This document shows, piece after piece, positions 1 to 49,863 of a stretch of 49,863 nucleotides of DNA. Below the pieces are notes generated by a model. The model made no database searches, was not told where the DNA came from, and saw only the letters and a program-made list of their open reading frames with translations. Each line of letters begins with the position of its first letter. Position 1 is the first letter of the stretch. The DNA is from a virus: positions 1 to 49,863 of the IMG/VR virus record IMGVR_UViG_3300006802_000134. The stretch is one strand, 5' to 3'. Made by a program: the position numbers and the translations under genes.

Positions 1-1169
1 GAGAACTTGGTCCAAGTGACCGCAGTCGTTCCAAGAGTGCCGCCAGCATTGACGTTACAGACCCATCCAGAGTCGGCATTGGCAGTGCCGGTCTCGACGA
101 ACGTGAACGCGCCAACCAGCTCATCCCAAGTGTTGGCATCCAGCGAACGAGTCATCGCGGATCCGGTTCCGTTCCAGATGTAGATGCCGTTCTCAGCCTG
201 TGCGCTCTGGTCCTTGACGAGGATTCGAGTGACACCGCTGGTGAATGTCGCCGAGCTAACACCGTCGATGGTGATTGATCCCGGAGACGCCAGCGTAATG
301 TTAGTCGTGGACGCCACTACGCAGCTCGCCTTGACGTCCAGACCCTGAGCTACCGAATCAACGTAACCTTTGGTGGCAGCCGTTGAATCAGGATCAGTCG
401 AGATCGGAGTCCCGAGATTCGTGATCTTGTAGGTGCCCATCGACACATCCGCAGTGGCCGCACCGAATCCGCTCAGAGGAATCGAAGTCTTAGCCGTCGC
501 AGCAGGGTTGTTGGAAGCATCACCAACATAGAACTGGCCATCTGAAAGGCTCAGCCGACCAAGACTCAAGGTGCCGCTGGAGATGTTGCTGGCATTGGTC
601 GTGTCGGTCGTAGCAGACGCAGCAAGACCAGAGACGGAGCTGGAAGGGATCGTGGCGGACCAGACAGGGGTGCTTCCGTTGGAAGTAAGGATACGGCCAT
701 TGGCACCGATGTTTAGGAAGCCAGTGGTACCAGCCGCAGACTGCACCGGGATGTCGCCAGCAGTTCCGCCAGCCAAGAACGTAGCAGTGCCAACAGAAAG
801 GTTAGACTGAGCTGTCCACTCAGGAGCTGTGGCTCCCGAATTGACCTTCAGAACCTGACCAGCGGTGCCGATGCCGAGGAAGGTCGTGTCATTAGCTCCT
901 TGCTGATACGGAAGACTTCCAGCAGCGCCACCGGAAAGATCCGCAGCGACGATGGTGGTCGAGGCACTGTCGAGCAACGTGCGAGCTTCGGTGCCGGTCC
1001 AATACTTCAGGCGAAGAACAGGCGTTGGCGTAGTGGTGCTATCGAACCAGAAGTATCCTCCATCGTTGGCGGTCAGCGTCGGGGTCGGATCATTCCCGAT
1101 GTTGAAGACCTTGAAGTTCTGAACCTCGTTCTTGTTGAGGTTGACGCTGTTGAGAAATGGGACTGGCAT
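1..1169 (-). CDS. Tail fibre protein, 3' end cut by window edge
   Basis: The minus-strand frame is open from ATG at 1169 to base 1 with no stop, so about 389 N-terminal residues are present and the C-terminus lies outside. The N-terminus (MPVPFLNSVNLNKNEVQNF) runs into a segment reading DGGYFWFDSTT, then repeated Ala/Gly/Ser/Thr-rich stretches such as GIGTAGQVLKVNSG and NIGANGRILTSNG, and finally TKGYVDSVAQG. This low-complexity, beta-repeat style with a TKxYVD element is typical of phage tail fibres and receptor-binding proteins. A weak AAAGAG lies just upstream. It is the last gene of the minus-strand unit from 6735 and follows two other fibre-type proteins. The general class is secure from composition and motifs; the receptor is unknown. 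Confidence 0.8.
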   Translation of the reverse strand, partial: MPVPFLNSVNLNKNEVQNFKVFNIGNDPTPTLTANDGGYFWFDSTTTPTPVLRLKYWTGTEARTLLDSASTTIVAADLSGGAAGSLPYQQGANDTTFLGIGTAGQVLKVNSGATAPEWTAQSNLSVGTATFLAGGTAGDIPVQSAAGTTGFLNIGANGRILTSNGSTPVWSATIPSSSVSGLAASATTDTTNASNISSGTLSLGRLSLSDGQFYVGDASNNPAATAKTSIPLSGFGAATADVSMGTYKITNLGTPISTDPDSTAATKGYVDSVAQGLDVKASCVVASTTNITLASPGSITIDGVSSATFTSGVTRILVKDQSAQAENGIYIWNGTGSAMTRSLDANTWDELVGAFTFVETGTANADSGWVCNVNAGGTLGTTAVTWTKF

Positions 1170-1181
1170 GGTGGGGTCTCT

Positions 1182-1649
1182 TTAGAAGTTCAAATAGGCG
1201 GTTCCGGTCTGGGCTCCTGGGAAGTGCGCTCGGACAGTATTGGCATCGACATACTCAACCTCGGTCCATCCGGCACGACCCAGAGGATCGATCACCCAGA
1301 CGGTCGGAAACGCATTGAGGTTGTGATTGATCACCCAAGGATTTGCGGCAACACCCTGCGTGTGCGTGTAGGTGGTGGTCTGAAGCGCCGTACGGGCATC
1401 TACAGGCGTCTTGGTGTGCAGGTTCTTGTTCGCGTCCGTGAAGATCACCTGCCCCGCATTCAGCAGGTTGAACGTGACAAACCCGTCGACCTCGAGGTTG
1501 CCAGCGATCAGGACATTCCCACTGCTTGTGGGATTGATGGCGTTGTAGATCTCGCTGAAGTTCCCGTTGACCTTGATGAACGCTGTTCTCAGCGGATCAC
1601 CAGTGCCGTCATTCGGGGCCAGCCCTACATTGACCAGTTCCAGCGGCAT
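1182..1649 (-). CDS. Tail fibre / baseplate-associated structural protein
   Basis: 155 residues. The N-terminus carries PNDGTGDPLRTAFIKVNGNF, a motif shared by many phage fibre and baseplate proteins (NDGTGDxLRxAFxKxNxNF), where it forms an attachment segment. The middle has GNLEVDGFVTFNLLNAGQ, which resembles fibre shaft repeats. The C-terminal third (NHNLNAFPTVWVIDPLGR ... AYLNF) looks like a small beta-sandwich tip domain. It sits 12 bases upstream of the fibre gene that ends at the window edge and 9 bases downstream of another short structural gene, so the three probably build one adhesion device. No Shine-Dalgarno sequence is visible; translation is probably coupled to the upstream gene. 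The structural role is an inference from the motif and neighbours. Confidence 0.75.
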   Translation of the reverse strand: MPLELVNVGLAPNDGTGDPLRTAFIKVNGNFSEIYNAINPTSSGNVLIAGNLEVDGFVTFNLLNAGQVIFTDANKNLHTKTPVDARTALQTTTYTHTQGVAANPWVINHNLNAFPTVWVIDPLGRAGWTEVEYVDANTVRAHFPGAQTGTAYLNF

Positions 1650-1658
1650 GCGGTTGGA

Positions 1659-2105
1659 TCAGTTCTGCAGCTTGATCGGAGTCGAGAACGTCACCGTGAA
1701 GGTGGAGTTGCTGGACGATACCGTGGCGTCGAAGTTCGCGTAGGCCACCAGCTTGTCCGTCGCGGCATTGCCAGTGTTCGTCAGAAGGATCGCCGCCTTG
1801 GCAGAAACGGTCGAATTGGACCAGCTTGTCGCAGGGATCGCGATGTTGATGGCGTTGGTGGCGCTGTCGATGGTTACGCTGCCAGCGACGAATGTGACCA
1901 CGTTTCCGCCAGGCGTGTAGCCAGACCCAGAGGCCTCGGTTCCAGTGGCCGTGAAGTCGGTCTTGATCGTATGCGCCTTGCTGAAGGTGTAGCCAGAGCC
2001 AGGAGCCACCAGCAACAGCTTCATCGCGGTGTTGCCATCAAAGCGAATGGTTCCCTGAGCCATTTCCTTCAGGGCGTTGTTGTAAAGAGTAACCGTAGCA
2101 GCCAT
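1659..2105 (-). CDS. Small virion-associated protein, fibre-cluster type
   Basis: 148 residues, start ATG 2105 with AAGGA 6-7 bases upstream. The sequence is rich in Thr, Val, Ala and Gly and has the pattern SGSGYTPGGNVVTF followed by alternating hydrophobic strands (VTIDSATNAINIAIP, SNSTFTVTFSTPIKLQN). Proteins of this size with a GTGYTxGG segment recur next to fibre genes in tailed phages. I infer a beta-rich head or tail decoration protein; no enzyme motif is present. It is followed after 9 bases by the NDGTGD-motif protein. Confidence 0.65.
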   Translation of the reverse strand: MAATVTLYNNALKEMAQGTIRFDGNTAMKLLLVAPGSGYTFSKAHTIKTDFTATGTEASGSGYTPGGNVVTFVAGSVTIDSATNAINIAIPATSWSNSTVSAKAAILLTNTGNAATDKLVAYANFDATVSSSNSTFTVTFSTPIKLQN

Positions 2106-2157
2106 GAGCGTCCTTTAGACCGAGGTTTCCAACATGTCGATGAGGAGTCGCAGGCCC

Positions 2158-2562
2158 TCACCGATACCGAGAGGTCTTCTGAGCGATGCGCTTGGGCTGG
2201 GACACGAACTGGGTGCCGCGTCGAATACCCTCCCTTTTCACCGCACTGGTTGCGGCGTATTCCGAGGAGGACAAGGCCTCTCTGGCCTTTCTGGGCAGAT
2301 ACCGCTCTCCAGTAGCACCCTTGCCAACCACCGAGTTCTTGCCGCTCTTGGTGCCCCAGTCCTCACGGGTCCACTTGGCCAGACTGTTGGATGGGCTCTT
2401 GGCACCGCTGTAACCACCGCCAGCCTTCTTGTACCGAGCCACCGCCAGCTGAGCCTTGCGAGCGCTCCACTGCCCAGCACGACCGCCCTTCGAGGAAGCG
2501 GTGACCTCACGAACAATCCGACTCCAAAGCTCGGGCTTGGTTTTCCTAGCGGTGATCGCCAT
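2158..2562 (-). CDS. Basic protein of a phage/giant-virus family of unknown function (DUF5872-like)
   Basis: 134 residues, strongly basic. Conserved-looking blocks are LWSRIVREVTASSKGG, GQWSARKAQLAVARYKKAGGGY, NSLAKWTREDWGTKSGK, ATGERYLPRKAR and SSEYAATSAVKREG. I recognise this order of blocks from short proteins in environmental phages and large algal viruses, which I believe are grouped as DUF5872; the function is unknown to me. The basic charge suggests binding to nucleic acid or packaging with DNA. It is the first gene after a 660-base non-coding stretch and may have its own promoter. No clear Shine-Dalgarno sequence precedes ATG 2562. The family name should be confirmed by a profile search. 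Confidence 0.75.
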   Translation of the reverse strand: MAITARKTKPELWSRIVREVTASSKGGRAGQWSARKAQLAVARYKKAGGGYSGAKSPSNSLAKWTREDWGTKSGKNSVVGKGATGERYLPRKAREALSSSEYAATSAVKREGIRRGTQFVSQPKRIAQKTSRYR

Positions 2563-3222
2563 GAGGGAACCATGAACCCAGAGTCCATCCCCATTCCATT
2601 AGGAGTCGTCTGGGATCCCCTTGTATATCCCCACTGTTCCTCATCTCCTTGTGGTACCTAACCCGTTTCCTAGAGGGTAAGCGGAGAACGAAGGGCAAGC
2701 CACCTCCTAGGAGATGGCTGGCGTATTCACCTCGTTCTCTTGGCACCGACCGTTTCCTTGTCGGATGAAGGGAGCCACGTAGGGGTTGGTCGGAGTCAAC
2801 CTTCCGACGTTCAACAGGACCAGACTGTCTGAGCAGGGGACGCTCACCTGTGCTGCAGGGCTCTAGTCTCTCGCCACCACCCTGTCGGTCCTAGCACACT
2901 CGCCTGACCGCTTTCTGCCGCACCGTCCCAGTTCGTTAGACCCTGTGCATGAACGGCAGCCAGTTCTGCTGTGCGCCTTGTTGGGGGAAATGGAAAGCCC
3001 CAGTCCTGCTGGAGAACTGGGGCCATCCTTGAAAGGGGGCGCTCCTTGTGTGCTGCTCTGGCGGAGCAGTGAGGGCCGTTGCCTAGGCGGACTCCTCTGG
3101 AGCATTATGGCGTCCCAGCGTTGATCACACAATCCACGCCGAACGACCGACAGATTAGGAGTGGATTGCTCAGTGTACAGAGGAAAGTTACTCAGCTGCG
3201 CAACCTACTGTAGTGACAGTGA
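2563..3222 (-). ncRNA. 660-base non-coding stretch with strong hairpins, candidate structured RNA
   Basis: No frame here looks like protein. Hairpins I can pair by eye: CAATCCAC (3130-3137) with GTGGATTG (3161-3168); CTGCTC (3053-3058) with GAGCAG (3064-3069); GCCCCAGT (2997-3004) with ACTGGGGC (3016-3023); GTCGGA (2789-2794) with TCCGAC (2803-2808); and a near-perfect palindrome at 2700-2717. The 2700-2717 element pairs fully only as minus-strand RNA, where the one odd pair becomes a G-U wobble; this is why I assign minus. One fragment near 2865-2885 (minus: GAGAGACTAGAG) with a later CAGTCT recalls P7 of group I introns, but the rest of that core is not found and no split gene flanks it. 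Confidence 0.4.
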
Positions 3223-3534
3223 TTACCACAGTCTAGTTCTGGCCCAAAAGTTCGCTGAGAACTTGTCATTCTTGGTCAGCTGCCCCTGCTTGTTCCGGAT
3301 TCCACCGCTCCGAGCAAGGTAGTTGGCCCTGCGTTTGGGGTTCTTGTGCTTGGTGAAGTCGCTGTAGCCGCGCAGTCCAAAGTTCACGACCTTCACCTTG
3401 TCGCCCTTCTTGGCTAGCACCCGCATCTTGGCCTTGGAGCCAGCAGGGGCCTGCTTGGGTTTGTTGAAGCCAGGGAACTTCTCCCCTCGGTACATGAGCC
3501 CGCCGCTAGGCAGGCGTTTAACTCCCTTGATCAT
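3223..3534 (-). CDS. Small basic protein, unknown function
   Basis: 103 residues. ATG 3534 is chosen because AAGGAGG lies 6-7 bases upstream, inside the last codons of the preceding gene, with a 17-base overlap. The chain is very rich in Lys and Arg: KGVKRLPSGGLMYRGEKF, a KVKVVNFG segment, then KHKNPKRRANYLARSGG and KFSANFWARTRLW. The layout KV..VNFG, followed by a K..RR..Y.AR block and an AxFWA.. end, resembles short basic proteins I know from environmental phages and large DNA viruses. No enzyme signature is seen. It may bind DNA or the capsid interior. It ends at the edge of the 660-base non-coding stretch. Confidence 0.7.
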   Translation of the reverse strand: MIKGVKRLPSGGLMYRGEKFPGFNKPKQAPAGSKAKMRVLAKKGDKVKVVNFGLRGYSDFTKHKNPKRRANYLARSGGIRNKQGQLTKNDKFSANFWARTRLW

Positions 3535-4039
3535 TTGATACCTCCTTGATTTCGGCCTCACTGACAGGCCCGTTGACGTTGACATTCACCTGAGTGAGTC
3601 CAACCGCAGCCCTTGGGGCGAAGCCAGGAAGCACCATGGCCTCGGTCTTGGCAGTCTCAGCTGCGGTCTGGGCGCTCTTGATGAGAAGCTCTGCGGCGTT
3701 GTTGCTCTTCCCGATGAGGTCGGCGTTGATCTTCATCAGGCCCATCATCACCTCTGGATCGGTGGAGGACTCGGCAGCCCTCTCGCAGAAGTCCATTGCC
3801 CTGTCGGCCCGAGCGATGTTCATGGCGAGGCGCGATCGGCCGATCTGAATGGCACCGACCTGCGCCACGAATTCGCCGAAGACACCAGCTTGCTTGAGCT
3901 GCTTCGCGTCAATTATGCCGAATCCAGCCTCCTTGGCAGCCTTCTCGGCAGCCGCCAGAGAGATGGTTGGCTTGTTACGAGTCATAGGCACTTCCGAAGA
4001 AGTGTGGATGTTTTGTTCGATAGGAATAGGTGCGTTCAT
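3518..4039 (-). CDS. Hypothetical protein, helical, Ala-rich
   Basis: 173 residues from ATG 4039, which has GGAGGG 7-10 bases upstream inside the 3' end of the previous gene. The protein is largely alpha-helical by composition: SLAAAEKAAKEAGF, FGEFVAQVGAIQIGRSRL, MDFCERAAESSTDPEVM, AAELLIKSAQTAAETAK. The tail is VNVNVNGPVSEAEIKEV. No catalytic motif is seen. It sits two genes downstream of the large terminase, so it could be a packaging or head-completion accessory protein, but that is only inferred from location. Confidence 0.7.
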   Translation of the reverse strand: MNAPIPIEQNIHTSSEVPMTRNKPTISLAAAEKAAKEAGFGIIDAKQLKQAGVFGEFVAQVGAIQIGRSRLAMNIARADRAMDFCERAAESSTDPEVMMGLMKINADLIGKSNNAAELLIKSAQTAAETAKTEAMVLPGFAPRAAVGLTQVNVNVNGPVSEAEIKEVSNDQGS

Positions 4040-4045
4040 GGCCAA

Positions 4046-5269
4046 TTACCCTCCCTGATTCCCATCGCGTCCAGCCAGCACATCTTCTCCGGAAGCTTGG
4101 CCGCCAGAGGCAGGTAGCACCAGCATCCCACTGTCTGAGGCTTCCCATCCGGACCCACCATCGTCTCCCCCAGATAGCCGCAGGTCCACATTGGGCTCCG
4201 CATTGGACATCGCCAGCATACGCGCAGCCGCTGCCTCCAGATACGCGCTGGTGTCTTCGACTCCGAGGAAATCATCAACGCTCTGGTAGCCAGCCTCATC
4301 GCTGTCCAGAGACGCTCGATAGCTGATGAGGGTTGGAGCGCCCTGAACAAAGCGAGCGCCGCCTTGGTTGCGACGCCAGTATAGGCGACAGCACGATGTA
4401 TTCTCTTTCGCAGCGTACTCACGGATGACTTCGTAGATCTGTTCTTCAAGTTGGCTGATCTTGGTTGCCCAGCGCTTCAGGTAGGCCAATGGACCAAGCG
4501 ATGCGGCACACTCATGTTCTGCATCGATCACGGCGTTTTCCCAGCTGGAATCGTGGATCACCTCAACGCTCCACCCAAAGAGCGCCCTGTTCATGCGTGT
4601 TCTGTACTCGGTGAGTTCAGAGCTTCGTATCATCCGAGAGGCAGCTGTGAAGGCCAGCGACATGATGCGCTTCCGATCCTTCACAAAGCACAGCTTCTTG
4701 AGCTGCGGGTACCTCGCCAACAGGACCTCCTTCCAGTTCTTGCGATACGGGAATGCCTGAAGCTTGAAGACCCCAAAGTCGATCATCCGTCCGGACAGGA
4801 GCCAGTCTGCCATGCACTGGGTGATCGCCATCCAGCACATCGTGAGGGTTGATCTGTCTAGGCCGGATCGTTCCGCAACGAGGTCTATGAACTCGTTCTG
4901 AACATCGAGCTTCTTCTTCTTGGCCCAATCGATCGTATCCTCCTCTGGAGTACTCGGCTTGTCCGTGAACTCGCCATTCCACTTGTAGTAGAACTCCGGA
5001 GTTACCCCAGCGGCCTTGGTGCAGATTGAGGTGAACTGTTCGAGCTCTAGCACCCACCCGCTCCTGAGCTGGATCGCGCCGTGGAATTTCAGCTTTGGCT
5101 CCACGACTCCGTACTGCGCGTAGCCCAGCGGAACCGCTGGAATCACGTGGGCCATCGCCTTCCCGTCCATCACGCAGTGGCGCAACCGCATCGGCATCGC
5201 CCACCCCGTTCCAGACAACACCCAAAGCTCGACGTCTTTGTCGTCGCAGTATGTCAGCTTCATCGTCAC
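4046..5269 (-). CDS. Hypothetical protein coupled to terminase
   Basis: 407 residues if it starts at GTG 5269, whose GTGA overlaps the terminase stop (ATG 5263 is the alternative). Notable parts: a Trp/Tyr-rich N-terminal half, a basic KKKKLDVQNEF segment, SLAFTAASRMIRSSELTEYR, and a Gly/Ser/Asp-rich C-terminus (LRLSGGDDGGSGWEASD ... GGQASGEDVLAG). I do not recognise the family. The overlap with terL suggests co-expression at equal level and possibly a role in packaging or head maturation. Confidence 0.7.
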   Translation of the reverse strand: MTMKLTYCDDKDVELWVLSGTGWAMPMRLRHCVMDGKAMAHVIPAVPLGYAQYGVVEPKLKFHGAIQLRSGWVLELEQFTSICTKAAGVTPEFYYKWNGEFTDKPSTPEEDTIDWAKKKKLDVQNEFIDLVAERSGLDRSTLTMCWMAITQCMADWLLSGRMIDFGVFKLQAFPYRKNWKEVLLARYPQLKKLCFVKDRKRIMSLAFTAASRMIRSSELTEYRTRMNRALFGWSVEVIHDSSWENAVIDAEHECAASLGPLAYLKRWATKISQLEEQIYEVIREYAAKENTSCCRLYWRRNQGGARFVQGAPTLISYRASLDSDEAGYQSVDDFLGVEDTSAYLEAAAARMLAMSNAEPNVDLRLSGGDDGGSGWEASDSGMLVLPASGGQASGEDVLAGRDGNQGG

Positions 5270-6735
5270 TGCGTGAACACCACGGTCGGCTTCACCGTTG
5301 GCGCAAACCTGCGCTCGATGTCCATCGGGGTCTCCGAGATGAGCATGTAGGTGACCGCATCGAAGATGTGCTTGTTCTTGTCACCATCGCGAATCGGCTC
5401 GGCCTTGTTCGGTCCTGGCTTCAGCTCCTTGACCATCTTGATGGTGTTTGACAGCTGTGCGGAGAAGTAGATCCGCCGACCGAAGAGCAGCTTCTTCATC
5501 AGACTGATGCGCTGTTTCACCGATCCTGAGCCCTTTGTGACCGCGTTGAGGACGATCTTGCCTTGGCTCACCTGTCTGACCACCAGCTCGTCGTAGACAT
5601 CGGACGCCGCCCTGTAGCGCCACGCGCTGTTGTCGGACCAGTGCCGCCACATGATCCGCTCGTGTCCGTACTCGCGCTTGATGAACTCCTCCCACTTCTC
5701 CATCCGCTCGATGACGGCATAGGTGAAGTCGGCGATGCTGAGCTTCCGGTCGATGACGACTACCTCGTCCAAGATGTCGAAGACGCTGTTGCCGTTCTCG
5801 TCCTCGCGCTTGCAGGCAATACAGCAGGCGTGGTTGACGTCACCAAGGTCCCATCCTGTGTACAGCTCGATGCAGTTCCTGTTCGGAACAATCACATCCC
5901 ATTCGTCCTCGGTGGCGGAGGTCGCATTGCCGACCACATGGGTGGATTCCACGAAGACATCTGAGAAATATGTGTCTGATACATCTGCAACCCATTCGCC
6001 CCTGACATAACGGGCAAACAGCTGCTTGTCGTAGCTGTACTTGGAGATGAGGTCCTTCTTCTCGCGTGGGTCGAGGAAGATGTTGTCGTCGATCGTGAAC
6101 TGGATGCGTCCGTAGGAGTCGTCCCTGTTCTCCCCATCAGCCATCTTCGGGAACCACACGCCAGCCAGCCAATGGTTCACGCCAAGCTCTGGAGGGTTTA
6201 GGTCGACGATCAGCTGATGGTTCTCGTACGGGATTCCAACCACGCGCAACTGGTCTGAAAGTGAGTCGAACACGATCCGCTCCTCGAACTGGTCCGCCTC
6301 CGAGATCCAGACCATCGAGAACCGCGTTCCCTTGAACTTCTGCTCCGCCTCACCGACGTTCTCAAGCGAGTGCAGTTGGATCTCCGATGTTCCTCCAAAG
6401 GCGTTCCTGACCCGAGCAAAGGACATCTTGGTGGCGACGTCCATGGTGGGCTCCTTCACCCACTTCATCCCAAAGCCAGCCTCGATCCATTCGGGCAGGA
6501 CCGTTCTGGTGACGTCACTCCATACGCCAACCTTACCATTCTTGAGGGTCTTGGTGATGATCCCCACGATGGCGTTGTTGTTCTCGAACAGGTGTCTGGC
6601 GGCACGATTGGCAATGGCAAGCGATTTGCCCGCCTTACGTGGACCGTCGACCATCAAGTATCGGCTGTAGTTGTTGAAGACCTCGAACCCCTTTGGGAAC
6701 AGATTTGGCAACCACCGCCCGCTGGAGTCTTGCAT
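5266..6735 (-). CDS. terL: Terminase large subunit (packaging ATPase/nuclease)
   Basis: Motor that threads and cuts DNA at the portal. ATG 6735 is preferred; ATG 6789 would add 18 low-complexity residues. From the short start, Walker A GPRKAGKS lies near residues 31-38, followed by a Walker B-like MVWISEAD, and a C-terminal RNase H-like nuclease with Asp in GWDLGD, HWSDNSAW and KHIFDAVTYM. About 489 residues is a usual length. It is on the minus strand, back to back with the portal operon on the plus strand; the 69 bases between hold the half-operator-like GGTGTAAAA at 6764-6772. Terminase and portal are more often co-directional, so this divergence is unusual. No small terminase subunit is recognised. 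Confidence 0.92.
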   Translation of the reverse strand: MQDSSGRWLPNLFPKGFEVFNNYSRYLMVDGPRKAGKSLAIANRAARHLFENNNAIVGIITKTLKNGKVGVWSDVTRTVLPEWIEAGFGMKWVKEPTMDVATKMSFARVRNAFGGTSEIQLHSLENVGEAEQKFKGTRFSMVWISEADQFEERIVFDSLSDQLRVVGIPYENHQLIVDLNPPELGVNHWLAGVWFPKMADGENRDDSYGRIQFTIDDNIFLDPREKKDLISKYSYDKQLFARYVRGEWVADVSDTYFSDVFVESTHVVGNATSATEDEWDVIVPNRNCIELYTGWDLGDVNHACCIACKREDENGNSVFDILDEVVVIDRKLSIADFTYAVIERMEKWEEFIKREYGHERIMWRHWSDNSAWRYRAASDVYDELVVRQVSQGKIVLNAVTKGSGSVKQRISLMKKLLFGRRIYFSAQLSNTIKMVKELKPGPNKAEPIRDGDKNKHIFDAVTYMLISETPMDIERRFAPTVKPTVVFTQ

Positions 6736-6804
6736 GCAGGAGCTACGACTTTGCGTGGACAATGGTGTAAAAGGCGGGGATGACTCCATTCAAAGTTGCA
6801 CCAA

Positions 6805-7101
6805 ATGAACGAAATCAAACTGCAGCGTGATGGCCTTGATGAGTCCATGGACTCCCTCGAGGTGGGTGACATGATCGAAGTTCGTGCCACCCTCAAGGTG
6901 ACATCAAAGGACGATTCTCAGATCGTTGCGGCGGTCGAATCCATCGAAGAGGACGGCATGCCCAGCGAGATGGAGTCCGAGGATGATGGTGAAGAGATGG
7001 ACGAGTACGATCAGGAGGAAGAGGCCCCCATGCGTAAGAAGCATGGCAAGGGTCTTGGGATCCTGATTATGATGGGCGGACCCAAGGGGAAGTCCAAGTA
7101 A
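6805..7101 (+). CDS. Small acidic protein upstream of portal
   Basis: 98 residues from ATG 6805. The first half (LQRDGLDESMDSLEVGDMIE, VRATLKVTSKDDSQIVAAVE) reads as a small beta domain, followed by a strongly acidic stretch (ESEDDGEEMDEYDQEEE) and a short basic Gly-rich tail (KKHGKGLGILIMMGGPKGK). Such acidic-then-basic small proteins occur just before portal genes in podovirus-like genomes. Function unknown. It lies 12 bases before the portal and opens the plus-strand virion operon. Confidence 0.75.
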   Translation: MNEIKLQRDGLDESMDSLEVGDMIEVRATLKVTSKDDSQIVAAVESIEEDGMPSEMESEDDGEEMDEYDQEEEAPMRKKHGKGLGILIMMGGPKGKSK

Positions 7102-7113
7102 CTCGTTCACACC

Positions 7114-9564
7114 ATGGTCGATCTGGAACTGCTCGCAAAGCGCGGTGCTACGCCTGAGAAGCTCAAGGCGAAGTTCACTGCCGACGTGATGGACGACAAG
7201 ATCAAGGAGCTTGTCGACCTAAACGCCACGCGCATTGACGAGGGCATCCAGAGAAACCTGAACGATGCCCGCACCATCTACGCCATTGATCAGGCGTACG
7301 ACGTGTCGCAGAGGCAGATTACCTACACCCTCGTCGAGGGACTGCTGGCCAACGGCGTCAGCGGTGAGAAGGTGATGGAGGCCATGACCAGCTGGGGGAT
7401 CACCTCTCGGCTGAGCAACATGATGTCCCCGCTCTGCGACAAGAGCGGACAGGCCGTCTGTGACAAGACCGGCAAGAAGTTGATGAAGTTGGACATGCCA
7501 ACCTTCTTCAACATCTTCGTTCCGCTGGTTCAGGCGTACACCAAGATGCGTTGGGCCAAGCTGTTCAACGATCGGGACATCTATCCGCTCTACAAGTACG
7601 AGCCGGTTTCTCAGACGCTGGAGAATCGGGTTCGCTGCGAGATCATCACCAGCCGCATCCAGCGCATGGTTCAGGACATGGGCTACCGCGAAGACGAGCG
7701 GCAGTCCATCTTGCAGATGCTCAAGTACGGCACCTGCATCAACTTCCCATCCGAGGACTTCTACCGCGAGAAGCAGCTGTTCTTGAAGGATGGCAAGGAG
7801 CAGAAGAAGGTGGTCAAGGAGGGTGTCCGGTTCGAGATCCCGCACCCTTCACGGACCTTCTACGACCTCAACTACCGCCTCAGCACGGCCAACACCGACA
7901 CTGGCGTCGAGTACGCTGGTTTCTGGAACGTCCTCCACTACAAAGACGTCAAGAACAACAAGGACTTCTGGAACACCGAGAACATCCAGTTCAAGTACGG
8001 CTCCTGGGTTCTCTCGAAGTACAACTACTACCGAGAGCTCAACCCATGCATGTTGCGCTTCCCGACGGTCAACAGCCACTCCGGCTCAGGCACTGGGGTC
8101 GGCGACACCGAGCGGACCAATGAGGCCTATCGCTACAACATGCACCACCTCGATGAGGGTGTGACCGTTGTCAGCTACTTCCAGAAGCTGGTTCCATCCG
8201 AGTGGAACCTATTCGACTACGACGAGCCTGTCTGGATGCGCTTCGTCCATACAGGCAGCCATACTGTCAGCCATGCTGCCGTACTGGGCTACAACCCGCT
8301 GGTGGCCTACATGTACGATGCCGACCTCGGAACGGCCCGTCCGACCTCCCTGTCGCTGGAGCTGCTGCCATTCCAAGACCATCTCTCCAACCTGCTCACC
8401 CATTACATCCTGACGGTGAAGCAGAACCTCGAGCGTATCGTGTTCTGGAACGCCGACGTGGTGGATCAGAAGTACGTCGAGATCATCAATAACCTCGGAG
8501 AGAAGAAGTACCGAGGTGTCACTTTCATCCCCTACTCCAAGAAGGAGCTGAGCTGGCAGCAGCAGTCTGAGCGCGATGCGTTCACGCCTGTCCAGCTGCC
8601 ACAAGGCAACTCCCTCGAGGTGGCTGGGGCTGTGAATCAGCTTCTGTCGATGATGGAGCGAGTTCTGGGCTACTCCGCACAGGAGGTTGGCGTTCCGGCG
8701 ACTCACGAACAGACTGCGCAAGAAGTACAAATCATCGCCGCGAACACCAGTAACCGGCTCCAGCTAACAGGCTCCTTCATCGACTCCGCCGTCAGGGCTC
8801 GCAAGAAGCTCCTCTACGATGCCATGATGTCCTACTCCGATGACGAGATCATCGCCGAGGTGGCTGACATGGATGAGGTGAAGAAGGCTGCGCTCACCAA
8901 GATGGGATTCAAGGTGGACGAGGTCGAAGCCTCGGACGCAAAGGTTGGCGTCAAGGGCAGCAAGGCGATGCTGGACATCGACGCATTCTCATCGGATCGA
9001 GAAGGTGCCGATCGCGTTGTGGACGCCAAGCTGGCCGCCACGATGATCCAGACCTTCCAGTCGATCTTCTCCAACCCAGTGCTCGCTCAGGCGGCTGGCC
9101 TCGAACAGCTCATCGGCCTGTTCAACCAGATCCTCGTCTACAGCGGCGCACCCAAGGATTTCCGCCTACGCGTTCAGGCGCAGCAGCAGCAGGCTCCTTC
9201 TCCCGAGGAGGCTCAGCAACAGCAGGCAGCCATGCTTCAGGGCGTCCAGCAGCAGCTGGCGCAGATGGCTTCCCAGATCGTCGACGGCAAGCTCACAGAG
9301 CTGGCCCAAGGACTCCGACAGAACATCGTCGAACCGATGCAGGCAACTACCCAGCAAACGGCGCAGGCCATTGCCCAGTTGTCGGCTCGTCAGGACGAGC
9401 AGAGTCAGGCGGTTGTGAAGCTGTTCCAGCTGATACAGGCAGCGCAGCAACAACCGTATGTTGGAAGTCCAGTCCCGCCCATTGCCACAGGACCAGCAGC
9501 TCCAGCTGCAGAGATGGCTCCTGTCGCCGGAATGCCTGCTGGTGCGCCAATGCCTCTTGGCTGA
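7114..9564 (+). CDS. Portal protein
   Basis: 816 residues, expected to form the dodecameric ring through which DNA enters and leaves the head. Support is position (next to terminase, directly before scaffold and capsid), size and character: a large, aromatic-rich mixed core (RWAKLFNDRDIYPLYKYEP; FWNVLHYKDVKNNKDFWN), a helical segment SLSLELLPFQDHLSNLLTHY, then a Gln/Ala-rich C-terminal tail with poly-Gln coiled stretches (QAQQQQAPSPEEAQQQQAAM) ending in Pro/Ala. Long Gln-rich C-termini are common in portals of podovirus-like phages. No short motif proves it, so the call rests on order and overall pattern. The next gene overlaps its 3' end by 107 bases in another frame. Confidence 0.85.
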   Translation: MVDLELLAKRGATPEKLKAKFTADVMDDKIKELVDLNATRIDEGIQRNLNDARTIYAIDQAYDVSQRQITYTLVEGLLANGVSGEKVMEAMTSWGITSRLSNMMSPLCDKSGQAVCDKTGKKLMKLDMPTFFNIFVPLVQAYTKMRWAKLFNDRDIYPLYKYEPVSQTLENRVRCEIITSRIQRMVQDMGYREDERQSILQMLKYGTCINFPSEDFYREKQLFLKDGKEQKKVVKEGVRFEIPHPSRTFYDLNYRLSTANTDTGVEYAGFWNVLHYKDVKNNKDFWNTENIQFKYGSWVLSKYNYYRELNPCMLRFPTVNSHSGSGTGVGDTERTNEAYRYNMHHLDEGVTVVSYFQKLVPSEWNLFDYDEPVWMRFVHTGSHTVSHAAVLGYNPLVAYMYDADLGTARPTSLSLELLPFQDHLSNLLTHYILTVKQNLERIVFWNADVVDQKYVEIINNLGEKKYRGVTFIPYSKKELSWQQQSERDAFTPVQLPQGNSLEVAGAVNQLLSMMERVLGYSAQEVGVPATHEQTAQEVQIIAANTSNRLQLTGSFIDSAVRARKKLLYDAMMSYSDDEIIAEVADMDEVKKAALTKMGFKVDEVEASDAKVGVKGSKAMLDIDAFSSDREGADRVVDAKLAATMIQTFQSIFSNPVLAQAAGLEQLIGLFNQILVYSGAPKDFRLRVQAQQQQAPSPEEAQQQQAAMLQGVQQQLAQMASQIVDGKLTELAQGLRQNIVEPMQATTQQTAQAIAQLSARQDEQSQAVVKLFQLIQAAQQQPYVGSPVPPIATGPAAPAAEMAPVAGMPAGAPMPLG

Positions 9565-9766
9565 GGTGGCCGTCCTTCAGGGCGATTTCGCAAACGTCAT
9601 CACCCGAAATCCTGACGCCCTGCGCGCTCAGGCTGGACTCGATGCCGCATCGGAGAAGGCGATCTCACGCGCCTCCCGCTATCAGACCTTCCTGAACGTG
9701 TTGTCCGAGATCGCATCTGCGGAATGGACGTTCAGAAGCGCAGAAGTGCATATCACAGACAAATGA
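9458..9766 (+). CDS. Small protein overlapping the portal 3' end
   Basis: 102 residues; the first 107 bases overlap the portal gene in another frame. The sequence has a helical first half (LPQDQQLQLQRWLLSPEC, LVRQCLLAEVAVLQGDF) and then ITRNPDALRAQAGLDAASEK and SRYQTFLNVLSEIASAEW. The part beyond the portal stop reads as clean protein, and its stop overlaps the scaffold start as ATGA at 9763-9766, a sign that it is translated. Function unknown; similar short helical proteins lie between portal and scaffold in related phages. Confidence 0.6.
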   Translation: MLEVQSRPLPQDQQLQLQRWLLSPECLLVRQCLLAEVAVLQGDFANVITRNPDALRAQAGLDAASEKAISRASRYQTFLNVLSEIASAEWTFRSAEVHITDK

Positions 9767-11262
9767 CTAAAAACACTGACCAGCAGGTTGATCAGGCCCC
9801 GCCATCCCAGGATCAGGCGGAGCCACAGAATCAGAGCACCGACGCCGAGATGGAGGCCACGGCTCGCGAGGCCAGCATGATCGTTCTCGATCAGCTGCTC
9901 GCTGAATCCAAGTCCAACTCCGAAGCGGCCAAGGAAGAGGCTCCCAAAGATGAGCCCGCCAAGGAAGAGGCTCCAAGGGAGGAGAAGCCTAAGCGCAAGG
10001 CTCCAGCCAAGCTCAAGGCCAACATCGAAGAGCAGGCCAAGGAAGAGCCGGAGCCTGAACCCGCAGAGGAAGAGGCTCCCAAGCCCAAGCGCAAGACCAT
10101 GACCGCAGAGAAGGTGGCGGAGATGGCCAGCAAGGCTGCGGCTGAAGCTGCCGCTGAGACCATGCGACGTCTTGAGGAGGCTCGTGAGGAGCGCATCCGA
10201 TCCCTTCAGCAGGCCGAACCGCAGAAGGAGGAGCTCGATGTTCCGGAGGCCCTCAAAGAGGACGTTGAACGGCTTCGTGAGGTGCAGCGCCTGCACGCCA
10301 AGGACTACAATGGCCGCGATCTGGTGAAGGAGTTCTTGGACTCCACCCAGAAGGAGGTCGAGTACGAGCGGAACTGGCGACGGAAGAACCCTGGCCAAGA
10401 GTTCGACTGGGCTGACGAAGAGCACGCCGAGTTCGTCGACACCAATGCGGTCGAGGTGGACGAGGACCACATCAAGGAGGCGGACCGCAGCCTGATCAAG
10501 GAAGCCGCAATCCGTGAGGCTGAAGATCGCTTCGCCAAGAAGTACGGTCAGGACATCGAGGAAGTGCGCAGGAGCCGTCGAGAGGCCGAGTTGGCACCAA
10601 TCCGCCAGCAGGTTGATCGGATGGCCTCAATGAGCCTTCTTGAAGCGGTGCGGCCCGATCTCGTTGAGGTCGCCAATACCGATCCTTCCAAGGCGGTTGA
10701 GGCTGTGAAGGCAGATCCCATCGCCACCGAGGCTGTGATGGCTGTGGAGCGGTGGAGTACGCCTGCACTGGACCTCGCCGTGAGGGTTCTGAACAACCAG
10801 TCGGCCTACTCATCGGACTCTCAGGAGGTGAAGGCTCTGGCCTCGGCAGCGCTCCATGTCGACAGCGTGCTGTCTTCTGTGCCCAGTGACGAACGACCAG
10901 TCACCGAAGACGGCCGTCGGTTCTCGTCGTTGAAGGATTACCGCAACATGCCTGCTTCCCAGAGGGCTCGGTATTACACCGTACAGGACGAGTCTTTGGT
11001 GCCTCAGCTGATCATCAAGGCGGCTCAGTATGAGGCCGGAAAGATCAAGGAAAGCCTCGAAAATCGCCTCGAAACCTACGCAAAACAGCGGGGTTACGTT
11101 CGATCGGAAGGAAATACCTCGCAAAAGCCTTCCCCTAAGCCAGCCGCAGCGCCCACCGCTCCGTCGGTGCGCTCCACTCAGTCTGCAACCCCTGTAAAAC
11201 AGGAGTCCGAGCAGTCAATCAACGGCATTCCTGCTGGTTTCTGGAGAGACATCGGGTTGTAA
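9763..11262 (+). CDS. Capsid scaffold protein
   Basis: 499 residues from ATG 9763, coupled to the previous gene by ATGA. Position directly before the major capsid gene, extreme charge and expected coiled-coil helix support a scaffold that guides procapsid assembly and is then lost. Features: disordered Gln/Pro N-terminus, repeated KEEAPK-type acidic/basic blocks (AAKEEAPKDEPAKEEAPREE), long helices (MTAEKVAEMASKAAAEAAAE; EREVQ-like heptads after residue 150), a calmer central domain, and a Lys/Ala/Pro-rich tail ending INGIPAGFWRDIGL. The C-terminal short segment is where scaffolds often bind the coat protein. A strong terminator hairpin follows. Confidence 0.8.
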   Translation: MTKNTDQQVDQAPPSQDQAEPQNQSTDAEMEATAREASMIVLDQLLAESKSNSEAAKEEAPKDEPAKEEAPREEKPKRKAPAKLKANIEEQAKEEPEPEPAEEEAPKPKRKTMTAEKVAEMASKAAAEAAAETMRRLEEAREERIRSLQQAEPQKEELDVPEALKEDVERLREVQRLHAKDYNGRDLVKEFLDSTQKEVEYERNWRRKNPGQEFDWADEEHAEFVDTNAVEVDEDHIKEADRSLIKEAAIREAEDRFAKKYGQDIEEVRRSRREAELAPIRQQVDRMASMSLLEAVRPDLVEVANTDPSKAVEAVKADPIATEAVMAVERWSTPALDLAVRVLNNQSAYSSDSQEVKALASAALHVDSVLSSVPSDERPVTEDGRRFSSLKDYRNMPASQRARYYTVQDESLVPQLIIKAAQYEAGKIKESLENRLETYAKQRGYVRSEGNTSQKPSPKPAAAPTAPSVRSTQSATPVKQESEQSINGIPAGFWRDIGL

Positions 11263-11292
11263 AACGGCAACTCATCGATCAGTTTAGTGCGG

Positions 11293-11324
11293 GCCAGCGG
11301 GTGTTTTACATCTGCTGGCTTTTT
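11293..11324 (+). terminator. Rho-independent terminator between scaffold and capsid genes
   Basis: A 12-pair stem GCCAGCGGGTGT / ACATCTGCTGGC (two G-U pairs) closes a TTT loop and is followed by TTTTT at 11320-11324. It would cut scaffold transcription off from the capsid gene, or act as a partial barrier that sets their ratio. The capsid gene then needs its own promoter; TATACA near 11363 is a possible -10. Confidence 0.85.
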
Positions 11325-11415
11325 CGCACTTGGGTTCAGCGCTCTCAAAGAGTCTGCATCCATATACAGGTGGTTTACTGCTCGGTAAAAAGAGCGCGAA
11401 AGGTAAAACACTAAT

Positions 11416-13188
11416 ATGGCTGGAACATCTGCAAACATATTTTCCCGCTGCCTTCCGGCGGCCGGAACCAACGTGGAAACGTGCGGCGCTATCACGGCGT
11501 GCAACGCGATTCCTCTTCAGTCTGGCGACCTGAGCACCATCTACGGCAGCTCGGACTCGACCTACAAGATCCTGGGCAACCTCGTCTCTGCTGACTTCGT
11601 CGGCAAGGCCGTCGGCGTCCGGTCCAACGGCATGTACGACCTGCTTCAGGCCAACAAGAAGGTGCTCGGCGGCAAAAGGCTGAGCGTCTCTCAGGTGGCT
11701 GGTGGCGTCTGGGAGATCCAGCCGTTCATCAAGATGGGCCGTAAGCGCCCCGCGAACACCGAGTACTGGACCGTTCGCGTCGTGAACGCCACTGGTGCCA
11801 CCCCGACCCAGACTGACGGTGCGACCTTCGCCCTTCGGTTCTACTCTCAGGGTAACATCCCCGTGGACACCCGCTGGTTCCCCTCCGGAATGCGCGTGTT
11901 CGTCTCCGGTGGAGCCTCTGCTGACGACGGCACCACCACGGACACCGCCTACAAGCTGGCGTTCGTGACTGGTTCTGATGCCGCCACTGGTTCCGATGGC
12001 AATGGAAGCTACGTTCAGGTGACCTGTACGTCCCGCAACGAGGCTTCGTTCTTCCGGTCCAGCGCCACCGCTTCGATCCAGAACAAGGCCAAGATTCCCG
12101 CCAACCTCGCGGCTGGTGCGGTTCTCGGTCTCGCTGTTCGCGGAACTCCGAACGTCTCCGACTACGAGTCGTTCTGCAGTGAGATTCCTGCGCTCAACAC
12201 CAACCAGCTCGTTCCCTTCTGGATTGAGACCACTCGGTACTCGATCTGCGAGGATGAGCTGACCCAGAAGTACCTCGCTGCTCTTCGCGACAGCAACCCG
12301 TACTTCAAGCAGTTCGGCGATGTCGAGCAGGTTGAGATCAACCGCCAGATCATCGAGGACTTCCAACGGCGTCACGCTAACAACTTCTTCTTCAACAAGC
12401 CGTACAGCACTGATCAGACGCTCGCTGGCTACAACAGCCTGCCTCAGATCACGAGCCCCACTGTGGCTGCTGTCAACATCCCTGCTGAAGGTCGTTGCAT
12501 TGGTCGTCGTGCGAATGCCACTGGCGTGTACGAGCAGCTTGCTGAGTGCGGTCGGGTTGCCGACCTGCAGGGCGAGAAGCTCAACCTCCAGATCCTGTTC
12601 AACACGCTCTACAACCTCCAGCGCGAGCGCGAGGCCACGGGCGTGAAGAGCGACATCATCGAGCTGTTCACTGACAGCTACTTCGCCAACCAGATCGTCA
12701 TCGGCATGGTGAACTACTACAAAGCGAAGTTCGGCGCTGATGTGTTCCGCATGACATACCAGCTCAATCAGGGTGGCGAGCAGGGGCCGTTCGGCTTCCG
12801 CTTCTACCGCTTCGAGCTGGATTACCCCCAGGTCGAGATCCGCATCGTCACGCATCGGTTCTTCGACGACTACGTCGCCGCTCAGAAGGCTGCTTCTGGC
12901 ACGACCAACGTTGGCCGGTCGCTGTGGGCGCTGGACTGGACCAGCATCTATCAGGGCATCATCGACGCGAACTCGGTGGTCAACAAGACTGGCGACCTCA
13001 AGGCGCTGGCCGCTGTGGACGACACCTATCGCTGTGTGATGAAGGTTCCGACCCGCAGCACCAAGCTCAACAGCGTGACCTACACGGCCATCGTTGAGAC
13101 CGAGACGACCTCGTTCGTTCTCGAAAACTTCGAGGCTGCCGCGCCCGTTACGACTGGCGAGTGGACCTCGTCCGATACCTACGTCTAA
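11416..13188 (+). CDS. Major capsid protein
   Basis: 590 residues, expected HK97-type coat subunit. Support is position after the scaffold, isolation between two strong terminators (high, separate expression), and clean high-quality protein: VWEIQPFIKMGRKRPANTEYW, NTNQLVPFWIETTRYSICED, a helix DVEQVEINRQIIEDFQRRH resembling the spine helix region, and LNLQILFNTLYNLQRERE. Several Cys occur near the N-terminus. A leader GGTAAAACACTAATATG without a strong Shine-Dalgarno precedes the start. I cannot see a diagnostic short motif; no obvious protease gene lies nearby. Confidence 0.82.
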   Translation: MAGTSANIFSRCLPAAGTNVETCGAITACNAIPLQSGDLSTIYGSSDSTYKILGNLVSADFVGKAVGVRSNGMYDLLQANKKVLGGKRLSVSQVAGGVWEIQPFIKMGRKRPANTEYWTVRVVNATGATPTQTDGATFALRFYSQGNIPVDTRWFPSGMRVFVSGGASADDGTTTDTAYKLAFVTGSDAATGSDGNGSYVQVTCTSRNEASFFRSSATASIQNKAKIPANLAAGAVLGLAVRGTPNVSDYESFCSEIPALNTNQLVPFWIETTRYSICEDELTQKYLAALRDSNPYFKQFGDVEQVEINRQIIEDFQRRHANNFFFNKPYSTDQTLAGYNSLPQITSPTVAAVNIPAEGRCIGRRANATGVYEQLAECGRVADLQGEKLNLQILFNTLYNLQREREATGVKSDIIELFTDSYFANQIVIGMVNYYKAKFGADVFRMTYQLNQGGEQGPFGFRFYRFELDYPQVEIRIVTHRFFDDYVAAQKAASGTTNVGRSLWALDWTSIYQGIIDANSVVNKTGDLKALAAVDDTYRCVMKVPTRSTKLNSVTYTAIVETETTSFVLENFEAAAPVTTGEWTSSDTYV

Positions 13189-13213
13189 GCAGGCGTAGAC
13201 TGTGATGCACTCG

Positions 13214-13251
13214 GTGGGCTGGCTGGAGGGATCTGGCCAGCCCACTTTGTT
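13214..13251 (+). terminator. Terminator after major capsid gene
   Basis: Perfect 10-pair stem GTGGGCTGGC (13214-13223) with GCCAGCCCAC (13236-13245), a 12-base loop, followed by TTTGTT. It lies 26 bases after the capsid stop. Confidence 0.85.
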
Positions 13252-13301
13252 CAATGATTTTGGGTTGCGATGACGATCGCCTGAGAAAAAGCTCACCAAA
13301 G

Positions 13302-13703
13302 ATGCGCTACTTTCATAAGGCCATGATTTCCAATCCCGCCTTCACGTCAGCGGGTTCGCCGATCATGTTCCAGCACGTTGGGGGCGATGACGGAATCATT
13401 GCCACGGACAACCAGACCATCATCGACGCGCTAGTGGAACGGATTCAGAAGCGCAAGGGTGGGGTGTCCGAGCTGACAGAGGAGCAGTACGCTGAGCTGC
13501 AAAAAAAAAAGACCGTCTTGCCATCGCCGCAGCGGCAGCGTTTGAGGCAAGGGGTGGAACCGCTGGCAGTACTTCCACAGGACCCAGTCAAAGCCTCAAT
13601 CAAGCCCCCCGCCGCTCCTGCTGCGGTGGCCGTCGCTGAAGTGAATCAGGCCCAACCATCTTCTGAACCATCTCGACCCCAAACTGGAAGACTAAAAAAG
13701 TGA
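13302..13703 (+). CDS. Hypothetical structural protein with possible -1 frameshift
   Basis: 133 residues in the zero frame. The N-terminal 70 residues look like a small folded domain (NPAFTSAGSPIMFQHVGGDD; DNQTIIDALVERIQKRKGG; SELTEEQYAELQKKK). At 13501-13510 there are ten A in a row followed by G, which contains A-AAA-AAG in the reading frame. Zero-frame continuation gives TVLPSPQRQRLRQG and an Ala/Pro tail to 13703. The -1 frame gives KDRLAIAAAAAFEARGGTAG and stops at 13637-13639, about 112 residues in all. The segment just after the slip reads more naturally in the -1 frame, so two products may be made from one gene. Short proteins of this N-terminal type often follow the capsid gene and serve as head-tail completion or decoration proteins. 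A sequencing error in the A run is the main alternative. Confidence 0.65.
   Translation: MRYFHKAMISNPAFTSAGSPIMFQHVGGDDGIIATDNQTIIDALVERIQKRKGGVSELTEEQYAELQKKKTVLPSPQRQRLRQGVEPLAVLPQDPVKASIKPPAAPAAVAVAEVNQAQPSSEPSRPQTGRLKK
13505..13511 (+). other. Slippery heptamer A-AAA-AAG in an A10 run
   Basis: In the frame of the 13302 gene the codons are CAA AAA AAA AAG, so A-AAA-AAG, the slip site type known from dnaX, is in register. A -1 slip leads to an alternative 42-codon ending that stops at 13637-13639. Confidence 0.55.
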
Positions 13704-13710
13704 CTCACCA

Positions 13711-13890
13711 ATGAACACCAACGACGTTAAGGACGCCGTTCTCGCAGTTGGAACATCCGGAGGAGGCGTCGCCCTCAGCTTCATGGACTGGGCCAACCCA
13801 TACCTTCGGTTCCTAGGACTTTGCCTTGGCGTGATCGTGCCGACGGTCATTCTGATTAAGCACATTATCCATTGGGACAAGAAACCATAA
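13711..13890 (+). CDS. Small membrane protein, holin-like
   Basis: 59 residues, ATG 13711. One long hydrophobic segment (LRFLGLCLGVIVPTVILIKH) follows a more polar N-terminus with AVLAVGTSGGGVALSF, which could be a second, weaker span; the C-terminus is short and basic (HWDKKP). It starts the cassette of membrane, holin-like, spanin-like and lipoprotein genes, so a holin or anti-holin role is likely. It is separated from the next gene by two bases. Confidence 0.65.
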   Translation: MNTNDVKDAVLAVGTSGGGVALSFMDWANPYLRFLGLCLGVIVPTVILIKHIIHWDKKP

Positions 13891-13892
13891 CT

Positions 13893-14078
13893 ATGAACAA
13901 AGACACCGTCTCCGTAATCGTTCGCGCTCTGCTCCAGGCCTCCGCTGGTGCCTTGGCAGCTCGCGGCATCGCCATTGAGAACTCCCACGTGGAGGCAGTC
14001 ATTGGTGGCATTCTTGCTCTTGTTACCGTCATCTGGTCCCTGAAGAGCAAGAAGGCTGCTTCGACCACCCAGTCTTGA
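13893..14078 (+). CDS. Holin-like protein
   Basis: 61 residues from ATG 13893. Pattern VIVRALLQASAGALAARGIA, then VEAVIGGILALVTVIWSL and a basic KSKKAAS end: two hydrophobic segments around a short turn. This matches the layout of short phage proteins of the Pam3-gp28-like putative holin type. It would form holes in the inner membrane at lysis. Its stop overlaps the TTG start of the next gene (TTGA), so they are translated together. Confidence 0.65.
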   Translation: MNKDTVSVIVRALLQASAGALAARGIAIENSHVEAVIGGILALVTVIWSLKSKKAASTTQS

Positions 14079-14254
14079 ACTGGATCGAGCAAATCGTCAT
14101 GGCCCTCCTTCGCTGGCTCACAGGGCTGGCGAGGGAGGACAAGACCTCACAAGATGCGAAACCTCAGCCAGAGCTTAAGAAGCGCCTTCTGGATCGCATT
14201 GATGCTCACGAGCAGCGGGTGCGCGACACGCGTGATTCTGGTGCCAAGCGGTGA
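14075..14254 (+). CDS. Putative inner-membrane spanin (Rz-like)
   Basis: 59 residues if started at TTG 14075, which overlaps the previous stop; ATG 14099 is the alternative. A short hydrophobic/amphipathic N-terminus (IEQIVMALLRWLTGLA) is followed by a charged helix (LKKRLLDRIDAHEQRVRDTR). The last 101 bases overlap, in another frame, the start of a lipoprotein gene. Overlap of a charged N-anchored protein with a small lipoprotein is the hallmark of two-component spanins, which fuse inner and outer membranes at lysis. If correct, the host is a Gram-negative-type bacterium. Confidence 0.55.
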   Translation: MNWIEQIVMALLRWLTGLAREDKTSQDAKPQPELKKRLLDRIDAHEQRVRDTRDSGAKR

Positions 14255-14378
14255 GCCTGTTCGACTCGCTGAGGACGTCAAAGCTCGTGTCTGGGTTGTC
14301 GATCAGAATGGCAACTCTGTTAGGTCTCAGAACAAGGTAGCGATTCCGTCTGGCTGGTACGCATTGCCCAAGGAGTGA
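14154..14378 (+). CDS. Small lipoprotein, putative outer-membrane spanin (Rz1-like)
   Basis: 74 residues. A signal peptide with a lipobox (AFWIALMLTSSGC) predicts cleavage before Cys near residue 23 and lipid attachment. The mature part has VILVPSGEPVRLAEDVKARV, WVVDQNGN and IPSGWYALPKE; this small domain with an Arg/Val-rich strand and GWYxLP end is frequent among phage lipoproteins. The 5' part overlaps the preceding charged protein in another frame, as in nested Rz/Rz1 pairs. Classical Rz1 proteins are Pro-rich, which this is not, so a surface lipoprotein with another role is possible. Confidence 0.65.
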   Translation: MRNLSQSLRSAFWIALMLTSSGCATRVILVPSGEPVRLAEDVKARVWVVDQNGNSVRSQNKVAIPSGWYALPKE

Positions 14379-14379
14379 G

Positions 14380-15198
14380 ATGACTTTCGCCACATACTAC
14401 AACAACATCGCGGCGGCGGTCTTCCCTGAGGGCGAAGCCGAGAATCTCGTTCTCCCACACAAGCTTTCGGTCAAGGACGCCTTGATAGACTTGCAGGTCA
14501 AGGTGCCGTGCCTTAGGACCGACCACGCTGAGTATGTGTGCTCTGCGGCTACGTCGTTTCATTGCGGGGCCAACGTTTTCGATGGCGTTGACGGATCTAT
14601 AGATAGGCTCTACACGAGCGGCGTTGGTGTTTCTCCGAACACGTACGAGCCGAATGCGTGTCAGGATGTGGAGTACAAATACATCGACTTCGATCGCATG
14701 AATGCGCTGCTCCGGCAGTACAAGTGCGGGCTTCCTGAGAACGCCTACGGAATGCGCCCCGTTCCATACGGATTCACGTGCGGGAATGTGACGTATCCAG
14801 CGTCTTCTGCCAGCAACGACAAGGGGTACCGCACTGACGCCAGCGAGGCCTATTGGTCGATGCATCGCGGCCAGATCTACGTGTTTCCTTCGATCGAGAG
14901 CACGGAGCAGATCGTGGTTGAGTGGACCGGAACACGAAGGACATGGGACGACACGACCACAATGCCTGCTACGATGGTTGTTGGAACGGCTCCGAACGAG
15001 TCGATGGAACGTGACGTGGCCAGCGCCGTGGAATACTATTTGGACGCTGAAGTGAACCGCAGGGAGACGAAGGACATCTCGAGCTTCCAGACGTCTTCGG
15101 CGCTCTACAATCAGGCGGTTTCCCAGCTCATCTACGAATGCCGCAAGAAACAAACCTTCGTAAGGACTCCAAGGGTCATGCCGCCAGACGCGTGGTGA
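14380..15198 (+). CDS. Putative head-tail connector / tail structural protein
   Basis: 272 residues. Start MTFATYYNNIAAAVFPEGEA, then LPHKLSVKDALIDLQVKVPC, a Cys-rich middle (CSAATSFHCGAN; ACQDVEYKY; KCGLPENAYG; FTCGNVTY), a TWDDTTTMPATMVVG segment and a helical end DVASAVEYYLDAEVNRRETK. The N-terminal 'YYNNIAAAVFP' plus a helical tail suggest an adaptor or gatekeeper at the portal-tail junction. The call is inferred from position and shape; no catalytic motif is present. The stop overlaps the GTG start of the next gene. Confidence 0.5.
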   Translation: MTFATYYNNIAAAVFPEGEAENLVLPHKLSVKDALIDLQVKVPCLRTDHAEYVCSAATSFHCGANVFDGVDGSIDRLYTSGVGVSPNTYEPNACQDVEYKYIDFDRMNALLRQYKCGLPENAYGMRPVPYGFTCGNVTYPASSASNDKGYRTDASEAYWSMHRGQIYVFPSIESTEQIVVEWTGTRRTWDDTTTMPATMVVGTAPNESMERDVASAVEYYLDAEVNRRETKDISSFQTSSALYNQAVSQLIYECRKKQTFVRTPRVMPPDAW

Positions 15199-16166
15199 CC
15201 GTTAACGTAAGGCCTCCATTAAGGGAATCACAGAAGCCGCTTTCGTTTTACTGCTCCACAAATAACACGGCCACCGGATACGGGAGGATATGCTCTGCGT
15301 TCCTTGAGGCAATGGAACTCAACAGGGTTGGGCTCCATATGCGCCCTGACATTGTTCTGGATATCCCTGGATCAACGGCGTTCGAGAAAATCCGATTCAC
15401 GATGTGGGAGGCCAGCTCGCTCCCAAAATCATGCTACGGATTCATGCACGGGATGTCTTTGATCGTCCCAAGCAGGCACAACGTGGACGTGTTTCGTGAC
15501 GCTGGCTATAAGAACCCCATTCACGTCATTCCGCTTTGGGGTGATTCCGTCTTTAGGCCGATGCCGACATCTGGTCCGTTCAAGTTCATTTGTGTTGGAA
15601 AGGAAAACGGAGTTCCAAAGAGGAAGGGAATGGATCAGCTTGTGAGCTGCTTCAAGAGGGCATTCCAAGGCGTCACGGATGTTCGCCTGACCCTTAAGAG
15701 ATCACCTGACTGCAGCCGATTTGATCCGGCAGATGAAAGGATCTCTGTGGTTACGTCAGATCTGTCCAAGGCGGAATATGAGCTGATGCTTTCACAACAT
15801 CACTGCGGCGTTTTCCTTTCTGGGTTGGAGGGCTGGAACTTTCCAGCGTGCGAGCTTATGGCGACCGGAAGGCCGTCAATAGTCATTCCATACGGAGGGC
15901 CTGCTGATTTTACCACAAGGATGACATCGTGGCATCTTGAGTACGGAATGACTAGGGCTCCGGAAGACCACCCTTACTACGGGGTTGGGTTCGGGGCCGT
16001 AGCGGCCAACGATTCTGTTATCGAGTCGATGAGGGATGCGTTCTCGAACTGGTCGCGTCTTCTTGAGAAGGGAAATCTTTCGCTTGCTGCTTCGGCGATG
16101 TTCACGAAGCAAGCATTCCAGAGCCGCTTGAGATCTGTAATTCAGGCTCAGCTAGGAAGGTGCTGA
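15195..16166 (+). CDS. Glycosyltransferase, GT4-like (GT-B fold)
   Basis: 323 residues from GTG 15195 (GTGA overlap); ATG 15138 would give a longer form with a basic leader. The N-terminal lobe contains NNTATGYGRICSAFLEAMEL, typical of a GT-B acceptor domain; later come IVPSRHNVDVFRDAGY, the central FICVGKENGVPKRKGMDQLV and the C-terminal donor-site pattern FLSGLEGWNFPACELMATGR with E-x7-E spacing as in GT4 enzymes. It would transfer a sugar, perhaps onto virion proteins or modified DNA bases. Codon use is different from neighbours (many AGG, AGA, ATA), which suggests recent arrival. Location among tail genes favours glycosylation of virion or host-surface parts. Confidence 0.8.
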   Translation: MTVNVRPPLRESQKPLSFYCSTNNTATGYGRICSAFLEAMELNRVGLHMRPDIVLDIPGSTAFEKIRFTMWEASSLPKSCYGFMHGMSLIVPSRHNVDVFRDAGYKNPIHVIPLWGDSVFRPMPTSGPFKFICVGKENGVPKRKGMDQLVSCFKRAFQGVTDVRLTLKRSPDCSRFDPADERISVVTSDLSKAEYELMLSQHHCGVFLSGLEGWNFPACELMATGRPSIVIPYGGPADFTTRMTSWHLEYGMTRAPEDHPYYGVGFGAVAANDSVIESMRDAFSNWSRLLEKGNLSLAASAMFTKQAFQSRLRSVIQAQLGRC

Positions 16167-16257
16167 TTGGAACATTACACGACTCCTCATCGCATCTGAA
16201 TTCAACATGGTGGTATGGACCGAGCAATGGCTTCGCTTTCTGGGGAGCCTTTGAAGC

Positions 16258-17958
16258 ATGGCCTCAAACGATAAGAGCGTCCTGATTGGAAGGCTTTCCG
16301 GAACAGCCGGAAAGGGCACCGGCGCGAACACAGGTCTCGGCACAGCAGATGTGCTGGTTCCGGAGTTCCCAATACTGCCGAGCCGAATCACGGAGGAGAC
16401 GGCGCGTCAATTCAGGCAGGACGTTGAGCGGTGGAGGTCCAGCTTTCAGGCTCAGTTTCCGATACCGCTCCCGACTCCGGACACATTTGACCCGACTGGT
16501 CTCCAGTCCCAGATTGACAGTGTCCTCGCAAGCGTCTCGGCGCTGCAGGCATCTCTGGCTCAGCTGCAGGCGGATTCCGGAACGTCAACAGATGACGGCG
16601 AGTGCCACTGCACCAAGGCCGATGTTGGCCTAGGCAACGTCGACAACACATCAGACATCGCAAAGCCGATCAGCTCGGCAACTCAGTCGGCCTTGGATGG
16701 GAAGTCCAATGTCGGCCACACCCACACAGGCTCCCAGATCACGGATCTTGGGACGATGGCCTACCAGAACTCCGACGACGTCAACATCACCGGAGGGGTA
16801 ATTGAGGGATATTACTCGCTGCATTCGGCTGCGGTGTGGGAGTTCGTCAAGAACACCTCTGGAAGCACCATCGCCAAAGGCACGCCAGTCTACATCGTAT
16901 CGCGCACCGGAACCCACATCGACATTGCCCCAGCTGATGCCGCCAACTCGGCCAAGATGCCAGCGATTGGTGTGGCTCAGGACCAGATCGCAATCGGTGC
17001 CAATGGCTACATCCATGTCATCGGAACTGTCACTGGAATCAATACCTCCACGGCAACCATTGGCCAGACCGTCTACGTGGCCGCAGGGGGCGGTTTCACA
17101 CTCACAAAGCCGTCCTATCCCAATCTGATCCAGAACATCGGCAGGGTGACAAAGGCGGCGAACAATGGAGAGGTGCTGGTTCTGGGTCCTGGGCGCACAA
17201 ACGACGTCCCAGCGCTATCCAACAAGACCGTCTTCATCGGAAACTCGTCTGGGAACGCCGAGCAGAGGGCTCTAACGGTCAGTGACATCACTGGTCTCGA
17301 TCCGAACGCCTACAACGAGACCGATTTCCTGACTTGGAGCCGCTGCATCTACGTTCCGAACACGGCCTCAGCCCAGCAAACGTCGCTTGGCTATGGTGCC
17401 AGCGACAATGGAACGGCATCGAACATCGGAGGTTCGGCCACGGAGCTTCTTGGACGGAATTGGGTGAGCGCAGCCAGCATTGGCAGCACGTTTGGGTGGT
17501 CATCTGGAGCGATTTTCATCTCGGACCACGAGGTGAGGCACTACATCAACGCCAAAATCTCCACAGACACCACTTCAATGCGGTTCTGGGTAGGTCTTGC
17601 CGGCACCACGCTTGGGAATCTCAGCTCTGACACGCCAAACCAGCATCTAGCCATCTTCAGGTATTCGTCGGAAGCCCCAGATACCAACTGGAAGGCAGTA
17701 ACCTGCGCTGGAACAGGCTCTTCCAGCACGGTCACGGACACTGGGGTGGCGGTTGGAACATCGGCCAAGACATTTGGCATCGTTTACACCCCGTCCGAGG
17801 TGAAGTTCTATATCAACGCCACTCTCGTGGCCACTCACACGACAAACCTTCCGGCAACTGGACAAACATTGAGGGTTCACGCTGGCGGTGTGAACGTGGC
17901 GGCGGCTGCAAGGAACTGCAGGGTCTATTGGGCCAACGGGTTGCACCGGCTTCAGTAA
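16258..17958 (+). CDS. Tail fibre / spike protein
   Basis: 566 residues. The N-terminal 100 residues form a virion-anchor region (LVPEFPILPSRITEETARQF) followed by a coiled segment (QSQIDSVLASVSALQASLAQ). Then come the fibre repeat KADVGLGNVDNTSDIAKP and SNVGHTHTGSQITDLGT, which are widespread in phage fibres, and a beta-rich middle. The C-terminal 230 residues resemble a lectin-like jelly roll (FWVGLAGTTLGNL; FGIVYTPSEVKFYIN), suited to bind sugars on the host. It is one of at least two fibre systems in the window, the other being at 1-2105. Confidence 0.82.
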   Translation: MASNDKSVLIGRLSGTAGKGTGANTGLGTADVLVPEFPILPSRITEETARQFRQDVERWRSSFQAQFPIPLPTPDTFDPTGLQSQIDSVLASVSALQASLAQLQADSGTSTDDGECHCTKADVGLGNVDNTSDIAKPISSATQSALDGKSNVGHTHTGSQITDLGTMAYQNSDDVNITGGVIEGYYSLHSAAVWEFVKNTSGSTIAKGTPVYIVSRTGTHIDIAPADAANSAKMPAIGVAQDQIAIGANGYIHVIGTVTGINTSTATIGQTVYVAAGGGFTLTKPSYPNLIQNIGRVTKAANNGEVLVLGPGRTNDVPALSNKTVFIGNSSGNAEQRALTVSDITGLDPNAYNETDFLTWSRCIYVPNTASAQQTSLGYGASDNGTASNIGGSATELLGRNWVSAASIGSTFGWSSGAIFISDHEVRHYINAKISTDTTSMRFWVGLAGTTLGNLSSDTPNQHLAIFRYSSEAPDTNWKAVTCAGTGSSSTVTDTGVAVGTSAKTFGIVYTPSEVKFYINATLVATHTTNLPATGQTLRVHAGGVNVAAAARNCRVYWANGLHRLQ

Positions 17959-18006
17959 AGGCGACTCCGTCTTGCGGCTTGGTGTGGGCCGTCGTAGGAC
18001 CGTGGA

Positions 18007-18726
18007 ATGAGTTCGCCGGTAACAGGCTCTTCATTCGTCATTGCGGGACAGAATCAATCGATCTGCGACAGGCTGACCAACCTTCTCGGCCTCAGCAGCA
18101 AGATGAAGCTGTGGTTCGACTGGGCATTCACCTCCAATGGGAATGCCACGACCGATTTCAAGGCGATGTTCCTGCCTCCCCCTGGGACCATTTTGGCCTA
18201 CTACCTCAAGGCTCCAGAGGCCACGGTGAAGAGCACCATCGAGATGCTCGGAAGGGATGCAGGGGACACAAGCGGAACGCCTTTCTGGGTGCTTTGTGAC
18301 GGAACAAGCGGCACCCCTGATCTTCGTGGCAGAGTTATTGTTGGAGGTGGCGCTGGTGCTGGTCTAACGAATCGTTCGGTTGATGGGTCCGTATTCGGCA
18401 CTGAGACGATCACCATAGGCCAGAGCAATATCCCCACCAAGGATCACTATCATGGCGTCGGCGACACATGGACCCCGAACTACGACGGGGATGATGATCT
18501 AACCTTCATCCAGAGGCGTTGGACCGATCCAAACAACCAGTCCTGGGGGCAGTCAGTCTTGAGGTCTGTGGAGGCTGGCAGCAGCGGAGCCAGAAACACT
18601 GGATTCATCGGAACCACCAACGCAATCGCGGTCGACTCAACGGACTCTGGAACGGTCTCTCCCGTAAGCATCGTCCAGCCCGCTGTGGCTATCTGGTACA
18701 TGATGAGAACCACCCGCGAGGCATGA
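18007..18726 (+). CDS. Tail collar-domain fibre protein
   Basis: 239 residues. The core PPPGTILAYYLKAP ... FWVLCDGTSGTPDLRGRVIV is the signature of the phage tail collar domain, found at fibre tips and short tail fibres; HYHGVGD supplies the His that often binds metal in such tips. The C-terminus returns to beta structure ending AVAIWYMMRT. The stop overlaps the start of the metallophosphoesterase gene as ATGA, so the two are made together. Confidence 0.85.
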   Translation: MSSPVTGSSFVIAGQNQSICDRLTNLLGLSSKMKLWFDWAFTSNGNATTDFKAMFLPPPGTILAYYLKAPEATVKSTIEMLGRDAGDTSGTPFWVLCDGTSGTPDLRGRVIVGGGAGAGLTNRSVDGSVFGTETITIGQSNIPTKDHYHGVGDTWTPNYDGDDDLTFIQRRWTDPNNQSWGQSVLRSVEAGSSGARNTGFIGTTNAIAVDSTDSGTVSPVSIVQPAVAIWYMMRTTREA

Positions 18727-20039
18727 AGCGACTTCCTCCAGTAAAGGACGTTTCCATTGCGCTCAGCGCTGGCCAGCTTGATCTGAGGTCTCCATCCGGA
18801 AGAACTCAAGAGGGAGCGTTCCGACTGATCGTCAATGCGATCGGAGACTCTCGAGGACAGCTCCGTCGTCTTGGAGGATGGCGTCGTCTTGCGCTTAGCG
18901 AGCCAATGACCGACATGACCTTCGCAGTCATCTCCGACTATGGCGTTGGAAATGAGAATGAGCTGGCTGTCTCCAATCTGGTAAAGAGCTGGAATCCGGA
19001 GTTCATCGTCACTGCCGGAGACAATGTCTACGGTGTCAGCCCAGCGATTACGGCGGACTCAACGATCGTATTCTCTGACACAACCACCTACACGGCTGAC
19101 TATCTCAACAGCCTTGAGTCGGCGAATCAGGTCTTCAACAACGTGGTGGTTGGGTACTATGGAGACTACCTGACCAGCAACTCGTTCTACCCGACGATAG
19201 GCAACCACGACGTCGACTTCGACGGCACCGCAGTGGGAGGGCCGAAGTGGTTTCGCAGCAAGTTCCCTCACCTGTTTCAGAACAACACAAAGAACTACTA
19301 CACGTTCCAGCGTGGAGATGTTGGGTTCTTCATTGTCAGCTCTGGCTACAGAACGAACGGAACCGTGTTCGAGCCGGATGGCAATAACAGCGTCAGCGTC
19401 CAAGCGAACTGGCTCAGGGCTCAGCTCGCCGCCAGCAAGGCTCGGGTAAAGGTTGTGGTGTTCCATCACCCGCCTTTCTCCAGCACCTCTGGCTATTCGT
19501 TCATCAACCTGAACTGGGACTTCTATGGCTGGGGCGCTGACGTGGTCATCAATGGTCACGCACACAACTACCAGAGGTGGTTGGACAAGCCGTCATCAAC
19601 CACGCCGCTGCCATACATTGTCGCGGGCATTGGTGGAGCCAATCTCTACAACTTCAACCAGAGCACGACCGGCTCTGTGGTGGACAACCCTCCACGGTTT
19701 GGAGCTCTCCGATGCACGGTTCACGGCCACGAGCTGAAGATCGAGGCCATTGCAGTTGGTGGTGCGATCATCGACTCGATCGTGATCTGCACTGCGATGA
19801 ATGAGGATCTGCATGATCAGTTCCCAGACTTCCCAGATGTTGCATCGGTATCGCTGACGTCGCCCACGGTCTACGTGGTGAATCCAGTGGTTGTGGCAAG
19901 CTCTGAGGTATCGGTTGCGATCACCGTGTTCAGCGCAATCGCCATCACTGCGCCAGAGGTAGAGGCGACCAGCTTTCCAACACTGGTCTCTCCAACCATA
20001 AGCGTGGTCGCGCCAACAGTAACTGCCACTGGTTCCTGA
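18723..20039 (+). CDS. Calcineurin-like metallophosphoesterase (purple-acid-phosphatase-like)
   Basis: 438 residues from ATG 18723. All motifs of the superfamily are present in order: AVISDYG (about residue 70), AGDNVYG (about 99), GNHDVDF (160), FHHPPF (248) and NGHAHNYQRW (278); the GHxHxYxR form matches purple acid phosphatases. The enzyme would cut phosphate esters using two metal ions. An N-terminal 60-residue segment (SIALSAGQLDLRSPSGRTQE) and a C-terminal 75-residue Val/Thr/Ser/Pro-rich repeat region (SLTSPTVYVVNPVVVASSE) flank it and look like virion-attachment parts. Placed between collar and nozzle genes, it is probably carried on the particle, perhaps to strip phosphate from cell-surface polymers. 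Confidence 0.85.
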   Translation: MKRLPPVKDVSIALSAGQLDLRSPSGRTQEGAFRLIVNAIGDSRGQLRRLGGWRRLALSEPMTDMTFAVISDYGVGNENELAVSNLVKSWNPEFIVTAGDNVYGVSPAITADSTIVFSDTTTYTADYLNSLESANQVFNNVVVGYYGDYLTSNSFYPTIGNHDVDFDGTAVGGPKWFRSKFPHLFQNNTKNYYTFQRGDVGFFIVSSGYRTNGTVFEPDGNNSVSVQANWLRAQLAASKARVKVVVFHHPPFSSTSGYSFINLNWDFYGWGADVVINGHAHNYQRWLDKPSSTTPLPYIVAGIGGANLYNFNQSTTGSVVDNPPRFGALRCTVHGHELKIEAIAVGGAIIDSIVICTAMNEDLHDQFPDFPDVASVSLTSPTVYVVNPVVVASSEVSVAITVFSAIAITAPEVEATSFPTLVSPTISVVAPTVTATGS

Positions 20040-20042
20040 TCC

Positions 20043-21878
20043 ATGAGCGAGTACATCACATTCCTTGGGAACATGCGTGGGGACAGCGGGGACACTCGGC
20101 TCCTTGCCGGAACCAGATCCCGCCTGTTTGCCAACAGCGGACTGGATGGCAACTGGAGGATCCTCTACGACAACGCTGGCGGGGTTCGGCCGGAGGCTGG
20201 CGTTCCGGAAACCCGATGGAAGTTCGCCCAGATCGGTGGCATCGCAGTCTTCACAAACGGTGTGGACTCTCCGATTTGGTGGAGCCATGAGGGCATAGGA
20301 GACGGCACCTCAACGAACTCTGCTGCACCGATAGACGATCTCATTGCGCTAGACATCACGTTGGCTCAGGTGGTCGGAGCGTGGCGTGGCTTCATGTTCC
20401 TTGGGAACACGGTCACCGAGGGCAGCATGAACGTGAATCGGATCTACTGGTCCGACTTCAACGACCCGCTGAGCTTCACTCCGCTTCCGGATTCTCTGGC
20501 TGGCTACATCGACTTGGGCGCTGATGAGCGTGTGCTGGCAATGGAGCCGCTCGGTGGGCAGTTCCGCGTCTACACCGACAAGGCGATCTACGATGTGAAC
20601 CTCGTGGGCGGCGAGGAGGTCTTCAACTTCAGGGAGGTCTACCGAGGACCATCAGCCCTGAGGTTCCAGAACTCGCTGGTCAACCTTGGGTCAATCCACA
20701 TCTACGCTGGTGAAGATACCCTTTACGCTCTTGGCGAACTGGACCGAAGCCCTCAGCGCATTGAATGGCTCTTCAAGGCCTCTGGTGCGATTTACGAAGG
20801 AGTGCGGGCCGAGTACCTCGGCAGCATTCCGAACACCACGTTTGGCGCTTACGGCAAGGTCAACCGCAGCGCCTGCTACAACGTCGTTGGCGGCTACAAC
20901 GAAGAGGACCGTCAGGTGTGGATGTCTTGGTGCGCTGATGACGAGCTGGTGCCGCAGCGAACCCTCATCCTTCAGCTGGACACGCAGAAGGCCTGCATCG
21001 TTGACTCTGGATTCACTGCCTTCTGTTCTCACCTTCCGGCTTATCAGGTAAGCGTGAGGCGCTGGCTGGCCGATCTTGGCGTCTGCAATCCCTCCACCGG
21101 AGGAAGGCTTGGGGATCGAGAGGGGAACCCATTCCCAGCCAACTTCGTGCTGAATACCAGCCTTTTGTACATCAAGAACAGCCCCGAGAACTACGAGGCT
21201 GATCCGTCGGCAAACTCGCTCTGTGCTCTGGCGAACAGCGATCCATCCATTGAGCCCGACTGCACGCCATGTGCGAACGGTTACAAGTTCATCATGGCCT
21301 CGTCTCAGGACAAGTGCCTGAAGGAATACGACCCAGACTTCTACGGCAGGGAGCTGTGCATCCGTGATGAGCAGTACCGATCGTTTGCTGCTGACACGTG
21401 GACTTCGATTGATCACCCAACCACTACCACTTGTCGCACCACGGACAGCCCATACTACGTGGCCTACGAGGACCGAGGATACGTAACCATCCTTCAGACA
21501 GACTCTCAGGATATGGGCGGTCCGAACAACAAGACGGTCAGTCGTATTGCGGTTGAGTACGATGCGCCTGACGTGGCGGACTCCAAGGCGGCAAAGCTGC
21601 ACGCCGATGTCGGCTATGGAGCCCAGCCGAGGCAGCTCATCTGGCAGGGCAGCGCGCCTCGTCCTATCGACCGACTATCGACCGAAGCTGAGGCGGCGTT
21701 GATAGCTGCCAATAAGCGGCCCAATCGGATGGCCACGTTCCAGTTCTTCAGGACAGGCTCTCAGATCGGGTTCCGAATCATGGTGGCTGATGCCAACAAG
21801 GGGCCGGTCATAGGAGGGGCGGTGTCGCTCAACGAGATGACCATCGGGATGAGAACCTCGCATGGCGACTATTTCTAG
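20043..21878 (+). CDS. Tail nozzle-like protein (T7 gp12-like tubular protein B)
   Basis: 611 residues. Beta-propeller-like repeats: RLFANSGLDGNWRILYDNAG, NRIYWSDFNDPLSFTPLPDS, LGADERVLAMEPLGGQFRVY, KAIYDVNLVGGEEVFNFREV. The 'WSDFNDPLSF' type segment and a 'gxxxxVYTDKAIY' element are common to nozzle proteins of podovirus-like tails. A Cys-rich insertion near residues 390-460 (CALANSDPSIEPDCTPC) is unusual and may be a metal site or disulfide knot. Expected at the distal end of the short tail, closing it before ejection. Confidence 0.7.
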   Translation: MSEYITFLGNMRGDSGDTRLLAGTRSRLFANSGLDGNWRILYDNAGGVRPEAGVPETRWKFAQIGGIAVFTNGVDSPIWWSHEGIGDGTSTNSAAPIDDLIALDITLAQVVGAWRGFMFLGNTVTEGSMNVNRIYWSDFNDPLSFTPLPDSLAGYIDLGADERVLAMEPLGGQFRVYTDKAIYDVNLVGGEEVFNFREVYRGPSALRFQNSLVNLGSIHIYAGEDTLYALGELDRSPQRIEWLFKASGAIYEGVRAEYLGSIPNTTFGAYGKVNRSACYNVVGGYNEEDRQVWMSWCADDELVPQRTLILQLDTQKACIVDSGFTAFCSHLPAYQVSVRRWLADLGVCNPSTGGRLGDREGNPFPANFVLNTSLLYIKNSPENYEADPSANSLCALANSDPSIEPDCTPCANGYKFIMASSQDKCLKEYDPDFYGRELCIRDEQYRSFAADTWTSIDHPTTTTCRTTDSPYYVAYEDRGYVTILQTDSQDMGGPNNKTVSRIAVEYDAPDVADSKAAKLHADVGYGAQPRQLIWQGSAPRPIDRLSTEAEAALIAANKRPNRMATFQFFRTGSQIGFRIMVADANKGPVIGGAVSLNEMTIGMRTSHGDYF

Positions 21879-21924
21879 CACTTGGCACTGAAGAACCATC
21901 AACTCTAGGTAAAACAACACGCTT

Positions 21925-22947
21925 ATGGCAGGAGTATTCAATCTTGGGGGTGTGCTCGACGCGTTCAGTCCACCGAAACTGAATCGGATCTACAACAGCC
22001 CAGAGCTTCAGGGCCAGATCGACACCTCGGTCGGCGGAATGACCGACTACCGAACCAAAGCCGGACAGTCACTGAGCAACTTTGAAAGGGCCAACAGGGA
22101 CGCCATCAATCAGGCCCGACGTCTCACTCAGCAGACTGAGGGCGAGGTTGGAGGGCTGCTTGGCGGACTGCGACAGGCCAGCTACCTGTCCGATCGTGAG
22201 CGCACCCGCGAAGGAGACCTTGCTGCGCTCAACCAGCTTCTTGGCCAGCTGGGTGGAGGAATGTCTCGTGCCGACAAGGCGGCTGCTTCTCGACTTGGCT
22301 ACGCTGGTCGTCCTTCCAGCAGCTACATGGACAAGCAGCGGTCGAGCTATCTGGGTGCATTTGGCGCTCCGATTGCCAGCCAGATCTTCGCTGGCCTGAA
22401 CCCAGCCGCAGCAGGTGCAGCCAGTGAGCGTGGTGCGAACATCAATCAGCAGCTCGGCCTGATGGATTACCGCAATCAGATGCCTCTGGGCCTTGCTCAG
22501 CTGGAGCTCAACCCGCTTCAGGCGCTGCAGCAGTCCAGAGCCAGTGAGATTGGCCAGCTCGGTGGCCTCAGCGACGTCAACAAATCCAACCTTGCTGGAT
22601 TCAAAGAGGAGCGGAACAAATGGGCTGCAGCTGCTGGCGCTGTGGACGAGAGCCTCAACTCAGCCCTGGATATTGCCATGTCGCTCTACAGTGGCGGCTT
22701 GGTTGGTGGCGGTGGTGGCGGTGGGGCGGGAGGTCTTCTTGGAGGACTGATGGGCGGTGGTCAGCGCCAGCAACAGCCAGCGCAGAGGTCTCCGATGTTC
22801 TACGGTCTTCCCAAGCCGACCTACACGCCTCAGCCAATAATGGCCCCTAGCGTAGGGCTGACTGGTCCGATCGGTTACGGCGTCTACGGCGGATCACCAA
22901 CACCTCAGTTCTTCGGAAACTACGGGGTGTCCTACGGCAACCCCTAA
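21925..22947 (+). CDS. Internal virion-type protein
   Basis: 340 residues, rich in Gly, Gln and Ala. Helices such as ERANRDAINQARRLTQQTEG and LAALNQLLGQLGGG are followed by LDIAMSLYSGGLVGGGGGGG and an aromatic Pro/Tyr tail (YGLPKPTYTPQPIM; GVYGGSPTPQFFGNYG). Such proteins between the nozzle and the giant protein are usually packaged in the head and ejected to form the DNA channel. Its leader (AGGTAAAACAACACGCTT) is A/C-rich with only AGG as a ribosome site. Function inferred from position and composition. Confidence 0.6.
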   Translation: MAGVFNLGGVLDAFSPPKLNRIYNSPELQGQIDTSVGGMTDYRTKAGQSLSNFERANRDAINQARRLTQQTEGEVGGLLGGLRQASYLSDRERTREGDLAALNQLLGQLGGGMSRADKAAASRLGYAGRPSSSYMDKQRSSYLGAFGAPIASQIFAGLNPAAAGAASERGANINQQLGLMDYRNQMPLGLAQLELNPLQALQQSRASEIGQLGGLSDVNKSNLAGFKEERNKWAAAAGAVDESLNSALDIAMSLYSGGLVGGGGGGGAGGLLGGLMGGGQRQQQPAQRSPMFYGLPKPTYTPQPIMAPSVGLTGPIGYGVYGGSPTPQFFGNYGVSYGNP

Positions 22948-22960
22948 TCTCATCTGAAAT

Positions 22961-23863
22961 ATGGCAACCTACGGATCTACTCTCGACTCTCTGATGGCGA
23001 ATCGCGTGGCCCAGCAGGCCGCTAACGCCGCAGAGCAGAACGCCTACCGCAACTATCTCAATGCAGTTGCGAACACCAACATTCGCCGATCTGAGGGCGA
23101 GGCGTTGGATCGCTATCGTCAGGGCGAGCTCGGCATTCGCGGTCAGGACGTGATGGGCATAAACGAGTATCGTCGTGGCCAGATCGGCATTGGCGAGACA
23201 GACGTTCGCAACAGGGGAACCTATCAAAACGAGATGGCCCGCATTGCTGGTCTTGAGGCTGTGAATCGGGCCGACGCCATTCGCGAGCAAGGCCGCCTAC
23301 AAGAAGCGATGATGAAGACTCAGGAGCGTATGGCCGGTTTGCCTTATGAGAAGGTGCCTGCGGAGCGCCAGAGGTACTTTGATCTGTTGCAGGCCAATCC
23401 CAACATGATGGCTACGCCTGAGGAGCGCATGATGCGGCTGAGTCAGCAACAGGAACGTCAGAAGGAGTACGGAACTGCGGTCCAGAAAGCGATCGAGGAC
23501 TACTACCAGCAGGCAACAGGCCCGCTCGGTGGTGCATTTACATGGAACTCTCCGATGACGGACATGATTCTAGATGAGCTTTCTAAGAATAAGTCGAAAT
23601 CTGTTCCGCAAGTTGCCGCCGAGCTCGTCGGAAAGCAGATGCAGGCGATGTATGGGATATCATCTCCTGATCCTCAGCAAATGACACCAGCTCCAACTGG
23701 GATAGATGGTACAAATAGGCTTCCTTCATCTGTTCTGGATCCTCTCGTATCAACCAATATGTCAGGGCAGAATCCAGCTAGAGTTGATTTTAGTGTAGGA
23801 ACAAACGCAGCTACGATTAATCCTCTTGGCCGTTTCTGGCTGCAGAATAATCCGGCTCGCTAG
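22961..23863 (+). CDS. Internal virion-type protein, helical
   Basis: 300 residues. The first two thirds are helical and rich in Arg, Gln and Glu (AAEQNAYRNYLNAVANTNIR; GRLQEAMMKTQERMAG; MMRLSQQQERQKEYGTAVQK), with a repeated pattern YRQGELGIRGQDVMGINEYR / GQIGIGETDVR. The last 100 residues (from about 23540) shift to markedly more AT-rich DNA and Ser/Asn-rich protein ending FWLQNNPAR. Probably ejected with the genome like its neighbours. The change in base composition suggests an exchanged 3' part. Confidence 0.6.
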   Translation: MATYGSTLDSLMANRVAQQAANAAEQNAYRNYLNAVANTNIRRSEGEALDRYRQGELGIRGQDVMGINEYRRGQIGIGETDVRNRGTYQNEMARIAGLEAVNRADAIREQGRLQEAMMKTQERMAGLPYEKVPAERQRYFDLLQANPNMMATPEERMMRLSQQQERQKEYGTAVQKAIEDYYQQATGPLGGAFTWNSPMTDMILDELSKNKSKSVPQVAAELVGKQMQAMYGISSPDPQQMTPAPTGIDGTNRLPSSVLDPLVSTNMSGQNPARVDFSVGTNAATINPLGRFWLQNNPAR

Positions 23864-23880
23864 ATACAACCATAAAGGCC

Positions 23881-26800
23881 ATGCCACAATTCGACTGGGC
23901 TGGAGCTAGGGCTGCGGGTTACAGCGATTCTGAGATCGCGGACTTCATCTCAGGCGTTCAGGGGTTTGATGCGCCAAGCGCCAGAAAAGCTGGCTACTCC
24001 GACGCCGACATCATTGGCTACCTGAACAAGCGATCTGGCCTTCAGGACCAGATGGCACAGCTCCGAGAGGAGGGACGCCAAGCTCAGAACAGACTAGACA
24101 CGCTTCAGGCATACGAGTCAGACAAGGAAATCCCATTCCTTGGGAGAACTGAGTTTGGTCGCCAGCTTGGTTCTGGGATCGCTCGAATGGCCGGAGGCAC
24201 GCTGCAGTTCGCTTCCGCACTGACTCCGGAAAGTCCCGCTGAGTTGGCTAGGCTTGGGTCTGTGTTTGGGCCAGGAGTTGTTGGTGGCTTGGCTGGACTG
24301 GCCGCATCCGCGATCCCTGGAGGTTTGTCGAACCGTCTTCGCGAAGCCGGAAGTGAGGTGTCTGGGCTCGCCGACATTCCAACCACAGCTCCGAAGTCGA
24401 TTTCAGAAATCGAGACCGCAGGTGATATTCCTGGGTTTCTTGGAGCGCAGGTGATTCAACAGATTCCTCAGATCCTCGCCACTGCCCCGACCGCAGGAGC
24501 TCTCCGACTTCTTGGAGCTGGCAAGACGCTGACGGGAGCTGCTGCTCCCATTATCACCACTGCACCTCAAGAGGGCGGTGCTATCTACGGAGAAATTGTT
24601 GAGGCTACTGGAGAAACTGGCCCCCTTCAGCGTGCTGCTGGTATTGGAGGTGGTCTTCTTTCTGGTGCGCTGGAGACGATCGGAGCCGTTCCAGCTGGCA
24701 CCGCTAGGAGAATCGCCCAAGGCGCAGTCAGGGAATCTGTACCACCTGTACTTGGGATCGCTGGGGCTGCGCAGCGTGAAGCGCGTGACATTGCTCAGGA
24801 GCTCGCTCAGCAATATGCGCAACGCGGTGTCGGTGGATTCGCAAGAGGAGTTGGAAAAGACATTCTTTCAGAAGGACTCACGGAGGCTGGGCAGGAGGGT
24901 GTTTCGATACTCTCTGTCGGAGCTGGTGGAGGCGGTCTTCCAACCGCACAAGAGGCGGCCACTAGAGTCATTGGGGCTGGACTCACTGGTGGTTTCATTG
25001 GTGGCGCAATAGGCGGCACCCAGTCTGGCATCGGAAGACTTGCAGATGCCCGCCGAGAGGATCGGCTGGAGCAGGAGCTTCAGGATTACTTTGGTCGTCT
25101 TGGAGCTAGGTCTGTTGATCGTGGCGATGTCGGCGCTGTCTATGGAGCGCCTTTCCAAGAGACAGTCGACACATCTGGAACTCAGGTCTCGCCTGAAGGT
25201 GGAATCGGACAGACCTACAAAGGTGTTGGCGTTCCGTTCCGAACGGCCCGTCCAAATAACGCTGCAGCTCGCAGGGCAGCAATCGAGGCTGGAATGTATT
25301 CCGAGCCGACGCCCGATGTTGTTGTTGAACCGCGTCGAGCTGGACCCATTGAAACTACAGGTGCTGCAGGAGATGTGCTTTCGACATCTGGAGTCACGAG
25401 CCCAATCGACGAGGCGATTCTCTCAGGTCGTATTCAGAGGTCAGAGCTTCCTCCGATCAACCCAGAGATACAGAAGCTATTTGATGCCGCACAGTCTGAA
25501 CTGAACGCCATCGAGTCTGATCCTAATCAAGACACAGTAAGGAGGGACGAGCTCCTTTCCGTTTCTCCGAGAATCATTCAGCTTCTGAATCGACGCATCG
25601 AAGCTGCGATTGGTGCAAATGTGGTGGATCGAAGAGTCGATCCTCTGATCGATCTATCAGCCCGACTAGACAGGTTCGTAACCGCCACGTCAGAGCAGAA
25701 CAGGCTGACAGCAGCCGCAATGGCGAATGTCAGAGAGGAGTCTCAACGCCGATCAAATAGCGAAAGCGCACTGCTTCAGGCTAGGCAGGATGCAGCCGCA
25801 GCGCTTCAGAGGTCTCCTGACGAACAGCTTGCCGCTTTGGAAGCCGCTCAGGCGAGCCGCTATGGGGCCGCCACGAGGCCGATAGCTCCAGAGCCTAGGC
25901 AGACCCTAGGAATGAGCCCAGAGGTCGCCCAGCGCCTCCGAGATCTTCGCGCACAAGAACAACGCCAACTCCAACAGATCAATGAAGCCACAGTCCAAGT
26001 TCCAGAAGCTCGTCAACCAGCTGTCCAAGAAGGGGGTCAAGGAGCCCAAGGCGCTGGCCGCGTGGATCGGGCGGCGCAAGTACGGCAAGGACAAGTTCCA
26101 GCAGATGTCGCAGGAAGGGCGGAAGTAGCGGCTGCTCAGACGCAGCCTTGGCAGGACGATTCCTATCGTGCTGGCCAGACGATCGCGGAGCAGGAGTTCG
26201 CAAGGGATCCAAACAATCCTGGCCTTCTACGGGTCAAACTTCCGTCTGATATTGCTGCCTACGAGGCGGAGCTGAACGCCGCAAACGCCCTTCCGACACG
26301 CTCTGCTCGATCAAGGGCCATCTTCGAGGCCGGACAAAAGTATGGATGGCAGTCCCAGTCGATCCCTGAGCTTCGTCAGGCGATAGGCTTGGTCTCTCGC
26401 TATCAGGAGCTTTCCGCTCAATCCAAGGCTCAGCCATCAGAACAGGCCGCCCCAGCTCAGCCAGCTGCTCCTGCTACTGCTCCTGCTCCAGTCGGGCAGG
26501 ATCAAGACCGCTCAAGCTTCATCTCTGCTGTAGAGGATGCAGAGAACAACCTTGAGTCTCCTTCGCGCCTTAAAACGCTGACAAAGAAGGCCCTTGAGTT
26601 TGGCTATATCACAAAGGCCGACCACGATGAGGTGCTTAGGGTTCAGAAGGAGTCTGGAACTAGGGACGATACATCAGACGCATTCAGTGAACTTGTTTCC
26701 TCGCTGAGGATCAACGCTCAGGGCGCTGCGGCTGCCCCAGAGGCTTATGTTTCGCGAACCGTTTTCGCTCCACCCGCACCGAAGGCTCCCGCTGCAGCTC

Positions 26801-29800
26801 CCGCTCCAGCAGCTCCTGCTCCCTTGGCGCAGACAACCATTGTCTACGCAGACGGATCCACCATTAAGGCTGGCGACTTTGTTCAGCTGAAGTCTTCGGT
26901 GTTCGGCCCGCTCAAAGAAGGAAAGCCTCTTGGTAAAACCAAGATCGCTGGACCCGCCAGCATCAACCAAGATGGCAGTCTCACCATTCAGCTTCAGGTG
27001 GTTGGTGCTGAGTCTGAAACCAAGAAGTCCGCAGAGCGCAAAACCAAGATCACCAACGCCGAGGCAAATGGCATCTCGCTGGGAGATCGCCTCACATTTA
27101 CTTCGCTTCCTGACGGCGGAGTTCGGGTTGAACGCGTCAATGCCGATGGCAAGAAGCGAGGCGAGACGGTGGTGCTCAAGAAGGGCAAGAACCCATTCAC
27201 GAAGACCGAAGCTCCTGTTGTCGATGAGCAGGATAGCGACACATCTGACAAGCTTACACCAGATCAGGAAGGTGCTCTGGCATCGCTTCAGGACTTCGAG
27301 AGCTCTCCGAAGTATCAGCGATACATGAGCCTCTTAAACAGGACCAAAACCGGTTCTGAGTCCGAAGAGGAAAAGGCGGAGCGGCAGGCTTTTGAGAACG
27401 ACCTCACAAGAGAGGAAAGGATTTTCCTAAGCGCTTCATTCCAAATCTTGGAAGGACCGAAGCAGATCGCGATAACTCTCAGCAGGAACTATCCAGGTCT
27501 ACTAATAGACGACACGAAGATCTCCAAGATGTGGACCAAGAGGGTCCTTCAATCGATTGTAAGGCGACTTCAGAATCCAGAACAGAGCGCAAATTTCAAA
27601 GTCAGTGACGCGCAAAGCCTGCTGATAAAGGACTACATTAAATGGGCATCCACTGACCCGCTTTCCAAGACTGCCGCTCCGACTAGACAGACCGACGAGG
27701 GTGGTGAGACTGAGGCCCTCGGTGGTATTGGTGTTGGCGCTTTCGCGAGAAGCCCGATGTCTGAAACTGGAGTTCCTTCCACAGTTGGCGGCATTGATGT
27801 TGGTGCCTCTATTGGTGGAAGAGGAGACGCGTTCACTCTCAATAGCATCCTGTCTGATAAACTTATCGAATACACTGTTGTTGCTGAGGAAAACAACTTC
27901 GGAAGGCCTGTAGACAAAGTTCGGTTTAGACAGGTATTTGATAAGTCGATTTCTGAGATTGATCGAACAGTCATCGGTCTGGCTCTTGGCAGAGAAATAT
28001 TAGACCCTGATATAAGGCAGCAGCTCTTCAATGAAGGGTTTGAAAAGGCGTGGGAAGTCTACTCTAAGACTGGAACTGATGGCCTTGGCTACATCGCAGA
28101 TCAGTATGAAAGCAATTCAGAGGAGCCGTTTGAGTTCCTCAGCCGCAATGTCGGCCCAGCAACCGGACTGACTGTTGCTGCTGTTGAGGATCGCCTTCTC
28201 TCTCGGTTCGGCATTCAATCTGGCGGATTGGTTCGTGTGGTGAACGACCCCAACGCGAACTTCGATGGCCGGATCTTCATCAGCAAAGCGGACGGTCGAA
28301 TCATTAGGATCGAGATCAACTCCGCGAAGGTCTCCTCCGCAGCGGACATCGACACGGTCCTGCTTCACGAGGAGTCCGAAGCCGCGAACGCGAATGGAGA
28401 GCTTGCCGCTGAGATCTCACAGGTCACGCCAGATGAGGCTGCCGAGATCGCTGCTGAGGTTGCCCGACTTGAGTACGATCCTGCCGCAGTCTCTCGCGAA
28501 GAGGACGCCCGCAAGGTCGAGCTTCTGGCCAAGGCTTGGAGGGGACGCAACTGGTTCCAGCGCATCACCGGTCGCGTGCTTGCGTGGGCCAACAGCAAGG
28601 GTGTTCGGCTCACTCGATTGGCCGCTGAGTACATCGCTGCCAAAGCAGTAGCCAAGGTTCATGCGCGTGTGTCCCGCCCATCGACGACATACACAGTCAA
28701 TGGGAACGAGGTGGTCGAGACGCTTTCCGCAATGTCGGCAACTCAGTCAATGCAGTCGCTTGATGCGGAGTATTTGGCTGCTGTTCAAGCTGGAGACATT
28801 GGTGCCGCGCAGCGCCTCGTAGATGAGGCTGCTCGCCTTGCTGGGTACGCATTGTCTGGTTATCATGCATCAAAGACTGCGTTTAACAGATTCTTATCAC
28901 TCGCCGAGCAGGCTGAAAGCAGGGGAGAGGAGCTTGAATACGGCGAATATGACGGCGGCAATTTGGGCAGGGGTTTCTACTTCACTCCAGATATTGGTTA
29001 CGCGAGGAGGTACGGAACCCCTCGCAGGTTCTACCTGAAGTCCGAAAACCTCCTCGACGCTAGAACCACTGATGTTCAAAGGGCTCTTCGTGATGTTTAT
29101 CAAGAGCTCTCTGAAGAGTATGGTTCTGTTGAACAGGGTGAAGCGTTTGACGAGTTGGCAAGCAGGTCGAATGCAGATGCTGTAATTGCCGATGGTGCTG
29201 GAGGATTTTCGTATGGGGCTCCTGAGATTCTTATTAAAGCATCACGACAGGCCAAGCTGGCTGATCCAGTTACCTATGACGACTCCGGCAACGTCATCCC
29301 TCTGAGCCAGCGGTTCAATCTTCAGTCAGCAGACATCAGGTACTCGAAGACTCCTTTCAAGACGCGAGCTCAGGTTGAATCAGAAACACGCAGGCCAGGA
29401 CTTGAGCAGTCTCAGGTCACAACCATTGAGCAGTCGGCATCAGTGCAGCGCGGACTCCTTCCAGCAGGGCTTGGAGCACAGCTGGCTGGACTCTCTGAAT
29501 CTGCTGAGCGTGGGATGCGCTGGCTGAAGTCGCTGAACGAAATCTCAACGACATCCATTCCGCTGTCGTTGATCAATGCAAACGATCCGAACAAGGGCAG
29601 CTTCAGCTATGCGGTGTGGAATCAGGGCAAGAACATCCTAGACGTTCTCGCCAAGAAAAATGCCAAGCTCGAGGCACTGCGAGAGCAGATGACATCGCCT
29701 CGCCTTATCTCAATGCTTGCTGAGGCAATGGCTGCGAAGTCTGCTGCTCAGGTTGCTGAAACCGCACAGCGCGCATTGCTTAAGGACTACTCCAAGTACA

Positions 29801-32800
29801 TTCGAGACGAGCTGCGGACATTCTCTGGAGTCGATGCGGCGCTGGAGCAGGCCAAGGTCAACGCAACCAACGCGGCCCTCTACATAAAGAAGCAGAATGC
29901 GGATGTCTCAAAGGCGATAGACATCATCTCCGATGCGGTTCCTGATTCGGTCATCGCTGCATCCAAGGCGGCCGGAAACAACGACGCGATCCTCAAGTAC
30001 GTCGTCGATAACAACGTGCTCGTTGGCAAGGTCCTTCCAGAGACGATCGCAAAGCTTCTGACGCCTCCGGCTTCTGGTAAGCGTTCCGTTCTTGAGTCCT
30101 ATCGCGGCCTCGCCTCTTCGCTCAAGACGATCAAGGACTACAAGGCCAATCTCGATCTTGCTGCGGCAGACAGGAAAGCCTTCGAGGACTACTTCGCGCT
30201 GGCCTCTACTTCTCCTGCTGCGAAGTCAAAGAAGGTGTCGATAGAGGATTTCGCGAAGCGATACTACAGGGAGAGGTCCACAAAGGAGGCTGAGCTGGAG
30301 CGCCTCAAGGCCTTGAACCTTGAGATCGAACGGATCGACAACGAGTTCGCAGCTACGCTTGAGCAGATCGCTCTGCTCGAGAGCGTCGTTGCATCTCCCG
30401 AGTTCAAGGATTCGTACGCGACCGCTACCAAGAACCTTGGCTACTCCAACCCAGAGATCCTTGGAACAGTTGATCCGCGTGGACGTGGTGAGCGATGGGT
30501 GATCGATGGTCAGGAGTACTTCTTCAATCCTCAGCTCGATGTCGCTGCCGACACAAAGGCTGGCATAGACTTCTACAAGCTTGTGTCCGCAGTGCAGGCG
30601 CGCCTTCAGCAGCTGGCCTCAGGAACTGTTGCTGTTGATCCAGTGGAGCTTGAGTCTCTCAAGCAGCTCAGCGATAGGCTGCGGAACTACGGTGCTCAGA
30701 CCGCATCTCCCGCGCTTACCGCTGGATGGCTGAACCCATTCGTCTTTGGTAGGAGATTCCCTGGAGTCAAAGCTCTGGTGAACCGGATGGCTCTGGCTCG
30801 AATGATTCCTGGGCCTATGGGCAAGAGGTTGTCTCTGCTGAATGCCATCCAAGACTCGCTCGAGAAGAAGCTATCCGCAGTCAAAGCCAATAAGTTCTTC
30901 GGAGCTCTGGCTCTGAAGGTCGCTCAGTATCGCGCCATCAAGTCTCATCCTGGGATGGATCCTATGGTGTGGCAGGAGGAGGTTGCTAACGAGCTGCTCA
31001 ACTCCCGTCAGAACGACAGGGATCCTATGATCAAGGTTGGAGAGGCCACTCCATTCGGTCACATCGTGACCAAGGAGGACCTAGCGTCCATCGAATTGCA
31101 GGCACGCTTTGCGGATCAGGTCTACGGTGTAGCCAGCGGTGATTTTGTTGGAGGAATCATCAAGCACTTCCCGAACCTCATCAGGGAGGGGAATGTATTC
31201 AGAAAGCCATTCGCCGCAGGTGCCGCAACAACTCCTCGCAGACTCCGCAGGGAGAACCACGTTGGATCTCCAGGTTTCTACGTTCAGAAGGTCCTCGACG
31301 CGGTCAACAGCATCAAGGATGAGGACGCTCAGCTGAAGGCGATCGAGGCCATCTTCGATGATCCCACTGCGTTCAGCAAGGTCCTGAGGCGGTACGTTGC
31401 TGAGACCAACAGCGACTTCGAGAACACCAGCAACTACGCTAAGATCTACGAGCAGCTGGCGATCCGCTGGCGAAAGAACCCAGCCTTGCTGCCGACTACG
31501 ACCGACGAGCTTGTCAGTCAGATCGCCGACATGAGCCCTGCAGCTGCGTCGATGTCCGACATAGAGTCCGATATTAAGCGCAGCCTGCTCGATGAGGTGC
31601 GCAAGTTCTCGATCGCGATCGACCAAGAGAAGCTCGTCAGCCAGCAGGAAGCTCGCAAATACGTCGAAGAGAGCTCGAATGGTTCCATCAGTGGTGGAAA
31701 CGATAAATCCCAAACTGCAATCGTCAGCGTTGTTGATGGGCTGAACCAGTTCACCAAGCCTCGTGGCAAGATGGTGGCACCTGGGGTGTTCTATTCGTAC
31801 ACGCTGTCTACGGACGCAGAGATCAATGGACTTCTGGTTGCCGCCCAGATTCCTTCCCTGATTCAGATCGCTCGTCAGATGATGGATGTCGAGTCCGCGC
31901 TGAAGCAGTACATCATCAACATCGGCGAGCGGATGAAGAATGATCCGGAATCGCTGAAGGCAGACATCAAGAGCGGCAAGTTCTACATCGATCGATCCAA
32001 GGCAGAGACGCTGCTTAGCCTAGTCCAGACCCTTCGCGACACGTTCACCCAGCGGGTTCAGGGCATCAATGTCCACGACGACAGTGGACTCCTGGGCCAA
32101 GCCGGTCTTGCTCAGAAGATCCTCTTGCTCACGACGCCGATGGTTCCGATCACGAACTATCTGTTCGGCGTAGCCGGTGGAGATGTTGTGGCTAGGTCGA
32201 TGACTCGAGGCCTGTCTTTCAAGTCATATCCTAGGGCGATGGCGAGCGCGCTCCTGACTGCTGGGACAAAGCCGGTGCTGCGTCTTGTCGAGAGGGCGAT
32301 CGTAACCAACCCGACCCTGTCTGCAATCATGCGCAAGAACCGAAGGGCGTTCGGTGTCTTCGCCGAGAGGTTCATCAGGGTCTCCGACGAATACGCTCGT
32401 GTTGCTCAGATTGCCAAGCTTGGTGGATGGGAACCTGAAACCGTCAGCCCATTTGAAAGCGCCAAGCTGATCTCCGAGATGGGAACCTACGGCAACGTGG
32501 TTCGTCAGCCTGGAGAAGTCGACTCCCCTTCGGCTAGGGCGATCGACAAGATGTTCTCCAATCGAGCGGTAGCCTCTCTGCGGGAGTTTATGATGAGCAT
32601 GCAGCCCAAGGCTGACGAGCTCGCCAACACCGAGATCACGAGGACCCTGCAGAAGCATCTGGCTGTGATGTTCATGGCCGGTGAGCGCATGATGCAGGTT
32701 CGTTCCAAGTCAGGTAATCCTGGCTGGGACAACTGGGCCAACCCAGACAATGTCATCACTCCTCAGGAAGCTTTCGAGAACGCTGGCTGGACGCCTGAGC

Positions 32801-34248
32801 AGCTGATCATCCTGAAGGACATGCTGGTTCCAGCTGGGAGCATTGAGTTCCTGATGGCCGACTACCACAAGCGTGTCGAAGCGGCTCGCAAAGCGGGTCA
32901 GGACATCTACTCGGTTCCGCTTATAGCTGATCAGAATGCTGAAGCAGACGTTTTGATGCGTGCGTTGGCAGCTTCCAACCTTCCTGTCGATTCTGCTCGT
33001 GCAGATGTAATCAAGACTCGCGGTGGATTCGGACGAGCTATTCGGTTCCTGATCGGATTCCCAGGCTGGATGTCGAACTGGCTTGGAACCCTCGAGGGCC
33101 TTTCCTCGATCAGCACAGAGCGCAAGGACAAGGTCATTGCTGGTGGAATTCAACTCGCGGCACTCGTTGCACTTCTCCTGCTGTTGATGCTGGCTGGAAT
33201 CCCAGCGAACGAGGCAAAGGGTGTTGCCTATGGCATCATTACTGGAAGGCCGTATTCGCAGACCACATTCAGGGATGTCATCTCTGATCCGTCCGCGAAG
33301 AACATGGCCAAGCTTGGCGGTGTTGCGATTGCGGGAATGGTTCCCTACTGGGGAGAGATTGCTGCCGGTCTGGTTGGTGCTCAGAAGAACCGAGCCGACC
33401 TCACCGACCTCACGAAGCTCAGCCCGCAGCTTGGTGCGATTTCGACGCTTTCGAGATCCATCAAGTACGCAACCGCCACCGGAGACTACGCTGGAGCAGT
33501 GCTCTCTGCGGTGCGAGGAACGCTTCCTGTTGTCAGCCCAGCGCTCAATCGAATCCCTTCTATTGCCGCTCGCGATGCGGTTTCAGATGCGGTTCGCGTT
33601 GCTTCTAGGAATGCTGGAAGCCTAGAGCTAAAGACCAGCGGTGGCGGAGGCGGAATGGAGCCGACCCAGTTCAGCTCTCTGATACGGCGTGCGGTCGCCG
33701 CCAGTGCGGCAGGCGATAATGCTGGCGCTCAGCAGCTACTGAACAAGGCTGCTGAAGTGAAGGCTGCCACTGGAGTTGGCGATCCTTGGTCTGCGGTGAA
33801 GGCGTCGCTGAAGTCTCAGTTCCCAGAGCAGAAGGCGTTCGGTCGCATGCTGTCTTCGGACGAGAAGATTGGACTGCGCTCGCGCATGAGCCCAGAGCAG
33901 CGAGCCGTCTTTGATCGCGGTGACGTTGCGATTAAGAAGCTGGTCGATGGGATCAAGCCCAAGTCCGAGCGGGCTGGTGGAATGCCTGCCGCTATGCGCC
34001 GCATCAGGGCTTTGACTCGAGGCCCGAAGGCGCTCCGCATGATCAAGACCAAGATCAAGCAGCTGCGCCCCAAGAAGCTGAAGCTTACGCGCGCCGGACG
34101 GAGCGGCTCAAGGCTGCGCGCACCAAAGCCTCTGCAGATGGCGGCCTTGGGACCCGCTTCCCGCGCACGGCGTAGGCCAGCGGGGTTGATGTCACCCTTG
34201 GGTCGAGGCTCCGTCTTAGGAATGCCCGCTGCTTCCATAGGGATCTGA
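23881..34248 (+). CDS. Giant internal virion / polyvalent-type protein with ADP-ribosyltransferase-like domain
   Basis: 3455 residues. N-terminus has two GYSDxxI repeats (about 13 and 38); Gly-rich hydrophobic stretches near 130-150 and 300-380 could insert in membranes. Long helical Gln/Ala regions follow. Near 1494 is LLHEESEAANANGEL, a metallopeptidase-like helix without the second His. Residues about 1655-1825 (GYHASKTAFNRFLSLAE; YDGGNLGRGFYFTPDIGYAR; FNLQSADIRYS) have the layout of ART domains seen in phage polyvalent proteins. A strong membrane segment (LAALVALLLLLMLAG) lies near 3085-3105, followed by a region like C-terminal domains of large polyvalent proteins, and a very basic tail. 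I infer packaging in the head and ejection into the cell, where parts may act on host targets. No RNA polymerase motif was found. Confidence 0.8.
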   Translation: MPQFDWAGARAAGYSDSEIADFISGVQGFDAPSARKAGYSDADIIGYLNKRSGLQDQMAQLREEGRQAQNRLDTLQAYESDKEIPFLGRTEFGRQLGSGIARMAGGTLQFASALTPESPAELARLGSVFGPGVVGGLAGLAASAIPGGLSNRLREAGSEVSGLADIPTTAPKSISEIETAGDIPGFLGAQVIQQIPQILATAPTAGALRLLGAGKTLTGAAAPIITTAPQEGGAIYGEIVEATGETGPLQRAAGIGGGLLSGALETIGAVPAGTARRIAQGAVRESVPPVLGIAGAAQREARDIAQELAQQYAQRGVGGFARGVGKDILSEGLTEAGQEGVSILSVGAGGGGLPTAQEAATRVIGAGLTGGFIGGAIGGTQSGIGRLADARREDRLEQELQDYFGRLGARSVDRGDVGAVYGAPFQETVDTSGTQVSPEGGIGQTYKGVGVPFRTARPNNAAARRAAIEAGMYSEPTPDVVVEPRRAGPIETTGAAGDVLSTSGVTSPIDEAILSGRIQRSELPPINPEIQKLFDAAQSELNAIESDPNQDTVRRDELLSVSPRIIQLLNRRIEAAIGANVVDRRVDPLIDLSARLDRFVTATSEQNRLTAAAMANVREESQRRSNSESALLQARQDAAAALQRSPDEQLAALEAAQASRYGAATRPIAPEPRQTLGMSPEVAQRLRDLRAQEQRQLQQINEATVQVPEARQPAVQEGGQGAQGAGRVDRAAQVRQGQVPADVAGRAEVAAAQTQPWQDDSYRAGQTIAEQEFARDPNNPGLLRVKLPSDIAAYEAELNAANALPTRSARSRAIFEAGQKYGWQSQSIPELRQAIGLVSRYQELSAQSKAQPSEQAAPAQPAAPATAPAPVGQDQDRSSFISAVEDAENNLESPSRLKTLTKKALEFGYITKADHDEVLRVQKESGTRDDTSDAFSELVSSLRINAQGAAAAPEAYVSRTVFAPPAPKAPAAAPAPAAPAPLAQTTIVYADGSTIKAGDFVQLKSSVFGPLKEGKPLGKTKIAGPASINQDGSLTIQLQVVGAESETKKSAERKTKITNAEANGISLGDRLTFTSLPDGGVRVERVNADGKKRGETVVLKKGKNPFTKTEAPVVDEQDSDTSDKLTPDQEGALASLQDFESSPKYQRYMSLLNRTKTGSESEEEKAERQAFENDLTREERIFLSASFQILEGPKQIAITLSRNYPGLLIDDTKISKMWTKRVLQSIVRRLQNPEQSANFKVSDAQSLLIKDYIKWASTDPLSKTAAPTRQTDEGGETEALGGIGVGAFARSPMSETGVPSTVGGIDVGASIGGRGDAFTLNSILSDKLIEYTVVAEENNFGRPVDKVRFRQVFDKSISEIDRTVIGLALGREILDPDIRQQLFNEGFEKAWEVYSKTGTDGLGYIADQYESNSEEPFEFLSRNVGPATGLTVAAVEDRLLSRFGIQSGGLVRVVNDPNANFDGRIFISKADGRIIRIEINSAKVSSAADIDTVLLHEESEAANANGELAAEISQVTPDEAAEIAAEVARLEYDPAAVSREEDARKVELLAKAWRGRNWFQRITGRVLAWANSKGVRLTRLAAEYIAAKAVAKVHARVSRPSTTYTVNGNEVVETLSAMSATQSMQSLDAEYLAAVQAGDIGAAQRLVDEAARLAGYALSGYHASKTAFNRFLSLAEQAESRGEELEYGEYDGGNLGRGFYFTPDIGYARRYGTPRRFYLKSENLLDARTTDVQRALRDVYQELSEEYGSVEQGEAFDELASRSNADAVIADGAGGFSYGAPEILIKASRQAKLADPVTYDDSGNVIPLSQRFNLQSADIRYSKTPFKTRAQVESETRRPGLEQSQVTTIEQSASVQRGLLPAGLGAQLAGLSESAERGMRWLKSLNEISTTSIPLSLINANDPNKGSFSYAVWNQGKNILDVLAKKNAKLEALREQMTSPRLISMLAEAMAAKSAAQVAETAQRALLKDYSKYIRDELRTFSGVDAALEQAKVNATNAALYIKKQNADVSKAIDIISDAVPDSVIAASKAAGNNDAILKYVVDNNVLVGKVLPETIAKLLTPPASGKRSVLESYRGLASSLKTIKDYKANLDLAAADRKAFEDYFALASTSPAAKSKKVSIEDFAKRYYRERSTKEAELERLKALNLEIERIDNEFAATLEQIALLESVVASPEFKDSYATATKNLGYSNPEILGTVDPRGRGERWVIDGQEYFFNPQLDVAADTKAGIDFYKLVSAVQARLQQLASGTVAVDPVELESLKQLSDRLRNYGAQTASPALTAGWLNPFVFGRRFPGVKALVNRMALARMIPGPMGKRLSLLNAIQDSLEKKLSAVKANKFFGALALKVAQYRAIKSHPGMDPMVWQEEVANELLNSRQNDRDPMIKVGEATPFGHIVTKEDLASIELQARFADQVYGVASGDFVGGIIKHFPNLIREGNVFRKPFAAGAATTPRRLRRENHVGSPGFYVQKVLDAVNSIKDEDAQLKAIEAIFDDPTAFSKVLRRYVAETNSDFENTSNYAKIYEQLAIRWRKNPALLPTTTDELVSQIADMSPAAASMSDIESDIKRSLLDEVRKFSIAIDQEKLVSQQEARKYVEESSNGSISGGNDKSQTAIVSVVDGLNQFTKPRGKMVAPGVFYSYTLSTDAEINGLLVAAQIPSLIQIARQMMDVESALKQYIINIGERMKNDPESLKADIKSGKFYIDRSKAETLLSLVQTLRDTFTQRVQGINVHDDSGLLGQAGLAQKILLLTTPMVPITNYLFGVAGGDVVARSMTRGLSFKSYPRAMASALLTAGTKPVLRLVERAIVTNPTLSAIMRKNRRAFGVFAERFIRVSDEYARVAQIAKLGGWEPETVSPFESAKLISEMGTYGNVVRQPGEVDSPSARAIDKMFSNRAVASLREFMMSMQPKADELANTEITRTLQKHLAVMFMAGERMMQVRSKSGNPGWDNWANPDNVITPQEAFENAGWTPEQLIILKDMLVPAGSIEFLMADYHKRVEAARKAGQDIYSVPLIADQNAEADVLMRALAASNLPVDSARADVIKTRGGFGRAIRFLIGFPGWMSNWLGTLEGLSSISTERKDKVIAGGIQLAALVALLLLLMLAGIPANEAKGVAYGIITGRPYSQTTFRDVISDPSAKNMAKLGGVAIAGMVPYWGEIAAGLVGAQKNRADLTDLTKLSPQLGAISTLSRSIKYATATGDYAGAVLSAVRGTLPVVSPALNRIPSIAARDAVSDAVRVASRNAGSLELKTSGGGGGMEPTQFSSLIRRAVAASAAGDNAGAQQLLNKAAEVKAATGVGDPWSAVKASLKSQFPEQKAFGRMLSSDEKIGLRSRMSPEQRAVFDRGDVAIKKLVDGIKPKSERAGGMPAAMRRIRALTRGPKALRMIKTKIKQLRPKKLKLTRAGRSGSRLRAPKPLQMAALGPASRARRRPAGLMSPLGRGSVLGMPAASIGI
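25982..26128 (+). CDS. 48-residue gene nested in the giant gene (+1 frame)
   Basis: ATG 25982 to TAG 26128 encodes a compact basic protein: MKPQSKFQKLVNQLSKKG, VKEPKALAAWIGRRKYGKDK, FQQMSQEGRK. The pattern SKFQKLV..L.KKGV..P.ALAAWIGR.KYG..KFQ.M...GRK is one I recognise from short basic phage and large-virus proteins. The DNA is clearly more GC-rich than its surroundings, while the giant frame across it (about residues 700-749) reads as low-complexity QPAVQEGGQGAQGAGR. This suggests that a small gene was inserted without breaking the long frame, or that it is still expressed. No strong Shine-Dalgarno is visible, so expression is uncertain. Confidence 0.6.
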   Translation: MKPQSKFQKLVNQLSKKGVKEPKALAAWIGRRKYGKDKFQQMSQEGRK

Positions 34249-34474
34249 GCGTCACGTTGCAGCCCTTCAGGAAGGCGTCCGCATCAGCTATGGCGACCGT
34301 GTCCCATGACTGAAGCGCGGACAACTGGCGTATCTTGGATCTCTTGAGGCCTGAACGCTGAGCCACCTCGTCGTGGGTCATGTTCCTCGCTGCGGCTCCC
34401 CTTCCGGTTCGTGCCAGAACTCGGATCAGATTCGGTGGGAATGCTGCGAGCGTTTCTCCGATGAAGTCCTTCAA
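34085..34474 (-). CDS. HTH DNA-binding protein, candidate phage regulator
   Basis: 129 residues, ATG 34474. The centre MTHDEVAQRSGLKRSKIRQL reads as a Cro/Xre-like helix-turn-helix, followed by SALQSWDTVAIADADAFLKG and CNVTLRSLWKQRAFLRRSLD. The N-terminus (FIGETLAAFPPNLIRVLART) is a further helix; the tail is basic. Its 3' 164 bases overlap the 3' end of the giant gene on the other strand. A consensus-like promoter with a palindrome over its -10 lies about 100 bases upstream (34575-34605), so it may repress itself and the other genes that carry the palindrome. Direct binding is an inference. Confidence 0.72.
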   Translation of the reverse strand: MKDFIGETLAAFPPNLIRVLARTGRGAAARNMTHDEVAQRSGLKRSKIRQLSALQSWDTVAIADADAFLKGCNVTLRSLWKQRAFLRRSLDPRVTSTPLAYAVRGKRVPRPPSAEALVRAALSRSVRRA

Positions 34475-34574
34475 GAGGAAAGAGGTGTCGGTCTATTCCC
34501 GACTGTCACCCGTCCGAAACGGTCGGACGAGACTCACCACTGCGTTCACTTCCCAATCTCCCGATTGGTCGTGA

Positions 34575-34605
34575 GGTGTTTAACACCGAGCATGGTGCGT
34601 GTCAA
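34575..34605 (-). promoter_or_regulatory. Promoter with palindromic operator (copy 1)
   Basis: Minus strand: -35 TTGACA (34605-34600), 16-base spacer, -10 TTAAAC (34583-34578). The -10 lies inside the palindrome GGTGTTTAACACC (34575-34587). A protein bound there would block RNA polymerase. It drives the HTH gene. Confidence 0.7.
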
Positions 34606-34611
34606 TTCCGT

Positions 34612-35031
34612 TCAGAACGGAACATCATCCTGAGCCACCGGCTGCGGGGCCGGAGCTGCGGCTGGGCTGCTGCCTTGGATGGGCTGACGAGCGCCAGTGT
34701 CCACAGGCTTGCCCAGCAACTGCAGGCTGTTGGCGACAACGATGAGCTTGCTGCGCTTCTGCCCATCCTTCTCCCACTGCTCCATCTTGAGGCGACCCTC
34801 GACGAGGACCGGATCACCCTTGCGGAGGTACTTCTCAACGACAGCTGCCACCTTACCAAAGGTGTCGATGTCGATGAACGTTGCCTCCTCCTTCTTCTCC
34901 CCATTCTCTGTCTGCCACTTGCGGGTTACGCCGATCGTGAACTTCGCGATCTGGGTTCCGTTCTGGAGCGAACGGATCTCGGGATCACGAACCATATTGC
35001 CGACCAGCGTGACTTGATTGAACGATGCCAT
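34612..35031 (-). CDS. ssb: Single-stranded DNA-binding protein
   Basis: 139 residues with the OB fold typical of bacterial and phage SSB: NQVTLVGNMVRDPEIRSLQN, FTIGVTRKWQTENGEKKEEA, TFIDIDTFGKVAAVVEKYLR, KGDPVLVEGRLKMEQWEKDG, then an Ala/Pro/Gln linker and the acidic tip QDDVPF, which in SSBs recruits replication and repair partners. It coats single strands during phage replication or recombination. The leader has no Shine-Dalgarno but two exact copies of a 15-base A/C-rich element directly before the start. It follows the integrase-like gene. Confidence 0.95.
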   Translation of the reverse strand: MASFNQVTLVGNMVRDPEIRSLQNGTQIAKFTIGVTRKWQTENGEKKEEATFIDIDTFGKVAAVVEKYLRKGDPVLVEGRLKMEQWEKDGQKRSKLIVVANSLQLLGKPVDTGARQPIQGSSPAAAPAPQPVAQDDVPF

Positions 35032-35060
35032 TGTTAGTTCTTGGTTTGTTAGTTCTTGGT
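35031..35060 (-). repeat. Two exact tandem 15-bp copies in the ssb leader
   Basis: Minus strand ACCAAGAACTAACAA occurs twice with no spacer between the integrase-like stop (35063-35061) and the ssb start (35031-35029, sharing one base). Purpose unknown; it lengthens an unstructured A/C-rich leader and might enhance translation. Confidence 0.85.
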
Positions 35061-36236
35061 TTATACGAACGGTCGCACATCAGTGATGTCGGCGATGATC
35101 TGCAGGTTTCCCACAGGGTTCATCTCGATGTCACAGGGTGTGACGACCGCCTTTCTACCTTCCGCTACTGCGGAGGTGAAAACAAATGTGATGGGTGTTC
35201 CATCTGGAAGCTTCAATCCCTTGCCACTCTTCACGATGTAGTGGCTGTTGGGCTTCCACGATATGGATCTTCCCTTCACTCGGACATTGGACGGCTCCAC
35301 GTATGCGAAGTTGTCCATTCCGAACTTCTCCTTGGCCTCAGCAACGCCCTTCCTCAGGACGTTCGGGTCTGGGAACACGTACCTCGCCAGTATCTTCGGG
35401 CTGGTGTGTCCGCTGATCTTCGATGCCATCACTGTGTTCATGTTGGAGTTGGCCAACATCGTGATGAATGAGCGGCGCATCGAGTGGATCGACACGCCCT
35501 TGGACAGGCCCGCCTTGCGGAACATGTGCAGCGACAGCCTCCTGATCAGTCCGGTTCTGGTGTCATCCCTCAGTCTGCCGCCAGCCTCTGGGCACACGAA
35601 GTCATCCGGATCGTGCTTCACCTGAGCCATCGCCTCGATCGCCTTGCCAAGCTCGTCTGATGGCGAGAATGGAATGACCGCAGCGGCCTTGCTCTTCTTA
35701 CGGCGAACGCTGATGTAGCACTGGTCCATATTGATGTCGCCCCAGCGCAGAGCGCAGCAGTCGACAAGGGCCATCCCGCTGTTCCAAGCCAGCGTGTAGA
35801 TCCAGTTGAGCCAGTGACCTTCGGAGACCTGCTTGAGCTTCAGGTATTCCTCCAGAGTCATCGGTCGCACGTGACTTGAGATGTTCTCAGTCACCCTGTT
35901 CCTGACCACGTGATGTGGACTGCGCTCGATGTAGCCAAGCCGCTCCATCCACAGGAAGAACCGCTTCACGCGACCCCACCTGTTGGTTGCCATCATCGTG
36001 GTATGCCGGTCCTGCATGAACTTGATGTACTCATGCAGCATCTCGACTGTGACCGACTCGTATCCACCCTTCCGCATCCACTTGAGGAACTGGTTGAGCG
36101 CCTCCTTGTTGAATGAGATGGTGTTGTAGGTGAGTCCGACGAAGTCCATCTCGTAGTACTTCGGAAGCAGCGACTCGAGCTGATCCGAGTTGAACGGGAT
36201 GGATGCAGGTTTGAATCTGCCTGCGATCGGGTTCAC
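35061..36236 (-). CDS. Tyrosine recombinase-like protein with degenerate active site
   Basis: 391 residues from GTG 36236, whose GTGA overlaps the stop of a 27-residue membrane gene; upstream ATGs would overlap two other genes. The N-terminal part has a core-binding-like helical domain (NTISFNKEALNQFLKWMRKG; TMMATNRWGRVKRFFLWMER). The catalytic domain has IHSMRRSFITML (His and second Arg, about 251 and 254), SGHTSPKILARYVFPD (His about 277, Tyr about 286). The first Arg, expected in the block WNSGMALVDCCALRWGDI (about residue 156), is Ala. Either another Arg substitutes or the protein binds DNA without normal strand exchange. A C-terminal 50-residue extension follows. No attachment site was recognised. 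Confidence 0.8.
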   Translation of the reverse strand: MNPIAGRFKPASIPFNSDQLESLLPKYYEMDFVGLTYNTISFNKEALNQFLKWMRKGGYESVTVEMLHEYIKFMQDRHTTMMATNRWGRVKRFFLWMERLGYIERSPHHVVRNRVTENISSHVRPMTLEEYLKLKQVSEGHWLNWIYTLAWNSGMALVDCCALRWGDINMDQCYISVRRKKSKAAAVIPFSPSDELGKAIEAMAQVKHDPDDFVCPEAGGRLRDDTRTGLIRRLSLHMFRKAGLSKGVSIHSMRRSFITMLANSNMNTVMASKISGHTSPKILARYVFPDPNVLRKGVAEAKEKFGMDNFAYVEPSNVRVKGRSISWKPNSHYIVKSGKGLKLPDGTPITFVFTSAVAEGRKAVVTPCDIEMNPVGNLQIIADITDVRPFV

Positions 36237-36316
36237 TGGAAGATCGATAAGAGGCTGAGCATGAGCATCGTGATTGCGATCTCTAACAAGATCAGCGCGA
36301 TGTCCCACAGCCGCAT
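36233..36316 (-). CDS. 27-residue single-span membrane micro-protein
   Basis: ATG 36316 has a perfect AAGGAG six bases upstream. After MRLWD the chain is almost all hydrophobic (IALILLEIAITMLMLSLLSI) and ends FQ. Its stop overlaps the GTG start of the integrase-like gene, so it may couple translation as well as act in the membrane. Possible roles are a micro-holin or a small modulator of a membrane complex. Confidence 0.6.
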   Translation of the reverse strand: MRLWDIALILLEIAITMLMLSLLSIFQ

Positions 36317-36327
36317 GAGAAGCTCCT

Positions 36328-36600
36328 TCATTCATCGATAGGGTCCTTGTCCCGAACGTTCCTGAGGACGGCCCAGATGCCACGCATGTACTGGAGCCTA
36401 GCCCTGCAGTTGAGTGATGTGTTGGAGAGATCGGCCAGGCTGTGGTGCATGCCGTCCAGTGAGCGATCGTTGACCGCCTGCTCGAACTTCCTGAGCGCCT
36501 CGCGCATCGGCTCGATGCGGATCTTCATGTCTGCGAAGTTGCTGGCCATCTTCTCCCGCACGCATTCGCTGACCTCCTGCTGTGTCTTCGGTGATAGCAT
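36328..36600 (-). CDS. Hypothetical helical protein
   Basis: 90 residues. Helical by composition (TQQEVSECVREKMASNFADM; EPMREALRKFEQAVNDRS; MHHSLADLSNTSLNCRARLQ). It is the first gene behind operator copy 2 and is read from a leader TCACACACAACCAATAGAACT without a Shine-Dalgarno sequence. Function unknown. It heads the unit that includes the micro-protein and the recombinase-like gene. Confidence 0.65.
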   Translation of the reverse strand: MLSPKTQQEVSECVREKMASNFADMKIRIEPMREALRKFEQAVNDRSLDGMHHSLADLSNTSLNCRARLQYMRGIWAVLRNVRDKDPIDE

Positions 36601-36621
36601 AGTTCTATTGGTTGTGTGTGA

Positions 36622-36652
36622 GGTGTTTTACACCATTGGTACTGCAAGTCAA
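36622..36652 (-). promoter_or_regulatory. Promoter with palindromic operator (copy 2)
   Basis: Minus strand: -35 TTGACT (36652-36647), 16-base spacer, -10 TAAAAC (36630-36625), with palindrome GGTGTTTTACACC at 36622-36634 covering the -10. The geometry equals that of copy 1. It drives the 36600 gene. Confidence 0.7.
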
Positions 36653-36963
36653 TCCTTGTGGAGCACGCCGAATGCGGCTGCTGCCATGGTTGTGTTGTAA
36701 GCGTTCATCCTTAGGCCAAAGATGGACTCATGTTGTCTCAAATGGTTCGCGACCTGTTCCGCAACGCTGTCAGCAACGTCGTCGAATGATGCTCGCTCTC
36801 CCCATTTGAATCCGTCTGTGTACTCGGCATCTGCCATTCCCAAGGCCGCCCTTGCGATCGCCTCGGAAGCTTGTACGGATCCAGCTCTTTCTACCACTCG
36901 TGACGCAAGCTGCGCTGCGTTGAAACACGCGTCGTGAATGTAGTCTTCTGTGTATGTCTTCAT
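36649..36963 (-). CDS. Hypothetical protein, paralog of its upstream neighbour
   Basis: 104 residues from ATG 36963, which overlaps the preceding stop (ATGA). Shares the block AALGMADAE and a following helix, an LR..AY.TT.AAAA end with the gene at 36960-37292: a tandem duplication that has diverged. Rich in Ala and helical (FNAAQLASRVVERAGSVQAS; DDVADSVAEQVANHLRQ). Function unknown. Confidence 0.65.
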   Translation of the reverse strand: MKTYTEDYIHDACFNAAQLASRVVERAGSVQASEAIARAALGMADAEYTDGFKWGERASFDDVADSVAEQVANHLRQHESIFGLRMNAYNTTMAAAAFGVLHKD

Positions 36964-37292
36964 GGCTGTGTGTTGGTTGTGATCTTCTTCCTGCACGCTG
37001 CGACGATGGTTATGTCGTAGGTCTTCCTTCTCAGGTCCCACGATGAGATCGGCTGAAGCGCTGACTTCCTGATCAGCTCCACCACCTCATCCAGAACCTT
37101 GTCGTAGTCCACCTTCAGCAGGCCAAGACCTTCGCTGGAGATGCGTTCGGCATCGGCCATACCCAGTGCGGCATACCCGATCCATTCAATGCCGACATAT
37201 GTTTGCTCCTTGTTGAGCCTACCTGCCAGCATGAGCGCAATGCACGCTGTGTTGTATGCGTAGTCCTCTACGTCCTTGTCCGCTGTTCTCAT
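36960..37292 (-). CDS. Hypothetical protein, paralog of its downstream neighbour
   Basis: 110 residues. TACIALMLAGRLNKEQTYVG, then AALGMADAERISSEGLGLL and YDKVLDEVVELIRKSAL, ending RRKTYDITIVAACRKK. The order of blocks matches the next gene downstream. Its own start overlaps the stop of the 242-residue gene. Function unknown. Confidence 0.65.
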   Translation of the reverse strand: MRTADKDVEDYAYNTACIALMLAGRLNKEQTYVGIEWIGYAALGMADAERISSEGLGLLKVDYDKVLDEVVELIRKSALQPISSWDLRRKTYDITIVAACRKKITTNTQP

Positions 37293-38017
37293 GCCGCACC
37301 TCCGATCGCCTCAGCGCAGAGCCGGTCGATGTTCTTCTGGGCGTCGTCATCCCACAGGTGGTCGGCTTGAAGTCTTGCTATCAGGCCGTCCTTGGGATGG
37401 GCATCGACCTTGTGCAGCTCGACGAACGAGAGCCTGTATCCACCTGTCGCTGAGTGCGGCTTCTTGAACACGAAGCCTGCACGCTTCAGCGCCAACCGCT
37501 TGGGCAGCTTTCCTCTGCCGGTGCATTCGATGTGGATGGCGCGACCAGAATTGAAGATGTCGACCCTGCTGTGGTAGCAGACCCAGTTTACATCCTTCGC
37601 CCACTTCCCATTCAGCTCTCTGGTGGTTCCGCAAGTAAGGTGTCTGTGGCGATCTATCGTGCATTCGACGTTATGGACCACCCGCTTCCTTGGATTGCGG
37701 ATCAGGTAGTCCTTCTTCGCTGCGGACTCCAGTCGTGAGTCGAAGAGCGCGTGCGAGACGTATCGTCGGTCGCGTGAAATAAATATCATCCGCGCCGATT
37801 CGCTTAGCATGCTCAACCTGCTTTCCTCTGGAAGCGGCGTCAGCTTGTGCGCCGATGGGCGATTGAGCATCCGAGCCAGGACCATTGCGTTCCTGCGCTT
37901 GTTGATGAAGCGGGCCACGCCAGATGGAGAGGCGGCCTTGCAGCCATTGAACCTCGCGATCTTGGTGATGTGGAATCGCTCCCAGTCTATCTTGGTCTGT
38001 GGTTGTTGAGTATCCAT
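37289..38017 (-). CDS. Hypothetical basic protein
   Basis: 242 residues from ATG 38017; an ATG at 38098 would prepend a His-rich stretch that is really the DNA of the membrane micro-gene in another frame. Basic and rich in Arg/His: FHITKIARFNGCKAASPSGV, ARFINKRRNAMVLARMLNR, ISRDRRYVSHALFDSRLESA, VDIFNSGRAIHIECTGRGKL. It may bind nucleic acid. No family recognised. Coupled to the paralog pair downstream by overlap. Confidence 0.6.
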   Translation of the reverse strand: MDTQQPQTKIDWERFHITKIARFNGCKAASPSGVARFINKRRNAMVLARMLNRPSAHKLTPLPEESRLSMLSESARMIFISRDRRYVSHALFDSRLESAAKKDYLIRNPRKRVVHNVECTIDRHRHLTCGTTRELNGKWAKDVNWVCYHSRVDIFNSGRAIHIECTGRGKLPKRLALKRAGFVFKKPHSATGGYRLSFVELHKVDAHPKDGLIARLQADHLWDDDAQKNIDRLCAEAIGGAA

Positions 38018-38088
38018 ATGATGCAGGCGATGATCGCCAGTATGGTGTAGATGGTGATGGTGAGTTGGTGGTTCAGCTCTGGTGTCAT
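37987..38088 (-). CDS. 33-residue single-span membrane micro-protein
   Basis: ATG 38088 to TAG 37987. Polar start MTPELNHQ, hydrophobic span LTITIYTILAIIACIIWIL, then NNHRPR. Overlaps the start of the 242-residue gene in another frame. The span is long enough to cross a membrane. No strong ribosome site; support is the clean hydrophobic pattern and two similar micro-genes in the same region. Confidence 0.5.
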   Translation of the reverse strand: MTPELNHQLTITIYTILAIIACIIWILNNHRPR

Positions 38089-38097
38089 GCAGGATCA

Positions 38098-38943
38098 TTA
38101 GAATGCTCCGGCATACTTGGAGTCCATCCGAGATAGGATGTCTCCAGCAGCCTCGGCTGTGATGGTTCGGATCGCCTCGCTGTCGCGGAGGATGTCGACG
38201 TTGACCTTGGACATCAGCGCGTAGATGTCGCTGGCAGCCTTGTCCAGCTTAGGATCTCCATTGATGTTGTACTGCGGAACCAGTCGAGCGATGTCGAGGA
38301 TGGCCTTGTGGGTTGACTCGTAGACGCGGCCGTCACGGGTGAGGATGTCCACCATGCGCTTGATCGGCTCGATCAGGCGGTACCACACCTCCTTCTGCGC
38401 ATCATCGACGCGCTCCTTGAGCATCTCCTCGTACTGCTCACGCAGGTCACGCTCGATGTTGGGGTCGCCGAATCGGATCGCCTCGCTGGCAGGCACCGGC
38501 TTGATCTCGATCTTGTGTGCGAACTTCTCGCGGATCTGCTGCTCGCTGGGGTAGTCTGCCGGATCGAACAGGCCGTTGAGTTCCACGCGGCGGGCGTCGA
38601 TGAGGTCTTGATAGCGGCTGAGCAGATCGGCCACGCGATTGTCCACCTCTGTGAGATGCGGCTGCATCTTGGTGCGGTAGTCCATCAGCCTGCAGGAAGG
38701 GAGCAGGCGATCACCGTCATCGTCCCAAGGAAGGGTCAGCCCGTCATGCTGGCGACGTGCGGCAGCGAATGCGGCGTTGACTGGGTTGATGTCGCTCTTG
38801 TTGAGCAGCAGCTTGTTGAACCGACCGATGTCTCCGGTCGCGTTGTGGTTGGCGGCGACCTCCTCGGTGGCCTTGGCGTCGAACTTACGGGCCGACCACT
38901 TGGAGGTGCGGAACGATACCAGCAGATACTTCTCGTGTTGCAT
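38098..38943 (-). CDS. Hypothetical protein linked to MoxR/VWA pair
   Basis: 281 residues from ATG 38943, behind an A/C-rich leader (ACACCAAACACACACAAGCA) with no Shine-Dalgarno. Helical and charged: SFRTSKWSARKFDAKATEEV, MQPHLTEVDNRVADLLSRYQ, DLREQYEEMLKERVDDAQKE, VWYRLIEPIKRMVDILTRDG. The N-terminal FRTSKWSARKFD block is the most motif-like. It lies directly downstream of the VWA gene, so I propose it as substrate, adaptor or partner of the AAA+ pair. I do not know its family. Confidence 0.7.
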   Translation of the reverse strand: MQHEKYLLVSFRTSKWSARKFDAKATEEVAANHNATGDIGRFNKLLLNKSDINPVNAAFAAARRQHDGLTLPWDDDGDRLLPSCRLMDYRTKMQPHLTEVDNRVADLLSRYQDLIDARRVELNGLFDPADYPSEQQIREKFAHKIEIKPVPASEAIRFGDPNIERDLREQYEEMLKERVDDAQKEVWYRLIEPIKRMVDILTRDGRVYESTHKAILDIARLVPQYNINGDPKLDKAASDIYALMSKVNVDILRDSEAIRTITAEAAGDILSRMDSKYAGAF

Positions 38944-39036
38944 GTTGCTTGTGTGTGTTTGGTGTTGTTGTTGAACAGTGGCGCATGGCCACACTGCGAC
39001 CCACCAGCGCATCGCACTGATGGATCGTGTGTGTGG

Positions 39037-40269
39037 TCACTCGTTGATCACGAGGACTTCGCCGAAGGGTGGCTTGAAGTAGCTGTTCCGCTCGGTGAGA
39101 ACCCAGAGGACTGGGCAGGATGGCTCTTCACCGAACGAGCTGCACTCGCCATCGGTGATGTAGACGACCGCCTTGGCATCGTTGTGTCGTGCGTTGACCG
39201 CTCGGAATACAGGAGCGAAGTCGGTTCCACCACCGCCGACAGGCTTGAGGTCGCTGATGTCGCTGACCACCTGCTCGGTCAGCTTGGTGTCGCACCACAT
39301 GACGGTGATGCCTTGGGTGTGCTGCTCCTCATACACATCCAGTGCGGAGATGATCTCGGAGAAGACACGCGGAAGGACGCTGGTCATGGAACCAGACGTG
39401 TCACCAGCCAGCACCACCTTGCCGATGCCATAGCTGTCGAGACTTGGCAGCACGATGCCACGATTGAAGTAGCGTGGGTTGGGTCGCTGCCACGAGTAGT
39501 CGGATCGAGCACGCTCGCCGATGAACCGCTGCAGCACATCACGCCAGTCCACCTTGGGCTCGAGCACCTGCTCGATGAGCCTGTCCATTCCCGCTGGCAG
39601 CTTGCCTGCACGCTTTGCAGCGGTGTCGGCCTGCTTGGTGATGATGTCAACGTCGCGCTCTGCCTGAGCCTTCTCGGCATCGGACAGGTCGCCACCGTTC
39701 TCACTCTTCTGATCACGCACATCGCCCCAGCCTTGGCCCTTCTGATCGCTCTTGGGAGGATCGCCTTGGATTTCCTGCTCACCTTGCTCCTGCCCCTGCT
39801 GCTGGCTTTGACGAGGCACTCTTTGGCCTCCGCCTTCGCCTTGGCCTTGGCCTTGTGGTTGCTGCTGCTGTTGCTGTTTCTGCTTCTGGAGCAGGCCATC
39901 GTAGACTTCCTCAGCGGTCTTGCCACGAATTGGCGGCAACGCTCCGTCCGGCAGCTTGAGTCCGCTGTCGAGGACCAGTGCGTTGACAACGTGGTCGCAG
40001 GCGATGTTCCACAGGACCGGATCACGATCCTTGCGCCGAAGCATATGCTTGAGGAAGACATGAGCGGCCTCGTGAGCGAGCACGCCGATGGTCTGTTCCT
40101 TGCCGATCTTCTCGCAGAACTCAGGGTTGTACCCGAGCCGCTTGCCATCGGTCCACATAGTCGCTGACGTGTCGACAACCTTCTCGAGGTTGAGCAGTAG
40201 CGTGGACCAGAATGGATGGTCGCAGACGAGTGCGACGTACGCCTTGTCGATGATTGGATGCTTCTTCAC
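39037..40269 (-). CDS. VWA-like protein with putative metallopeptidase domain (DUF2201-like)
   Basis: 410 residues from GTG 40269 (GTGA overlap with the ATPase stop; ATG 40299 is the alternative). The N-terminal domain has AHEAAHVFLKH, a zinc-binding HExxH at about residues 66-70. A Gln/Gly-rich linker (about 130-180) leads to the VWA domain with MIDAS motif GDTSGSM near 290, VGGGGTDFAPVF supplying the Thr, and VVYITDGECSSF supplying the Asp. This arrangement matches the DUF2201 family, which commonly pairs with MoxR AAA+ ATPases. Such pairs act as metal-cofactor chaperones or remodel protein complexes. Its role in a phage is unknown. Confidence 0.88.
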   Translation of the reverse strand: MKKHPIIDKAYVALVCDHPFWSTLLLNLEKVVDTSATMWTDGKRLGYNPEFCEKIGKEQTIGVLAHEAAHVFLKHMLRRKDRDPVLWNIACDHVVNALVLDSGLKLPDGALPPIRGKTAEEVYDGLLQKQKQQQQQQPQGQGQGEGGGQRVPRQSQQQGQEQGEQEIQGDPPKSDQKGQGWGDVRDQKSENGGDLSDAEKAQAERDVDIITKQADTAAKRAGKLPAGMDRLIEQVLEPKVDWRDVLQRFIGERARSDYSWQRPNPRYFNRGIVLPSLDSYGIGKVVLAGDTSGSMTSVLPRVFSEIISALDVYEEQHTQGITVMWCDTKLTEQVVSDISDLKPVGGGGTDFAPVFRAVNARHNDAKAVVYITDGECSSFGEEPSCPVLWVLTERNSYFKPPFGEVLVINE

Positions 40270-41255
40270 AGGATTACTGATTGGTTGTTGATGAGCCACT
40301 TGGTGAGGGCCGGAGAGGATTCCAGCGCCTTGGACTTGGCGATGCAGTCGCGGACCAGCATCACCCGAAACTCAGGGGACATCCGCTCGGAGTACTTCAG
40401 GACGTTACCGAAGTTGCCTGCGGTGACTCGGAAGGCCAGCGCTGCAGCGGTGGCGTAGAGAACATCGGGACGGGTGGGAAGGTCGCTGCCGTCCGGATCC
40501 TTGAGCACGCCGTCAATGTCCGGCATGTGGTCGCGGGTCTTGCGGAAGGCTGCGAACTCGGTGGCGAACCCCTCGCCGCACGCCGACTTGTAGGTGTCGA
40601 AGTCGTCGAGTCCGATGTTGATGAGGTCGCCCAGCTTGGCAACCGACCGAGGCGTGGGGCACTTGGACAGGTCGTCCTTGGGCTGCTTGAAGTCGCTGAT
40701 GAGCGAGGGACGCCAGCGAGCGAAGCCGATGAGAGGTTCGGGCTGACCATTCTGCAGTGCCCAGCCAACCCAGTCGTTGGAGTCGAACTCAAGCTCGTAG
40801 ATCTGGTCGAAGCGATCGAGCAGTGGCGTGATGAACGTTCCGACACCCGCCTTGTCGCTGCGTCGGTTGGTGGCAGCAGCGAAGGTGACGTGCTCGCTGA
40901 TGGCGTGGCCGTTGACCTTGCGGCAGAGGATCAGCTGCATGAGCGCGGCCTGCACCGAAGTCGGAGCCTGTCCGATGTCGTCGAGGAAGAAGAGCGTGGG
41001 CTTGTCCGCCTCGATGAGTTGGTTGAGGTCGCCGAATGGCAGGAAGTGGGCGTTGCCATCGACGATGGCAGGCATGCCCTTGTAGTCGGTCGGGTCGGAC
41101 ACGACAGGATGGCTGATGATGCACCGCAGACCAGCCTGCTTGGCGGCCTCGACGATGCAGTCGGTCTTGCCAAGCCCAGGCGACCCCGTAAGGAGGAAGG
41201 GCTTGCGGTGACGCATGAGGGTTGCAATGCGCTTGATGATTTCGGAGGACTTCAT
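40266..41255 (-). CDS. MoxR-family AAA+ ATPase
   Basis: 329 residues. Walker A TGSPGLGKTD (about 23-32), Walker B TLFFLDDIGQ (about 86-95), sensor 1 AATNRR (about 127), arginine-finger region TPLLDRFDQIYEL, matching MoxR/CbbQ-like ATPases. It would form a ring that remodels a target using its VWA partner, which is translated from an overlapping start. The ATG lies only nine bases after operator copy 3 (41265-41277), so the pair is under control of the same regulator as other early units. No Shine-Dalgarno is seen. Confidence 0.92.
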   Translation of the reverse strand: MKSSEIIKRIATLMRHRKPFLLTGSPGLGKTDCIVEAAKQAGLRCIISHPVVSDPTDYKGMPAIVDGNAHFLPFGDLNQLIEADKPTLFFLDDIGQAPTSVQAALMQLILCRKVNGHAISEHVTFAAATNRRSDKAGVGTFITPLLDRFDQIYELEFDSNDWVGWALQNGQPEPLIGFARWRPSLISDFKQPKDDLSKCPTPRSVAKLGDLINIGLDDFDTYKSACGEGFATEFAAFRKTRDHMPDIDGVLKDPDGSDLPTRPDVLYATAAALAFRVTAGNFGNVLKYSERMSPEFRVMLVRDCIAKSKALESSPALTKWLINNQSVIL

Positions 41256-41264
41256 GTACTGATG

Positions 41265-41277
41265 GGTGTTTTACACC
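41265..41277 (-). promoter_or_regulatory. Palindromic operator (copy 3)
   Basis: GGTGTTTTACACC, identical to copy 2, nine bases upstream of the MoxR ATG. A -35 match at the right distance is poor here, so the promoter may need an activator or the element may act on the mRNA leader. Confidence 0.65.
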
Positions 41278-41308
41278 TAGTGTGATGTGTTGTTGCTCAA
41301 ACCTGCCG

Positions 41309-41355
41309 CCGACACTCGTCGGAGACAGGCATGAACAGCCGAGGACACCCTCGGC
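41309..41355 (-). terminator. Two hairpins between 74-residue gene and MoxR operator
   Basis: GCCGAGG (41338-41344) pairs with CCTCGGC (41349-41355) around ACAC, and CCGAC (41309-41313) pairs with GTCGG (41318-41322). They lie after the stop of the 41363 gene and before operator copy 3. No T run follows, so they could be a weak terminator or a stability element. Confidence 0.45.
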
Positions 41356-41362
41356 CGGTGAT

Positions 41363-41587
41363 TCAGGGAACCTCGTCTGGGTTCAGGGCGTCTTGGCAGA
41401 CGTCGATGACCATCTTGTGCGCCCACTCAAGTGCCAGTTCAGGGGACTGGAAGTGGTGCCCGTACTTCAGCTTCTGCCGGATCTGTTCACGAATCTCGGA
41501 CAGCGCGAGGCGGTAGGCCATGCCGTTGATCGCCGCATGGTGCTCGGCGGCATCGTCTGGCAGGTTGAATGTCAGTGTGGATGTCAT
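41363..41587 (-). CDS. Small conserved phage protein of unknown function
   Basis: 74 residues. The pattern LTFNLPDDAAEHHAAINGMA, YRLALSEIREQIRQKLKYGH resembles a small protein widespread in phages (LTFxLPE...xxAxxGxxY...L.e....LRxxLKYG) whose role I do not know. It starts nine bases after operator copy 4, so it belongs to the regulated early set. Confidence 0.75.
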   Translation of the reverse strand: MTSTLTFNLPDDAAEHHAAINGMAYRLALSEIREQIRQKLKYGHHFQSPELALEWAHKMVIDVCQDALNPDEVP

Positions 41588-41596
41588 GGGACTGAA

Positions 41597-41609
41597 GGTG
41601 TATTACACC
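41597..41609 (-). promoter_or_regulatory. Palindromic operator (copy 4)
   Basis: GGTGTATTACACC, nine bases before ATG 41587; same arms as the other copies with ATT in the centre. Together with copy 3 it is preceded on the minus strand by ACTA, giving ACTAGGTGT in both. Confidence 0.65.
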
Positions 41610-41616
41610 TAGTATG

Positions 41617-41949
41617 TCACAAGTTCCAGATGAAAGTGGCCATCGAGGTGATCTTGTTGGCCCCTTCCAGCCAGCCCACCAGAACCGGACGCTTGCCGTT
41701 CAGCGGTTGCCGATAGTGCTTCTGCTCGACCTTAACCCACTCTCCAGTGGTGAGTTTCTGGTATCGCCATCGGCGACCGGACTCGATGGTCCTGCGCTTG
41801 GGCGTCCGGCCACGTTCATACAACATGATTGTCGCAACGTCCGGAAACAACGCCTTGGCCCGCTCGATGGCGGGGTGCTCGCATCCGAGCTTCCATAGGG
41901 CAAGCTCGGTGTTCTTCTGCTTCAACTTTGCTGGGTTCCAGTGGCTCAT
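41617..41949 (-). CDS. Hypothetical protein, paralog of the next upstream gene
   Basis: 110 residues from ATG 41949 (ATGA overlap). Blocks shared with the neighbour: HPAIERAKALFPDVATIMLY, ERGRTPKRRTIESGRRWRY, HYRQPLNGKRPVLVGW and a final WNL. Small, basic, with many aromatic residues; function unknown. The two copies have kept the same length and order, so both are probably functional. Confidence 0.7.
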   Translation of the reverse strand: MSHWNPAKLKQKNTELALWKLGCEHPAIERAKALFPDVATIMLYERGRTPKRRTIESGRRWRYQKLTTGEWVKVEQKHYRQPLNGKRPVLVGWLEGANKITSMATFIWNL

Positions 41950-42317
41950 AGATTCCAGAGGAACAGCGGTTTGTTTGTGATCTTGCTCCATCCAACAAGC
42001 ACAGGACGCCTGCCATTGCGCGGCTGGCGATGGTGGGCTTGCTCATAGCACGCCCATTTCCCGTCAGGCAGCAACGTGTAACGCCAACACCTGCCACCTT
42101 GAACTGTCCGGTGCTTTGGGGTCCGCCCCTTCTCATAAAGGATCATTGCGCCCAAGTCTGGGAACAGTTCCTTGGCGTGCTGAACGGAAGGGTGGACGCC
42201 TGTCGCCTTCCATGTGGCAAGCTGTTGGTCCAGATAGATCCTCTTGCCTTCTGCTAGTGTCCGTTTGGACAGTGGTTTGATTTTCTTCATGGCTCGTCGA
42301 TGTATTGGTTTGCTCAT
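41946..42317 (-). CDS. Hypothetical protein, paralog of the next downstream gene
   Basis: 123 residues from ATG 42317 (ATGA overlap with the preceding stop). Blocks HPSVQHAKELFPDLGAMILY, EKGRTPKHRTVQGGRCWRYT, HHRQPRNGRRPVLVGW and WNL match the downstream copy. The extra N-terminus (MSKPIHRRAMKKIKPLSKR) is basic. Possibly a DNA- or RNA-binding module; not recognised. Confidence 0.7.
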   Translation of the reverse strand: MSKPIHRRAMKKIKPLSKRTLAEGKRIYLDQQLATWKATGVHPSVQHAKELFPDLGAMILYEKGRTPKHRTVQGGRCWRYTLLPDGKWACYEQAHHRQPRNGRRPVLVGWSKITNKPLFLWNL

Positions 42318-42484
42318 GGCTCTCTCAGGTATTCGTGGAGCCGATCAGCCAGCTCCTTGAGGTATTCGTCGCTTAGGTCCAGCTCCTCGGCGGTCTTGTC
42401 GTCCTTGAGGGCTAGGCGGGCAGCTTCCAGAAGCTCCAGAAGCTCGCACTTCGAGAATGGCAGCCAGTGTGAGAAGGCTCTCAT
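42314..42484 (-). CDS. Small acidic helical protein
   Basis: 56 residues from ATG 42484 (ATGA overlap). Sequence MRAFSHWLPFSKCELLELLE then AARLALKDDKTAEELDLSDE and YLKELADRLHEYLREP: amphipathic helices, net acidic. Function unknown. Confidence 0.6.
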   Translation of the reverse strand: MRAFSHWLPFSKCELLELLEAARLALKDDKTAEELDLSDEYLKELADRLHEYLREP

Positions 42485-42855
42485 GCGGCCTCCTTCTGCT
42501 GGCTCGCGATCAGGGCGAGGTGCTTCAGGCTCCGTTCCACCTGAACATCCACTCTGGTCCAGCTTCCATCCCAAGGCTGGTGGCCCAGCATGAGCTGGCC
42601 CCGATGCCTCCAGACGGTAGGCGTGACGCACCGACCCAGTGTGTGCAGTTGGCAGCGCAGCAGCAGCCCTTTGAGGCGATCCCTTGTGGTTACGGTGTCC
42701 CACCCTGCGGTGGTGATCCAAAGCCCGTCCATGCGCCACTGTGCGATGGCGTTGCGGTGAAGCCGAAGGGTTACCCCATCGGTGTCGGTGTTGTCCACCC
42801 GCTTGGGGCGGCCTTCTAGGAAGGCGATGCAGACTTCTCTGGTGACTTTTCTCAT
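42481..42855 (-). CDS. Conserved phage hypothetical protein
   Basis: 124 residues. VTREVCIAFLEGRPKRVDNT followed by LRLHRNAIAQWRMDGLWITT and AGWDTVTTRDRLKGLL: the pattern L.GN.IA......I...GW.T.TT..RLN.L is one I know from many phage genomes, always without assigned function. Its leader is A/C-rich (AACAAACCACAACACAACCA). First gene of a four-gene overlapping chain reaching 41617. Confidence 0.72.
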   Translation of the reverse strand: MRKVTREVCIAFLEGRPKRVDNTDTDGVTLRLHRNAIAQWRMDGLWITTAGWDTVTTRDRLKGLLLRCQLHTLGRCVTPTVWRHRGQLMLGHQPWDGSWTRVDVQVERSLKHLALIASQQKEAA

Positions 42856-42883
42856 GCTACTTGTGGTTGTGTTGTGGTTTGTT

Positions 42884-42973
42884 TCAGAAGATCACCCAAG
42901 CCAGCCAGAATAGGATGGCTCCGATGAGGATGGTGATGAGGGTACCGATCAGGTCGGCGAGTTTTGGGTTCAT
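42884..42973 (-). CDS. 29-residue membrane micro-protein, candidate micro-holin
   Basis: ATG 42973 overlaps the endolysin stop as ATGA. MNPKLADL is followed by a continuous hydrophobic run IGTLITILIGAILFWLAWVI. One membrane span, almost no soluble part. Translation coupled directly behind a cell-wall hydrolase makes a holin-like or lysis-timing role attractive. This is inference from order and hydrophobicity only. Confidence 0.6.
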   Translation of the reverse strand: MNPKLADLIGTLITILIGAILFWLAWVIF

Positions 42974-43341
42974 TGGAAACGGGAGTTGAACTTCTTCAGG
43001 TAGGGCAGGGTCGCCTTGGACTTGTAGCCCATCGGCCCGCCATTCCAGATTCGAGCGGCGTCCTGAGGCGTGACGGCCCGCCCAAGGCGCTGAGGTGTGG
43101 CGTAGTGCTTCAGGTAGATCTCCGCCACCTGACGCGCCTCGGCCCGATTGGTCATTCGGACCCACTGGAACCGTTTCCCGCTGATCCGATTCACATCGGA
43201 CACCACGGCCTTGTGGATCTGCAACGGCCCACGGGCCGCTCCGCCATCTCCGATGGCATGGTCATTCCCATTGGATTCGATGCTGATAAGCACCGACAGA
43301 AGTGCTGCGTAGTTCATACTGGTGTGTGTTTTGTGAGACAT
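42970..43341 (-). CDS. Endolysin, lysozyme/lytic-transglycosylase-like
   Basis: 123 residues from ATG 43341, chosen because GGGAGG lies 5-6 bases upstream. The motif SIESNGNDHAIGDGGAARGP then LQIH matches the ES....A.GD.G.A.G..QI signature of lysozyme-like SLT domains, with the first Glu (about residue 24) as likely catalytic acid. Later, EIYLKHYATPQRLGRAVTPQ and ARIWNGGPMGYKSKAT match the C-terminal half of the same fold. No signal peptide is visible, so release needs a holin. It is in the early-type region, away from the spanin-like pair at 14 kb. Confidence 0.8.
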   Translation of the reverse strand: MSHKTHTSMNYAALLSVLISIESNGNDHAIGDGGAARGPLQIHKAVVSDVNRISGKRFQWVRMTNRAEARQVAEIYLKHYATPQRLGRAVTPQDAARIWNGGPMGYKSKATLPYLKKFNSRFQ

Positions 43342-43357
43342 GATCGCCTCCCAGACA

Positions 43358-43377
43358 CCACCCCCTTTCAGGGATGG
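43358..43377 (-). terminator. Hairpin after the 95-residue gene
   Basis: Minus-strand CCATCCC pairs with GGGGTGG (one G-U) around a TGAAAG loop. On the plus strand the same pair would be C-A, which supports minus-strand RNA. No T tract. Confidence 0.4.
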
Positions 43378-43391
43378 AGTCGGAGCGAAGA

Positions 43392-43679
43392 TCACTTCGA
43401 GAGCAGGGTGGCCAGAATCTCCTCGGCGGACTTGCCGGAGGACCGAAGGGATGCGATCACCGCATTGACGTCCCCATTGGGGACCTTGGGAGCGGCCTGA
43501 GCCTTGGCGACGAAGGCCTTCACCTCGGCGAGGTGGGCCAGAACCGCTCGGAGCTTCCTCGCTCCGAAGCAGATCCCTGGCTTGGTGGGATCATCGGGAT
43601 TCGGAAGCACCAGAGTGGGGTGCCCCTCATAGGAGGACTCGGTGGGTACGCTGACGGCCTTGGTGGTTGCAGTTCTCAT
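43392..43679 (-). CDS. Hypothetical protein
   Basis: 95 residues from ATG 43679, behind the leader GTTCAACACCACACAC with no Shine-Dalgarno. N-terminal half TKAVSVPTESSYEGHPTLVL and PNPDDPTKPGICFGARKLRA suggests a short beta element; the C-terminal half is helical, ending SLRSSGKSAEEILATLLSK. Resembles small phage regulators of unknown role. Monocistronic, set between two hairpins. Confidence 0.6.
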   Translation of the reverse strand: MRTATTKAVSVPTESSYEGHPTLVLPNPDDPTKPGICFGARKLRAVLAHLAEVKAFVAKAQAAPKVPNGDVNAVIASLRSSGKSAEEILATLLSK

Positions 43680-43714
43680 GTGTGTGGTGTTGAACGAGAC
43701 TTGATTGTCTCCCA

Positions 43715-43738
43715 AGCCCCACCGTCTCCGATGGGGCT
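43715..43738 (-). terminator. Hairpin terminator-like element
   Basis: AGCCCCA (43715-43721) pairs with TGGGGCT (43732-43738). It is 10 bases after the stop of the 43749 gene and in the leader of the 43679 gene. No T tract. Confidence 0.5.
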
Positions 43739-43748
43739 GGAGTGAGAA

Positions 43749-43904
43749 TCAGATCCCCCAGTCGTTGCGGAGGAAGTGCCTCGCCACCCGCCACTGGCCC
43801 TTGGCGGAAGGGTTGCCCCGAATGGAGCACCGAATCGCCCGAATGTACTGGGCGATGGGACGCCACACCTTGTCGGTATGGTATTTCCACTGGGGCGTGT
43901 TCAT
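43749..43904 (-). CDS. Small basic protein
   Basis: 51 residues from ATG 43904 (ATGA overlap). MNTPQWKYHTDKVWRPIAQY then IRAIRCSIRGNPSAKGQWRV and ARHFLRNDWGI. Rich in Arg and Trp; could bind nucleic acid. Not recognised. Confidence 0.55.
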   Translation of the reverse strand: MNTPQWKYHTDKVWRPIAQYIRAIRCSIRGNPSAKGQWRVARHFLRNDWGI

Positions 43905-44158
43905 CGGACACCCCCTTGCGCCTTGCGGCGCGCTGCGGCCGACCGCTTCGGCCAGATTACCACCGCCCAGACGGTGGTCTCCCACTCGCTGGGCACGCAC
44001 CATTCCCGACGAGAAGGTGCGCCCGCGATGACATCGGTCCCGACCGGAACCGACACCATCTTGGCCACCCGACCGAATCGGGTGCCGAACGCCTCCGCGA
44101 AGGAGGCTCTGGTCGGCTTCATCACCGACGTCACCTCCACCACGACTGTGTCTGTCAT
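43901..44158 (-). CDS. Hypothetical protein
   Basis: 85 residues. MTDTVVVEVTSVMKPTRASF, AEAFGTRFGRVAKMVSVPVG, then WETTVWAVVIWPKRSAAARR. Beta-rich N-terminus and basic C-terminus. Coupled to the 51-residue gene by ATGA. Function unknown. Confidence 0.55.
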   Translation of the reverse strand: MTDTVVVEVTSVMKPTRASFAEAFGTRFGRVAKMVSVPVGTDVIAGAPSRREWCVPSEWETTVWAVVIWPKRSAAARRKAQGGVR

Positions 44159-44226
44159 TACTAGTGTTCCTTGTTTCGGCCTTGCTGGGCCTTCATCAGT
44201 CCCTGAGCATTACAGGGAGACAAGGA

Positions 44227-44245
44227 AGCCCCGACTCGCGGGGCT
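44227..44245 (-). terminator. Terminator hairpin after the 128-residue gene
   Basis: AGCCCCG (44227-44233) pairs with CGGGGCT (44239-44245) around ACTCG. On the minus strand it is followed by TCCTTGTC. It sits 9 bases beyond the stop of the 44255 gene. Confidence 0.6.
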
Positions 44246-44254
44246 CTTGTTGGA

Positions 44255-44641
44255 TCATCCGACCACAGGCAGTGCCATCACCGCCTGCACCTTGCGGAGC
44301 TGCTCGAGCTCCGCCTGCAGACGGGCAATCTCCTTGTCCTTGGCGGACAAGGATGGAGCGGGTGCGGTGATATTCTCGACGAGGGTGGTCTTGTGAATCC
44401 ACCCCTTTTTCGTCGGGATGCTTGCGTGAACAAGCTCCTTTCCCGCCCCGAGACTTGCGCCAAGGCGTGCGTTGAGCACGCGGCCGGCCGCCAGCCTGTA
44501 CTCAACGTGAGCCCTCTTGAGAGCCGAACCCTTTAGGCCCAATTTCTGCCCAAGCTGCTTTTGGGAGAGAATGACGATTCCCTGCCCAGACTTGTTGACG
44601 GTGAATCCGACCTGACGGCTGTTGACGGTAACGAGTTCCAT
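44255..44641 (-). CDS. Hypothetical protein with coiled-coil end
   Basis: 128 residues from ATG 44641. The N-terminal 80 residues (NSRQVGFTVNKSGQGIVILS; QKQLGQKLGLKGSALKRAHV) look like a small DNA-binding or beta domain; QKLGLKGSALKRA may be an HTH-like turn. The C-terminal 40 residues (SAKDKEIARLQAELEQLRKV) form a coiled coil, so the protein probably dimerises. Preceded by an A/C-rich leader and a perfect 8-bp hairpin. Possible regulator; not recognised. Confidence 0.62.
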   Translation of the reverse strand: MELVTVNSRQVGFTVNKSGQGIVILSQKQLGQKLGLKGSALKRAHVEYRLAAGRVLNARLGASLGAGKELVHASIPTKKGWIHKTTLVENITAPAPSLSAKDKEIARLQAELEQLRKVQAVMALPVVG

Positions 44642-44675
44642 AGTGCTTGTGTGTGTTTGTTTTGTGTTGTGTGAT

Positions 44676-44700
44676 TCAGGACACCCATCGGATGTCCTGA
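44676..44700 (-). promoter_or_regulatory. Leader hairpin
   Basis: TCAGGACA (44676-44683) pairs exactly with TGTCCTGA (44693-44700). It stands 35 bases upstream of ATG 44641, before the A/C-rich stretch CACAACACAAAACAAACACA. It may end the upstream structured RNA or stabilise the leader. Confidence 0.5.
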
Positions 44701-44701
44701 G

Positions 44702-45780
44702 GTCACAACACAAGCGAACGAGCCTAGACTTGGCCTAGGCGAGACTTGGCAATGCCGACGCTGTAAAGCGCCTTGGTCTTGTTCGCTGGTGTCGTGTTGA
44801 AAAACCGCTTATCGTACGGTCTGCCACGCCGCTTTTGGTCAACCGCACCAAGGTAGAGTTGTGGTGCGGCAAGGATGCTTTCGGGGGATACGGAAACCCC
44901 AAGGACTTTGATTCCTTCCTTTTCCAGTGCGCCCCGCCACGTGCTGCTCTTGCAAGGGGGATCGAATCCTTAACCGCCTGTCCCTTGCCGCAATCGGAGG
45001 CCAAGCCGTAGCCCAGCCCGCGATATGTCACGCTCCCCAAAAGGAATGGGTATCGTCGCGCAAAACCCGTCAGGAGTCTTTACCTGACGTTCCAGCATTT
45101 AGCCGCTGGGGTGCCTCCGCACTGGCCGTGAACCGCCTTACCGCCCTGCCTCTCGTCGCGCCGGACAACCAAGTCCGCCACAGTGCCCCCCATACTTTGG
45201 GACCGGAGCCCGAGTCGATGTCCTCCGGTTTGGAACTGCTCAACGCTACAAAACAAGAGACGCTAGGGTCTGCGTTTTTCGCCAGTGCTGCCTGCCTTAA
45301 AGAACCGCCGGAGTATCAATCCCCGACACTCTACAGTCGACTTGGCAGCGGATACGGTTCCGTTCCTAGGTGCCGGAGGGTAACACAATGGATTCCCTCA
45401 GGCTTGGCCGGTTCAGCCTGTATGGCAGGCTCGCTTTCGGACTGGTTCAGACATAGGGGAGGGGTAGAGCGGGGTTCGACAAAAATATCGTATGGGATAT
45501 AGGGTACCCCCCTTCTCAACTCTCTTGGATTTCCACAGGTTGACCCACCCCATCAACTCTCTGGAGATTCCATAGGGGGGGTAGGGCTCCCTCTTACCAT
45601 CCTCACCACCATCATTCCCAGATTCGGGTGGACGGTTAGGGGATTCACCTATCACCGCTCACGACACAGCTTATTGGGCTAGGGGGCACCTCCTGAGTCT
45701 GCTAGGGCAGACTCATTGCTAACCACAGGCCACTCACTTATTCAGCAGGAGCAGCTGGGGGATACATAAGGGGATTCTGG
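44702..45780 (-). ncRNA. About 1.1 kb non-coding region, candidate large structured RNA
   Basis: No frame gives convincing protein. Paired elements by eye: GCCTAG/CTAGGC (44722-44727, 44735-44740), CCGCACCA/TGGTGCGG (near 44841-44867), GCAAGGG/CCCTTGC (near 44952-44989), CGTCAGG/CCTGACG (near 45068-45090), ACCGGAG/CTCCGGT (near 45202-45230), GAGTCTGC/GCAGACTC (45695-45714). Length, density of stems and phage setting fit the giant ornate RNA classes of environmental phages (GOLLD or ROOL type), but I cannot match a consensus from memory. Minus orientation is assumed from neighbours. From 45480 to 45780 the sequence is looser and may hold the promoter. Confidence 0.5.
45695..45714. other. Perfect 8-bp hairpin in non-coding region
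   Basis: GAGTCTGC, loop TAGG, GCAGACTC. It is the strongest stem between 45480 and 45898 and is equally stable on both strands. Confidence 0.6.
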
Positions 45781-45898
45781 ATACCTCTGTCAAGCCTTAG
45801 TCCTGTCACACAGAATAGTAGAATAGTAGGAATGGTAGGGGTGTATGGCGGTTGTGACTCAGTGTTGAAGGGGGTGGCTGGGATGGGAGGGTCTGGCT

Positions 45899-46147
45899 GT
45901 GCTGCCAAGGAAGGTCAAGGTGGTGGAGAAGAAGCTGGGGCGGGAGAACGCCTATGGCTTGGCTTGGCATGGGGACAACGTGGTGGAGATAGATCCCAGG
46001 CAGACCGAGGAGGAAAGGCTGGACACTCTGATACATGAGCTGCTGCATCTGATGGAGCCGGAATGGGAGGAGGAGAAGGTTGAGGCCTGTGCGGCGTTTC
46101 TGGCCTCTTTGATGTGGAAGCAGGGGTACAGGAGGGTCAGGGAATGA
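45899..46147 (+). CDS. Small HExxH metallopeptidase-like protein
   Basis: 82 residues from GTG 45899 with GGGAGG eight bases upstream. LDTLIHELLHLMEPEWEEEK contains HELLH, with Glu/Trp-rich helix and ACAAFLASLMWKQGYRRV after it. Short phage proteins of this shape (LIHELLHxxxPxxxExxVxxxAxxL) are frequent and are often likened to truncated SprT/ImmA-type metalloproteins; a third metal ligand would be the Glu in EEEKVEAC. It is the only plus-strand gene right of 34 kb and ends at a bidirectional terminator. Confidence 0.8.
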   Translation: MLPRKVKVVEKKLGRENAYGLAWHGDNVVEIDPRQTEEERLDTLIHELLHLMEPEWEEEKVEACAAFLASLMWKQGYRRVRE

Positions 46148-46148
46148 A

Positions 46149-46177
46149 AAGGCCCCCAGGAGTCTCCCAGGGGCCTT
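46149..46177. terminator. Bidirectional terminator hairpin
   Basis: AAGGCCCC (46149-46156) pairs exactly with GGGGCCTT (46170-46177). It lies one base after the stop of the plus-strand metallopeptidase-like gene and 35 bases beyond the end of the minus-strand operon, so it can serve both converging units. Confidence 0.8.
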
Positions 46178-46211
46178 GGCGCTTGCTTCTTGGAACCCTT
46201 CTTCTTCTTTT

Positions 46212-46421
46212 TCATGTGTCCACCTCCTTTCCCTCGATGTCATCGGAGAAGGTGAGGTTGGAGACCTGCGGGATCTCCCATTCCAGAGCCAGCTTGGTGC
46301 TTCCGGCTTCTGGGTTGGTGAAGCGGATCACTCGGATGGCTCCGCAGACCGGACACCATTCCGTTCCTCTGGCTCCTTGGAAGAGGAAGACTCTGGTGAT
46401 GGTGTGGTCGCAGACCGTCAT
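46212..46421 (-). CDS. Small zinc-ribbon-like protein
   Basis: 69 residues. C...H at the start (VCDHTITRVFLFQGARGTEW) and CPVCGAIRVIRF give C-x2-H and C-x2-C pairs that could hold one zinc, like short ribbon proteins of phages. ATGA overlap with the preceding gene. Its last codons carry GGAGGTG in front of an ATG at 46215, where a Lys-rich reading frame opens toward the terminator. Confidence 0.6.
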   Translation of the reverse strand: MTVCDHTITRVFLFQGARGTEWCPVCGAIRVIRFTNPEAGSTKLALEWEIPQVSNLTFSDDIEGKEVDT

Positions 46422-46759
46422 GGTCTGGTGGAGCGGATGGCCCTGATGTTCTCACTCTGGGAGAAGAGCTCCCTGAGCAGGTTGTCCTCGTTGTCCTCGA
46501 GGCGTTTGATGTAGAGCTCCAGGGTGTTGATGCGGTTTCTGGACTGATCCAGTTCCCATTGCAGGCTCTTGGAGAGTTCCTCGAACTCATGGCGCTTGAC
46601 CGCTTCCTCCTTGAGCTCGCCCAGTTCGCGTTCCAGGGATCTGCAGAGCACCACCAGCTCCTCCGGTCGGTTGATCTTCTCTCCTGGCAACAGCTCCCCA
46701 GCGATTCTGGAGACGGTGTCTGCGGTTCTTGGGGAGTTGCGCTGATGTGATTCGTTCAT
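46418..46759 (-). CDS. Coiled-coil protein, TPRTD-type
   Basis: 113 residues. SPRTADTVSRIAGELLPGEK at the start is a variant of the PRTD motif; then long heptad helices (CRSLERELGELKEEAVKRHE; ELDQSRNRINTLELYIKRLE). Likely an elongated dimer. Family members are common in phage early operons with no known function. Confidence 0.65.
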   Translation of the reverse strand: MNESHQRNSPRTADTVSRIAGELLPGEKINRPEELVVLCRSLERELGELKEEAVKRHEFEELSKSLQWELDQSRNRINTLELYIKRLEDNEDNLLRELFSQSENIRAIRSTRP

Positions 46760-46816
46760 GGTGTCCTACAGGTCAGCCTCTTGGGGCTGGCTTGTCGATC
46801 CAAAGTAGTGCTCCGG

Positions 46817-47143
46817 CTAGGCGTTGATCTCCTTCTGGGCCGCTCTGAGGTCCGCGAACCATCGGCGGATCAAGGCCTCGTTCGGACTCTTCAGCACCAG
46901 CGTCTGGGCCTCCTCACAGAGCGTGAGCAGGACCCTGTTGGTGATCTGGGACTTCTGGAGCTGGTCCCTTAGGGATTGGATGTGCTGTCCGGCGGTGGTG
47001 ATCTCCTGTTCCAGCGTTCTGGAGAACTTGGCTGTAACGAACTCCTCACCATCGTCTGGGTTGAATCCGAAGAAGACCGCCTTGGAGTCGGTTCTTGGTG
47101 TTTCACTGCGCTGCTCGCTACACTGGGGCTGTGTATCGTTCAT
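46817..47143 (-). CDS. TPRTD-motif coiled-coil protein
   Basis: 108 residues from ATG 47143 (ATGA overlap). ETPRTDSKAVFFGFNPDDGE, FVTAKFSRTLEQEITTAGQH, then a helix IQSLRDQLQKSQITNRVLLT and LIRRWFADLRAAQKEINA. Conserved pattern: TPRTD, a short variable strand, FxRxLEQEI. Function unknown. The 57-base gap to the next gene holds a small AGCC/GGCT hairpin. Confidence 0.65.
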   Translation of the reverse strand: MNDTQPQCSEQRSETPRTDSKAVFFGFNPDDGEEFVTAKFSRTLEQEITTAGQHIQSLRDQLQKSQITNRVLLTLCEEAQTLVLKSPNEALIRRWFADLRAAQKEINA

Positions 47144-47352
47144 TCTAGGTTTATGGTCTGCTTGATGGCGATCTCGATGGCGTCCCTGAGATGAGGCCAT
47201 TCCTCGGGGTTAAATCCGATCTTTCCTGAGTGATCCTCAATCTCGATGTACTCGCCGCCGCCCTCGTCTTTGATTGTTACTGTGTAAGCCGCTTCGCTGA
47301 ATGTGGGTTCTCCTTCCGGTGAGACGCACCACGATATGGGTCTGAGTTTCAT
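47140..47352 (-). CDS. Hypothetical small protein
   Basis: 70 residues from ATG 47352. MKLRPISWCVSPEGEPTFSE, AAYTVTIKDEGGGEYIEIED, HSGKIGFNPEEWPHLRDAIE. Looks like a compact beta domain with a C-terminal helix; similar to short phage proteins that carry an 'I.F.PEEW..L..AI' end. Function unknown. Confidence 0.6.
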   Translation of the reverse strand: MKLRPISWCVSPEGEPTFSEAAYTVTIKDEGGGEYIEIEDHSGKIGFNPEEWPHLRDAIEIAIKQTINLE

Positions 47353-47368
47353 TTGGTGTAACAAATAC

Positions 47369-47548
47369 TTACCTGTTTTTGTTACCGGACTCCTTCTCCA
47401 GCTTCTCAATCCGGCGCAGCAGCTTGTTAAGTTCTCGGACTATTCCTATCGGAGCAATGTCCCTGAGCCTCGTACGGTAGTCTGGACTGAAGATCGAGAA
47501 CCCATGCCTCGGAGGACAGTTCGGGTACTTCTCTATCGTGTACTTCAT
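47369..47548 (-). CDS. Hypothetical small protein, paralog of next gene
   Basis: 59 residues, ATG 47548 (ATGA overlap) to TAA 47369. MKYTIEKYPNCPPRHGFSIF, SPDYRTRLRDIAPIGIVREL, NKLLRRIEKLEKESGNKNR. It shares PNC.PR.GF.I..PD and IV.ELNKLLR.I..LE with the adjacent 69-residue protein, so this is a tandem duplicate. Confidence 0.65.
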   Translation of the reverse strand: MKYTIEKYPNCPPRHGFSIFSPDYRTRLRDIAPIGIVRELNKLLRRIEKLEKESGNKNR

Positions 47549-47754
47549 TGCTTGGCCTCCTTGGCTGCGATCAGCGCGTTCTCCAGCAACCTATCGCGCA
47601 CGACCTCAAGGCTCTTGATGTCACGCAGCAGCTTGTTGAGTTCCTTCACAATGGTCACTGGATTCACATCCAAGATCATCTTCTTGTCCGGCTTGACGAT
47701 GTAGAAGCCATCTCTTGGACCGCAATTAGGGAGCATCTGGAGCTTGTACTTCAT
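47545..47754 (-). CDS. Hypothetical small protein, paralog of previous gene
   Basis: 69 residues from ATG 47754. MKYKLQMLPNCGPRDGFYIV, KPDKKMILDVNPVTIVKELN, then a helix and the ending AAKEAKQ, where AAGGAGG forms the ribosome site of the next gene. Paralog of the 59-residue protein. Function unknown. Confidence 0.65.
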   Translation of the reverse strand: MKYKLQMLPNCGPRDGFYIVKPDKKMILDVNPVTIVKELNKLLRDIKSLEVVRDRLLENALIAAKEAKQ

Positions 47755-47996
47755 GGCTTTGACTCCTTGGCTAAGTTCCACCTTTCCAAAGCAAGACGAT
47801 CAATGTGGATTTCCAGCCGCTTGATGCGTTGCCTCAGCCCGAGGTTTTCCTCATCGAGTAACTGTTGCTGGCGGATGATGGAATTCGCTGCGTTGAGTTC
47901 GCGCTCGAGTTCACGTGCATGCTCAATGAGAACCTTTGGCTCAGGAGTCAGGTCCCACGCAACCAGCACCGTATCGGTTCTCGGCGTGTGGATCAT
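47751..47996 (-). CDS. TPRTD-motif coiled-coil protein
   Basis: 81 residues. HTPRTDTVLVAWDLTPEPKV, then LIEHARELERELNAANSIIR and LGLRQRIKRLEIHIDRLALE. Ends AKESKP with AAGGAG as the next ribosome site. Same family as the proteins at 48507 and 46817. Confidence 0.7.
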   Translation of the reverse strand: MIHTPRTDTVLVAWDLTPEPKVLIEHARELERELNAANSIIRQQQLLDEENLGLRQRIKRLEIHIDRLALERWNLAKESKP

Positions 47997-48280
47997 GGCT
48001 TGGCCTCCTTTCCGATCTTCGCGTCATCCCATCCCTGCAACAGGTTGTCCATTCTGGTTGTTCTCATGCAGGGTGTTGGAGGATTGATAAATTCATACAT
48101 TGAGTTTCCGGCTTCTATTAACGCGCACATGCGTTTTTCGTAGTAGTTTGCATCCGAGTAGTACTTGTCCCAAAGGGCTTTCAGACGCTTCTCAAGCTGG
48201 GCGACGTATTCGTTTAACTTCTGGTTCTCGTCGTACAACTGGCCGACTAGATCCACTTGGCTTGGCGTCTCGTCACTCAT
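47993..48280 (-). CDS. Hypothetical coiled-coil protein
   Basis: 95 residues. VDLVGQLYDENQKLNEYVAQ and LEKRLKALWDKYYSDANYYE form a helix with heptads; then ALIEAGNSMYEFINPPTPC and an ending GKEAKP that encodes AAGGAGG. Function unknown. Confidence 0.62.
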   Translation of the reverse strand: MSDETPSQVDLVGQLYDENQKLNEYVAQLEKRLKALWDKYYSDANYYEKRMCALIEAGNSMYEFINPPTPCMRTTRMDNLLQGWDDAKIGKEAKP

Positions 48281-48510
48281 GGCTTGATCTCCTTGTTCGC
48301 TGCGATGTCAGTGCCTAGTGTGTAGTGATCGGATAACGGCTTTTGAAGGCGACCCCACTCATCACTGCGTTCAAACCTCGACAGTTTGTCATTTAGGTCT
48401 CTAACAGCTCCGCACAGTATGTTGTGCTTTTCAATTGTGAGGATGATGTAGAAAGTAAGTACCGCGCTGTAGACCGTGAGCAGTACGATTCCAGCCATGC
48501 AGTAGATCAT
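48277..48510 (-). CDS. Small membrane protein
   Basis: 77 residues. N-terminal membrane span YCMAGIVLLTVYSAVLTFYI followed by a charged helical part (KHNILCGAVRDLNDKLSRFE). The ending NKEIKP encodes AAGGAG for the next start. N-out or N-in single-pass protein; the layout (short span plus coiled part) resembles small phage inner-membrane modulators. Confidence 0.62.
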   Translation of the reverse strand: MIYCMAGIVLLTVYSAVLTFYIILTIEKHNILCGAVRDLNDKLSRFERSDEWGRLQKPLSDHYTLGTDIAANKEIKP

Positions 48511-48752
48511 GGCTTGGCCTCCTTGGCTGCGGTCCTTTCGTCTATTTCCTTTCTCAGTTCTCTACGGACAAGTTCTTGAGCCATCACATCCCCCGCCTCC
48601 TCCAGCCGCTTGATGCGGTCATTGGCTGCGTTGAGTTCGCGTTCTAACTGGCAAGCGAAGTTGACACTGACCCGTCCAGTTCCAAACTGCGCTTCATCCG
48701 TTCTCGGGGTGTCGTTGATCATTTTCGTGGGGTCAGGAATATGATCGTTCAT
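48507..48752 (-). CDS. TPRTD-motif coiled-coil protein
   Basis: 81 residues. NDTPRTDEAQFGTGRVSVNF, then ACQLERELNAANDRIKRLEE, the clearest example in the window of the phage pattern TPRTDxA...FaxxLERELxAAxxRIxRLE. Ends AKEAKP with AAGGAGG inside. Function unknown. Confidence 0.72.
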   Translation of the reverse strand: MNDHIPDPTKMINDTPRTDEAQFGTGRVSVNFACQLERELNAANDRIKRLEEAGDVMAQELVRRELRKEIDERTAAKEAKP

Positions 48753-49123
48753 TTCGCCTCCTCCACTGGTTCATAAGTTGCTGCGAATATGTCAGGCTTA
48801 CACGGGTAGTGTTCTCCCTTCACGCCAGTGATAATGTAGTCGCCGGGACATACGATATGACCACCTTCTAGCGTGTCGATCCAGCCGTGATTGTGCATGA
48901 GGTCGGAGCAGTGTCTGCACTCGGTGGTGCCGTCCACGCCCGGTTCCCGGTAGTAGCGCACGATATCGCCTTCCCATCTGTAAAACTTGCGCTCCTCGGG
49001 CGTGAACTGGTGCAGCTCTCCGTTCTTAAGCCCGTCACGGGTTTTGCTGTAGTCATTCGGGTGGTCGCCATTCTTTAACCATTGCGTTGCTTCGATGACA
49101 ACTGGCTTCTTGCGGTATTTCAC
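48749..49123 (-). CDS. Conserved phage protein (MKYRKKPVVIEA type)
   Basis: 124 residues from GTG 49123 (GTGA overlap). KYRKKPVVIEATQWLKNGDH, a central C-x2-C site in TTECRHCSDLMHNHGW, IDTLEGGHIVCPGDYIITGV and KGEHYPCKPDIFAATYE. This family is very widespread in phages; the PGDxIITGVKGExYPCKPDIF block is its signature. Role unknown. Its last codons encode GGAGGAGG for the next gene. Confidence 0.82.
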   Translation of the reverse strand: MKYRKKPVVIEATQWLKNGDHPNDYSKTRDGLKNGELHQFTPEERKFYRWEGDIVRYYREPGVDGTTECRHCSDLMHNHGWIDTLEGGHIVCPGDYIITGVKGEHYPCKPDIFAATYEPVEEAK

Positions 49124-49464
49124 GGCTTGTCCTCCTTGGCTTTGTTCCAGTGGTCCTCAAGCAACTGTCGATTGCTGTCAGAGATATCCTCTCCAATCCA
49201 CATCATCAGTTGACCTCCAGCCTCCTCCAGCCGCTTGATGCGGTCGGCCAGATCCAACGCATGCAGGTTCGCCTTCTGGAACATCTCTCGAAGCTGCCCG
49301 TTCTCGATCTCCAGACACGTCATCGAGCGCGCCCACTGAGGTCGGAACGCCTCCGCAAACGACGATCCGCATCCAAACGATCGGATGCAGTTCTGCTCGC
49401 GGACAAATGGCAGGCCGCAGTGAGGGCATGTCATTGCGTTAGACTCACCGATATGATCGCTCAT
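49120..49464 (-). CDS. Zinc-site and coiled-coil protein
   Basis: 114 residues. MTCPHCGLPFVREQNCIRSF and GCGSSF provide Cys pairs for a zinc ribbon; then CLEIENGQLREMFQKANLHA and LADRIKRLEEAGGQLMMW form a coiled coil like the TPRTD proteins. The ending AKEDKP carries AAGGAGG for the next GTG start. Confidence 0.68.
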   Translation of the reverse strand: MSDHIGESNAMTCPHCGLPFVREQNCIRSFGCGSSFAEAFRPQWARSMTCLEIENGQLREMFQKANLHALDLADRIKRLEEAGGQLMMWIGEDISDSNRQLLEDHWNKAKEDKP

Positions 49465-49535
49465 CGTTCATTCCTTTCCCCCATTTCAGCCACCGCTAAA
49501 ACAGACGGTTTCAGTGAACCAATACGATAGCTCAT
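49461..49535 (-). CDS. 24-residue micro-gene linking two genes
   Basis: ATG 49535 overlaps the HTH gene stop and its TGA overlaps the ATG at 49464, so it fills the gap exactly. Product MSYRIGSLKPSVLAVAEM then GERNER. It may mainly pass ribosomes along; AAAGGA near its end serves the next gene. Confidence 0.4.
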   Translation of the reverse strand: MSYRIGSLKPSVLAVAEMGERNER

Positions 49536-49795
49536 TTAACAACTTTCCTGTATCTGGATACGGTGCTGCTGGAGACTCGGAACGCCTTGGCCAGGTGGGC
49601 TGAACTGATCGTATGCGGCGACTCAGAGATCTGCTTCTGGATGTCCAGCGGGATCCTCGGGCGTCCCAGCTTCGCCGAACGCTTCGCGCTCAGCTGACGC
49701 TCCATGTCCCTGCAGAGCTTGATCAGGTCTGTGTATCCCACCTCGACGCCTAGTATGTTGATGACCAGCGCGTCCGTCTTGGGTGTGTCGCTCAT
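49532..49795 (-). CDS. TPKTD-motif protein with HTH domain
   Basis: 87 residues. The N-terminus DTPKTDALVINILGVEVGYT with LIKLCRDMERQLSAKRSAKL belongs to the TPRTD family; the C-terminus RIPLDIQKQISESPHTISSA and HLAKAFRVSSSTVSRYRKVV is a helix-turn-helix of resolvase/Hin style, with GRPR just before it as minor-groove hook. It suggests that a TPRTD protein has become a DNA-binding regulator. Confidence 0.72.
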   Translation of the reverse strand: MSDTPKTDALVINILGVEVGYTDLIKLCRDMERQLSAKRSAKLGRPRIPLDIQKQISESPHTISSAHLAKAFRVSSSTVSRYRKVVK

Positions 49796-49863
49796 GGTGA
49801 TGTGTCTCTCTTGATGTTGTTTGGTCCGTAGATGTGGAGGAAGTAGCCCTTGCCCCCGAAAGC
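49792..49863 (-). CDS. 3' end of a gene cut by the window edge
   Basis: Minus strand frame open from the edge to TGA at 49794-49792, encoding 23 residues with GGKGYFLHIYGPNNIKRDTS. Its stop overlaps the next ATG, as elsewhere in this operon. Family not recognised. Confidence 0.5.
   Translation of the reverse strand, partial: AFGGKGYFLHIYGPNNIKRDTSP

Follow-up and report, generated by a model that had tools for sequence, protein, structure and literature searches.

A candidate large structured RNA with exchangeable domains at the head of a ribozyme-rich phage operon

The window analysed here is the whole of IMG/VR virus record IMGVR_UViG_3300006802_000134 (49,863 nt; W in the comparisons below), and the stretch under study is the long slot between gene A, a leftward gene, and a divergent gene for an IrrE-like metallopeptidase (Table 1). 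The AlphaFold model of the gene A protein is of low confidence (pLDDT 66.5). A sequence-only reading had proposed that this stretch holds a giant structured RNA rather than a convincing gene, with a leader hairpin on one side and a divergent gene on the other; both flanking features are present, and the minus-strand region is better delimited at ~45,770 (start) and 44,642 (gene A). The window also contains a neighbouring minus-strand pair, a DUF2201 metallopeptidase/VWA-like protein and an AAA ATPase (39037-41255), and an open frame of 3,455 codons (23881-34248), very large for a phage.

Table 1. Positions of the region's features, in window coordinates unless another locus is named
Feature	Position	Strand	Remarks
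Divergent IrrE-like metallopeptidase, 82 aa	45899..46147	plus	Pfam PF06114, E 0.00029, just under curated cut-off
Promoter-like start	45764..45793	minus	TTGACA 45793-45788; TTATGT/TATGTA ~45769-45763
5' hairpin, constant CCCUAG loop, covarying 6-9 bp stem	45694..45715	minus	~50 nt past predicted start
Invariant GAGUUGAGAAGGGGGGUAC (G-run block)	45504..45522	minus	identical in 11 aligned relatives
Hypervariable linker	45300..45457	minus	alternating CG-rich runs in relatives
M3 domain	45114..45288	minus	closed by GCACUGGC/GCCAGUGC; in L005 by ACACUGGC/GCCAGUGU
M2 core domain	44797..45112	minus	11 helices; outer helix 45063-45058 with 44829-44824
Last M2 hairpin (ACCG/CGGU; ACGG/CCGU in relatives), then U run	44803..44821	minus	from alignment
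Type-1 leader of gene A	44642..44799	minus	branched domain and 3' hairpin (~44673-44700), conserved alternative pairing
Gene A, 128 aa	44255..44641	minus	no known family
Type III hammerhead motif with an additional A preceding stem II	44168..44226	minus	3' of gene A
Twister-P5	L024 11164-11219; L011 1067-1015; G009 68331-68383		related phages, same operon

The claim that the stretch lacks a convincing gene holds up. Its longest open frame (44927-45502, plus strand) has zero Pfam matches, and when a conserved coding frame was sought across relatives, long ORFs were found to shift place and strand from locus to locus. Within the M2 core, indels between relatives measure 1, 2, 3, 14, 24 and 31 bases, most of them not multiples of three.

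These relatives come from 14 IMG/VR loci retrieved via the metallopeptidase. One of them, L002, is W's own virus on a 63 kb contig, and the majority of the remainder contain the region in whole or in part; L024 and L027 were added by means of a 19-mer taken from the region. In W, L005, L006, L007, L008, L011 and L024, gene A and the metallopeptidase are separated by 947-1,257 non-coding bases, and L010, a contig with a 127-base overlap of its ends, provides an additional slot of 997 bases. The layout of the slot, in which a promoter-like TTGACA start is followed by the CCCUAG-loop hairpin and GAGUUGAGAAGGGGGGUAC, is common to 7-11 related IMG/VR phages, and the middle of the region is a mosaic that is exchangeable between relatives, M2 being common to W, L011 and L024 and M3 to W, L005 and L003. 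Homologues of the region were found neither in genome contigs nor in named phages, and ~70 more distant metallopeptidase loci outside the phage group lack the slot, with no match beyond one 19-base hit. In the genome collection the terminase has a single relative (L148, 77% identical), whose contig was binned to an Armatimonadetes MAG; this hints only weakly at the host. Several contigs (L003, L004, L009, L010, L012 and L013) end within or beside the region at differing points, as expected if the region varies between strains.

At the 5' side, where the RNA is predicted to start near 45,757, the start motif keeps its position in all relatives, with TTAAGAT and TAACAT as -10 variants; since an automatic consensus sigma-70 scan did not flag it and conservation is what speaks for it, we refer to it as promoter-like only. 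The stem of the CCCUAG hairpin changes on both sides between relatives (TGAGTCTGC/GCAGACTCA, CCTCGACG/CGTCGAGG, CCGCGTAG/CTACGCGG and CTCGGC/GCCGAG), and the G-run block has a possible pairing partner, UACCCC(U)CCC, ~40 nt downstream. Covariation over the whole 5' module reached z -3.2 in clade 2, with no signal in clade 1 (z -0.9), and on the minus strand the linker (45,457-45,300) lacked any RNA covariation signal (z 0.07). Two further loci, L029 (3360-3398) and L030 (2222-2260), share a GCTTGACA-N19-TANNTA-like-CCCC pattern; inspection by eye revealed no further similarity to the region, and the pattern may represent a kind of promoter used in the host group, or may have arisen by chance.

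The strong stems noted in the sequence-only reading do exist, but they are not unusual by single-sequence folding: in 150-base windows across 44,801-45,700 the folding energy equals that of dinucleotide-shuffled sequence on either strand (z ~-1.1 to +1.7), and the 7-8 bp matches spread over 1 kb that had been taken as a signal are expected by chance. The sole stretch that folds exceptionally is 44,651-44,800 (z -8.3 on the minus strand, -4.1 on the plus strand). As local folding elsewhere was no better than shuffled, the structure claim had to be tested via relatives, and there covariation in the core and in the leader of gene A lies far above that of column shuffles. For M2 (W, L011 and L024), RNAalifold scored against column-shuffled alignments gave z -5.1 on the minus strand (0/200) and z -1.4 on the plus strand (16/200). 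The M2 alignment (A4) comprises 64 pairs with 92.1% of cells paired, a hairpin helix of 45050-45046 with 45040-45036 among its helices, and 18 of the 64 pairs are changed on both sides in a structure derived from this same three-sequence alignment; the mean under shuffling was 6.6 (0/500), and controls with slid partner register gave at most 4. Given that origin of the structure, RNAalifold against column shuffles is the fairer of these tests. The covarying pairs include G-U on the minus strand. M3 is weaker, with a modest minus-strand signal (z -2.0 with three sequences, -3.4 with W and L005 only). Pattern scans for wider M2 homologues gave chance hits unlike the core and resembling ordinary coding DNA, which we rejected, and M2 was found only in its three sequences. 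The last M2 hairpin and its U run may be a weak terminator or a 3' end; a terminator scan flagged neither this element nor any strong terminator ahead of gene A in W.

Downstream of M2, the type-1 leader of gene A (W, L007 and L011) covaries with z -8.8 on the minus strand and -7.0 on the plus strand, and fills the slot that elsewhere holds an HDV-like motif; L006 has another leader. One of its strands, GCUUGUGUUGUG, and the counterparts of this strand in the three loci can pair either upstream or downstream in a switch-like manner. The N-terminal type of gene A tracks the leader type in 7/7 relatives, with type 1 in W, L007 and L011, type 2 in L005, L008 and L024 (all three with the HDV-like element), and type 3 in L006, and the C-terminal tails are exchanged separately from the N-terminal types. 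This co-occurrence may reflect simple linkage or a match between protein and RNA.

In L005, L008, L010 and L024 the HDV-like motif separates the RNA from gene A. It is built of P1 [AG]CCCNNN/NNNGGGT, P2 GCAAGCG/CGCTTGC, P3 GCG/CGC, L3 TCC[AT]CGT and J4/2 GGCCAA, and in all four loci it shows the nested double pseudoknot of P1/P2/P3/P4 with the catalytic C in J4/2. P1 covaries (ACCCATC/GATGGGT; [AG]CCCTAG/CTAGGGT), the elements end 9-14 nt ahead of the gene A start where measured, and the distances from predicted start to predicted cut are 727, 854, 798 and 913 nt. The topology scan, in which L119 is the L010 contig, also returned one unrelated hit and one in shuffled sequence, or about one chance hit per Mb. 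Rfam HDV-type models, which do not represent pseudoknots, gave no hit in L005, L008 and L024 at E up to 3, and neither the scan nor inspection by eye found the HDV-like topology in W, including its type-1 leader.

Hammerhead motifs occupy the spacer after gene A, of type III in W, L005 and L007 and of type I in L008, L011 and L024. The W motif has the CUGANGA ... GAAA core, three stems and an NUH cleavage site, and scores 32.5 bits with RF00008 (E 0.00015), under the gathering score of 48.5; Rfam scores are below gathering in all six. A scan of all loci (~1 Mb), whose rules were loosened one time to allow for the extra A of W, gave six hits with distinct sequences, every one in the post-gene A spacer, compared to 0 in 1 Mb of shuffled sequence. 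Farther down the operon, twister-P5 motifs score above the Rfam cut-off in L010, L011, L024 and L027. We also observed a repeated leader element in W (43751-43702 and 43394-43341, minus strand), in L006 (248) and in L007 (4053 and 3690), with the pattern UGAUY-NNCRCUCC-hairpin-YUGGGAGRC-RAUCA ~20-25 nt ahead of start codons. Its outer and inner stems covary, an alternative GAGRC/GYCUC hairpin can form, and it matches no Rfam family. In the other clade, a spacer situated a few genes downstream of gene A holds a twister-P5 motif.

The sequence-only reading had likened the RNA to GOLLD or ROOL, and this comparison fails: covariance models for GOLLD, ROOL and OLE gave no hit in the region at E up to 10, all other Rfam families were likewise rejected for lack of a match at gathering score, the hammerhead being the only credible Rfam hit, and no tRNA or tmRNA was found in the window nor any tRNA in the nine relative loci scanned. 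Without a model match and without tRNA we do not file the RNA with GOLLD or ROOL, which are large phage RNAs often, though for GOLLD not as a strict criterion, associated with tRNA islands and forming RNA-only cages (PMC12286853). The region resembles GOLLD as a phage or prophage RNA of >800 nt and of unknown function with one conserved and one variable region, and ROOL in combining large size, structure and a phage setting with a variable linker (PMC12286853); however, its conserved part is 5' whereas that of GOLLD is 3', its operon carries ribozyme motifs, and the model match and tRNA islands of ROOL are missing. That it is a diverged GOLLD, ROOL, OLE or other known large RNA overlooked by the models, as size, phage setting and the combination of a conserved with a variable part might suggest, is thus highly improbable.

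The ribozyme motifs have their own precedents. Theta (HDV-like) ribozymes of phages cut at tRNA 3' ends, and the HDV-like motif is similarly placed so that a cut would give the phage RNA upstream of it a 3' end, but theta ribozymes are minimal, lack P4 and follow a tRNA, whereas here an RNA of ~0.7-0.9 kb lies upstream and a P4-like stem is present (PMC10879173). Prophage hammerheads that flank genes have been proposed to split long transcripts into gene-length pieces (PMC3088659); those described here also lie between phage genes, but hammerhead, twister and HDV-like motifs occur together in one short operon headed by a large RNA.

Non-coding status and conserved covarying structure, two marks of a large structured phage ncRNA, are both found, the core from three sequences, and the stretch at ~44,650-45,770 is best read as a structured RNA of ~0.95-1.1 kb on the minus strand. 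The proposal of a giant RNA of ~1 kb thus stands as regards covariation, minus-strand bias, conserved start, non-coding status and shared slot, and not as regards membership of GOLLD or ROOL. Sequence-level support extends to the non-coding status, the covarying structure, the strand bias, the conserved layout and the ribozyme motifs; transcription, cleavage, a free RNA and its function are what we infer.

On balance we favour a joint reading, in which an ncRNA read leftward from ~45,757, with a fixed 5' part and exchangeable domains, would head a ribozyme-cut operon and probably act once freed. The fixed part would consist of the CCCUAG-loop hairpin and the invariant G-run block, followed by swappable folded domains, M3 and M2 in W, and self-cleaving ribozymes would cut the operon transcript into pieces. 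The HDV-like ribozyme just upstream of gene A in the relatives would cleave at the 5' end of its own sequence, freeing an RNA of 727-913 nt, and in W the 3' end would be formed either by the M2 hairpin/U-run or within the type-1 leader, for a length of ~960-1,100 nt. During infection the free RNA would most likely act in folded form or as an RNA-protein particle, and the fast exchange of modules suggests a changing partner, e.g. a host factor.

The 3' end in W is uncertain, there being no recognised ribozyme or strong terminator, and a long cis leader of gene A therefore stays the main rival. Such a very long structured 5' UTR, acting in cis on translation or termination and perhaps binding the gene A protein, is a minority possibility that deserves serious weight: the RNA would lie on the same strand as gene A and directly upstream of it, leader and N-terminal types agree in 7/7 relatives, the type-1 leader has its conserved alternative pairing, and no strong terminator precedes gene A in W. 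However, the HDV-like motif in four relatives would sever the upstream RNA from the message, a cis leader of ~1 kb would be a long one, and M2 is found with both leader types (type 1 in L011, HDV-like in L024) and is thus not tied to one gene A type.

It is also improbable that a DNA element (a replication origin, a packaging or partition site, or a recombination hot spot) mimics RNA structure here, even if the position between divergent genes, the hypervariable mosaic with alternating CG runs and G-runs in relatives, and the frequent contig breaks would suit one, because M2 covariation is strand-specific and includes G-U pairs on the minus strand, a promoter-like start is conserved with ribozyme motifs on the same strand, and the contig breaks are scattered rather than marking one physical end. 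A functional RNA confined to the leader and ribozymes, with decayed genes or spacer making up the remainder, would account for the linker without RNA signal, the ordinary single-sequence folding and the modest signal of M3; we give it a similarly low probability, as M2 covaries across ~315 nt, the CCCUAG hairpin is present and size is kept among diverged relatives. Beyond the joint reading preferred above, we consider, as a rather doubtful extension, a class of ~1 kb phage RNAs made of exchangeable domains and released by ribozymes, with different ribozyme classes at several operon junctions, for which the type-1 leader and the elements at 43751 and 43394 would be undescribed self-cleaving stand-ins for the HDV-like and twister motifs of relatives.

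Folds that are kept while the letters change, together with a putative self-cutting motif at the predicted release point in several relatives, point to large viral RNAs of a new family, and what is new here is the candidate large RNA and the mix of ribozyme motif classes within one short operon. To our knowledge, very few RNAs this large and complex exist beyond ribosomes, RNase P, introns and tmRNA, and we know of no function for phage GOLLD and ROOL. Guilt-by-association reasoning has yielded pistol, hatchet and twister-sister (PMC10085705), and ribozyme-rich spacers such as these are a good hunting ground for undescribed ribozymes. Moreover, the swapping of domains among close relatives, and in some members a 3' end apparently defined by a ribozyme, offer natural variants for tests of function.
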